A DNA stretch of 39,772 nucleotides from Flavobacteriales bacterium UBA1494. GTDB taxonomy: Bacteria; Bacteroidota; Bacteroidia; Flavobacteriales_E; Vicingaceae. Shown here piece after piece: positions 1 through 39,772 of this stretch. The stretch is taken from contig CAJJAT010000034.1 in the NCBI GenBank assembly GCA_905182175.1, positions 1 to 39,772 of the forward strand, written 5' to 3'. The stretch's first letter is position 1, and every line of letters begins with the position of its first letter. Under the pieces are notes generated by a model. The model did not search any database. It worked only from the letters and a program-made list of their open reading frames with translations, and had not been told where the DNA came from. Position numbers and translations under genes: made by a program.

Positions 1-2
1 GC

Positions 3-923
3 ACCGGATTGTGGAGCAGTGTAACAAGTGGAATAACGATACTATCAACTAGTGACCCATTAAGTAGCGCAGTATTACAGCGAGGAGTAAATACGCTAGT
101 GTGGACGATAAGCAATGGGGTATGCGCATCGAGTAGCGATACGATTACCATTACTTATGACAGTGAGCCAACAATTGCAAATGCAGGATCAGATCAGACA
201 TTATGTGACGAGCGAAGTGCAACGATGGAAGCAAATATTCCACAAACAGGAATAGGTGTATGGAGTCTTTTAAGCGGATCAGGAATTTTGAGTAACGTCA
301 ACAATGGTAACGCAGCAGTAAGTGGTTTGAGCGACGGTGTGAATGAACTTTCATGGACCATCAGTAATGGGGTATGTGCATCAAGTAGAGATACGATTAC
401 TTTGAAAGGTGCGAATAATCCAGTTTTAACAATAATATCTGATACAGCAATTTTCAAAGAGGACGGAGTTAAGCTGTATGTAATTAGTGATATATTAACT
501 ACAATGCAGTATAGCTGGTCTCCAATGTTTAGTTTAGATAATGCTACTATTCAAACACCTTTTGCTCGACCTAATGAAGATACTCGTTATTCTGCAAGGG
601 TTACTACCCCAGATGGATGTTTTGCAGATGGATTTGTTGACATAACAGTTGTAAAACGATTAATAATACCAGGAGCCTTTACACCTAATGGAGATGGTCA
701 GAATGACACTTGGGAAATCAAGAATTTAGAAGAATTAGATTCTTATGATGTAATTGTTTATGACGGATTCGGTAGCGAGGTATTCCGGTCAAACTCATTT
801 AGCCCATGGGACGGTAAATACAAAGGGAATATGTTATCCGTTGGATCATATTATTATCTAATAAAATATGAATTAATGGGTAAATATGAAGATGTAACAG
901 GAGTTATTTCAATATTAAGATAA
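3..923 (+). CDS. T9SS type B sorting domain surface protein (gliding-motility-associated C-terminal domain), 5'-partial
   Basis: The reading frame is already open at base 3, so only the C-terminal end (about 306 codons) of a larger exported protein is present. Two Ig/PKD-like repeats of roughly 75 residues are visible, each closing on a WTISNGVC motif followed by a DTIT strand. The last 87 residues begin at IIPGAFTPNGDGQNDTWEI and end in GVISILR, which is the CHU_C / type B C-terminal domain recognised by the type IX secretion system. In this family the domain directs passage through the outer membrane and surface attachment that depends on an SprF-type partner. A PorP/SprF gene starts 3 bases downstream, which fits that pairing. 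The protein resembles the C-terminal half of the gene at the other end of the window. Its specific role (adhesin or gliding) is inferred. Confidence 0.88.
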   Translation, partial: TGLWSSVTSGITILSTSDPLSSAVLQRGVNTLVWTISNGVCASSSDTITITYDSEPTIANAGSDQTLCDERSATMEANIPQTGIGVWSLLSGSGILSNVNNGNAAVSGLSDGVNELSWTISNGVCASSRDTITLKGANNPVLTIISDTAIFKEDGVKLYVISDILTTMQYSWSPMFSLDNATIQTPFARPNEDTRYSARVTTPDGCFADGFVDITVVKRLIIPGAFTPNGDGQNDTWEIKNLEELDSYDVIVYDGFGSEVFRSNSFSPWDGKYKGNMLSVGSYYYLIKYELMGKYEDVTGVISILR

Positions 924-926
924 GCT

Positions 927-1919
927 ATGAAGAGAATATTAATAGTTGCAGTTATACTAACAGCTGGAGCTGTGCTAAAAGCACAGACAGTTCAGCAGTA
1001 TACGATGTATAATCTAAATCATTTTATCGTCAATCCTGCTGCTGCAGGAAATGAGAACTTTGCTGATATTCGGATGGGGTATCGTAAACAATGGACAGGC
1101 ATTGATGTAGCACCTTCTACTTATTATGTAAGTGGACATACGGTGTTAAACAGGCCTAAGAATTATATGAGATCAGCTGTTAGAATGAGTAACTCTTGGG
1201 GGCAACGATCGAGAGCAAAGCCAATGATAAAACACGCAGTAGGTGGCGTTATTAATTCAAGCGAATTTGGGGCGTTTAAGCGATTAGAGGGGACAGGAAC
1301 ATACGCATTGCACCTTCCTTTAAATAGAGACATATCGATATCAATGGGGTTAAGTGCTGGATTTAAAAGCTTTAGTTTCGATGAAAGCAAAGGAGGGGTA
1401 TTGTATACAGGAGATCCGGTTTTTGATGCTTACGCTAGTAGTGGTAACTCTAATAAGTTTAATATGAATACAGGGGTTTATGCATATTCTGATAAATTTT
1501 ATATTGGTTATTCAGCTCAACAGTTGATTCGAAGTGAAATAGGATTGTCGAATTTAAAAATCGAAACAGGGTCGGAGCGGTTTCAAATATACCATTACGC
1601 AATGGCAGGATATCATTTTGACATAACAAATGAGATTCGCCTGTCTCCCGGTTTCTTGTTAAAAAAAGTTGGTAACAATCCGCTGAGTTATGATATCAAT
1701 GCTTTATTAACATACAAGCAGTTTCTCTCAGCAGGGTTAGCTTACAGAAGTCAAGACGCAGTATCGGTTATGTTTAGCTATGATATTAATGGGATATTAA
1801 AAATTGGGTATTCGTATGATTATAATATTTCTGAGATTCGTTCTGTATCAAGTGGAAGCAACGAATTGTTTATAGGGGTTTCAATTTACTCACTTTTTGG
1901 AAAGGCAGCTAGTTTCTAA
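927..1919 (+). CDS. PorP/SprF family type IX secretion system membrane protein
   Basis: A 330-residue protein with a signal peptide (residues 1-19, ending KAQ) followed by the family's hallmark start: a QQYTMYNLNHFIVNPAAAGN block, then RKQWTGI and a GHTVLNRP segment. The remainder is alternating beta-strand sequence ending in an aromatic strand, as expected for an outer-membrane barrel. Known members (SprF of Flavobacterium, PorP of Porphyromonas) work with T9SS, and SprF is needed to secrete or anchor the adjacent SprB-type cargo. The gene lies 3 bases after the type B cargo gene and 32 bases before a PD40-OmpA gene, so the three probably form one transcript. It is clearly related to 36050-37027. 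Which T9SS step it serves is inferred from context. Confidence 0.9.
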   Translation: MKRILIVAVILTAGAVLKAQTVQQYTMYNLNHFIVNPAAAGNENFADIRMGYRKQWTGIDVAPSTYYVSGHTVLNRPKNYMRSAVRMSNSWGQRSRAKPMIKHAVGGVINSSEFGAFKRLEGTGTYALHLPLNRDISISMGLSAGFKSFSFDESKGGVLYTGDPVFDAYASSGNSNKFNMNTGVYAYSDKFYIGYSAQQLIRSEIGLSNLKIETGSERFQIYHYAMAGYHFDITNEIRLSPGFLLKKVGNNPLSYDINALLTYKQFLSAGLAYRSQDAVSVMFSYDINGILKIGYSYDYNISEIRSVSSGSNELFIGVSIYSLFGKAASF

Positions 1920-1951
1920 ACCTTATCCCTAGGCTTAAACAAAAAACAATT

Positions 1952-4141
1952 ATGAGGACAGCAAAATATATATTAATACTTATTGCCTATTTTACATTTA
2001 ATAGCGTTTATCTATTTAGTCAGACGTCAATAAATCATATTGAATCAGTTAAAGAGATAAAAGCTATTAATACAAAAGGGGAAGAGAGTAACCCAATAAT
2101 AGCTCCGGGCGGAGATAAAATGTACTTCATGCACATGAGTTCTAATAAGAAAAAGGCTTCAATTTTAGGGCAAGAAATTTGGACGAGTGAAAAAATTGAA
2201 GGAGAATGGTCAAATGCCACCCCTTGGCAAATTTCATCTAATGACAATGCAAATAATGTTATAATTGGAGTTACTAATAATGAGAAAAGACTTTACTTAT
2301 TTAATTCTAATGACACAAGAAACAAGTTTGCTAAGGGATTGTCATATGTTCAATTAAATGAAGGAGGAGTATTTCACAGCCCTATTGGAATAAGTATTCC
2401 AGAATTTGAAATTGCTTATGGGTTTTATTCATTTTATGTTACTCCTGATGAAGAGCAATTTTTTGTTGCAACTACAGCCGACAGTTCTGATTATGAAGAT
2501 TTATTTGTTAGTTTAAAACAAGAAGACGGTAGTTGGGGGGAGTTGATTAATCTAGGTTCTACAATAAATACACCATTTATAGAGACAACGCCATTTTTAT
2601 CTGCAGATAAAAAGGTATTGTATTTTTCTAGTGATGGTCATGACGGTTTTGGATCAGCTGACTTGTTTAAATCCGAACGTATTGGAGATGGATGGACGAA
2701 CTGGACACCACCGGAGAATTTAGGAGAAAACATTAATTCGAAAGGGTTTGATGCATCTTATATTGTATTAGATGAGTGGACTGCAATGTTTTCGAGTAAT
2801 CGAAATCGGACGTTCAGTGATATTTATGAGGTAACTTTTGCACGCGAAAACCAAACGATTGCGTTAATCGTGTCATCAGATACTAATATTTTAGAAGGTA
2901 GAATATCATTAACAAAATTGGATACAACTTCTACAGCACCTATTAAATTGTTGGTAAAAGACCAATTAGGAATTGTGGTGGATACGATTTATGCAGATAA
3001 TAAGGGGAAATTCACGTATAAAAAATTAACAGCATCAAAATATACTATTTCCTTGATGGATGGCAATGATACAGAAATGATAGACATATCTATTGCAGAC
3101 TTGTTAGCATCAAGCGAAGCGACAATAACAAGTACAGAATCAACAGTTAAAATGGTTGAAGCTAATAAGGTGGGAGCTGCAACAGACAAATTGGAGAGTT
3201 CTTTACTGAAATCAATGGAAACTGTGCGTGATTCCTTAAGGGATATTTATGAGGGAACTTTTGTGCCAGAAAATCAAACGATAACGTTAATCGTGTCATC
3301 AGACCCTAATATTTTAGAAGGTATAATATCATTAGCAAAATTGGATACAACTTCTACAACTCCTATTAAATTGTTGGTAAAAGACCAATTAGGAGTTGTG
3401 GTGGATACGATTTATGCAGATAATAAGGGGAAGTTCACGTATAAGAAATTAACAGCATCAAAATATACTCTTTCTTTGATGGATGGGAATGATACGGAAA
3501 TGATAGACATATCTATTGCAGAGTTGTTAGCATCAAGCGAAGCGGCAATAACAAGCACAGAATCAACAGTTAAAATGGTTGAGGCTAATAAGATGGGAGC
3601 TGCAATAGACAAATCGGAGAGTTCGTTGCTAAAATCAATGGAAACAGTGTGTGATTCCTTGTCAAAAGGATCTATAGTTCAACAAATAGCTAAAAGAGTA
3701 GAAACACAAGAAAATTCAGTAGATCTAAAAGAAGCGGCTAGTTTATCTAGAATAGAAGGAAACTCTTCGGAGGACTTAGAAGAGGAATGTTTAGAACTTT
3801 TGGTATACTTTGGTTTCGATTCATATTCAATTTCAGATATCGGCATACACCAAATTGATAAATATATTGAAGGATTGGAATTGGTAGAAGGAAGTATTTT
3901 GATTATAACAGGTCATACAGATTCTGATGGACCTTCAGCATATAATAATATTCTTGGAGAACGAAGGGCAAATGCTGTTAAAGAGCACTTTATTCAAAAA
4001 GGAATTACAGTAAATTATAATGTTACATCAAAAGGGGAAGAGGAACCAATGGCATTAAATTCAACGGAGCAAGGTAGAAAATCGAATAGAAGGGTCTCGG
4101 TAAGTATATCAGAAAACGGGACCAAAAAAATTCCAGCATAA
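1952..4141 (+). CDS. OmpA family protein with PD40 propeller and an internal tandem duplication
   Basis: A 729-residue exported protein with a signal peptide (1-24, ending LFSQ). Residues about 35-295 carry PD40/WD40-like propeller blades (repeated YFSSDGHDGFGSADLF-type motifs). Two copies of a 141-residue segment follow, each containing a carboxypeptidase-regulatory-like beta fold (KLLVKDQLG, DNKGKFTYKKL). Residues about 612-725 form an OmpA C-terminal peptidoglycan-binding domain (VYFGFDS, GHTDSDG, ERRANAVKEH, NRRVSV). This architecture resembles PorE-like T9SS accessory proteins that tie an outer-membrane PorP complex to the cell wall. It follows a PorP/SprF gene in the same order as the trio at 34-39.8 kb. 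The paralogues at 6178 and 34048 have the same order of domains, but their middle segments are not near-identical repeats. Confidence 0.88.
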   Translation: MRTAKYILILIAYFTFNSVYLFSQTSINHIESVKEIKAINTKGEESNPIIAPGGDKMYFMHMSSNKKKASILGQEIWTSEKIEGEWSNATPWQISSNDNANNVIIGVTNNEKRLYLFNSNDTRNKFAKGLSYVQLNEGGVFHSPIGISIPEFEIAYGFYSFYVTPDEEQFFVATTADSSDYEDLFVSLKQEDGSWGELINLGSTINTPFIETTPFLSADKKVLYFSSDGHDGFGSADLFKSERIGDGWTNWTPPENLGENINSKGFDASYIVLDEWTAMFSSNRNRTFSDIYEVTFARENQTIALIVSSDTNILEGRISLTKLDTTSTAPIKLLVKDQLGIVVDTIYADNKGKFTYKKLTASKYTISLMDGNDTEMIDISIADLLASSEATITSTESTVKMVEANKVGAATDKLESSLLKSMETVRDSLRDIYEGTFVPENQTITLIVSSDPNILEGIISLAKLDTTSTTPIKLLVKDQLGVVVDTIYADNKGKFTYKKLTASKYTLSLMDGNDTEMIDISIAELLASSEAAITSTESTVKMVEANKMGAAIDKSESSLLKSMETVCDSLSKGSIVQQIAKRVETQENSVDLKEAASLSRIEGNSSEDLEEECLELLVYFGFDSYSISDIGIHQIDKYIEGLELVEGSILIITGHTDSDGPSAYNNILGERRANAVKEHFIQKGITVNYNVTSKGEEEPMALNSTEQGRKSNRRVSVSISENGTKKIPA
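2819..3664 (+). repeat. Two tandem 423-bp direct repeats inside the OmpA gene
   Basis: The segment starting gatatttatgag at 2819 recurs at 3242, a period of exactly 423 bases (141 codons), and the match runs to about 3661. The copies are nearly identical over long runs (for example the codons for KLLVKDQLG and for MDGNDTEMIDISIA). The frame is preserved, so the protein gains a second linker domain. The high identity implies a recent duplication or ongoing gene conversion. Confidence 0.9.
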
Positions 4142-4245
4142 TAAAAACACATTAAAAAAGCAGGCAAAACCAGAGTAAATTTTATTTACTTCATTGACTT
4201 ATGAATACAATGTTAATTCGTTGCTATTTATTAACTGGAGTATCT

Positions 4246-4440
4246 TCAGTATTCTTTAGAAGACAAGCCCGTTTTTAGTCTAAAAGATCGATAGAAACAT
4301 CCCCTATTTGCGAACCCTACTATTTCAGCTTTTTCGCTAATTTTAGGTTTATTTTTAAGTAAAAGAACTTCAGAATGGCTCACTCTTAATCGAATTATTA
4401 GGTGATTAAATTCATCTTCTGATGCTTCATTTGTATAACG
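4246..4440 (-). pseudogene. AraC-type HTH regulator, C-terminal remnant cut off by an IS element
   Basis: Read on the minus strand from 4440 to a TGA at 4246-4248, the sequence encodes 64 residues with the second half of an AraC/XylS DNA-binding domain: EFNHLIIRLRV, then KISEKAEIVGFANRG, then CFYRSFRLKTGLSSKEY. The second helix-turn-helix and the family's TGLSPxEYR signature are plain. The frame stays open exactly up to the terminal repeat of the IS3-family element, where similarity stops, so the N-terminal part is missing. No start codon or upstream part exists in the window, so it should be non-functional. Such domains in Bacteroidota often end hybrid two-component regulators; the original type cannot be told. 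Confidence 0.72.
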
Positions 4441-4518
4441 TCAGCAAAAAGTAAACTATTTAGGGTTTAGATTTAAGAGAGATATTTTTTAAATTAATAA
4501 TCTTTAAAAATTGTTCAA

Positions 4519-4852
4519 ATGACTAAGAAAAAAAGTGCGAGTTCGTTAATCAGCGAACTAAAGAGAAAAACTAGAAAAGCCTACAGTTCAGAAGACAAAA
4601 TCAGAATTGTTATTGAAGGTATGCGAGGCGAAGTGTCTGTCGCAGAGCTGCGTCGTACAGAAGGCGTAGCTCAAACCAACTACTACAAAGTGGAGCAAAG
4701 ACTTCATGGAAGCCGGTAAGAAGCGTTTAAATGGCGATACAATGCGTGAGGCGAATACCTCTGAGGTTACCTCGTTAAAGCATGAAAACCATGACTTAAA
4801 GGAATTTGTAGCCGAACTGTCTTTGGAAAACAGGAGGTTGAAAAAAACTTAA
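4519..4852 (+). pseudogene. IS3-family transposase OrfA (frameshifted)
   Basis: The N-terminal half encodes a transposase-type helix-turn-helix (SSEDKIRIVIEGMRGEVSVAE, with EGVAQTNYYK as recognition region). At about 4690 a single-base frameshift moves the frame. The next frame continues WSKDFMEAGKKRL and a leucine-rich heptad stretch (LKHENHDLKEFVAELSLEN, RRLKK) before a TAA at 4850. Together they make the usual OrfA layout of HTH plus coiled coil of roughly 110 residues. The frameshift means no functional OrfA is made. Assignment to the IS3 family rests on this layout and on the DDE orfB downstream. Confidence 0.8.
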
Positions 4853-4880
4853 GTGGAGACAACTAAAACGGAAAAGGTAG

Positions 4881-5853
4881 ATGCATCATACACAATCAGA
4901 AAAGATGGAAATTATACGTTTAGTTGAACAATCAGACACAGGAGTCACAAGGACTTTAAAGGATTTAAAAGTCCACAAAACGACCTTTTACAAGTGGTAC
5001 AACACCTATCTTGAAAACGGGTATGACGGCTTGGCTAGAAAGCAAAACAAGCGCTGCGGCGGCAGGAATAAAAAAACGAAGCGCATAGAGACACTGTAGT
5101 TGAAATGGCCATAGAAAAGCCGGAACTTTCTTTCAGAGAGCTCGCTTGGGACATTACTGATAAGCATAATTATTACATCAGCGAATCCAGTGTTTACCGT
5201 ATTTTGAAGGAAAACGGATTGATTACAACGCCAAGTTTAGGGTTATGAGTGCTTCCGATAACTTTACAGACAAGACAACTGCTGTAAACCAAATGTGGCA
5301 AACAGACTTTACCTACTTTAAAATCTACGGCTGGGGATGGTATTATCTTTCCACAATTTTAGATGACTATAGCAGGTATATTGTCACTTGGAAGCTTTGT
5401 GCTAATATGAAAGCAGAAGATGTCACAAACACCTTAGACGAGGCTTTAGCCAAAGCAAACCTTAAACACAGCAATCCACCTAAATTACTCAGTGACAATG
5501 GGTCTTGTTACATCTCGCATGAGCTGGCAGCGTACATAAAAGAAAAAGACATGAAACACGTTCGCGGCAGACCGTTACACCCACAAACACAAGGTAAAAT
5601 AGAGCGTTATCACAGGTCGATGAAAAATGTGGTCAAACTGGACAATTACTTCTATACCAGGGAATTGTAGCAAAAAATGGAATGGTTTGTGCATTACTAA
5701 AACAACGAACGATACCACGAATCAATTAACAACCTCGTGCCAGCTGACGTTTACTTTGGACAGGCTGACCGAAAATTAAAACGAAGAATAATGATTAAAA
5801 ACAGAACACTAAAAGCAAGAAAAAAACAATATAAAAAATTAACTCTAAATTAG
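4881..5853 (+). pseudogene. IS3-family transposase OrfB with DD(35)E integrase core (multiply disrupted)
   Basis: The coding sequence runs through three frames. The first (4881 on) gives the HTH region EKMEIIRLVEQ and HKTTFYKWYN. The second (about 5096-5230) gives VVEMAIEKPELSFRELAW and SSVYRILKENGLI. The third (5245 on) gives the rve integrase core. The catalytic residues are visible: Asp in MWQTDFTYF, Asp in LLSDNGSCY, and Glu in QGKIERYHRSM exactly 35 residues later. Two in-frame stops follow, TAG at 5668 and TAA at 5698, before the conserved NNERYHESINNLVPADVYFG tail and the final TAG at 5851. Two frameshifts and two nonsense codons make it inactive. Confidence 0.85.
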
Positions 5854-5902
5854 GCCAGAGTCTCTTTTAAATTTTACCCCAAAAAGTTCACTTTTGGCTG
5901 AA

Positions 5903-6082
5903 GACCTACACATGATAGTTTCGAATGCAAGAGTAGATGTAGCACTCGAATACCTTACAGAAAAGGGGGTAAATCCTACAAAAATTGTGAAACAACCCAC
6001 AGGAGAATCGATGCCAATTGCTAATAATGGCACGGTAGGAGGGAGAGCTAAAAATAGACGCGTGGTTCTTATTTTAAAATAG
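5903..6082 (+). pseudogene. OmpA C-terminal domain, 3' remnant abutting the IS element
   Basis: Immediately after the right end of the IS, an open frame encodes the last 60 residues of an OmpA-like peptidoglycan-binding domain: SNARVDVALEYLTEKGVNPTK, then QPTGESMPIANN and GRAKNRRVVLIL, ending at TAG 6080-6082. It aligns with the tail of the next gene (GRAKNRRVQVIIK). Everything upstream of the second half of the OmpA fold, including signal peptide and propeller, is absent. It is therefore the leftover of another paralogue whose 5' part was lost at the IS junction. A short protein could start at the TTG or ATG inside it but would have no export signal. Confidence 0.75.
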
Positions 6083-6177
6083 ATAATGAACACCAACATT
6101 GAATTGTTGGCACTTGGATGGAGGTTGTGCCGCTTTTTCTAAGAATAGGTTTAACTTTATAGGATAAATCGTGCCTT

Positions 6178-8106
6178 ATGAAGAAGTTTTTTGCATCCTT
6201 GATTATAGTTATAACAATTGCAGGTAATACTGTTTTTGCACAGTTGATTCTACCAAAAATTAATCCAATAAACAAGCAAACAACTTTCAGTAGTAAAGAA
6301 GAAGATAGCAATCCACTTCCATTTAACGATGGGAATTCAATTTATTACAACAGACTGTATATTGATGGGACGGGGGAAAATGCAACTGTTACATCTCAAG
6401 ATGCTTGGTATGCTACTAAGGGTGAGGACGGCTGGGAAAAGCCATATCGATTATTAAAGGAGGACGATTTACTTGGTGAAAACTTAATTGTTGGAACGAA
6501 TAACGCAGGGACAAGAATATACGTTTTTAATGCTCTTCCCGAAAAGGATACACTAGTAAGAAAATTATTTTACCTTGATAAGGCCGAAGAAAAGTACAAA
6601 TGGTCTGATCCGGTAGAAGTGAAAATACCAGGATTAAAATTTGGCAGTGGGTTTCTTCACTTCTATGTCAATAACGAGGAAACGGCCATACTGATTAGCA
6701 AAACGCCAAAGGGTAAAGATAAGGATACGGATTTGTTTGTTAGTTTAAATGATACTAATGGTAACTGGAGTTCAATCATAGATTTAGGTTCAACTATAAA
6801 TACCAATCGATTGGAAGTAGGGTCCTTTTTAACGAATGACTTAACAACGCTATATTTTTCTTCTGAGGGGCATGGAGGATTCGGAGCAGCTGATATTTTT
6901 GTAAGTATGAGGTTAGATGATTCGTGGCAAAAATGGTCTAAACCGATGAATCTTGGTGAACCAATTAATTCTGCTGAATACGATGCATCTTTCACCATAG
7001 CGAATGTAAATGAAGTTTATTTTACATCAGACAGAGCATCGCAACACAGTAATATTTATCAATGTACAATAGTAGGAGAGGTCGTCTTGATTAATACAGA
7101 TACGATTAGAGGGGTTTTTATAAACAACGGAGAAGCTGTGCCTGGCGTTCGTTTTGTTATAACCGACTCTCAAGGTAAGGTAGTAGGGAATGTCATAACG
7201 GATAAAGTTGGGGGTTTTAAATTCAAAAAACTAGAGGGGCAACAGGACTACCTTGTTAAGTTAGATGAAGAAGATTCGGATTTTGTGGGGAGTAAAATTT
7301 ATTTTATTAATCAAAAAGGTGTCAAGGCAGAGCGGTATGTTTTGACCGAAGAAGGGGCTTTTTTAAATTCAAATGATTTAGAGTCTGCTGAAACAATAAC
7401 TGGAGTGTTTAATTATAACTCTTTACCTGCAGTTCAATCGGCGTTAGTTGTACTAGATGTAAATGGATTTCCTTTAGACACAATCTTTACTGATTCTAAA
7501 GGTAACTTTAGTTATTCTTTATTGAGATTAGAAGGAGGCTTTAGTATAATACCACTGAATATGACGGATGATGACTTTGTTAACGTAGATATTTTTCTAG
7601 TAGACGGGAGTGGGCAAAACTTAAAATCACTAAAGCCAAATGAAGTTCATTTAGTGGATATTGGCGACGATAAGACAACTCCTAGTCCTTCTATGGCGGC
7701 TGTTCTTCAGAGAGCAATTGACGTGGAGGATAATTCTGATAACAAAAATGAAATTGCTGCTATTAGCAGTGCAACAGGCGATTTGGATATCATTTATTTT
7801 GATTTTGGACAAATAAGTGCTCCTTTAGAGGAATTAGATAAGTTATCGCTAATTGTGAGTGCGGTGAAAAGGATTGAAAACAAAACAATCATGCTTATTG
7901 CATATACAGACAACGTTGGAGACGAAAGTGTAAACCTAGGTATTGCAGCAGCAAGAGGGGCATCAATAAGAGCGGCGTTAGTTAAAAGAGGAGTTGCTGT
8001 TAATAAAATTACATTAATTACCAAAGGAGAAACCAAGCCTGTCGCACCGAATAACACAGCCGAAGGTAGAGCAAAAAATAGAAGAGTACAGGTGATTATT
8101 AAGTAG
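6178..8106 (+). CDS. OmpA family protein with PD40 propeller
   Basis: A 642-residue exported protein with a signal peptide of about 22 residues (MKKFFASLIIVITIAGN, ending VFAQ). PD40 blades occupy about residues 35-290 (LYFSSEGHGGFGAADIFVSM is the clearest). Two carboxypeptidase-regulatory-like beta domains follow (TDKVGGFKFKKLEG and TDSKGNFSYSLLRLEGG). The last 108 residues are the OmpA peptidoglycan-binding domain (IIYFDFGQIS, AYTDNVGDE, AARGASIRAALVKRGV, GRAKNRRVQVI). It is a paralogue of 1952-4141 and 34048-36024 but has no PorP gene directly before it, only the OmpA remnant and the IS. It may have belonged to a module whose other members were lost, or it may act with the trio upstream. 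It likely sits in the periplasm bound to peptidoglycan. Confidence 0.87.
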   Translation: MKKFFASLIIVITIAGNTVFAQLILPKINPINKQTTFSSKEEDSNPLPFNDGNSIYYNRLYIDGTGENATVTSQDAWYATKGEDGWEKPYRLLKEDDLLGENLIVGTNNAGTRIYVFNALPEKDTLVRKLFYLDKAEEKYKWSDPVEVKIPGLKFGSGFLHFYVNNEETAILISKTPKGKDKDTDLFVSLNDTNGNWSSIIDLGSTINTNRLEVGSFLTNDLTTLYFSSEGHGGFGAADIFVSMRLDDSWQKWSKPMNLGEPINSAEYDASFTIANVNEVYFTSDRASQHSNIYQCTIVGEVVLINTDTIRGVFINNGEAVPGVRFVITDSQGKVVGNVITDKVGGFKFKKLEGQQDYLVKLDEEDSDFVGSKIYFINQKGVKAERYVLTEEGAFLNSNDLESAETITGVFNYNSLPAVQSALVVLDVNGFPLDTIFTDSKGNFSYSLLRLEGGFSIIPLNMTDDDFVNVDIFLVDGSGQNLKSLKPNEVHLVDIGDDKTTPSPSMAAVLQRAIDVEDNSDNKNEIAAISSATGDLDIIYFDFGQISAPLEELDKLSLIVSAVKRIENKTIMLIAYTDNVGDESVNLGIAAARGASIRAALVKRGVAVNKITLITKGETKPVAPNNTAEGRAKNRRVQVIIK

Positions 8107-8131
8107 AATCGGCTTCCTTTTTTTAGTTGTT

Positions 8132-8167
8132 GGGTTGAATTTTAGATAAAGTTCAACCCCATTTTTA
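8132..8167 (+). terminator. Rho-independent-like terminator after the OmpA gene
   Basis: An 8-base perfect stem (gggttgaa at 8132-8139, ttcaaccc at 8152-8159) with a 12-base loop is followed by cattttta. It lies 26 bases past the OmpA stop codon and faces a minus-strand gene end, so it may serve both directions. Confidence 0.6.
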
Positions 8168-8235
8168 GGTCTCTGTTGGAATCAGGTTTTGTTGGTAAAA
8201 TAAAGGTGGATCTCTCATCACTTTATACCCAAAAT

Positions 8236-8649
8236 TTATTGGTGACATTCTACTCTAACGGTGATTTTTTGAAAAGTTTCTTTTCCATTTTCCACCATCA
8301 AATTGTTGATATAGAATTTTCTTGCATTATAAACTCCTAAGTACATTTTTGCATCAACCCCAAAATACAAATAAACGAAACATTCTATTTTCGGGGATGA
8401 AGCGGCTTTTTTCAATAGACTTCGAATTCTGTTGGCCGTATGTTCATCGTAGACCCCATTTACGAAAGGTCTTTTCGCACAGGTTAATCCAATTTTTTCT
8501 TCCATACTTTTGAGAAGGTCGCCTGTAAATCCAACCAGAATATCATCCATACGCTTAAACCGAATGCAGCTTTTACCCATGTCTAGTTCGTACTTTAAAT
8601 GTTTTGGTTTATTCAGTAATAAACCAACCTTGTAATTCCTTAGCTGCAC
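8236..8649 (-). CDS. Hypothetical protein; first third matches the C-terminal end of DUF1801
   Basis: A 137-residue open frame with a GTG start and no clear function. Residues 22-49 (LDMGKSCIRFKRMDDI, then GDLL) match the conserved C-terminal signature of DUF1801 proteins. The remaining residues (IGLTCAKRPFVNGVYDEH, RSLLKKAASSPKIECF, YLGVYNARKFYINN) do not belong to that family and I do not recognise them. The upstream part of a DUF1801 gene can be traced in another frame at 8780-8840. The frame is therefore best read as the surviving 3' part of a broken DUF1801 gene run into other sequence. Whether it is translated is doubtful. Confidence 0.35.
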   Translation of the reverse strand: MQLRNYKVGLLLNKPKHLKYELDMGKSCIRFKRMDDILVGFTGDLLKSMEEKIGLTCAKRPFVNGVYDEHTANRIRSLLKKAASSPKIECFVYLYFGVDAKMYLGVYNARKFYINNLMVENGKETFQKITVRVECHQ

Positions 8650-8840
8650 AAATGCCCCTGTTGTATAATGGAGTGAACCTTTTTTGATTTGTTCAACTTA
8701 AAAAAGGTAGTAGATCTTTAAGGCTGAAGTGATTGCATATTGGGGAAATAGAAACGGACACTTCCCAAGACAAGACTTACCAGGTGTTCCTTTTTCAAAA
8801 CCTTTTGGAATGTTGGTTTCAATAGTTTTGGTGAGGGAGT
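8503..8840 (-). pseudogene. Decayed DUF1801-domain gene
   Basis: On the minus strand, 8833-8781 encodes TKTIETNIPKGFEKGTPG. This matches the N-terminal part of Bacteroidota DUF1801 proteins (typically a LPKGFEE motif). About 75 codons downstream, at about 8590-8503, the matching C-terminal motif LDMGKSCIRFK-MDDI appears in a different frame, at the spacing the family would have. The stretch between holds frame changes and a stop (TAA at 8698-8700). DUF1801 proteins are small and poorly characterised. The identification rests on recall of the two motifs. Confidence 0.5.
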
Positions 8841-8936
8841 AAATGATCCTTTTTTCCCTTAGGACAGTTCCAAAAAATAGCTTTTAATTTATTGATCTAA
8901 TATGGTATAGCTACAGAAAGTTAAAACTAATAAAAC

Positions 8937-9596
8937 CTACAAGAAGTAAGCTAAGGTGGTGAAAAACACAAATTGCGCAAGGTATAAATGAAGCGAAAAC
9001 GAGAAATTGCCTTTTACTTTAAAAGAGTGAAGAATAAAATGCATGATAGCTCCAATAATAAACCAACTAAAGTAGTTTTCGAAAGGAGGTTGACCTATAA
9101 ACTCCCAAAAATCAAAAGTTGGAGCAACAATTTCCATGGGTAAGTCTAGTACGACCATTAATACCCCGCCAAAAACAGATTTTATCCAAACGTTAGTAAA
9201 AAAGCGATTGGCTAAAGTAGCTCCGCAAAAAACTAAGACGGCCCAATTACATCCAATAAGTAATGGAACGCCCATTAGCTTTAACCCCATATTTGCGCCG
9301 TAGCTGTATTCCCCGAAAGGAAACCCAGTTGCTACACCTATAATCTCGGCCGTCATTCCTAGGGTAAAAATAGTCAGGAATAGCCCTGCTCTTTTCAGGT
9401 CTTTTAGGTTAAAAACCCAAAACAGAAGAACTACTTGAATGATGAGGTTCAGTGGAGTTTTCTCAATAAACCAATCTTGAAAACCAAAGAGAATTCCAAC
9501 AATGGCACTCACTTGAAACAACCACAGAACACCAATGGCATAGTGCTCTTTTTTAATCACAATTTGTTCCGGTAAATAGCTTGGCTGCTCAATCAT
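8937..9596 (-). CDS. cruF: CruF-like carotenoid 1',2'-hydratase (DUF422 family)
   Basis: A 219-residue integral membrane protein with about six to seven hydrophobic helices. The conserved DUF422/CruF block EIIGVATGFPFGEYSYG (residues about 84-100) and a second motif LDLPMEIVAPTFDFWEF (about 150-166) are present. CruF enzymes add water across the terminal double bond of an acyclic carotenoid end (gamma-carotene or lycopene), giving a 1'-hydroxyl. Its start codon overlaps the stop of the CrtD-like gene by 4 bases (ATGA), so the two are translationally coupled. Hydratase followed by 3',4'-desaturase is the route to saproxanthin-, flexixanthin- or myxol-type pigments. The exact product depends on cyclase and ketolase genes outside the window. 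Confidence 0.82.
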   Translation of the reverse strand: MIEQPSYLPEQIVIKKEHYAIGVLWLFQVSAIVGILFGFQDWFIEKTPLNLIIQVVLLFWVFNLKDLKRAGLFLTIFTLGMTAEIIGVATGFPFGEYSYGANMGLKLMGVPLLIGCNWAVLVFCGATLANRFFTNVWIKSVFGGVLMVVLDLPMEIVAPTFDFWEFIGQPPFENYFSWFIIGAIMHFILHSFKVKGNFSFSLHLYLAQFVFFTTLAYFL

Positions 9597-11059
9597 GCAT
9601 CAGGGATTAAGCCTGCAACAATTTGGCCTGATTTTATACAAAGAGGAATTCCTCCTCCAGGGTGCACTGAGCCACCGCAAAAATACAAGCCTTTAATTTG
9701 ATTTGAGAAATTAGGGTGCCGTAAGAAAGCAGAGAATTTAGAATTACTAGCGCTGCCGTACAACGACCCTTGATGAGAACTTGTCTTTAATTCAATTTTT
9801 ACAGGGTCTAAGATCTCTTCCGTCTCAATTAGTTCACCTAGGTTAACCTTTAAATTTCGATTGAGTTTTTCAATTACTTGTTTCTTTGCTTCTAAGACAA
9901 TTTGATCCCAATCTTGACCATTGTTGGTGGGTACATTTACCATTACAAACCAATTTTCGCAACCTTCGGGGGCGTCTTTTTTATCTGCCTTACTGCTTAT
10001 ATTAAGGTAGATGGTTGAATCTTGGGCTAGGGTTTTTTTATCAAAAATTGCATCAAACTCCTTTTTGTAGTTTTCGCTAAAGAAAATATTGTGCAAGTCT
10101 AATTCAGGAAAGGTCTTTTTAATTCCCCAGTAAAAGATAATGGCTGAACTAGATTTCTCTTGTTCTAAGGTTTTTGTCGGTGCTTTTAATTTTGGTAAAA
10201 GAGATTTATACGTGTAAAAAGCATCAATACCTGAGACAACAAAATCAGAACGATAACTTCCCTTTTCTGTCGTAACTCCTGTAATTATTTTGTTAGTATA
10301 ATCTATTGATTTTGCTTTTTCGTTGAATTTGAATTCAACTCCATTGCGTTCGCCAAGTTGTTGTAAACTTTCTACAATGTTTCGCATTCCGCCTCTTGGA
10401 TAGAACGTTCCAAATTGCATTTCCAAGGTGGGAATCATGGACATGATTCCAGGAGTTTTATAAGGAGAGGACCCATTATAAGTGGCAAAACGATTAAAAA
10501 ACTGAATCAACTTTGCATTGATAAAACTAGTTTCATTCACTTTATTTAAAGTTGCTGAAATATCTAGTTTACCCATTTGAAAAACGGACTTAGCCGCTTT
10601 GGAAGAAGCGTATGTGCTCAGTTTGTGTAGCGATTTTTCTAAAAACAGCGAGGCTGTTAAGTCGTATTTTACTGCGCTTTTCCTGAGATAACTTCTTATT
10701 TGTTCTCTTGGTTCACTGAAGGTTTTTGCCGCTTCAGTGCAAAAAGTATCCACATCTGCACTGGAAGAAAACTGAGTGCCATCTTCCCAGAAATAATTGC
10801 AAACAATATCTTGCTTTTGGTAATTAAAGAATTCTTTAGGATTTTCGTCAAAGAGCTCAAAGAGTTCGTCAACAAAGTGCGGCATCGTGAAAAGTGACGG
10901 ACCTGTATCCCACCGGTAACCATTGCTTCTGTAAACTCCCAGTTTTCCACCAACCTTATTGCTAGCTTCAAATACCTTAACGGAATGACCTTTTGCTTTC
11001 AACCTAAGGGCTGAAGCTAAACTTCCTATTCCTGACCCAATAACGATTACTTGCGACAC
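9593..11059 (-). CDS. crtD: Phytoene desaturase family oxidoreductase, probably 1-hydroxycarotenoid 3,4-desaturase (CrtD-like)
   Basis: A 488-residue FAD enzyme of the CrtI/CrtD family. The N-terminal dinucleotide-binding fold is VIVIGSGIGSLASALRLKAKG followed by FEASNKVGGK. The RWDTGPSLFTMP motif follows at about residues 49-60. The C-terminal FAD/carotenoid signature (YFCGGSVHPGGGIPLCIKSG) is near residues 458-478. The length is normal. A CrtI phytoene desaturase cannot be excluded from motifs alone. The CrtD reading comes from the coupled CruF-like gene, since 1'-hydroxy carotenoids are the CrtD substrate. It starts 3 bases after the 55-aa gene at 11063-11230, so the three form an operon. 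Confidence 0.75.
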   Translation of the reverse strand: MSQVIVIGSGIGSLASALRLKAKGHSVKVFEASNKVGGKLGVYRSNGYRWDTGPSLFTMPHFVDELFELFDENPKEFFNYQKQDIVCNYFWEDGTQFSSSADVDTFCTEAAKTFSEPREQIRSYLRKSAVKYDLTASLFLEKSLHKLSTYASSKAAKSVFQMGKLDISATLNKVNETSFINAKLIQFFNRFATYNGSSPYKTPGIMSMIPTLEMQFGTFYPRGGMRNIVESLQQLGERNGVEFKFNEKAKSIDYTNKIITGVTTEKGSYRSDFVVSGIDAFYTYKSLLPKLKAPTKTLEQEKSSSAIIFYWGIKKTFPELDLHNIFFSENYKKEFDAIFDKKTLAQDSTIYLNISSKADKKDAPEGCENWFVMVNVPTNNGQDWDQIVLEAKKQVIEKLNRNLKVNLGELIETEEILDPVKIELKTSSHQGSLYGSASNSKFSAFLRHPNFSNQIKGLYFCGGSVHPGGGIPLCIKSGQIVAGLIPDA

Positions 11060-11062
11060 AGT

Positions 11063-11230
11063 TTATTTTTCTAATGCTTCCATCTTTTTCAAAACTACGT
11101 CTGCGGCAGCTTGTTTTGCATCACTAGCAGTTCTGTTTGATTTTGAAAGGTCAAAAGATTCTTGTAACAACTTTTTATATTGCTCTTGAAGCTTGTCTTT
11201 CTCTGATTTTTTCTTGAATAATCCGAACAT
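11063..11230 (-). CDS. Lacal_2735 family small protein (DUF6435-like)
   Basis: A 55-residue protein read from ATG at 11228-11230 to TAA at 11063-11065. It begins MFGLFKKKSEKDKLQ and continues through a charged, helix-forming stretch (EQYKKLLQESFDLSKSNRTA) to VLKKMEALEK. The MFGLFKKKSE start, the SNRxASDxKxAEA-like centre and the length are typical of the Lacal_2735 family found across Flavobacteriia. Its function is unknown. It is the first gene of the carotenoid operon, 3 bases from crtD, and lies opposite the TetR regulator, so it shares their control region. Confidence 0.75.
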   Translation of the reverse strand: MFGLFKKKSEKDKLQEQYKKLLQESFDLSKSNRTASDAKQAAADVVLKKMEALEK

Positions 11231-11306
11231 GATGTTTTATAAATTATAACAAAGGAAACACCTTTAAGTTTAACCTTTCGTTCACAGAAAGTAATGGGAT
11301 AAAGGT

Positions 11307-11320
11307 AGAACAATCGTTCT
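11307..11320. promoter_or_regulatory. Candidate TetR operator between the divergent tetR and carotenoid operons
   Basis: AGAACAATCGTTCT is an inverted repeat with perfect 5-base arms (AGAAC / GTTCT) and a 4-base centre. It lies in the 215-bp divergent spacer, between a TAnnTTTG-type element for the plus strand (TAATTTTG, 11329-11336) and a near match on the minus strand (TACCTTTA, 11299-11306). A bound repressor there could close both promoters. TetR regulators usually bind such palindromes in their own divergent promoter. Confidence 0.5.
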
Positions 11321-11445
11321 GTAATTTGTAATTTTGTGATTCTTTCATTTCTGTCAATTTAAGATGGAGTGTAAATAAAAATTACTTGATTGTGAGAAAT
11401 TAGTTTACTAGTTCAAAATCACACTTTCTTAAATACACAGCAAAT

Positions 11446-12027
11446 ATGGCAAGAAAAAAGCAATTCGATAAAGAAGAGGTATTAAATAAAGCGATGAAAC
11501 TTTTCTGGGAGAAGGGATATTACGCTACTTCAATGGAAAACTTAGTTTCTACGTTAGGTATAAATCGTGCTAGTTTGTACACTACGTTTGGATCTAAATA
11601 TGACTTGTTTGAGCAAGCGTTAGATAAATACAATTCAACCAACTCTGCAAGAATTGCGGACTATCTATACTATCAGTTAAATGTTAGAAAGGGGTTGCAA
11701 TTATTATTTGAGAACTTAATTACCGAAGCACTTTTGGGTGGGTGTTCAAAAGGTTGTTTTATGGTAAACACAACGACGGAGCTAGCGAACTTCAACCCTG
11801 TTTTGGATAAAAAGTTACAAGACAGCCGACTTAATTTAGAAACGGTATTTTATAATTATTTGAAATACGGAGTAGATAATGGACAAATTTCGCCATATAA
11901 AGACATGAAGACGATAGCTGCATATTTATTTACGGTTCAAAGTGGGCTTTACGTTAATTCTAAAATAAACTCTTCGAAAGAAGAATTGGGGAAAACAGTT
12001 ACTGCAGCTCTTAGTATTCTGGATTAA
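11446..12027 (+). CDS. TetR/AcrR family transcriptional regulator
   Basis: A 193-residue one-component regulator. Residues 1-50 are a classic TetR helix-turn-helix: FDKEEVLNKAMKLFWEKGY, then TSMENLVSTLGINRASLYTTFGSK, with YTTFGSKYDLFEQAL closing the domain. The rest is an all-helical ligand-binding and dimer domain with a Cys pair (GGCSKGCFMVN) near residues 100-110, common in this subgroup. It is transcribed away from the Lacal_2735/crtD/cruF operon and a palindromic site lies between them. Repression of itself and of the carotenoid genes is the simplest reading. The inducer is unknown. Confidence 0.9.
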   Translation: MARKKQFDKEEVLNKAMKLFWEKGYYATSMENLVSTLGINRASLYTTFGSKYDLFEQALDKYNSTNSARIADYLYYQLNVRKGLQLLFENLITEALLGGCSKGCFMVNTTTELANFNPVLDKKLQDSRLNLETVFYNYLKYGVDNGQISPYKDMKTIAAYLFTVQSGLYVNSKINSSKEELGKTVTAALSILD

Positions 12028-12035
12028 AAATGAGT

Positions 12036-12548
12036 TTAGAATTTGGATTTTAGAATCTGATACAATACGGCACTTCCAAGGGCATCATATTCTCTCTTTG
12101 AAACGAGTTCCATTCCCAGTTTTTGGAAAACTCGAATCGAGCCAATGTTATCTTCGGCAGCATTTCCTATAATCTCAGTTAAGTCATAGTTGTTAAACCC
12201 ATAGCCAATTATCGCTCTTGCTGATTCTGTGGCGTAGCCTTTATTCCAATTTCTTTTATGAAATCGATAGCCAATATCAACTGTTTTATCTTTCAAATTT
12301 TTTAAGCCACACCAACCTAAAAACTCTCCCGTCTCTTTTAAGAGAACGGCGTTTCTTCCAAAACCACTTTTCTTGTAATCAGGATAATTAGCAATAAATG
12401 TTCTCGTCTCTTCAATAGAGCTGAAGGAAACATCGCCTGTGTATTTCATCACTTCAGGATCTGAATTTAACTCTAACATAGCTTTTGCATCTGTGAGGTT
12501 AATTTCACGTAAAATAAGGCGGGGAGTTTGGGGGATGATTTTGGACAC
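12036..12548 (-). CDS. GNAT family N-acetyltransferase (RimJ/RimL type)
   Basis: A 170-residue single-domain acetyltransferase. It starts TPRLILREINLTDAKAML, the usual opening of RimJ/RimL-like GNATs. The acetyl-CoA-binding loop appears as RNWNKGYATESARAIIGYGF (about residues 93-112, Q/R-x-x-G-x-A pattern). It is followed by the IGNAAEDNIGSIRVFQKLGM strand-helix typical of motif B. Family members acetylate protein N-termini, amino groups of small molecules or antibiotics; the substrate cannot be told. It ends 8 bases from the convergent tetR stop. The start at 12548 is an ATT or earlier codon in the frame, and the ATG encoding MSKIIPQ is absent as written, so the exact first residue is less certain than the product. 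Confidence 0.85.
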   Translation of the reverse strand: MSKIIPQTPRLILREINLTDAKAMLELNSDPEVMKYTGDVSFSSIEETRTFIANYPDYKKSGFGRNAVLLKETGEFLGWCGLKNLKDKTVDIGYRFHKRNWNKGYATESARAIIGYGFNNYDLTEIIGNAAEDNIGSIRVFQKLGMELVSKREYDALGSAVLYQILKSKF

Positions 12549-12579
12549 TAGTAGGTTATTTCAATTGTTGATTCAGGTG

Positions 12580-13324
12580 TACTTTGAAACTATTTTCCAA
12601 GTTTTTCTTTTATTGGAACTATCGTTTTGAGATGTAAATCCGAAATGTAGTCAATTAGTTTGGTTGGAACGCCAAGGTGTTTGTTTTCAAAATTTGACAC
12701 TTACTCAGAAATTTTGAAGTCGAGATTGAAAATTTAAGAATAAATGACCTCAGTATTGAGTCATAGACGTAAATTGTTTGTTTACCTAGCTCTTCCTTAT
12801 CTCTCAAGATTAGGGCTGAATTTTCAATTTGATTAAACAGAAGGGTAATTTTTTTAGTCAAAAAAATTACAACAATCTCTGGTTGTTTTTTTCAACCAAC
12901 CAGATTCATTATCACAAATGCCGGAACCAAGAAAAAGCACATTCTCGTGAGTTTCTATAATTGCAGCTGGACTCTTTATTGTTTCAAGAACTTGGAGGAG
13001 TTTTTAAGATGAACGTTAGGTTCGTTAGATCATCTTTTGACCAGATAAAGAGGTATTCAGTTGGATTTGTTCCTTTGTCAGTTATTCGAATGGGTCAGTA
13101 ATTATTTTATTGGCAATAATTTGTGCTTGAAGTGCCTTGTAAACTAGAATAGAGCCAATTAAATAAAAAATTGGAGAGGTAATTCCGCCTATAGTGTCGC
13201 CTATTTGGCCGGTATTTATGAATTTTATTGCTGACCAATCTTGAATTAATAACCAAGCAGCAACAATTGTGAGAGCTATCCCAATGATTAATATCAAAAG
13301 AGTAGTTCTAGCTTCTTTTCTCAA
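12580..13324 (-). pseudogene. Broken gene for a two-helix membrane protein
   Basis: The first 80 codons (13324-13082, TTG start) are intact and encode two transmembrane helices: TTLLILIIGIALTIVAAWLL, then the GDTIGGITSPIFYLIGSILV motif. That motif is common in membrane proteins with a long cytoplasmic helical tail (some annotated as putative phage abortive infection proteins). After the stop at 13082, coding-like peptides continue in shifting frames: LTKEQIQLN just after it, NQIENSALILRDKEELGKQ near 12800, and FENKHLGVPTKLIDYISDLH near 12650. The gene follows the SDR by 9 bases on the same strand. The original function is unknown and the break makes a full product impossible. Confidence 0.55.
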
Positions 13325-13333
13325 ATGTTTAGT

Positions 13334-14113
13334 TTATAATGAACCCGTTCTTCCACCATCAACAGGAACATTTATTCCATTAATATAAGAAGCGGCAGGA
13401 GAGGCTAAAAAAGCTGCTGCTGCTGCAACCTCATGTGGCTCAGCAATTCTTTTCATAGGAACGGCGTTTTCGAATTGTGCCATTATTTCATCTTCAGATT
13501 TACCTGATTTTTGAGCTTTATTTCCAACAATAGAAGTTAAACGCTCTGTGGCAGTTGCTCCGGGTAAAACATTGTTTACAGTAATTCCATGAACCCCTAA
13601 TTCATTTGCCATAGTCTTTGCCCAGTTTCCGACAGCGCCTCGCACCGTATTAGAAACTCCTAAACCGGTTAATGGAATTTTAACCGAGGTAGAAATGATA
13701 TTAATAATTCTTCCGTAACCAGAATCAATCATGCCCTGTTTTACACCCTGCACCAACGTATGATTGCAAAGTAAATGCATGGAGAATGCTGAGACAAACT
13801 CCCTTACATCAGCATCTATGATTGGACCTCCAGGAGGGCCTCCCGTATTGTTAATTAAAATATGAATTGGGTTTTGAATAGATTCAACAGCAGTTTTAAC
13901 AGTTGAAACATCAGAAAAATCGGCAACAACATAGCTGTGCTGTTGGCCTTTAGAATTGTCCATTTCTGAAACAGCTGTTTTTAACTTCTCTTCGTTTCGA
14001 GCCATCAATACAAGGCTAGCTCCCATTTCTGCTAACTCTTTTGCAATCGCTTTTCCAATACCTGCTGTGCTTCCACAAACTAATGCGCTTTTTCCTGTTA
14101 AATCTAAATTCAT
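13334..14113 (-). CDS. SDR family oxidoreductase, atypical (BKR-like) subgroup
   Basis: A 259-residue Rossmann protein. The cofactor loop is CGSTAGIGKAIAKELAEMGA at residues about 13-32, the NNTGGPPGG motif (about 87-95) replaces the usual NNAG, and the end PVDGGRTGSL is typical. The catalytic YxxxK is not present: the aligned position reads SNTVR in LGVSNTVRGAVGNWAKT, though a serine (IISTS) remains. This matches the beta-ketoacyl-ACP-reductase-like SDR subgroup known to lack a perfect catalytic tetrad. It is divergent from the 3-hydroxyanthranilate dioxygenase gene. SDRs of this kind often accompany kynurenine-pathway genes in Bacteroidota, so a role there is plausible but not shown. A TAATTTTG element lies 22 bases upstream. 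Confidence 0.83.
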   Translation of the reverse strand: MNLDLTGKSALVCGSTAGIGKAIAKELAEMGASLVLMARNEEKLKTAVSEMDNSKGQQHSYVVADFSDVSTVKTAVESIQNPIHILINNTGGPPGGPIIDADVREFVSAFSMHLLCNHTLVQGVKQGMIDSGYGRIINIISTSVKIPLTGLGVSNTVRGAVGNWAKTMANELGVHGITVNNVLPGATATERLTSIVGNKAQKSGKSEDEIMAQFENAVPMKRIAEPHEVAAAAAFLASPAASYINGINVPVDGGRTGSL

Positions 14114-14135
14114 AGTTGATTCTTAAATTAAAATT

Positions 14136-14143
14136 CAAAATTA
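14136..14143 (-). promoter_or_regulatory. Possible -7 element of the SDR promoter
   Basis: On the minus strand 14143-14136 reads TAATTTTG, an exact match to the Bacteroidota TAnnTTTG element, 22 bases before the ATG. No good TTG is found about 20 bases upstream, and the region is AT-rich, so it may be chance. Confidence 0.28.
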
Positions 14144-14393
14144 ATCAATTCAATAATTACTGAGGTAAGATATTCTTTTACAGCCAGAAAGTAGAAGAGG
14201 GTACGAAGAAATCAGGATACTCAACAACTAAATATTTAGTAAACAAATGGTTATAGTTACTGTTTTTCATTAAGAATGTGCTTTTTTGTACAAAGTGGTG
14301 AGCTTTCTTACCCAAAAAACATTTCACGGTTTTACAATCTGTATTCCTCATTGAAAATAACTATTTTAGTAGGATTCAAAAAATTTAATAGAC

Positions 14394-14918
14394 ATGGCGA
14401 TACGACCTCCCTTTAATTTCCAAAAATGGATTGACGAACACAGACACTTATTAAAGCCACCAGTTGGTAATAAGGTAGTTTACGAAGATGCTGATTTTAT
14501 TGTGATGGTAGTCGGTGGTCCAAATGCACGGAAAGACTATCACTTCAATGAAGGAGAAGAGTTCTTTTATCAGTTGGAAGGGGAAATAACGGTTAAAATT
14601 CAAGAAGATGGACAAGCGAAATCTATGGATCTAAAGGCTGGAGATATTTACTTGCATCCTGCTAGAGTTCCACATTCTCCTATTAGAAAAGAAGGGTCTA
14701 TTGGATTGGTAATTGAAACGAAACGGAAAGAGGGAGAGAAAGACGGATTGCTTTGGTTTTGTGATAATTGCAATCATAAATTATACGATGAGTATTTTGT
14801 TTTGGGAAGCATTGAAAAAGATTTTATTCCTGTATTCAAGAAGTTTTACGGTTCAGAAGAAATGAGAACTTGCGACAAGTGCGGAACAGTAATGGAAGTT
14901 GACGAAAGATTTGTTTAG
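14394..14918 (+). CDS. nbaC: 3-hydroxyanthranilate 3,4-dioxygenase
   Basis: A 174-residue cupin dioxygenase that opens the ring of 3-hydroxyanthranilate to 2-amino-3-carboxymuconate semialdehyde in tryptophan/kynurenine breakdown. The start is typical (RPPFNFQKWIDEHRHLLKPP). The iron ligands His50, Glu56 and His94 lie in DYHFNEGEEFFYQLEGE and LHPARVPHSP. The C-terminal part carries the second metal site seen in bacterial enzymes, two CxxC pairs (CDNCN near residue 121 and CDKCG near 160). It is followed after 3 bases by the ACMS decarboxylase gene, so product passes straight to the next enzyme. Its length equals that of the bacterial family. Confidence 0.95.
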   Translation: MAIRPPFNFQKWIDEHRHLLKPPVGNKVVYEDADFIVMVVGGPNARKDYHFNEGEEFFYQLEGEITVKIQEDGQAKSMDLKAGDIYLHPARVPHSPIRKEGSIGLVIETKRKEGEKDGLLWFCDNCNHKLYDEYFVLGSIEKDFIPVFKKFYGSEEMRTCDKCGTVMEVDERFV

Positions 14919-14921
14919 ACC

Positions 14922-15938
14922 ATGAGCCACTCACTAACAGTAGACATTCACACTCATATTTTACCAAAAGACATTCCAAATTTCAAGGAACGTTTTGGGT
15001 ACGGAGGATTTATTCACCTAGATCATCACAAATCTTGCTGTGCAAGAATGATGATGGACGACAAATTCTTCCGTGAGGTAGAAGACAACTGCTGGGATGC
15101 CGAAGCACGAATGAAAGAGTGCAATGAGCAATTTGTAGATGTGCAGGTTCTTTCAACTGTTCCTGTAATGTTTTCTTACTGGGCAAAACCGAAAGATTGC
15201 TTGGAGGTTGCGCAGTTTTTAAACGATCACATTGCAGGTATTGTAAATGATTATCCAAAACGATTCATTGGACTAGGAACTGTTCCGATGCAAGCGCCTG
15301 AAATGGCCATTAAGGAATTAAAGCGGTGTAAAGAAATTGGATTAAATGGAATTCAGATAGGGTCACACATTAATGATTGGAACTTAAATGAGCCGGAAGT
15401 TTTCGCTGTTTTTGAAGCTTGTCAGGATTTAGGAATGAGCGTTTTCGTTCACCCTTGGGACATGATGTCTAAAAATAAAATGGAGAAATATTGGCTACCA
15501 TGGTTAGTAGGGATGCCTGCAGAAAGTTCATTAGCGATTTGTTCTATGATTTTTGGAGGTGTTTTTGAAAGACTTCCAAACTTAAAAGTAGCCTTTGCGC
15601 ATGGTGGCGGATCCTTCCCGGCCACTATTGGCAGAATAGAACATGGGTTTAATGTTCGACCGGATTTATGTGCGATAGACAACCCAATCAATCCACGAGA
15701 TTACCTAGGCAAGTTCTATTTAGATTCGTTGGTTCATGACAAGCCAATGTTAGACTATTTGGTGAGTTTAATCGGTGAAGACAAAGTTTCGTTGGGAACA
15801 GATTATCCTTTTCCTTTAGGTGAATTACAACCGGGAGAATTAATTAAAAGCATGGATTTTACAGATGAACGAAAAGCAAAATTACTCGGAGAAAATGCTT
15901 TCGGTTGGTTGGGGTTGGATATTGCAAGGTATAGGTAA
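14922..15938 (+). CDS. nbaD: 2-amino-3-carboxymuconate-6-semialdehyde decarboxylase (ACMSD, amidohydrolase family)
   Basis: A 338-residue TIM-barrel metal enzyme that removes CO2 from ACMS, giving 2-aminomuconate semialdehyde and steering carbon away from quinolinate/NAD. The zinc site is visible: His10 and His12 (DIHTHILP), a His in VFVHPWDM (about residue 177), a His in AFAHGGGSFP (about 228) and an Asp in LGTDYPFPLG (about 294). RMMMDDKFFREVEDNCWD and PVMFSYWAKP are characteristic of ACMSD. It starts 3 bases after the dioxygenase stop. The later pathway genes (semialdehyde dehydrogenase, deaminase) are not in the window. A decay zone begins right after it. Confidence 0.95.
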   Translation: MSHSLTVDIHTHILPKDIPNFKERFGYGGFIHLDHHKSCCARMMMDDKFFREVEDNCWDAEARMKECNEQFVDVQVLSTVPVMFSYWAKPKDCLEVAQFLNDHIAGIVNDYPKRFIGLGTVPMQAPEMAIKELKRCKEIGLNGIQIGSHINDWNLNEPEVFAVFEACQDLGMSVFVHPWDMMSKNKMEKYWLPWLVGMPAESSLAICSMIFGGVFERLPNLKVAFAHGGGSFPATIGRIEHGFNVRPDLCAIDNPINPRDYLGKFYLDSLVHDKPMLDYLVSLIGEDKVSLGTDYPFPLGELQPGELIKSMDFTDERKAKLLGENAFGWLGLDIARYR

Positions 15939-16018
15939 GCAGAATTATATTTTTAGGTATAATTAAGATTGCTTCTTGACTTAATTGGGTATATTAGTTT
16001 CACGCTAATGACCTATTT

Positions 16019-17153
16019 ATGAATAAAATATTCTGAAATGTTGTTGCAAAGCGAATTCAAAAATTAAAAGCACAAGAAGTAGTTCTCATTTTTGGAGCCC
16101 GAAGGGAGGGGAAAACCTATTTTATAAGGCAATATCTAAAGGAATTAAAGGAGCCGTATATCTATTTTAACGGAGAGGATATTCATAATCATGAATTATT
16201 AGCCCAACAGACAGCAGCAAACTATAAATGACTGGTTGCTGAAAAGAGAATACTATATATTGATGAAGCACAGAAGATAATAAATATTGGCTCGAAGCTG
16301 AAATTGATGATAGGTGAAATTGAAAGCCTGAAAATAATTGTTTCTGGATCTTCTTCTTTTGATCTTTTACAACAAGTCGGCGAGCCATTAACTGGCCGCA
16401 AAAAAACAATTCAGATATATCCTCTTTCTGAAGAGGAGCTATTGCCTTGCGAGAATCCAACAAAGCGACAATAAAATTTGGAAGAAAGCCTAGTACATGG
16501 AGGGTATCCGCAATTAAGACATTTAAAAAGTTTAGACGAAAAAAAAGCATACTTGAATAATTTGCTGAATTCTTATTTATTGAAAGATATCTTGGTAAAC
16601 GAAAACGTAAAAAATACCAGTAAAACTTACAATTTATTAAGGCTTATTGCATTTCAAATAGGAGGAGAGGTTTCGCTACAAGAGTTAGGTCGTGGGCTAT
16701 CAATCAGTAAAACACCGTAGACAAATACCTCGACTTATTGGGTAAAATGTTTATTCTACACCGGGTAGATAGTTTTAGCAGAAACCTGCGAAAAGAGATT
16801 ACAAAAAGTTCGAAATGGTATTTTGTCGATAATGGAATTCGGAATGCAGTAATTTCGAACTTCAACCCTATCGCTATGCGAAATGACAAAGGGCAATTGC
16901 GGGAAAACTATGCTATTGCAGAGCGACTAAAACACAAAGAATACCATCAAATATTTGGGGCAAACTATTTTTGGAGAACCTATGATCAGCAGGAAATTGA
17001 CTGGGTAGAGAGGAACGAGATGGAAACTTATTTGGCTACGAGTTTAAATACAAAGAGCAAAAAGTTAAAATTCCACCACAGTGGAAGAAAGCCTACTCAA
17101 AAGCAAAGTTTAAAGTTATTTTAAAGGAGAATTACCGGGAATGGGTGATTTAA
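16019..17153 (+). pseudogene. ATP-binding protein of the AAA_14/DUF4143 type, multiply broken
   Basis: The gene starts MNKIF and then meets TGA (16034), TGA (16229) and TAA (16472) in the same frame. A frameshift near 16718 and another near 17025 follow. Read through, it gives the standard order: Walker A (LIFGARREGKTYFIRQYL), Walker B (RILYIDEAQKI), the sensor-like IIVSGSSSFDLL, LTGRKKTIQIYPLSEEEL, then the GGYPQLRHL and LKDILVNENVKN motifs of the DUF4143 half, the ITKSSKWYFVDNGIRNAVI block, and a nuclease-like end (DQQEIDWVE, EFKYKEQKVKIPPQWKKAY). These ATPases are widespread, often horizontally spread, and of uncertain function. Three stops and two frameshifts make this copy dead. Confidence 0.85.
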
Positions 17154-17759
17154 AAAAGTAAGATAAGTATTCCTGAAAAGTTCCCATTCTATGTGATGAA
17201 AAGCTGCCTGGAACGGTAGGGTCTCCTATTCCGTTGAAATTTGAATTTGAGGTTGAAACAGATAAATTTCCTATGTCGGTAGATGAATAAAAAACATCCT
17301 GACGAAACCGAATCCTCAAGAAAAAATGGGTGTTTAATTCAACTTCTGATCCTATCGTTACCCCAATATTTGGTAAAGAAACATTCCGATTAAGAATCGT
17401 CTCATTGCCTTTTCCGTGAACTCGAATTAAATGGGAATACTGCGGTCCTGCTGCAAAAGAAAACCGTTTAATATTAAAAGCAAATAGGAGATTACTTCTT
17501 TACAGTTCAGGTAAATTTTATCTGCACCGTTGTGACTACCTTTCTTGGAATATAAGAGCTCAGGCTGGAAACAAATTCAGTCTGAAAGTGGCTTGGAGTA
17601 GACTATTCCTTCTTGGAAACTAGAAAGAGGGGTATAATCAAAACGGTTATAACCCGTTAGATTAGATAGATTATAACCCACTTTAATGCTAAGGTAAGAG
17701 TCTTGAGCAATGCCAAAAATAGTTAATCCGAGTAGGTAAAAGAAGAACAGCGATTTCAT
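17116..17759 (-). pseudogene. Outer-membrane beta-barrel protein (PorT-like fold), frameshifted
   Basis: The 5' part (17759-17577) encodes a signal peptide (MKSLFFFYLLGLTIFGIAQ) and a first strand, IKVGYNLSNLTGYNRFDY, typical of the outer-membrane beta-barrel family common in Bacteroidota. After the stop at 17577 the sequence continues in other frames: ICFQPELLYSKKGSHNGAD, then from about 17480 RFSFAAGPQYSHLIRVHGKG, GVTIGSEVELNTHFFLRIRF and a final segment that ends at 17116. The family's QPELLYSxKG and AGPQ motifs are clear. The gene is convergent with, and overlaps by about 38 bases, the end of the broken ATPase gene. It cannot make a full barrel. Confidence 0.72.
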
Positions 17760-17798
17760 ATTGAAACCCGTCCATCTTCCATTTTGTCAAGGCGCTTA

Positions 17799-18098
17799 TC
17801 ACTTCCCTGTGTGTTTAATCTCATCTGACTCAAACAGAGTAATATTCAACTTTCTTTTTCGGCAACGGTTTTGTTATCAACATTCTTTGGGACAATATAA
17901 ACTTCCCACTCTTGTAAAATTTCCTTTTCAGTGTTGAGCTTTAATTTTAGTTCGCCTTTTATTACCAGGAGGAGTTCGTTCTTATTTGCATGGTTTTGCC
18001 ACATAAATTTGGCTTTTACTTTGGCAATTCTCTAATAACTTTTTGCGTCTAAAGCTCACTGAAAACGTTGCCCTTTCTGGAAGGTTAATCTTTGTCAT
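17799..18098 (-). pseudogene. Small cupin-domain protein, frameshifted
   Basis: An ATG at 18098 opens MTKINLPERATF. A shift then leads to IAKVKAKFMWQNHANKNELL, KGELKLKLNTEKEILQEWEV and YIVPKNVDNKTVAEKES. A second shift gives NITLFESDEIKHTGK and a TGA at 17799-17801. Joined, these make the standard layout of the roughly 110-residue single cupins of Bacteroidota (WHxHxxEDExFxVxKG, PxGxxHxPVAEE, LLFEPxxxxNTG). The metal-binding region is altered: the aligned HxH reads QNHAN. Two frameshifts make it non-functional. It lies directly downstream of the hemW operon on the same strand. Confidence 0.68.
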
Positions 18099-18192
18099 TG
18101 GTCTTTTGCTCTTCTTAAAAATGACTGCTACAGATATCAGTAGCCGCTTAAGAACACTCGCCATCTAGATTTCTTACTTTTCATTCTACACT

Positions 18193-19326
18193 TTAGGCTT
18201 CAAAATCAATCATTAATTCGCGCACTATTTCGTCAGATTGAAACAGGTACTCAGGTTTTACAGTAAGGTATTCAGCTGATAAATTAACAATTGTTTTATT
18301 TAGAGTCTCAACTTTTAAATAGAATTGACTTAAGATTAAATCGGAAAAAGAAACATTTAACGAGTTAAGGTTTATTCCCCACATTGTTCTGAGCGAAGTA
18401 ATTAAGTGTTCATGATAGCGATCAATCTCTGAAAGTTCTTCTTTTTCAAAATAAGCTGTACCGTTCCCAATTGCTTTTGAATACAGCAAGTTATTACGGA
18501 CGTTCCACTGTCGCGAAGTGTCATTGAAGGAATGTGCAGAAGGGCCAACACCTAAGTACTTTTTACTTTGCCAATAAGAAGTATTGTGCTTCGAATAGGC
18601 GCCGTTTTTGCAATAATTAGAAAGCTCATATTGTTCAAAGCCATTTTGTTTAATAGCCTTTTGAAGCATTAAATATTGCTCGTAATTTTGTTCATCATTT
18701 ACGTTTTCAACTTTCCCTTTTGCTACTTGGTGGGCTAAAGCGGTTTTTTCTTCTATGGTTAGCGAATAGGCAGAAAGGTGATTAATTCCTAAGTCAAAAA
18801 AGGTGTCTAAGTTTTTCTGCCACATTTCTTTGGTGGTAGTTTGACTTCCAAAAATTAAGTCGACAGAAATATTTAAAAATTCAACTTTTTGAGCATTCTT
18901 AATGCAGTCTAACGCTTCACTTGAATTGTGCGCTCTGTTCATAAACCGTAAATCTTTTTCAAAAAAAGATTGAACACCAATACTCAGTCTATTGATCGAG
19001 GTGTTTTTTAGCTCTTTTAGCTTGTCTAATGTTAAATCGTCGGGATTTGCCTCTAACGTTATTTCTGCATCACTAGAGACGTCGAAAAGGCTGTTGGTTT
19101 TTGTAAGAAGAGATTGAATTTCTGTTTCGCTCAGTAAACTCGGAGTTCCACCTCCAAGGTAAATGGTTTCTACAATTTCCTCACCAATATAAGCCACTCT
19201 TAATTCGAGCTCTTTTTCAATGCCATTTAATACTTTCTGCTTGTTGTTTAGCTTGGTAGAAAAATGGAAGTCGCAATAACTGCAAGCTTGCTTACAAAAA
19301 GGAATATGAATGTATATTCCTGCCAT
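18193..19326 (-). CDS. hemW: Radical SAM family heme chaperone HemW
   Basis: A 377-residue radical SAM protein. The cluster-binding motif is C11-x3-C15-x2-C18 within IYIHIPFCKQACSYCDFHF. GGGTPSLL (about residues 59-66) contacts SAM, and RLSIGVQSF and the HLSAYSLTIEEKT motif are typical of the HemN-like/HemW branch. HemW binds heme and delivers it to respiratory enzymes; it is not a coproporphyrinogen oxidase, although often so annotated. The start used here places MAGIYIHIPFC at the N-terminus as in the family, and lies inside the 3' end of the sensor kinase gene (35-base overlap), implying translational coupling. Confidence 0.93.
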   Translation of the reverse strand: MAGIYIHIPFCKQACSYCDFHFSTKLNNKQKVLNGIEKELELRVAYIGEEIVETIYLGGGTPSLLSETEIQSLLTKTNSLFDVSSDAEITLEANPDDLTLDKLKELKNTSINRLSIGVQSFFEKDLRFMNRAHNSSEALDCIKNAQKVEFLNISVDLIFGSQTTTKEMWQKNLDTFFDLGINHLSAYSLTIEEKTALAHQVAKGKVENVNDEQNYEQYLMLQKAIKQNGFEQYELSNYCKNGAYSKHNTSYWQSKKYLGVGPSAHSFNDTSRQWNVRNNLLYSKAIGNGTAYFEKEELSEIDRYHEHLITSLRTMWGINLNSLNVSFSDLILSQFYLKVETLNKTIVNLSAEYLTVKPEYLFQSDEIVRELMIDFEA

Positions 19327-20836
19327 TTAGCATGTTTTTGTTAAGTACAATTCTAAAAGTTGTTCCTTCACCAACTTCTGAGTTTTTTACGAAAACCTTA
19401 CCTGAATGGTAGTTCTCAATGATTCTTTTTGTTAAGGAAAGACCTAATCCCCAACCCCGTTTCTTTGTAGTAAAGCCTGGTTCAAAAACAGTTTTTCGCT
19501 GTCCTTTTGGAATGCCTTTTCCGTTATCGGAAATATCGATATACACAAATTGAGACTGATCGGTAATCTCTATATCTATGTTGCCGTCTCCGCCAATTGC
19601 ATCAACGCCATTTTTAATAATATTTTCTAGCACCCACTCCAACAAAGGAATATTCATACTTGCCATCACTTCACCACTGTCCCCGATGTGAGAAAAGCTT
19701 ACATTTTTAGAAAGCCTCGTTTTTAAATATAAGACGGTGTTACTAATTACCACATTTACATCGTGTCGTTCTAAGTTCGGTTTTGCTCCAATTTTAGAAA
19801 AACGTTCTGTAACCGTTTCCAATCTGCCAATGTCTTGACTTAATTCTCTTATCGTTTCTTCGTCAACTCCTTTTGCTTTCAATACTTCAACCCAAGCCAA
19901 TAGCGAAGAAAGAGGGGTACCCAATTGATGAGCAGTTTCCTTAGCCATCCCAACCCAAACTTGGTTTTGTTCAGACTTTCTTGCCGTGCTAAATAAGTAG
20001 TAAGCAAATATTAAAAACAGACCGATTACGCTCAGTTGAATGAACGGGTAATACTTCAATTTTATTAAAAGGGGACTGTCAGCGTAATAAATGTAGTTTG
20101 TTTCGTTTTCGGTTAAATGAATTTCTAAAGGCTTGTTTATCGCTTTCATTTCCGAAATCTTACCGATTACAAAAGTGGAGAAACTCATGCTGATAGAATC
20201 TAAGTTTCCGTAATCTAAAACACTGTCCTTTTCAGTAGCATAAATAACAGGTGCTGATGCAGAATTAGAGGTAATGTCTTTGTTAAAGGATTGAATTTGA
20301 TCATGCAAGACTTCTCTGAGTTCAGCGAAAACGGTAGACTCACCATAAAACATATAGTTAAATGCGTCTGCTGTGTACTTAATTTTAATGAAATTACCCT
20401 TGTGCTTCATTTCTCGAAGCAATCGACTCATTAGCGAAGAATCCTTTGCGGTTGATTCAAGAATGTTTGAGCTCGACGTAATCTTACCTTCACCATTGGT
20501 TAGAATTATCGGAATAGTCTTGTTACTCGTAATTATTTCTAATGCTAACGCATCATTAGAGTTTAAATCTGGTTTTCCGGCCTCTTCGATTGCCATTGCC
20601 CAAATCTTAACTTTTTTTGTTTCTTCTGATTCTATTTTCTGAAAAAGTTCTTGGGTATAGTTTACTAGCTCTGCTTTACGTTGAATGGCGTCAGCCCAAG
20701 ATTTGGCCTTGTTTTGCTCTTCGTTAGCAATTTCACTAACCAAAACATTGGTGTACCATAAGGACACAAAAACTATGACAGCTGCAAATGCTGCCAAAAT
20801 AAGTTTCCAACGCTGTTTTTTTGAATAAATGTTCAA
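19292..20836 (-). CDS. Membrane sensor histidine kinase
   Basis: A 514-residue kinase with a first transmembrane helix at about residues 11-30, an extracytoplasmic sensor region to about 265, and a second helix (YPFIQLSVIGLFLIFAYYLF) at about 268-287. A phospho-acceptor helix follows, GMAKETAHQLGTPLSSLLAW, with the His near residue 305. The HATPase_c boxes are all present: N box (ENIIKNGVDAIGG), G1 (DISDNGKGIP), F (VFEPGFTTK) and G2 (RGWGLGLSLTKRII). The AHQLGTPLSSL form is common in Bacteroidota kinases. No response regulator gene lies beside it, so its partner is elsewhere. The signal is unknown. Confidence 0.9.
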   Translation of the reverse strand: MNIYSKKQRWKLILAAFAAVIVFVSLWYTNVLVSEIANEEQNKAKSWADAIQRKAELVNYTQELFQKIESEETKKVKIWAMAIEEAGKPDLNSNDALALEIITSNKTIPIILTNGEGKITSSSNILESTAKDSSLMSRLLREMKHKGNFIKIKYTADAFNYMFYGESTVFAELREVLHDQIQSFNKDITSNSASAPVIYATEKDSVLDYGNLDSISMSFSTFVIGKISEMKAINKPLEIHLTENETNYIYYADSPLLIKLKYYPFIQLSVIGLFLIFAYYLFSTARKSEQNQVWVGMAKETAHQLGTPLSSLLAWVEVLKAKGVDEETIRELSQDIGRLETVTERFSKIGAKPNLERHDVNVVISNTVLYLKTRLSKNVSFSHIGDSGEVMASMNIPLLEWVLENIIKNGVDAIGGDGNIDIEITDQSQFVYIDISDNGKGIPKGQRKTVFEPGFTTKKRGWGLGLSLTKRIIENYHSGKVFVKNSEVGEGTTFRIVLNKNMLNGRNIHSYSFL

Positions 20837-20895
20837 AATCTTCCCTAATTTCCTTGTAAGACGAATATGGTGACGTTATAGTTGCTAAAATACCG

Positions 20896-23577
20896 TTAAT
20901 TTTCAATGGGTGCTACGAATTGTTCATCGTTGGGCTTTGCAATTTTATCCAAAAATATCCCAAATTTTGATTTCTTTTCTGCTTCATTTTTGTCAGCTTC
21001 CTTAGTTGTCTTATTATAAGCACCTTCACTCTTTTGTTTTTTATTTATAAATGAAGAATCCACCTCTATTTGAAAAGGACTTTGTTTACTTTCTTCTTTC
21101 GTAAATGGTTTTACGGAGGCATCTTTCTTGAATACTCCAAACTCTTCCTTAAGCAGTGACTTTACCGTAGACTTCTCTTTTGTAAATTTTGACTTTATGT
21201 TATTCTTCAACTCCTCCGAATCGTAGGCAACTTTTATATTATCAATGTTGCCGGTCATTTTTAAATACAACTTAGATTGCTTTTGTAACCAATCATTTTC
21301 CACAAATCCAAACTCGGTTACTTTTGGTTTTTTCAGTTTTCTACCCAAGATTTCACTCAAGAGTAGTGTAATTCGGTAGTCTACGTTATTTGTAAAAGTG
21401 TGAGTTCCAGCAATATTTAAATTTATGGCAGAGGATAGAATTTCGAATTTTGGAATAATAATTTTAGCGTCTTTGATTAAGATAGAGTTCTGCAAACGTT
21501 TGAATTTTATTTCTTTCAACTCATCTAATTCTACAAATTTAGACAAGGCTTCGAGTGGTTTATAGTTGTTTAACTTTCCATTATCAATCGTAAAGTTTAT
21601 TTCGCTTCGAATAGAATTAGGGTCAATTTTAAATTGCTTGCTCATCCACGAAGTATAATTTACGTCAATGTTTGCTAAGCCCTCTAAGTTCTCAGCTTTA
21701 ATGCTTTCTTGCCCAAAATTATTAAAGCTACCAAACACTTTTTTTATGTTTACTTCTTCAAATTTGGCTTTTGTAATTAAAACTAGTTTGTCATTCTTTT
21801 CTCTAATAAACAAATCACCAAGTACTTTCCCTTCTTGTGAGTTAAAAGAGATTCCCCTAGCATCAATTCGCTCTTCTTTAATGATTAGATCTCCTTTTAG
21901 GTCATTTAGCTTAAATTTATTGAACTCTAGGTTGTTTGCCAAAAGTGACAGGTAAACCGTGATGCGTGGAGATATATCTAGGCCGTAGCTTTGATCTTTA
22001 TCTGCTGCATTTTCTGATGTATTTGTTGCAAGTAATTCGTTAAGGTGAATGTAGCTTGAGTTAACACTTGCATCAACAAAAAGCGGTTCTTTTTCATCTA
22101 GCAGAAAAGCGATGAGGTTGTTGAATTTCCCTTTGACAGATAGTTTTGTGTTATCAATTGAACCTTCTAGCTCTGAAATAGCTAAACTGTTGTTATTGAA
22201 GCTGAGTTTCCCATTTATAGAATTAACTTTTTGTGGTCTACCTTTAAAATCAAACTTTAGGTCTCTGAGTTCTAATTGGCCTTCGACTTCTGAGCGTTTC
22301 CAATCAGTCAAAGTATATTTTTCAATCTCAGTTAGCTCTCCTTTTACAAATAATGTTACCGCTATATTTCCTTCAGCCTGAGTAAGTTCATCCGATTTTA
22401 ACAGTTCAAGTGTTTCTTTTAAATCTAGGTTAAGTTTACCTGAATACTCGTAGGTGGGTTTTTTGAAATTTTCAATTGCTAGTTTTCCACTAATAGTTCC
22501 TTCAGAAGTGGCTGTTTCAAAATTTTCTAAGGTAAGTTTAGTTGTTATTAGGTTTCGTTCAGCCCCGTTGGTTATTTTACCGTTGAGGTTTGTTTCTTTA
22601 AATTTTACGTTGCTCTCTTTGTCTTTGAACATTCCGTCATTAACAGAGAAGTTGAAGTCGTAAAGTGGAGCAGAAATAGCGGAAATTACCCCACTCAAAC
22701 TTCCGGCTAAACTTGCTTTTCCATCAATTTTAAAGCGGCTTAGTTTGCTCCGAATATTTAATGGGAGGATTGCAATCGCTTTTTCTAGGTCAGTATTTTC
22801 GCTAATCATTTGCAAATTCATTCTGCTTTCGTTTCCATAGTTTAACGACCCATTAACTTTAACACTCATTCCATCAATTCCAATGTTGGAGGATGTAAAG
22901 TTGAGTTGTTCTGAGCTTTGGTCTACATTTCCTGCAAGTGTTAAAAACAACGTTCTGTCATCAAAAAGATTCATTTCTCCAACTTGGACATTTACCTTTT
23001 TAAGAGTCGTACTTAGTTCTAAATCGAATATGTTTTCTTTAAAGTTGCCTTCTAATTTGGCGTCTTCTATCGAAAATTGAACAGCAATGTTTTTTGAATA
23101 ATCAACGTAAGTATACTCCATGTTGGAGAAGGCCACATTGTTTAGCTCAATAGAAATCGGATTGCTGCTTGAATCACTGGAGTTCCAAAAAACATAGTTT
23201 GCCCGCCCTGAATTGTCAACCAACATTTCGCACTTACCGTTGGTTGCAGAGAGGCCAATTAGGTTGTATTGTTCCTTATATAAATCGATGATATTGAATT
23301 GTGCACTTAGCTTTTCTGCTGCTAATAACGTGTCGTTTTTTGCATTTACTGCAAAAATTAAAACATCCGAAAAAACCACAGATGCTTTTGGGAAGTCTTG
23401 AAAAACACTGAACTCAACATTTGAAACCTTTACCTCAGTCTTAAGATTCTTGTTGAGGTTTTCAACCACTAAAGTTTTAATCTCATCTCCATAAAAAAAA
23501 GCGGCAATAGCAATTCCCCCCGCTATTAAAAGCAACAGGATAAACAGGAGCAGTAGAACTTTTTTAAAAATTTTCAT
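20896..23577 (-). CDS. AsmA-like envelope protein
   Basis: An 893-residue protein anchored by one N-terminal transmembrane helix (KVLLLLFILLLLIAGGIAI, residues about 6-24). A long periplasmic domain of repeating beta strands follows, with AsmA hallmarks: NKNLKTEVKVSNVEFSVFQ near the start, repeated LSGVISAISAP / GKLSFNNNSLAISELEG strands, and an AsmA_2-like C-terminal part (NIAGTHTFTNNVDYRITLLL at about residues 720-740). The last 120 residues are charged and low-complexity. AsmA-like proteins span the periplasm as bridge-like lipid carriers or help outer-membrane assembly; that role is family knowledge. It is the second gene of the minus-strand run, 18 bases after the pseudouridine synthase. 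Confidence 0.85.
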   Translation of the reverse strand: MKIFKKVLLLLFILLLLIAGGIAIAAFFYGDEIKTLVVENLNKNLKTEVKVSNVEFSVFQDFPKASVVFSDVLIFAVNAKNDTLLAAEKLSAQFNIIDLYKEQYNLIGLSATNGKCEMLVDNSGRANYVFWNSSDSSSNPISIELNNVAFSNMEYTYVDYSKNIAVQFSIEDAKLEGNFKENIFDLELSTTLKKVNVQVGEMNLFDDRTLFLTLAGNVDQSSEQLNFTSSNIGIDGMSVKVNGSLNYGNESRMNLQMISENTDLEKAIAILPLNIRSKLSRFKIDGKASLAGSLSGVISAISAPLYDFNFSVNDGMFKDKESNVKFKETNLNGKITNGAERNLITTKLTLENFETATSEGTISGKLAIENFKKPTYEYSGKLNLDLKETLELLKSDELTQAEGNIAVTLFVKGELTEIEKYTLTDWKRSEVEGQLELRDLKFDFKGRPQKVNSINGKLSFNNNSLAISELEGSIDNTKLSVKGKFNNLIAFLLDEKEPLFVDASVNSSYIHLNELLATNTSENAADKDQSYGLDISPRITVYLSLLANNLEFNKFKLNDLKGDLIIKEERIDARGISFNSQEGKVLGDLFIREKNDKLVLITKAKFEEVNIKKVFGSFNNFGQESIKAENLEGLANIDVNYTSWMSKQFKIDPNSIRSEINFTIDNGKLNNYKPLEALSKFVELDELKEIKFKRLQNSILIKDAKIIIPKFEILSSAINLNIAGTHTFTNNVDYRITLLLSEILGRKLKKPKVTEFGFVENDWLQKQSKLYLKMTGNIDNIKVAYDSEELKNNIKSKFTKEKSTVKSLLKEEFGVFKKDASVKPFTKEESKQSPFQIEVDSSFINKKQKSEGAYNKTTKEADKNEAEKKSKFGIFLDKIAKPNDEQFVAPIEN

Positions 23578-23595
23578 GCCTACTTCAACGCCAAA

Positions 23596-24579
23596 TTACT
23601 CGCTATCTTGTGGTCTAAGTCCGCAAACTCTATGCAAAAGACCAACTTCTTTTTCGCTCAAATGTCTAAAACGTCCTCTTGGAATGTTTTTCTTGGTCAA
23701 TCCGGCAAATTGCATTCTATCAAGCTTCACAACCTTGTAGCCCATGTGCTCCATCATTCGTCTAATAATTCGGTTTCTACCCGAATGTACTTCGATTGAT
23801 ATAGTTGATTTTGTGGTGTCTGGCAAGTAGAAAGCTTTGTCTGCACTTGCAGGGCCATCTTCTAGTTGAATTCCTTCAACCAATGCAATTAGGTGATTTT
23901 GAGTTATGTTCTTATCTACTGTTACGTAATAGGTCTTTGTTACCTTCCCACTCGGGTGAGTCAACCTTTTGGTCATTTCACCATCGTTCGTAAAAAGCAA
24001 TAATCCTGAAGTTGCTCTATCTAATCTACCAACTGGGTAGACTCTTTCTTTACAAGCAGATTTAACCAACTCCATTACTGTTTGGCGCTCCTCTGGATCG
24101 TCCATTGTAGTAATGTAATTTTTAGGCTTATTTAATAAAACGTATTGTTTCTTTTGGCTTTGAAGTAGCATGCCGCCATAGTGAACCGTGTCTCCTGGAG
24201 ATACTTTTGTTCCCAACTCAGTAACCACTTTATTGTTGATCGTTACCACACCAGTTTCTATTAACTTATCAGCTTCCCTTCTAGAGCAAATTCCTGCATT
24301 TGCTAAAAAACGATTCAAGCGGATTTTATCATCTACTTCTTTGTTTTCTAGTTTACTGGGTTTCTTCTTGTAAGCGAATTTTTTGTTTGCAAAATCTCCT
24401 CCTTTAGAATCATCCTTTCCTTTGTAGTTGCTTTTAGTGCCAAAATCTCCTTCTTTTTTATCGTCTTTTCCTTTGTAGTCGCCTTTTTTAGCGTAGCTGT
24501 TCGGGGTGTCGGCAGAGTCTCGTCTTTTCGGAGTATTTCTAACTGCTCCTCTTTTCGATTTTGGTCTTTCGCTTCTCAT
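23596..24579 (-). CDS. rRNA pseudouridine synthase, RsuA/RluB/RluE family
   Basis: A 327-residue enzyme with an N-terminal extension of about 85 residues rich in Lys, Gly and Asp, made of repeats such as GDYKGKDD and NYKGKDD. An S4 RNA-binding domain follows (RLNRFLANAGICSRREADKL), then the catalytic domain with the active-site Asp in GRLDRATSGLLLFTNDG. The C-terminal motifs VHSGRNRIIRRMMEHMGYKV and LDRMQFAGL are typical of the RsuA/RluB branch. I place the start at ATG 24579 (MRSERPKSK). A longer frame beginning at 24600 would overlap the promoter element at 24598-24605. The target site (likely 23S or 16S rRNA) is not decided. It is first in the run leading to AsmA, kinase and HemW. Confidence 0.9.
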   Translation of the reverse strand: MRSERPKSKRGAVRNTPKRRDSADTPNSYAKKGDYKGKDDKKEGDFGTKSNYKGKDDSKGGDFANKKFAYKKKPSKLENKEVDDKIRLNRFLANAGICSRREADKLIETGVVTINNKVVTELGTKVSPGDTVHYGGMLLQSQKKQYVLLNKPKNYITTMDDPEERQTVMELVKSACKERVYPVGRLDRATSGLLLFTNDGEMTKRLTHPSGKVTKTYYVTVDKNITQNHLIALVEGIQLEDGPASADKAFYLPDTTKSTISIEVHSGRNRIIRRMMEHMGYKVVKLDRMQFAGLTKKNIPRGRFRHLSEKEVGLLHRVCGLRPQDSE

Positions 24580-24597
24580 GTTGTACAATTTAACATA

Positions 24598-24605
24598 CAA
24601 AGTTA
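24598..24605 (-). promoter_or_regulatory. -7 element before the pseudouridine synthase gene
   Basis: On the minus strand 24605-24598 reads TAACTTTG, an exact match to the Bacteroidota TAnnTTTG element, 18 bases before the ATG at 24579. No clear TTG stands about 20 bases further up. It supports the downstream start. Confidence 0.4.
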
Positions 24606-24829
24606 AACAAACTGAAAATTGTGGTGCATCATTAAGACGTAGTTACCAGTCGTTAAAAGTTCATAACCTGTCTTGTTTATTTCTAAATTTAAACACTTGA
24701 TTTGCCGCTTATCACAGGTAAAGGGCGTCACTCGAAAAAACTTTTTTACTTTTAACTGTAACTAATTAAATAAGCTGTGCGTTCCACTTTTAAAAGTAAG
24801 GCAGAATTGCTTACTGCTGAAATAACAAA

Positions 24830-25315
24830 ATGACTGTAAAAGAATATAACATAACTGTTGGCCTTTACTCAGATAATGTATTTAGATTTATACTAAAAAA
24901 TATTCGTGATGAGGAAAAAGCGAAGGATATTGTACAAGATTCTTTTGTTAAACTCTGGCAGAAAGTGGATAAGGTGAAAGTGGAGAAATCAAAATCTTAT
25001 TTGTTTACAACTGCATATCGGATGATGATAGATGTGATTAGAAGAGACAAAAAGCAAGGGAATTGGGATGAGGTGCAAGAGCAAAGCTATTCGCATCAAA
25101 AACAATATACAGGCTTAAGCGAAGTGCTTGAAAATGCGCTTTCTAAATTGTCTAAAATTCAGCGATCAGTTGTAATGTTAAGAGATTATGAAGGCTATGA
25201 TTACAACGAAATTGCAGAGATTACAACACTGAGTTTGTCGCAAGTAAAAGTCTATATTTTTAGAGCAAGGAAGATATTAAAAGAGTACTTAGTAAGCGTG
25301 GAGGCGGTGTTATAA
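24830..25315 (+). CDS. ECF-type RNA polymerase sigma factor
   Basis: A 161-residue sigma-70 family protein with only regions 2 and 4. Region 2 spans about residues 12-75: VFRFILKNIRDEEKAKDIVQ, then DSFVKLWQKVDK and SYLFTTAYRMMIDVIRRDKK. Region 4 spans about 105-155: LSKIQRSVVMLRDYEGYDYN, then EIAEITTLSLSQVKVYIFRARKIL, a clean helix-turn-helix. Its stop overlaps the start of the next gene by one base (TAATG), the usual arrangement for a sigma factor and its membrane-bound antagonist. The stimulus and regulon are unknown. The barrel gene at 26497 is a likely target or operon member. Confidence 0.93.
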   Translation: MTVKEYNITVGLYSDNVFRFILKNIRDEEKAKDIVQDSFVKLWQKVDKVKVEKSKSYLFTTAYRMMIDVIRRDKKQGNWDEVQEQSYSHQKQYTGLSEVLENALSKLSKIQRSVVMLRDYEGYDYNEIAEITTLSLSQVKVYIFRARKILKEYLVSVEAVL

Positions 25316-26385
25316 TGGAAAAAATAGATTTACATAACTATGAGGCTTGGTTTTTAGATTATTCTGAAGGAAATCTGAGTCAAATTCAAATCGTTGAGTT
25401 GAATCAATTTTTAGATTCCAATCCAGAATTTCGAGTTGAATTAGAAGACTTTGAGGAAATTATTTTAGAGCAAGACTCAATTCGCAATGAAAGTTTGAAA
25501 GCAAGTTTACTTCGAGAAGAAACAACGGGACTAATAAGAGCTGAATATTTAATGATTGCCCAAGTAGAAGGAGAAATTTCAAAGCAAGAAAAAGCTGAGT
25601 TAGCTGTTATGGTTGCCGCAGATAGTTCGTTATCTAAGGATTTAGCGATGTATCAAAAAACCAAATTACCAATAGAGCAAACAATAGTTTTTGTAGAAAA
25701 AGCAGCTTTAATTCAGAAAGAAAGAAAAATAATTGGGTGGTGGACGTATGCCTCCGCTGTAGCTGCGGCATCAGTCGTTGCTTTCGTTATTTGGAACTCA
25801 AATCCTGCCGAGGAAGTGTATAATTCGCGCGGTTTCGCTTGGCAAGAAAACAAAGCGCAGTGGGACGATAAAAGATTGCCTAGAATTGTAGCTGCGGAAA
25901 AAGGAGAAGTACAAGAAATAATTGAAAAAGTCCTTTTTTCTGTACCAAAGAATCAATTTGCTAAGGTAAAAAGGCAAAAAGCTCCAACTTTGAGTAAAAA
26001 ATTGGAAAAACGAGAAATACCAAGGGTGGTAAAATCGTTGGAGCAAGCAAATTTAGCTGAACTGCCGAATGATGCTCTTTTGAAAGAAAATAAAGCGATA
26101 GAAGCACCTGAAATTTCGATGAAGGTTCCAACAAAGTTTCCTAAGGTTCTGGCGAAGATAAAGAAAGTAAAATTAGAACAAGACTTTGTTCCGATTCAAA
26201 AGTTTGCAAAAGATAAAATCAAGAAAGGTTTACTAAAAGGAAAGACGTTTTCTGAAACGGTCATAGAAGAAATAGCTGATATTTCGAATGAAAAAATCAC
26301 TTTTGAAACAAATAAAGACAAGGGTAGCTTGTTTGAAAGTTTTGCTTTAAATATCGGGAAGCTAAGTATTTCTAGAAATAGATAA
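25315..26385 (+). CDS. Single-pass membrane protein, probable anti-sigma factor
   Basis: A 356-residue protein. The N-terminal 140 residues are acidic and helical (NYEAWFLDYSEGNLSQIQIV, ELNQFLDSNPEFRVELEDF), like the cytoplasmic sigma-binding part of Bacteroidota anti-sigma factors. A second similar stretch (LIRAEYLMIAQVEGEISKQE) follows. One transmembrane helix lies at about residues 142-160 (WWTYASAVAAASVVAFVIW). The rest is a lysine-rich periplasmic tail with no recognised domain. The one-base overlap with the sigma gene supports a role in holding or releasing it. The function is inferred from position and layout, not from a strong family match. Confidence 0.65.
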   Translation: MEKIDLHNYEAWFLDYSEGNLSQIQIVELNQFLDSNPEFRVELEDFEEIILEQDSIRNESLKASLLREETTGLIRAEYLMIAQVEGEISKQEKAELAVMVAADSSLSKDLAMYQKTKLPIEQTIVFVEKAALIQKERKIIGWWTYASAVAAASVVAFVIWNSNPAEEVYNSRGFAWQENKAQWDDKRLPRIVAAEKGEVQEIIEKVLFSVPKNQFAKVKRQKAPTLSKKLEKREIPRVVKSLEQANLAELPNDALLKENKAIEAPEISMKVPTKFPKVLAKIKKVKLEQDFVPIQKFAKDKIKKGLLKGKTFSETVIEEIADISNEKITFETNKDKGSLFESFALNIGKLSISRNR

Positions 26386-26496
26386 AAAGGGCTGTAACTT
26401 ATCGGAAGAGTCAGTCGTCACACAGCAAATAACAACAACGAACACAGAAATCGATATCAAAGCATGCAAGCGGTGTTTGTACTAAAACTAGAAAAA

Positions 26497-27363
26497 ATGA
26501 AAAATGCACTATTAAAATCAAGCGTACTCTTTGCTCTCCTCATGAGTTTCAGTTTCGCTATGAATGCCCAAGAAACGAAAGCAGATTCAACAAGTGTTGA
26601 TTCAACAGAAAAGGGAAAAAATGATTGGAAGATTTCAATCGGAAAAACAAACATTATCATTCAAAAAAATGGAGATACAGATACATTAGAACTTTCTGGC
26701 GAGGGTCGGGAGAAGGAAGAAAAGAAGGAAAAGCAGAGATACAATCACTTTGCAGGAATAGATGTTGGAATTAATGGTTTTGTGAGCCCAAACCAAAGTA
26801 TAGATCTACAGGATGAGGCGAACTTTTTGGAATTGAACTACCGCAAATCTTTCGAAATATCGTTCAACTTATGGGAGAAGTACTTGCCGATATGGGAAGA
26901 GAAATTAGGTCTTGTAACTGGCGCAGGGTTTAAGTTTAACAATTATGATTTGGTTCAAGATGTTATCGTTGTAAATCGAATGGATTCTACTTTTGGAGAA
27001 GTAGACCCTAATCGATCAATTAATAAAAATAGACTTAAAACGACTTCAATCCATGTACCTTTAATGTTGGAAACCAATTTGGGTAAAGATGCAAAGCATT
27101 CGTTTCACTTAGCTGCAGGAGGAATGGTTACTTATATCTTGAATACCCGAACAAAGCAAAAGTATAAGGAAGGTGGAGAAAACTTTAAGAAGAAGGACAA
27201 AAGTGATTTCAATGTCAATGATTTTCAGTTTGCCGCCACAGCAAGAGTAGGATACGGAGACTTCACTTTGTACGCTTCTTACAATTTGACTCCGTTGTTT
27301 GAAAACAATAAAGGTCCTGAGATAATTCCATTTACAATAGGTCTTTCACTAATAACCTTTTAA
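26497..27363 (+). CDS. Outer-membrane beta-barrel protein, unknown function
   Basis: A 288-residue exported protein with a signal peptide of about 24 residues (KSSVLFALLMSFSFAMNAQ). A Ser/Thr/Asp-rich linker follows (ADSTSVDSTEKGKNDWKISI), and then a barrel-like region from about residue 80: HFAGIDVGINGFVSPNQS, LVTGAGFKFNNYDL, HSFHLAAGGMVTYIL, and a terminal strand IPFTIGLSLITF. I choose ATG 26497 because the earlier in-frame start at 26464 adds 11 residues ahead of a normal signal peptide. It lies about 110 bases after the anti-sigma-like gene on the same strand, as often seen for sigma-controlled envelope proteins in this phylum. Confidence 0.75.
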   Translation: MKNALLKSSVLFALLMSFSFAMNAQETKADSTSVDSTEKGKNDWKISIGKTNIIIQKNGDTDTLELSGEGREKEEKKEKQRYNHFAGIDVGINGFVSPNQSIDLQDEANFLELNYRKSFEISFNLWEKYLPIWEEKLGLVTGAGFKFNNYDLVQDVIVVNRMDSTFGEVDPNRSINKNRLKTTSIHVPLMLETNLGKDAKHSFHLAAGGMVTYILNTRTKQKYKEGGENFKKKDKSDFNVNDFQFAATARVGYGDFTLYASYNLTPLFENNKGPEIIPFTIGLSLITF

Positions 27364-27394
27364 AGAGCGGTTAAAGGCATATTTCAGATAGAGC

Positions 27395-27451
27395 CCTCGC
27401 TATAATTTGTTGATACTTGAACTCTGCTCAGTGTGACAAATTATAGGGAGG
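27395..27451 (+). terminator. Long hairpin between the barrel gene and yebC, possible terminator
   Basis: An 11-base perfect stem (ctataatttgt at 27400-27410, acaaattatag at 27436-27446) is extended by about four more pairs after one mismatch (ccctc / gagg side). The loop is 25 bases and the 3' side is gtctttctc, a weak T tract. It lies 31 bases after the barrel stop. It could end that transcript or act as a leader structure. Confidence 0.45.
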
Positions 27452-27460
27452 TCTTTCTCA

Positions 27461-27492
27461 TTGCAATAAATACTTGGTAAATTGGTACTTTG
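27461..27492 (+). promoter_or_regulatory. Possible yebC promoter
   Basis: TTG at 27461 and TACTTTG at 27486-27492 approximate the Bacteroidota -33/-7 pattern with a 22-base gap, 19 bases before the yebC ATG. The -7 box is one base shorter than TAnnTTTG, so support is weak. Confidence 0.28.
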
Positions 27493-27511
27493 ATTCATTA
27501 AAAACAGGAAT

Positions 27512-28264
27512 ATGTCAGGTCACAGTAAATGGTCCACTATAAAACGCAAAAAAGGAGCTTTAGATACCAAGCGAGGCAAGATATTTACGAGAATTATTAA
27601 AGACATAAACATTGCCATTAAAGAGGGAGGAGGTTCTGATGTTGATTCAAACCCAAGGCTCCGTTTAGCGATTGCGAATGCAAAAGGGGCAAACATGCCG
27701 AAGGACAATATAACTAGGGCGATTAAAAAGGCAGAGGATAAGGGAGGAGAAAGCTATCAAGAAACAAGTTACGAAGGTTACGGACCCGGAGGAATAGCTC
27801 TTTTTGTAGAAGCTTCAACAGATAACTTGAAACGGACGGTCGCCAATGTACGAGCTATTTTTTCTAAATATGAAGGGAGTTTAGGAACCAATGGTTCTTT
27901 AGAGTTTTTATTTGATAGAAAAGGGGTATTTGTATTGAACGAAGAAACATTGGCAGCCAAAGAACATGACGAATTAGAAATGGAACTGATTGATGGTGGG
28001 GCTGAAGAGATAGAAAAGGAGGAAGATACCTGGACGGTTTACTCTTCTTTTGAAGATTTCGGAAACATGCAAAAGAAGTTTGAGGAAATTAGCATTGAAC
28101 CAGAAAGTCAAGAATTACAGCGCATTCCAAAAACGAATCAAATACTAGATTTAGAAACAGCCCAAAAAGTAGTGTTAATTCTAGAAAAGTTCGAAGAAAA
28201 CGACGATGTGAACAGTGTATTTCACAACTTAGAAATTACTGAAGAACTGGAGGAATTGATGTAA
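27512..28264 (+). CDS. yebC: YebC/PmpR family protein (TACO1-like)
   Basis: A 250-residue protein of the YebC family. It starts MSGHSKWSTIKRKKGALDTK and keeps the conserved ARRGKxFTKxxKEI-like stretch (KRGKIFTRIIKDINIAIKEG), NPRLRLAIANAKGANMPKDN, and YEGYGPGGIALFVEASTDN, all diagnostic. YebC proteins act in translation of difficult sequences (TACO1-like) or as DNA-binding regulators, depending on the organism; which applies here is not decided. The length matches the family. It converges on the carbonic anhydrase gene with only 5 bases between the stop codons. Confidence 0.95.
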   Translation: MSGHSKWSTIKRKKGALDTKRGKIFTRIIKDINIAIKEGGGSDVDSNPRLRLAIANAKGANMPKDNITRAIKKAEDKGGESYQETSYEGYGPGGIALFVEASTDNLKRTVANVRAIFSKYEGSLGTNGSLEFLFDRKGVFVLNEETLAAKEHDELEMELIDGGAEEIEKEEDTWTVYSSFEDFGNMQKKFEEISIEPESQELQRIPKTNQILDLETAQKVVLILEKFEENDDVNSVFHNLEITEELEELM

Positions 28265-28269
28265 ACCCA

Positions 28270-28896
28270 TTAATCTATTCTATAAATCTCTGCGATATTC
28301 TCAATAATTTTTTCAAAATCAATATTCAGATCAATTAGCTTTCCAGATTTGATATCAAACACCCAGCCGTGAACAGATATGCCTCTAGTTCGATAAGCAT
28401 GTTGCACTTCTGCCGTTTTTAGAACATTGATGCATTGCTCCTGAACGTTTAATTCGACCAACCTCTTGTATTTCTTCTCTTCATCTTCGATGGCAGAAAG
28501 CTCAATTTTATGAATTCTGTATACATCTCTAATGTTTCTCAACCAAGGGTTTAGGATACCTAAGTCAGCAGAATCCATAGCAGCTTTTACACCACCACAA
28601 TAATAATGTCCGCAAACTACAATGTGTTTTACATTCAAGTAAACTACTGCATAATTAATTACAGACATAGAACTTAAATCCAAATTAGAAACCATGTTTG
28701 CAATGTTTCGGTGCACAAAAGCTTCCCCTGGTTTGGCTCCCATTAATTCTTCTGCAGTTACCCTACTGTCTGAACAACCAATGTATAAAATTTCTGGACT
28801 TTGCCCTTTTGATAAGTTATCAAAGTAATTTTCGTCAAGTGTTAGTTTGTCATTTACCCAACCCCTGTTGTTTTCAAAAATTTGATTTGTCGTCAT
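28270..28896 (-). CDS. can: Beta-class carbonic anhydrase
   Basis: A 208-residue enzyme converting CO2 and bicarbonate. The zinc-site residues are visible: Cys41-x-Asp43-x-Arg45 in YIGCSDSRVTAEELMG, and His and Cys in VVCGHYYCGGV at about residues 95-105. GEAFVHRNIANMV and the C-terminal VHGWVFDIKSGKLIDLNID are typical of the plant-type beta class. The length is normal. It is probably cytoplasmic. It is divergent from the acyl-CoA carboxylase gene, and supplying bicarbonate for that carboxylase would make functional sense, though the shared spacer does not prove co-regulation. Confidence 0.94.
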   Translation of the reverse strand: MTTNQIFENNRGWVNDKLTLDENYFDNLSKGQSPEILYIGCSDSRVTAEELMGAKPGEAFVHRNIANMVSNLDLSSMSVINYAVVYLNVKHIVVCGHYYCGGVKAAMDSADLGILNPWLRNIRDVYRIHKIELSAIEDEEKKYKRLVELNVQEQCINVLKTAEVQHAYRTRGISVHGWVFDIKSGKLIDLNIDFEKIIENIAEIYRID

Positions 28897-28943
28897 AGTT
28901 TGGTGATTATAGTGCTAACTTTAGTGTGGATTTTCTTAAAGGT

Positions 28944-28974
28944 TAAAGATACTTTTTATACACATAATTCTCAA
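28944..28974 (-). promoter_or_regulatory. can: Bacteroidota-type promoter for carbonic anhydrase
   Basis: On the minus strand, TTG (28974-28972) and TATCTTTA (28951-28944) are separated by 20 bases, matching the -33 TTG / -7 TAnnTTTG pattern with one mismatch. The -7 box ends 47 bases before the can ATG. Confidence 0.42.
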
Positions 28975-29026
28975 TTTTAAAATCAGTTCCTAATCTTTAT
29001 TTTTACATTCCTATTATTAGATAATT

Positions 29027-30568
29027 ATGCAAGACAAGATAAAAGCGTTAGAAGATAAGATAGAATCTGCCAAACTAGGCGGAGGAGAGAAAAGAATTGA
29101 GGCGCAACATGCTAAGAAAAAGTTAACTGCTAGAGAAAGAGTTCACTTTTTAATGGATGAAGGTAGTTTTGAAGAGATTGGAATGTTCGTAACCCACCGG
29201 AGTACCAACTTTGGATTAGAAAATAACAAACCTTTAGGAGACGGAGTAGTAACTGGTTATGGTAACATTAACGGAAGACTAACCTATGTATTTGCACAAG
29301 ACTTTACAGTTATGGGCGGTTCTTTAGCCGAAGCACATGCTGAAAAAATTGTAAAAATAATGGACATGGCCATGAAAAATGGTGCTCCGCTAATTGGATT
29401 AAATGATTCTGGCGGCGCTCGAATTCAAGAGGGTGTAGTTTCATTGGGCGGGTATGCTGATATTTTTTATAGAAATACACAAGCAAGTGGAGTAATTCCT
29501 CAGCTTTCAGCAATTATGGGGCCTTGTGCCGGTGGGGCGGTTTATTCGCCCGCTTTAACTGATTTCATAAGTATGGTAGAAAATACTTCGTACATGTTTG
29601 TAACAGGTCCAAACGTTGTTAAAACGGTGACGCACGAGGAGGTAACGTCAGAAGAGTTAGGAGGTGCTTCAACGCATTCAACTAAGTCTGGTGTAACCCA
29701 CTTTACATATGCCAACGAAATTGCGTGTATCAATGGCTTAAAAAAATTGCTTTCTTATATTCCACAAAACTGCGAAGATGGTGCTCCAAGTATTCCATAT
29801 ACCGCAGGTGATGAAATAAGAGATAAATTAAACAATATTATTCCGGACAATCCAAACCAACCGTATGATATTCGTGAAGTTATTTCAGGAACGGTAGATG
29901 GAGATTCCTTTCACGAGGTGCACAAAGATTATGCAGAAAACATAGTAGTTGGCTTTGCTCGATTAGCAGGAAGGTCTATAGGGATTGTAGCGAATCAGCC
30001 AGCTTTTTTAGCAGGCGTTTTGGATAACAATTCTTCGAAAAAAGCAGCTCGATTTGTGCGTTTTTGTGATGCTTTCAACATTCCACTTTTAGTGTTTGAA
30101 GATGTACCAGGATTTTTACCTGGAACGGATCAAGAATGGAATGCTATTATTACTAACGGAGCAAAGTTATTGTATGCTTTTAGCGAAGCTACCGTGCCAA
30201 GGATTACAGTAATTACCAGAAAAGCATATGGCGGGGCATATGATGTTATGAACTCCAAACACATTGGAGCTGATATGAATTTTGCATGGCCAAGTTCAGA
30301 AATTGCTGTTATGGGAGCTAAGGGAGCAGCAGAAATTATTTTCAAAAAAGAAATTAAAGAAGCAGCTGATTCAGAAGTAAAACTGAAAGAGAAAGAAGCT
30401 GAGTATGCTGAAATGTTTGCCAATCCATACAATGCTGCGGCTAGAGGTTATGTTGATGAGGTAATTCGACCAGATCAAACAAGAGAAAAGCTAATTAAAG
30501 CATTTAAAATGTTGGAAAACAAGGTAGAGACATTACCTAAGAAAAAGCATGGAAACATTCCGATGTAG
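29027..30568 (+). CDS. Acyl-CoA carboxylase carboxyltransferase beta subunit (propionyl-/methylmalonyl-CoA type)
   Basis: A 513-residue carboxyltransferase of the PccB/MmdA family, which moves CO2 from biotin to an acyl-CoA. Conserved segments include KLTARERVHFLMDEGSFEEI, LIGLNDSGGARIQEGV, the oxyanion loop MGPCAGGAVYSPALTDF, VTGPNVVKTVTHEEV, and the second oxyanion region TRKAYGGAYDVM near residues 395-406. The C-terminal ANPYNAAARGYVDEVIRP is standard. No biotin carboxylase or biotin-carrier gene lies beside it, so whether it acts as propionyl-CoA carboxylase or a decarboxylase subunit is open. The length is normal and the frame intact. Confidence 0.94.
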   Translation: MQDKIKALEDKIESAKLGGGEKRIEAQHAKKKLTARERVHFLMDEGSFEEIGMFVTHRSTNFGLENNKPLGDGVVTGYGNINGRLTYVFAQDFTVMGGSLAEAHAEKIVKIMDMAMKNGAPLIGLNDSGGARIQEGVVSLGGYADIFYRNTQASGVIPQLSAIMGPCAGGAVYSPALTDFISMVENTSYMFVTGPNVVKTVTHEEVTSEELGGASTHSTKSGVTHFTYANEIACINGLKKLLSYIPQNCEDGAPSIPYTAGDEIRDKLNNIIPDNPNQPYDIREVISGTVDGDSFHEVHKDYAENIVVGFARLAGRSIGIVANQPAFLAGVLDNNSSKKAARFVRFCDAFNIPLLVFEDVPGFLPGTDQEWNAIITNGAKLLYAFSEATVPRITVITRKAYGGAYDVMNSKHIGADMNFAWPSSEIAVMGAKGAAEIIFKKEIKEAADSEVKLKEKEAEYAEMFANPYNAAARGYVDEVIRPDQTREKLIKAFKMLENKVETLPKKKHGNIPM

Positions 30569-30601
30569 GCAGAGTTAAAATTTTAATACTAAAAGCACAG
30601 T

Positions 30602-31210
30602 ATGAGAAGTATCATAGCTATTGCGTTTTTGTCGGTCTTTTTAAGCTCGTGTAGTTTTATTTTTATTGAGCTTTACGGGATGGATCATAATGTTGAATTG
30701 TTAACTACAGAAGAAATAAATGAGGATGAAAATAAATTAAACATTTTAGAGCGTGAATCCTTTCAAATGGATTCTAGTTTTGTTCAGTATATAGATGACA
30801 TAGACAAAACCCTCTGGTTGTTTTAAAAGAAGAATTGTCAGCCCTTACAATACAAAATTTTTGATGGAAATGGGAAACTAGTTTCCCATTTAGTTAATTG
30901 TAATGCAGGTGGCTTTCCGAATTTAAAGTGGGATTGGGTGTTTGATCAATTTCCTCCAACATCGGAAGCAGGTCTTTATGACTCGTTGTTAACATTTGGA
31001 GAAATGAACCGTTTTTTAAATATTACTAGAGACATTGCGATAGAGGGTTCAAAAGAGGAATACTCTGTGGTAGTTATTTGGACTGCGGCATTTGGACGCC
31101 AGAACAAGAGATTTATCGAGCAGGTTCAAGAATTTAGAAGAATTCATGCTGTCAATGTCAGATATTACTTCGTAAACTTCGATAATTGTTTTTTTAAATT
31201 TAATGACTAG
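30602..31210 (+). pseudogene. Lipoprotein gene interrupted by one in-frame TAA
   Basis: The first 74 codons encode a lipoprotein signal (MRSIIAIAFLSVFLSSCSF, lipobox LSSC) and an acidic stretch. A TAA stands at 30824-30826. The same frame then continues for 128 codons without change: NCQPLQYKIFDGNGKLVSHL, FPNLKWDWVFDQFPPTSEAG, FGRQNKRFIEQVQEF, ending TAG at 31208-31210. A leucine TTA changed to TAA explains the break. The continuous frame points to a recent nonsense mutation in a lipoprotein of about 202 residues. The family is not recognised. A separate downstream protein from 30938 would lack any signal sequence. Confidence 0.65.
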
Positions 31211-31265
31211 GATCTACTATCATTGCCATAGAGGTTATTTTTAAAAGTCACATTATTTTAGACCA

Positions 31266-31595
31266 ATGAAAAGAATTCTTTTTATTGGTCTTTTATTTTT
31301 AGGTTTTGTTGGTAATAGCTCTAGTCAAGATGGAGATAAATAGTTAAGAAAATTAAGACGTACCAACCCTTATTTGAGAACTAGCCTAATTACCGATTTA
31401 GAAACAAATATTCCAAGTTCTAATAGCAGTATTCGGTTTGAAGTAATTAAAAGTAAAAGTATTATTGTATTCTATCCAAAATGAGATTGCAGAGTGTTTG
31501 AGAGACAGGATAATTTCTGTGACAGAAAAGGATACAAAAAACGACAGCCATTAGACTCTGCCTATCTAAGCCCTTTAAAGAATGTTGAACTTTTA
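31266..31595 (+). pseudogene. Small secreted-protein gene with two in-frame stops
   Basis: An ATG at 31266 opens a clear signal peptide (MKRILFIGLLFLGFVGNSSSQ). The frame then holds TAG at 31341 and TGA at 31482 but otherwise stays open with coding-like sequence: LRRTNPYLRTSLITDLETNI, IRFEVIKSKSIIVFYPK, DNFCDRKGYKKRQPLDSAYL. It runs into a palindromic intergenic repeat at 31596 and overlaps no other gene until 31637. The original protein of about 105 residues is not recognised. Staying in one frame with only point stops suggests recent inactivation, like its neighbour upstream. Confidence 0.5.
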
Positions 31596-31628
31596 TTTGT
31601 CACCCTGAGTGGAGTGGAAGGGGACAAA
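31596..31628. repeat. Palindromic intergenic repeat of the CACCCTGAGnGGAGTnGAAGGG type
   Basis: tttgtcaccctgagtgg followed by agtggaaggggacaaa forms an imperfect palindrome (tttgtc...gacaaa, ccc...ggg). It matches a repeat seen between genes in many Bacteroidota and other bacterial genomes. It sits between converging genes, where it could act as a transcription terminator for both. Confidence 0.55.
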
Positions 31629-31636
31629 CAAAACGC

Positions 31637-32833
31637 TTACAGAATCTCTTGTAAACTCTTCTCCATGCGCACAAAAAGCGCTTGCCAAGTGTACTTTTCG
31701 GCAGCTAATTTTCTCACTTTGTCACGTATTGGTTCCCACTTTTCTTTGTTCTGTAACAAATGCAAACAGCTAGCTATAAAAGCCTCTGGAGTATCTGAAA
31801 TGTAACTGTTCTCTCCATCCTCTAAATCCAAACCTTCTGCACCAACAGACGTGGTTACGCATGGATTTCCTCTGTATAAACCTTCTAGTACTTTTACTTT
31901 CATTCCGCTGCCAAAACGCAACGGTGCGATGTATACTCTGGTTTTTTGAAGGTAAGTATCTAGTTCTTTTACAAAGCCGGTAAATACAATATTCGGATCC
32001 TTTTTTGCTGACTTTAAAATACGACTATTTGGGTTTTTACCTAAAATATAGAGTGTTAAGTCAGGATGTTTGTTTTTTAATTGCTTCCAGCAATTATCAA
32101 TGAACCAACAAATTCCATCAATGTTTGGCTCCCAACTGAGTGTGCCGATAAAGGTTACTGCTTTTTCAGTTTCTTCAAACTCTAGATTGGGTAAACCAAG
32201 CATTTCATCGTTCCCCAGGTGATAGGTAATTTTATGCTTTGAAATATTGAATCCGTGATTTTTATAAAGATCGATGTCGGAAGGGGTGGAGTAAATGAGA
32301 TCGGATTGATTAAAAATTTCACTTTCATATTTTTTTACCCGAGTAGCTTCTAATTTTAGAATGGCCTTTTTGATAGGGTTGTTTGTCAATTCACTCATTC
32401 GCTGCCACAACATAAACTCTGCATTGTGGGTGTGCATTACCACTTTGCCGCTGTGGTTTTTTGGAATGTATTGGAATACCTCATAATGGTCTACAATAAC
32501 CACATCATTTTTAGTAAAAAGGGTGTGTATTTTGTTCTCAAACTCTGTTGAGTAATTTCGAAAGGCATTTAAGCACGGAGCAGTTATGTAGCTTTTTAAT
32601 AAATTTAGTGGATTCCTACCGACACTAATTTTTTGAGTAACGACCTCTCTTAATGAGAACTCTTTTTTAAAACTGTCTACATGCAACTCATCATCCTCTT
32701 TGAGCAAACTAGCAATAGTTACGTCATAATTTAAGGCTAAAAACTTAAGGTAGTGATATGACTTTACGGTACCCCCACTTTTAGGTGGGAAAGGTAATTG
32801 CGTCGTAAGAAATAAAATTTTTTTCTGGGTCAA
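31637..32833 (-). CDS. Glycosyltransferase family 4 protein
   Basis: A 398-residue two-domain (GT-B) glycosyltransferase. The N-terminal half starts ILFLTTQLPFPPKSGGTVKSYHYLKFL, giving the acceptor-side glycine-rich loop and SYHYLK helix. The C-terminal donor half holds TFIGTLSWEPNIDGICWFID, LYILGKNPNS, VFTGFVKELDTYLQKTRVYI and the nucleotide-sugar motif LRFGSGMKVKVLEGLYRG, with the Glu of the E-x7-E-like region, followed by TTSVGAEGL. Such enzymes build cell-surface polysaccharide or glycosylate proteins; the sugar is unknown. It stands alone on the minus strand among decayed genes but is itself intact. Confidence 0.9.
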   Translation of the reverse strand: MTQKKILFLTTQLPFPPKSGGTVKSYHYLKFLALNYDVTIASLLKEDDELHVDSFKKEFSLREVVTQKISVGRNPLNLLKSYITAPCLNAFRNYSTEFENKIHTLFTKNDVVIVDHYEVFQYIPKNHSGKVVMHTHNAEFMLWQRMSELTNNPIKKAILKLEATRVKKYESEIFNQSDLIYSTPSDIDLYKNHGFNISKHKITYHLGNDEMLGLPNLEFEETEKAVTFIGTLSWEPNIDGICWFIDNCWKQLKNKHPDLTLYILGKNPNSRILKSAKKDPNIVFTGFVKELDTYLQKTRVYIAPLRFGSGMKVKVLEGLYRGNPCVTTSVGAEGLDLEDGENSYISDTPEAFIASCLHLLQNKEKWEPIRDKVRKLAAEKYTWQALFVRMEKSLQEIL

Positions 32834-33144
32834 GATTCTTATTTAAAATTGCGAAGATAAAAAAATAGATAGAGAGATTCAACTATTAACATAATCTGCA
32901 TGAATTATGGTAAAATTATTTTGGCCTTGTAGCTAACAAGGCCAATAGGACATACTACGCTAGGTCAATTGTCTGAGTTACCTCACATTTCTTCATAGTC
33001 TCAGGCGATGACCAATTGAGGCTACACGGCTTGGTTTAAATTAGTAAGAAATTGAAATACCCAGAAATAAGGCATCTGTCAAAAATGGAAAAGAGGGGAT
33101 TTAATTGGTGGAAAAGATTAAGTTAGACCCTGTTTTAATGTACA
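32834..33144. other. Intergenic stretch with two inverted repeats, no gene seen
   Basis: A perfect 10-base stem (ttggccttgt at 32921-32930, acaaggccaa at 32936-32945, loop agcta) is followed by a looser pair: ggtcaattgtctgag near 32965-32979 and ctcaggcgatgacc near 33000-33013. No open frame with coding character was found. The first hairpin could end minus-strand transcription from outside, or belong to a small RNA; neither is supported further. Confidence 0.4.
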
Positions 33145-33630
33145 TTGAAACTCCATTTTCTAGATTTAGAGGTTATAAGTGAGCTTAAAGTTTTAAAAGG
33201 TGTAATTCTCACCATGAACAATGAGGATTCGTTTATTAAAAAAGCAAAGGGTAATGGTGTAGACGGTTATTTACTTAAAAAGGCAGATTGGGAAGAGTCT
33301 TACAATGCATTTTACTCTGTAAGAAAGAGCAATAGAAATTTTAGCGTTGAGGTTACGAAAATTGGATTACATCCTAAGAAATTCAAGACTTCTAGCCTCG
33401 TTATTGACAATGATACTGTTCAACTTTTTAAACTAAAAGAACGAAAAATTGATATTTTAAAGCAGACGGGAGAAGGCTTTTATAACAAAGAAATCTGTGA
33501 GAAACTTCATACTTCTCATTGCATTGTGAATACTCAATGAAATAATTTAATCAAAAAATTGGAGGTTCTTAAAATTGCAAGATTTACCAAGTCTGGAATT
33601 AAAAACGGACTATCAAACCAGAGTAATTAG
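33145..33630 (+). pseudogene. NarL/LuxR-type response regulator remnant
   Basis: The sequence opens midway in a receiver domain: VISELKVLKGVILTMNNEDS (the ILTM strand), then KAKGNGVDGYLLKKADWEE with the conserved Lys. A linker follows, and then the LuxR helix-turn-helix: LKERKIDILKQTGEGFYNKE, ICEKLHTSHCIVNTQ. A TGA at 33538 replaces what should be Arg (THRNNL in the family, CGA to TGA). The frame continues NNLIKKLEVLKIARF to TAG at 33628. The first 50 or so residues, including the phosphorylated Asp, are missing. It is 5'-truncated and carries a nonsense codon, so non-functional. Its partner kinase is not in the window. Confidence 0.75.
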
Positions 33631-34047
33631 TGGATATCATTTATGAAAAGGACTCTATTTACTTTACCATCGATTGGTTGTTATAATAGGTAAAATAAAA
33701 ATTTTGGAAATGAAGACACCAGAAAGTATGCTTAAAAACCGAGGGTGCAAATTTTAAAACTTATCGTAGGTGGAAATTTTAACACCGAGATTGGCAGAGT
33801 GCTATAAATCTCACATTGGACGGTAGATATTTTTTTTACCGAGGTTAGTTTTCAAATTACAGGTAGCCATAGAACCAATGGGTTGATTATATCCATGTTA
33901 ATTAATTTAAAAACAGAGCATTAAAATCATTAAAAGAAAATCAGTTACCATTAAAGGGTTCGGCCTTGTTGATGAAAGCACAGAGGTACGAAGACTTTAG
34001 TGCTTAAATATTAATCCAACCAATAGCCAAGTCGTTCAACGACAACG
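33631..34047. other. 417-bp stretch with no recognisable gene
   Basis: Stops occur in all frames and no domain could be read. A short open stretch near 33920-34003 (LKENQLPLKGSALLMK) looks coding but is too short to assign. A tight palindrome GTCGTTCAACGAC lies at 34031-34043, just past the stop of the minus-strand OmpA gene. Confidence 0.4.
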
Positions 34048-36024
34048 TCAATTTATCTTGATTTCAACTCTTCTGTTTAGCGCTCTTCCTTCATCGGTTG
34101 AGTTATCGCCTTTAAACATTACCTCTCCATAACCATAGATATCAATTCTGTTCTTACTAATATTATTGTCAGTTAAATAGGCTCTAGATGCTCTTGCTCG
34201 CGCGCTGGCAACTTTAACATTTGTCTCTTTTGATCCAATGTTGTCAGTAAATCCAATCATTGTAACTCTAGATTTCGTTTTACTTTTTAATGAATTAATA
34301 ATTTTATCTAAAGTTACTTTGTCATCGACAGTTAATACTCGTTCATTAAAATCGAAATATATTGTTTTTCCATTGAGTTCTTTTACAGTGTCAGTAGCAG
34401 AAGGTTGAGGTAGTTTGTTTACAGGAACAGTCTTGTTTTCAATTTCGCTAACTTTCGAGTGTTTCACTTCAACTTGTTGTTTATTATTAGAATTAGTGGT
34501 GGTTGTAATCTGGGTATTATTTTCTGCAATTAGTTCTTCTTTTTTAACTGGACTCGTATTTACAATCAAATTAGACAGTTTATCTCCACTTTTATTTATT
34601 GCGAAGATTTCCATTTTATCAATTAAATCATCATCCAGGGTCATAATAGGGCGGATGGTGAAGTTTTCGTCTCCTTTTAACCTTCTATAGGAGAACTTTC
34701 CATTTTCATCAGTAACTAGGGTATCCACAGGGAATTTATTTTCATCATAGACTATTAACATGATATTTTGTTGAGCTAGATTGTTGTACTCAAGAAGGCC
34801 ATCAACTATTTCAGAGTCAACATTTCCGGCGATACTTGTGTTTGACTCTGTAGTTTTTAGGGTTAGTCTTTCTAGTTTTTTTCCATTCTTATCGATTATA
34901 TAAATCTTTGCATTTTTTTGTAATTCTGTATTTTCCTTTTCAAGTTGAATGCTATACGCTTGATTATGTGATTTAGCATACAAAAATTGACCTACGTTAT
35001 CTGTTCTTTCTTTTTCAACTAAATTTCCTTCTATATCTAGTACTAATAAATCAAGATTTTCTAGAGGCATTGCTTCGAAGAACACTTGTGCAAAAACTTT
35101 TTCCTCCGCTTTAACTATGATTGGCTCCTCTTTTATTTTAGTCGAATAAATATCGCTAAATGGGCCGTCCCTGTTACTTGTAAAAAGCGCCTCTTTTTCG
35201 TTGCTAAACATAAAGTAAGCATCAAATGCATCAGAGTTAATTGGAGCCCCTAAATTTAATGGTTCTGACCAATTGGACCATGAATCGTCTAAACGGTTGG
35301 CTGTAAATACATCCATGCCACCTAAACCCTTGTGGCCATCACTTGAGAAGTAAAGCGTTTTGCCACTTTGATCTATAAAGGGAGTAATTTCTGTACCATC
35401 TGTATTTATTATTGAACCTAAATCTCTTAGTTCTCCCCAGTTTCCTTTAGCGTCTTTTAAGCTCACAAATAAGTCGCTTTGGGTTGAAGTGTCTGATGGA
35501 GACATTCCTATTAGCAGTATTTTCTCATTGGGAGTCATATATAACGAGTAGAGCCCCTGACCTATTGTAAAGCCTGGAACGTCTACCTTTTCTAAGTCGC
35601 TCCATATTCCTTCTGCATCTCTTTTGGTTACTGCAATTCCTTTCGCCAGTTTTCTTCTTGTCTGGATAGAATTGAAGAGGTAAAGAGTATTGCCATCGTT
35701 GGAAACACCTATTACAGCATTGTTACCATTGTCATTTGCTTCTTCAAACAAATTTGACGGTGCACTCCAAGACGTTTCATTGAATTCAGAAGACCAAATA
35801 TCCTGGCCCGTAACTCTTTGTCTCATCGATCCAGCTATTATTGTTCGGACAAAGTACATCTTCTTTCCGTTTAGATACGGGAACGGCATACTCTCTTCGT
35901 TTTTAGAGCTTAGCTGGTCTATTTTTTTTAGATCGGCAAACTCGGGGAGGGGGGGTTGTGCTTTTGCAGAAAAGAATAACCCCAAATTCAATAGGAGGAC
36001 AATTGCTAAATATTGCTTTTTCAT
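34048..36024 (-). CDS. OmpA family protein with PD40 propeller
   Basis: A 658-residue exported protein. I place the start at ATG 36024 because it begins a normal signal peptide (MKKQYLAIVLLLNLGLFFSAKAQ); the frame runs on to 36081 but that would add 19 residues overlapping the preceding gene. PD40 blades fill about residues 30-290 (LYFSSDGHKGLGGMDVFTAN, EALFTSNRDGPFSDIYS). Two carboxypeptidase-regulatory-like domains follow (DENGKFSYRRLKGDENFTI). The last 107 residues form the OmpA peptidoglycan-binding fold (IYFDFNERVLT, GFTDNIGSKE, ASARARASRAYLTDNNI, GRALNRRVEIKI). It follows the PorP/SprF gene by 25 bases. It is a paralogue of 1952-4141 and 6178-8106 and is probably a periplasmic PorE-like partner. 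Confidence 0.88.
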   Translation of the reverse strand: MKKQYLAIVLLLNLGLFFSAKAQPPLPEFADLKKIDQLSSKNEESMPFPYLNGKKMYFVRTIIAGSMRQRVTGQDIWSSEFNETSWSAPSNLFEEANDNGNNAVIGVSNDGNTLYLFNSIQTRRKLAKGIAVTKRDAEGIWSDLEKVDVPGFTIGQGLYSLYMTPNEKILLIGMSPSDTSTQSDLFVSLKDAKGNWGELRDLGSIINTDGTEITPFIDQSGKTLYFSSDGHKGLGGMDVFTANRLDDSWSNWSEPLNLGAPINSDAFDAYFMFSNEKEALFTSNRDGPFSDIYSTKIKEEPIIVKAEEKVFAQVFFEAMPLENLDLLVLDIEGNLVEKERTDNVGQFLYAKSHNQAYSIQLEKENTELQKNAKIYIIDKNGKKLERLTLKTTESNTSIAGNVDSEIVDGLLEYNNLAQQNIMLIVYDENKFPVDTLVTDENGKFSYRRLKGDENFTIRPIMTLDDDLIDKMEIFAINKSGDKLSNLIVNTSPVKKEELIAENNTQITTTTNSNNKQQVEVKHSKVSEIENKTVPVNKLPQPSATDTVKELNGKTIYFDFNERVLTVDDKVTLDKIINSLKSKTKSRVTMIGFTDNIGSKETNVKVASARARASRAYLTDNNISKNRIDIYGYGEVMFKGDNSTDEGRALNRRVEIKIN

Positions 36025-36049
36025 GACGTGTGTTTTGTGAAGGTGTTGG

Positions 36050-37027
36050 TTAAAAAAGGGTAAGCCCAATAAAAATTTCATGACTTCCGCTAGATCGTTC
36101 TCTAATTTCTGTCAAGGTATAGTCGAATGAATAACCAGCTTTGAACAGATGGTTAAATTGAAATCCAAATATGGCCGCAAGTGCGCTTTCATTTCTGTAT
36201 GTCAATCCGATATTCATCACTTCCTTGTACATTAATGTACCGTTCACTTCAAAACTAGTTGGAAGGTTTCCAGTTTTTTTAATCAACATATTTGGTGTCA
36301 ACCTAAAGTCATTTGATAAATCGAAGTGATACCCACCACTTATTAGGTGTTCCATTTCTAGGCTTGTTGGGTCGTTTCCGGTAGTAACATTGGCAAGCTT
36401 AAGTTGGTTCCTTAATATTTGTCGACCGCTATACCCCACAAAAAACTTGTCGCTATACAGGTAAGTTCCTGCGTCTGCATTAAAAAGATTTGTATTTGAG
36501 CTTTCAGCGTATGAATTATACGTGGGGTCATTGTTGCTTAAAACGGTTGCCTCTGACTCATTAAAGCCGAAATTACTTAGGCCTCCAGACAATCCAAAGG
36601 AAAGATATAAGCCATTCTTAATTGGGAGGTGAAGAGCATAAGTTAACATCGCTTGTGTCTTTTTAAATGCCCCGTTTTCTCCCGAATTTAAAGCGCCACC
36701 TAAGGCATGTTTTACGTAGGATCTTCTTCCTCTTAACTGTCTTGGTGGTCTAGCCGTTTTACTTGTGTAAAGTGCAGATCTTTGAAAAGACTTAGGTCTA
36801 TTTAATACTGTATGACCGGTTGCATAATACGATCTGGGAGCATTTGAAACTCCTGCCCACTGTTGCCTAAATCCAATGGCAACATCTGTGTGGTCTTGAT
36901 TTCCTGCCGCTGCTGGGTTAATTAAGTAGTGATTTTGGTTCCACAATGTGTATTGCTGAAGTATTTGACCAAAGACTGACGTCCCGGTTAATAACACAAA
37001 GCTTATTGTTAAGATAGAATTTTTCAT
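36050..37027 (-). CDS. PorP/SprF family type IX secretion system membrane protein
   Basis: A 325-residue barrel protein with a signal peptide (MKNSILTISFVLLTGTSVFG). The family opening follows: ILQQYTLWNQNHYLINPAAA, then GFRQQWAGVSNAPRSYYATG and HTVLNRPKSFQRSA, plus regularly spaced beta strands to the C-terminal aromatic strand ending GLTLF. It corresponds segment by segment to 927-1919 (for example NPAAAGN and GHTVLNRPK are shared), so the two are duplicates that have diverged. It lies 13 bases after the adhesin gene and 25 bases before the OmpA gene. By analogy with SprF it should act on the adhesin encoded immediately upstream. Confidence 0.9.
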   Translation of the reverse strand: MKNSILTISFVLLTGTSVFGQILQQYTLWNQNHYLINPAAAGNQDHTDVAIGFRQQWAGVSNAPRSYYATGHTVLNRPKSFQRSALYTSKTARPPRQLRGRRSYVKHALGGALNSGENGAFKKTQAMLTYALHLPIKNGLYLSFGLSGGLSNFGFNESEATVLSNNDPTYNSYAESSNTNLFNADAGTYLYSDKFFVGYSGRQILRNQLKLANVTTGNDPTSLEMEHLISGGYHFDLSNDFRLTPNMLIKKTGNLPTSFEVNGTLMYKEVMNIGLTYRNESALAAIFGFQFNHLFKAGYSFDYTLTEIRERSSGSHEIFIGLTLF

Positions 37028-37040
37028 AGTTTCTATTTAT

Positions 37041-39772
37041 TTATCTAAGTATTGTAATGATTCCATTTAATGCTTCAGTTTTACCGCTGAAGTCTGTAAC
37101 TGTGATAACGTAATAGTAAGTTGTAACAGGAAGATCATTCCCATTTCTTCTTCCATTCCAATAGTCATATCGTGATGTAGAGTATACTTCAGACCCTAAA
37201 GGATCATAAACAACCACTTCCATTTTAGCAAATTGTTCGAAGTTTTTAATTTCCCACACATCATTGATTCCATCACCGTTAGGGGTAAAACTTGTAGGGA
37301 TTTCAAGTAATGTTTTAACTAACACTGTGATGGTATCTCTTCCAATACACCCTTGCTCTGATGTAACTAGAACTGTGAATTCGGTATCTTCCTCAAAACC
37401 AAAACCGGTAGAAGTGCTTGAACTTGAAGCATCATCTAACAAGAAAGAGGGTTGCCATTGGTACGTTAAGTTTTGACTATTTAAAGAGTCTGGAGTTATT
37501 ACAGCCGATAAGGTTGCGCCGTCATCTTTGAACACCGTTTTGTCAGGTCCAACATCAACAATAGGATTTTTTCCTACCACAATGTTAACCGTATCAAAGC
37601 TATCGTTACATGTACCGTTGCTTATCGTCCAAACGAATTGGTTTAAACCGTCACTTAAATTACTAACAAAACTGTTTGAAACGTTAGGGCTCATAATACT
37701 GGCACTCCCAGAAATTGTAGACCATGTTCCTATTCCGACTGTAGCGTTATTTCCTCCAAGAGATACTTCGTAAACTTCACATAGAGTTATATCAGCTCCT
37801 GCAGAAGCGAATGTTGGTTGATCATCGTAAGTCACTTTAATAGTGTCTCTACTTGGATCACATACTCCGTTGCTAATTGTCCAGATTAAAATATTTTCTC
37901 CTCTGACTAACCCCCTAATGGTCGTAGAAGGAGAAGAGCTATCATCAAAAGTAACACCTGTTGTAAATGTAGACCAAGAGCCAATTCCTACGATTGGTGT
38001 GTTTGCATTAAGATCGAATGTGTCAACACAAATATTAACGTCAGCACCTGCTGTAGCCAATGTAGGGAAATCTTCCCTAGTTACTGTGAAGCTGCAAGAA
38101 TCTACATTTCCGTTTACATCTGTTATTACAAAAGTGTTGGTTGTTGTTCCTACCGAATAACTCCCTCCTGAAGGTATTCCAGATGATTGAATCACTGATA
38201 AGATTGAACAGTTATCACTTCCAGTTGGAGCGTTAAATGTAAATATTGGATCACATATCACCGTATCAGCAATACATGTTATTTCTGGCTTAATCGTATC
38301 AGATACTGTAACTACAACACTTACAGAATCAATATTTCCATTTGCATCATTTACAATCAGTTGAGCTGTATTCGCTCCTACATCAGCACAGGTGAATGAG
38401 CTTTTGCTTAAAGTAAGAACAGGAGTTCCACAGTTGTCTGTTGTTCCATTGTCAACATCTGCAGTAACAATAGAGGCATTTCCTAAAGCATCCACATACA
38501 CTGTTATTGGCTGAGTAATAACGGTTGGTTTAATTGTATCAGATACCGTCACTACAACACTTGCAGAATCAACGTTGCCGTTTACATCTGTTGCGATGAG
38601 TTGCACTGTATTCGCTCCAATATCAGCACAAGTGAATAAGCTATTGCTTAAAGTAAGAATAGGAGTTCCACAGTTGTCTGTTGTTCCATTCTCAACATCT
38701 GCAATAACTATAGAGGCATTACCAGAAGCATCTAAATAAACTGTTACTGGTTGAGTAATAACGGTAGGCTTAATTGTATCAAGTACAGTAACCGTAGCAG
38801 TCGTAGAGTCAACATTAGAGTTAGCATCTGTAACATAAAGTTTAACTGTATTGGCACCAACTTCAGAACAATCGAAGTTAGAAGAGTCAATAGCAAGTGT
38901 AACAGTAGAACAGTTATCAGCAGACCCATTATCCACATCCGCTGCAGTTATTGAAGCGTTACCTGTAGCGTCCAGATATACAGTAATATTTTGTGCTACT
39001 ACCGTTGGGTTTAAAGTATCAAGTACAGTAACCGTAGCAGTTGTAGAGTCAACATTAGAGTTAGCATCTGTAACATAAAGTTTAACTGTATTGGCACCAA
39101 CCTCAGAGCAATCGAAGTTAGAAGAGTCAATAGCAAGTGTAACCGTAGAACAGTAATCAGCAGACCCGTTATCCACATCCGCTGCAGTGATTGAAGCGTT
39201 ACCTGTAGCGTCTAGGTATACAGTAACATTTTGTGCTACTACCGTTGGGTTTAATGTATCAATTACAGTAACCATAACAGTTGTAGAGTCAACATTAGAG
39301 TTAGCATCTGTAACATAAAGTTTAACCGTATTAGTACCAACTTCAGAACAATCGAAGTTAGAAGAGTTAATAGCAAGCGTAACCGTAGAACAATTGTCAG
39401 CAGACCCGTTATCTACATCAGCAGCAACAATCGTTGCATTCCCTGAACCATCCAAGTAAACCGTGATGTTTTGTGCAACCGCTGTTGGGTTTAATGTATC
39501 AATTACAGTAACCGTAGCAATTGTAGAGTCAACATTAGAGTTAGCATCTGTAACATAAAGTTTAACTGTATTGGCTCCAATGTCAGTACAAGTGAATGTT
39601 GAAACATCAATTGCAAGTGTAACTGGCCCACAGTTATCGCTTGAACCGTTGTTAACATCAGCAGCAACAATGGTTACATTACCTAGAGCATCTAAATTAA
39701 CTGTTATGTTCTGAGTAATTGCAGCTGGAGAAATTATATCTGCAACTGTTACAACCGCTGTTGCAGTAGAAG
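37041..39772 (-). CDS. Large repeat-rich T9SS type B surface protein, 5'-partial at window edge
   Basis: The minus-strand frame is open from the window end to a stop at 37041, giving about 910 residues of the C-terminal part of a larger protein. From the edge inward come six or more repeats of 80 residues (pattern TVYLDATGNASITAADVDNG, then NFDCSEVGANTVKLYVTDAN), a HYR-like segment around 38.1-38.3 kb (TCIADTVICDPIFTFNAPTG), two WTISNGVC-type repeats, and the CHU_C/type B sorting domain (LEIPTSFTPNGDGINDVWEI to GIITILR). The ends match the protein at 3-923. The repeats contain paired cysteines. Surface display through T9SS is family knowledge; an adhesin role is inferred from repeats and the SprF partner. 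Confidence 0.88.
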   Translation of the reverse strand, partial: STATAVVTVADIISPAAITQNITVNLDALGNVTIVAADVNNGSSDNCGPVTLAIDVSTFTCTDIGANTVKLYVTDANSNVDSTIATVTVIDTLNPTAVAQNITVYLDGSGNATIVAADVDNGSADNCSTVTLAINSSNFDCSEVGTNTVKLYVTDANSNVDSTTVMVTVIDTLNPTVVAQNVTVYLDATGNASITAADVDNGSADYCSTVTLAIDSSNFDCSEVGANTVKLYVTDANSNVDSTTATVTVLDTLNPTVVAQNITVYLDATGNASITAADVDNGSADNCSTVTLAIDSSNFDCSEVGANTVKLYVTDANSNVDSTTATVTVLDTIKPTVITQPVTVYLDASGNASIVIADVENGTTDNCGTPILTLSNSLFTCADIGANTVQLIATDVNGNVDSASVVVTVSDTIKPTVITQPITVYVDALGNASIVTADVDNGTTDNCGTPVLTLSKSSFTCADVGANTAQLIVNDANGNIDSVSVVVTVSDTIKPEITCIADTVICDPIFTFNAPTGSDNCSILSVIQSSGIPSGGSYSVGTTTNTFVITDVNGNVDSCSFTVTREDFPTLATAGADVNICVDTFDLNANTPIVGIGSWSTFTTGVTFDDSSSPSTTIRGLVRGENILIWTISNGVCDPSRDTIKVTYDDQPTFASAGADITLCEVYEVSLGGNNATVGIGTWSTISGSASIMSPNVSNSFVSNLSDGLNQFVWTISNGTCNDSFDTVNIVVGKNPIVDVGPDKTVFKDDGATLSAVITPDSLNSQNLTYQWQPSFLLDDASSSSTSTGFGFEEDTEFTVLVTSEQGCIGRDTITVLVKTLLEIPTSFTPNGDGINDVWEIKNFEQFAKMEVVVYDPLGSEVYSTSRYDYWNGRRNGNDLPVTTYYYVITVTDFSGKTEALNGIITILR
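38281..39772 (-). repeat. Tandem 240-bp repeats in the adhesin gene
   Basis: Units begin at 38281, 38521, 38761, 39001, 39241, 39481 and 39721 with an exact period of 240 bases (80 codons) and no indels. Those at 38761, 39001, 39241 and 39481 are nearly identical (for example gtagagtcaacattagag occurs in each), while those nearer the C-terminus have diverged. The array continues past the window end. Confidence 0.93.

Follow-up and report, generated by a model that had tools for sequence, protein, structure and literature searches.

The window analysed here, a stretch of 39,772 bp, is the entire contig C34 of the draft genome G000 (3.33 Mb, 45 contigs). At each of its two edges lies a trio of genes encoding, in the same order, a cargo protein with a type B CTD, a PorP/SprF protein and an OmpA/PorE-like protein; the trios, left (L) and right (R), stand on opposite strands, converge on each other and are 29.9 kb apart (4141 to 34048). 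This layout, which an earlier sequence-only reading of the window had described with a spacing of about 30 kb, is borne out by the open reading frames and by the family scans alike. The gap between the cargo gene and the porP/sprF gene is 3 bp in the L trio and 13 bp in the R trio, repeats of 240 nt are present in the R cargo gene, and the R OmpA-like gene overlaps the stop of its PorP gene if the first ATG is taken as its start. A decayed IS3-family element and the tail of another OmpA-type gene separate the left trio from a third full-length OmpA/PorE-like gene (OmpA2); at the other side, a decayed response-regulator gene lies between the conserved metabolic block and the R trio (Table 1).

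Table 1 Features of the window in order along the forward strand. Cut-offs are 35 bits for TIGR04131 and 90.55 bits for TIGR03519.
Feature	Position	Strand	Evidence
Left (L) cargo, C-terminal 306 aa only, 5' end open	3-923	+	CHU_C 66 bits, TIGR04131 61.6 bits
L-type PorP/SprF, 330 aa	927-1919	+	TIGR03519 221 bits; L clade 99/98
L-type OmpA/PorE-like protein, 729 aa	1952-4141	+	PD40 (propeller) and OmpA
Decayed IS3-family element, limits approximate	4441-5904	+	rve 96 bits, IS3 115 bits on 5245-5670; frames broken
3' remnant of another OmpA-type gene, ~60 codons, ending ..GRAKNRRVVLILK stop	~5900-6082	+	phmmer E 4.9e-12
Third full-length OmpA/PorE-like gene (OmpA2)	6178-8106	+	OmpA 54 bits
Interval of mainly metabolic genes	8236-32833		Colinear from ~8.9 kb with G001, G002, G003 and G019
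Decayed response-regulator gene	32982-33617	+	tblastn 41% over 222 aa, E 1e-42
R-type OmpA/PorE-like protein, 677 aa	36081-34048	-	OmpA 67 bits, PD40 40.5 bits
R-type PorP/SprF, 325 aa	37027-36050	-	TIGR03519 217 bits; R clade 91/94
Right (R) cargo, C-terminal 909 aa, 5' end open	39770-37041	-	CHU_C 69.7 bits, TIGR04131 62.2 bits, HYR 33.9 bits

Two details of the trio genes are recorded here as observations. The L OmpA-like gene contains a tandem duplication of 423 bp (2819-3660, 92% identical), which is common to G001 and was not seen in G003 or in the second L module of G015 (G015_L2). An NRWG-like motif that several further type B CTDs in G000 have is missing from those of the L cargo (666-917) and the R cargo (37047-37304); by eye, its place reads YDGFG or similar in L and R.

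As the window spans the full length of C34, it is the contig ends that truncate the two cargo genes, and what had been called window edges are contig ends. The symmetric position of the trios is therefore real as a position and in part an effect of assembly. As a general property of contig ends, such a position proved weaker than expected: of the 90 contig ends of G000, 9 break off within a cargo-like ORF of 100 aa or more, and the two ends of C34 belong to these 9. No exact overlap was found between the ends of C34 and any other G000 contig end, so that the scaffold C22-C34-C15 is one of synteny only. The missing parts of the L and R cargos may be long, judging by the cargos of G015 and by the complete R-type cargo of G010 (2839 aa). 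Elsewhere in the assembly, the right end of C12 and the left end of C44 carry collagen-like repeats of 54 nt with stretches of 91-95% DNA identity, and these two ends probably belong to one gene. Contig ends of draft Bacteroidota genomes can fall in T9SS cargo genes, and a symmetry of edges can then look meaningful.

The OmpA-like proteins of the two trios score 94 (L) and 124 (R) bits with the PorE profile NF052230, against a cut-off of 600, the best stretch starting from profile positions 294 and 148, respectively. Pfam gave no TPR match in them, and no cysteine was seen by eye in the N-terminal signal region of the translations of the three OmpA-like proteins of the window, as a lipoprotein signal would require. 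On these sequence features (no TPR, low PorE score, no N-terminal cysteine), the L and R proteins are classed as OmpA-like and not as PorE proper. A structure model of the OmpA-like protein, of low confidence (mean pLDDT 51), shows strands resembling those of a propeller, an OmpA domain and additional beta domains, and Foldseek returned mainly propeller-type proteins for it, with low TM-scores; the matches listed for the OmpA-like profile among solved structures cover the C-terminal OmpA part only. The PorP model was useless (mean pLDDT 28), and the PorP pair had no match by sequence among solved structures up to E = 1.

None of the 13 L/R PorPs described below has a C-terminal cysteine, so the Cys-X-Cys of the SprF-type gliding carrier is not found in them. 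In G000, 14 PorP genes lie above the cut-off, and by position 10 of them are directly preceded by a match to the type B CTD, in one case below the CTD cut-off. Seven of 13 other G000 PorPs (loci L018, L020, L022, L024, L025, L027 and L029) have a single cysteine at most five residues from the C-terminal end (for example ..CPSF, ..CPTF, ..CPKF), which is not Cys-X-Cys and possibly represents another form of track attachment. A rule by which a PorE-like neighbour excludes a C-terminal cysteine was considered and fails, as the PorPs on C1 and C28 of G000 have both. The T9SS/gliding core of G000 includes GldK (578 bits), which adjoins a PorP gene on C29; a GldJ-type gene adjoining a PorP gene on C8 reaches 450.6 bits, just under the GldJ cut-off of 458.2, and 387.1 bits with GldJ_short, above its cut-off of 382.9.

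A search of 60 genomes, G000 included, yielded 13 L/R modules in 11 genomes, each of the 13 with the order cargo-PorP-OmpA. L modules were found in G000, G001, G002, G003, G015 (two, in direct tandem) and G029; R modules in G000, G006, G010, G019, G023 and G024. G000 is the only one of the 11 genomes with both, and R-type modules are spread across several genera of the family. The two tandem L modules of G015 lie on its contig C9 at 377072-407821 and 411670-427224 (loci L097, L098, L099 and L120), with cargo ORFs of 10,249 and 5,184 aa; behind each cargo ORF come a PorP gene and an OmpA-like gene of its own.

The PorP tree (27 rows) recovers L (99/98) and R (91/94, not starred) and sets L and R together (100/99) against 14 other PorPs; the tree of cargo C-termini (13 rows) and the concatenated tree both split L from R at 100/100, and L stands at 100/100 in the OmpA tree. 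Departures from this picture are seen in a cargo tree of 100 columns, where R is not one clade (two changes) and placement of the outgroup is poor; in a 24-row OmpA tree, where neither the R-type nor the OmpA2 genes make up a clade of their own; and, under midpoint rooting, in the OmpA tree of 13 rows, where the L rows fail to form a single group, with G015_L1 and G029_L on the R side. Between the two trios of the window, protein identity is 45% for the cargo C-terminus, 44% for PorP and 33% for OmpA; four-fold sites of conserved residues are 22-43% identical and look saturated. By these trees, L and R are two old lineages that split before the genus arose, each inherited as a unit.

The L lineage shows signs of transfer. 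G015 belongs to another genus, and G015_L2 branches within the L modules of g1, the genus of the window. Forcing the g1 L modules together costs 18 (PorP), 59 (OmpA) and 66 (concatenated) log-likelihood units and is rejected by the AU test (p 0.004, 1.9e-5 and 2.3e-6, respectively). G015_L2 is 82% identical to the window L PorP, against 75% for the same-genus G002; a carboxylase has the reverse order (85% for G015, 93% for G002), as has HemW (50% for G015, 71% for G002). For comparison, the window R PorP shares 52% identity with its R-type counterparts in G010 and G019, for which HemW stands at 60 and 58%. L modules stand at different loci in different genomes. We consider it likely that a whole L module has been transferred between genera. 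Codon-position GC was tried as a sign of foreign DNA and rejected, since GC3 shows nothing marked in the L OmpA (25.1%) and L PorP (30.2%) genes against 28-32.5% in four interval genes. Transfer of T9SS components, mainly porR, is the subject of PMC7323717; no description of transfer of whole cargo-PorP-PorE modules was found among the titles and abstract openings of the papers that the searches listed.

The genes between the trios have a history of their own. In G003, a single contig of 225 kb carries the counterparts of genes on C22 of G000 (pabA, ALDH), then the interval, then those of genes on C15 of G000 (MscS and its neighbours), with no trio at either border of the interval and no detectable OmpA tail; the L trio of G003 lies on another contig. 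As this block keeps its order without border trios, the trios of G000 stand at the borders of an old conserved block. At the right border, G004 has an intact homologue of the response regulator (Response_reg, GerE) adjoining the same glycosyltransferase. At the left border, the L module of G000 occupies the slot between the aldehyde dehydrogenase (ALDH) gene and OmpA2 in which the relative G010 keeps an R-type module: there, ALDH (78% identical to that of G002) is followed by cargo, R-type PorP, OmpA and OmpA2. OmpA2 directly follows the trio OmpA in both G006 and G010. G004 has a longer OmpA tail upstream of OmpA2, with its best matches among the R type (3e-15), and G001 has weak pieces.

The tail in the window itself has its best phmmer match in G029_L, then G006_2, G024_2 and G006_R, and phmmer does not tell the subfamilies L, R and OmpA2 apart in it; we therefore rejected the tail as a clear R relic, and a relic of an R module is indicated by G004 and by position. 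The neighbouring IS3 element has imperfect terminal repeats (TCAGC..GCTGA), matched by eye and not recovered by blastn. Taken together, the IS3 element with the OmpA tail, the G010 slot and the G004 tail suggest that a module was replaced at the left site: an older one would have been lost and the L module would have arrived, presumably in that order.

Inverted repeats by which the 30-kb interval is flipped or cargo ends are exchanged would be expected to have the convergent, inverted geometry that the trios show. The sequence-only reading had named both outcomes and had itself thought frequent recombination unlikely, and on the latter point the DNA agrees: a check for tracts of more than 50 identical bases found none, the longest tract identical between the trios being 14 bp, where 30 codon shuffles gave 11-15 bp, so that no long identical inverted repeats flank the interval. 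Its order is kept in the relatives G001, G002, G003 and G019, among which no inverted order was seen, and inversion of the interval is therefore not needed; as cargo, PorP and OmpA all show one L/R split, no cargo end was swapped between the lineages in this sample. On DNA identity and kept gene order we rejected inversion and gene conversion between the trios, and we leave this explanation next to no probability. The same reading had preferred a second copy of one trio, made by local duplication and then specialised. In its favour, the nearest relative of the R PorP within G000 is the window L PorP (44%, next 31%), and the two best matches of the R OmpA in G000 are the other two OmpA-like genes of the window. 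However, each PorP has closer relatives in other genomes (65-89% identity for L, 47-57% for R), the L/R split predates the genus, both types occur together in 1 of the 11 genomes, and the left module bears signs of transfer. A local duplication is thus very improbable, and the description of the right trio as a second copy of the left one is not supported as it stood.

Two further explanations concern the L modules and the position of the block. The odd tree of the L modules might reflect hidden paralogy, that is, old duplicates and losses in place of transfer between genera, and the two tandem L modules of G015 speak for it; this would leave unexplained that G015_L2 PorP, at 82%, stands above that of G002, at 75%, when two core genes have the reverse order, and we hold it to be improbable. 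It is somewhat less improbable, though still unlikely, that the block from OmpA2 to the glycosyltransferase has moved together with both trios; a single type A cargo gene would then connect C22 with C15, and C34 would lie elsewhere. The right end of C22 encodes a glycine-rich domain and an SprB repeat and aligns with the N-terminal portion of G015_A (37% over 336 aa, in part repeats); the right end of C15 encodes a type A sorting domain along with SprB repeats and matches the C-terminus of the same protein (51% over 300 aa) in a compatible orientation; and the lack of an exact overlap of C34 with any contig end would fit as well. Against such a move, the C22 genes, the interval and the C15 genes are contiguous in G003, so that a colinear arrangement needs none, and the left end of C9 shares repeats of ~71% at the DNA level with the right end of C15, which the C22 end does not. 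A moved block would bear on position only and is compatible with our main reading of the modules. We consider it likely that the two trios are old separate lineages, neither a recent inverted duplication nor recombining with each other, that L modules have passed between genera as whole units and that the L module of the window sits in the slot of an R-type module. The geometric symmetry of the trios is real and has no meaning for recombination; transfer and turnover of whole modules are probable.

By analogy with characterised systems, each trio would be a T9SS type B surface-protein module, a kind of module already known. The large cargo, with its type B C-terminal signal, would be secreted by the T9SS; a dedicated PorP/SprF-like barrel would take it from the translocon and hold it in the outer membrane; and the OmpA/PorE-like protein would tie this barrel to peptidoglycan, which would keep the cargo on display at the cell surface as a static protein. 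With no C-terminal cysteine and an OmpA-like neighbour in all 13 L/R modules, static, wall-anchored display is the best reading. More tentatively, and with some doubt on our side, cargo-shuttle-anchor modules could be exchangeable surface cassettes that pass intact between genera, replace an older module at a preferred site and leave IS scars and truncated anchor genes behind; static giant adhesins would then undergo turnover with the match between shuttle and cargo signal preserved. If the transfer is true, it is a natural test of the specificity between shuttle and cargo: the co-transferred signal and PorP should work together, and within one cell the parts of L and R should not be interchangeable.

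Three known systems resemble these modules in part. SprB - SprF, a gliding adhesin pair (PMC12635249), is alike in that a giant type B cargo rich in repeats precedes an SprF-like carrier dedicated to it; according to that source, the mobile SprF bonds to the gliding track through a C-terminal Cys-X-Cys. The 13 L/R PorPs differ in that they have no cysteine in the C-terminal tail and a PorE-like gene is present instead, and a disulfide link to the GldK track is accordingly not expected. In Porphyromonas gingivalis PG1035 - PorP - PorE (PMC9143113), as in the proposed modules, a type B cargo is held by a PorP that is bound to the peptidoglycan-binding PorE; the PorE-PorP-type B complex was shown there, and PorE was proposed to tie it to peptidoglycan. 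In contrast to that complex, the cargo of each window module is accompanied by an adjacent PorP gene and OmpA-like gene belonging to that module, and TPR and lipobox were not seen in the window OmpA-like proteins. The Flavobacterium johnsoniae operons (PMC12618676) differ from those of the window in lineage, in the TPR that the OmpA-like proteins of the window do not have, in the second OmpA-like gene found in some relatives of the window and in cargo size, which reaches 10,249 aa in G015. As reported there, each type B substrate that was tested depends on a PorP/SprF-like shuttle of its own, and genes for substrate, shuttle and PorE-like protein occur together in five F. johnsoniae operons, for which static complexes were proposed; in Fjoh_3952 - Fjoh_3951 - Fjoh_3950, the three kinds of gene and their order are like those of the two trios.
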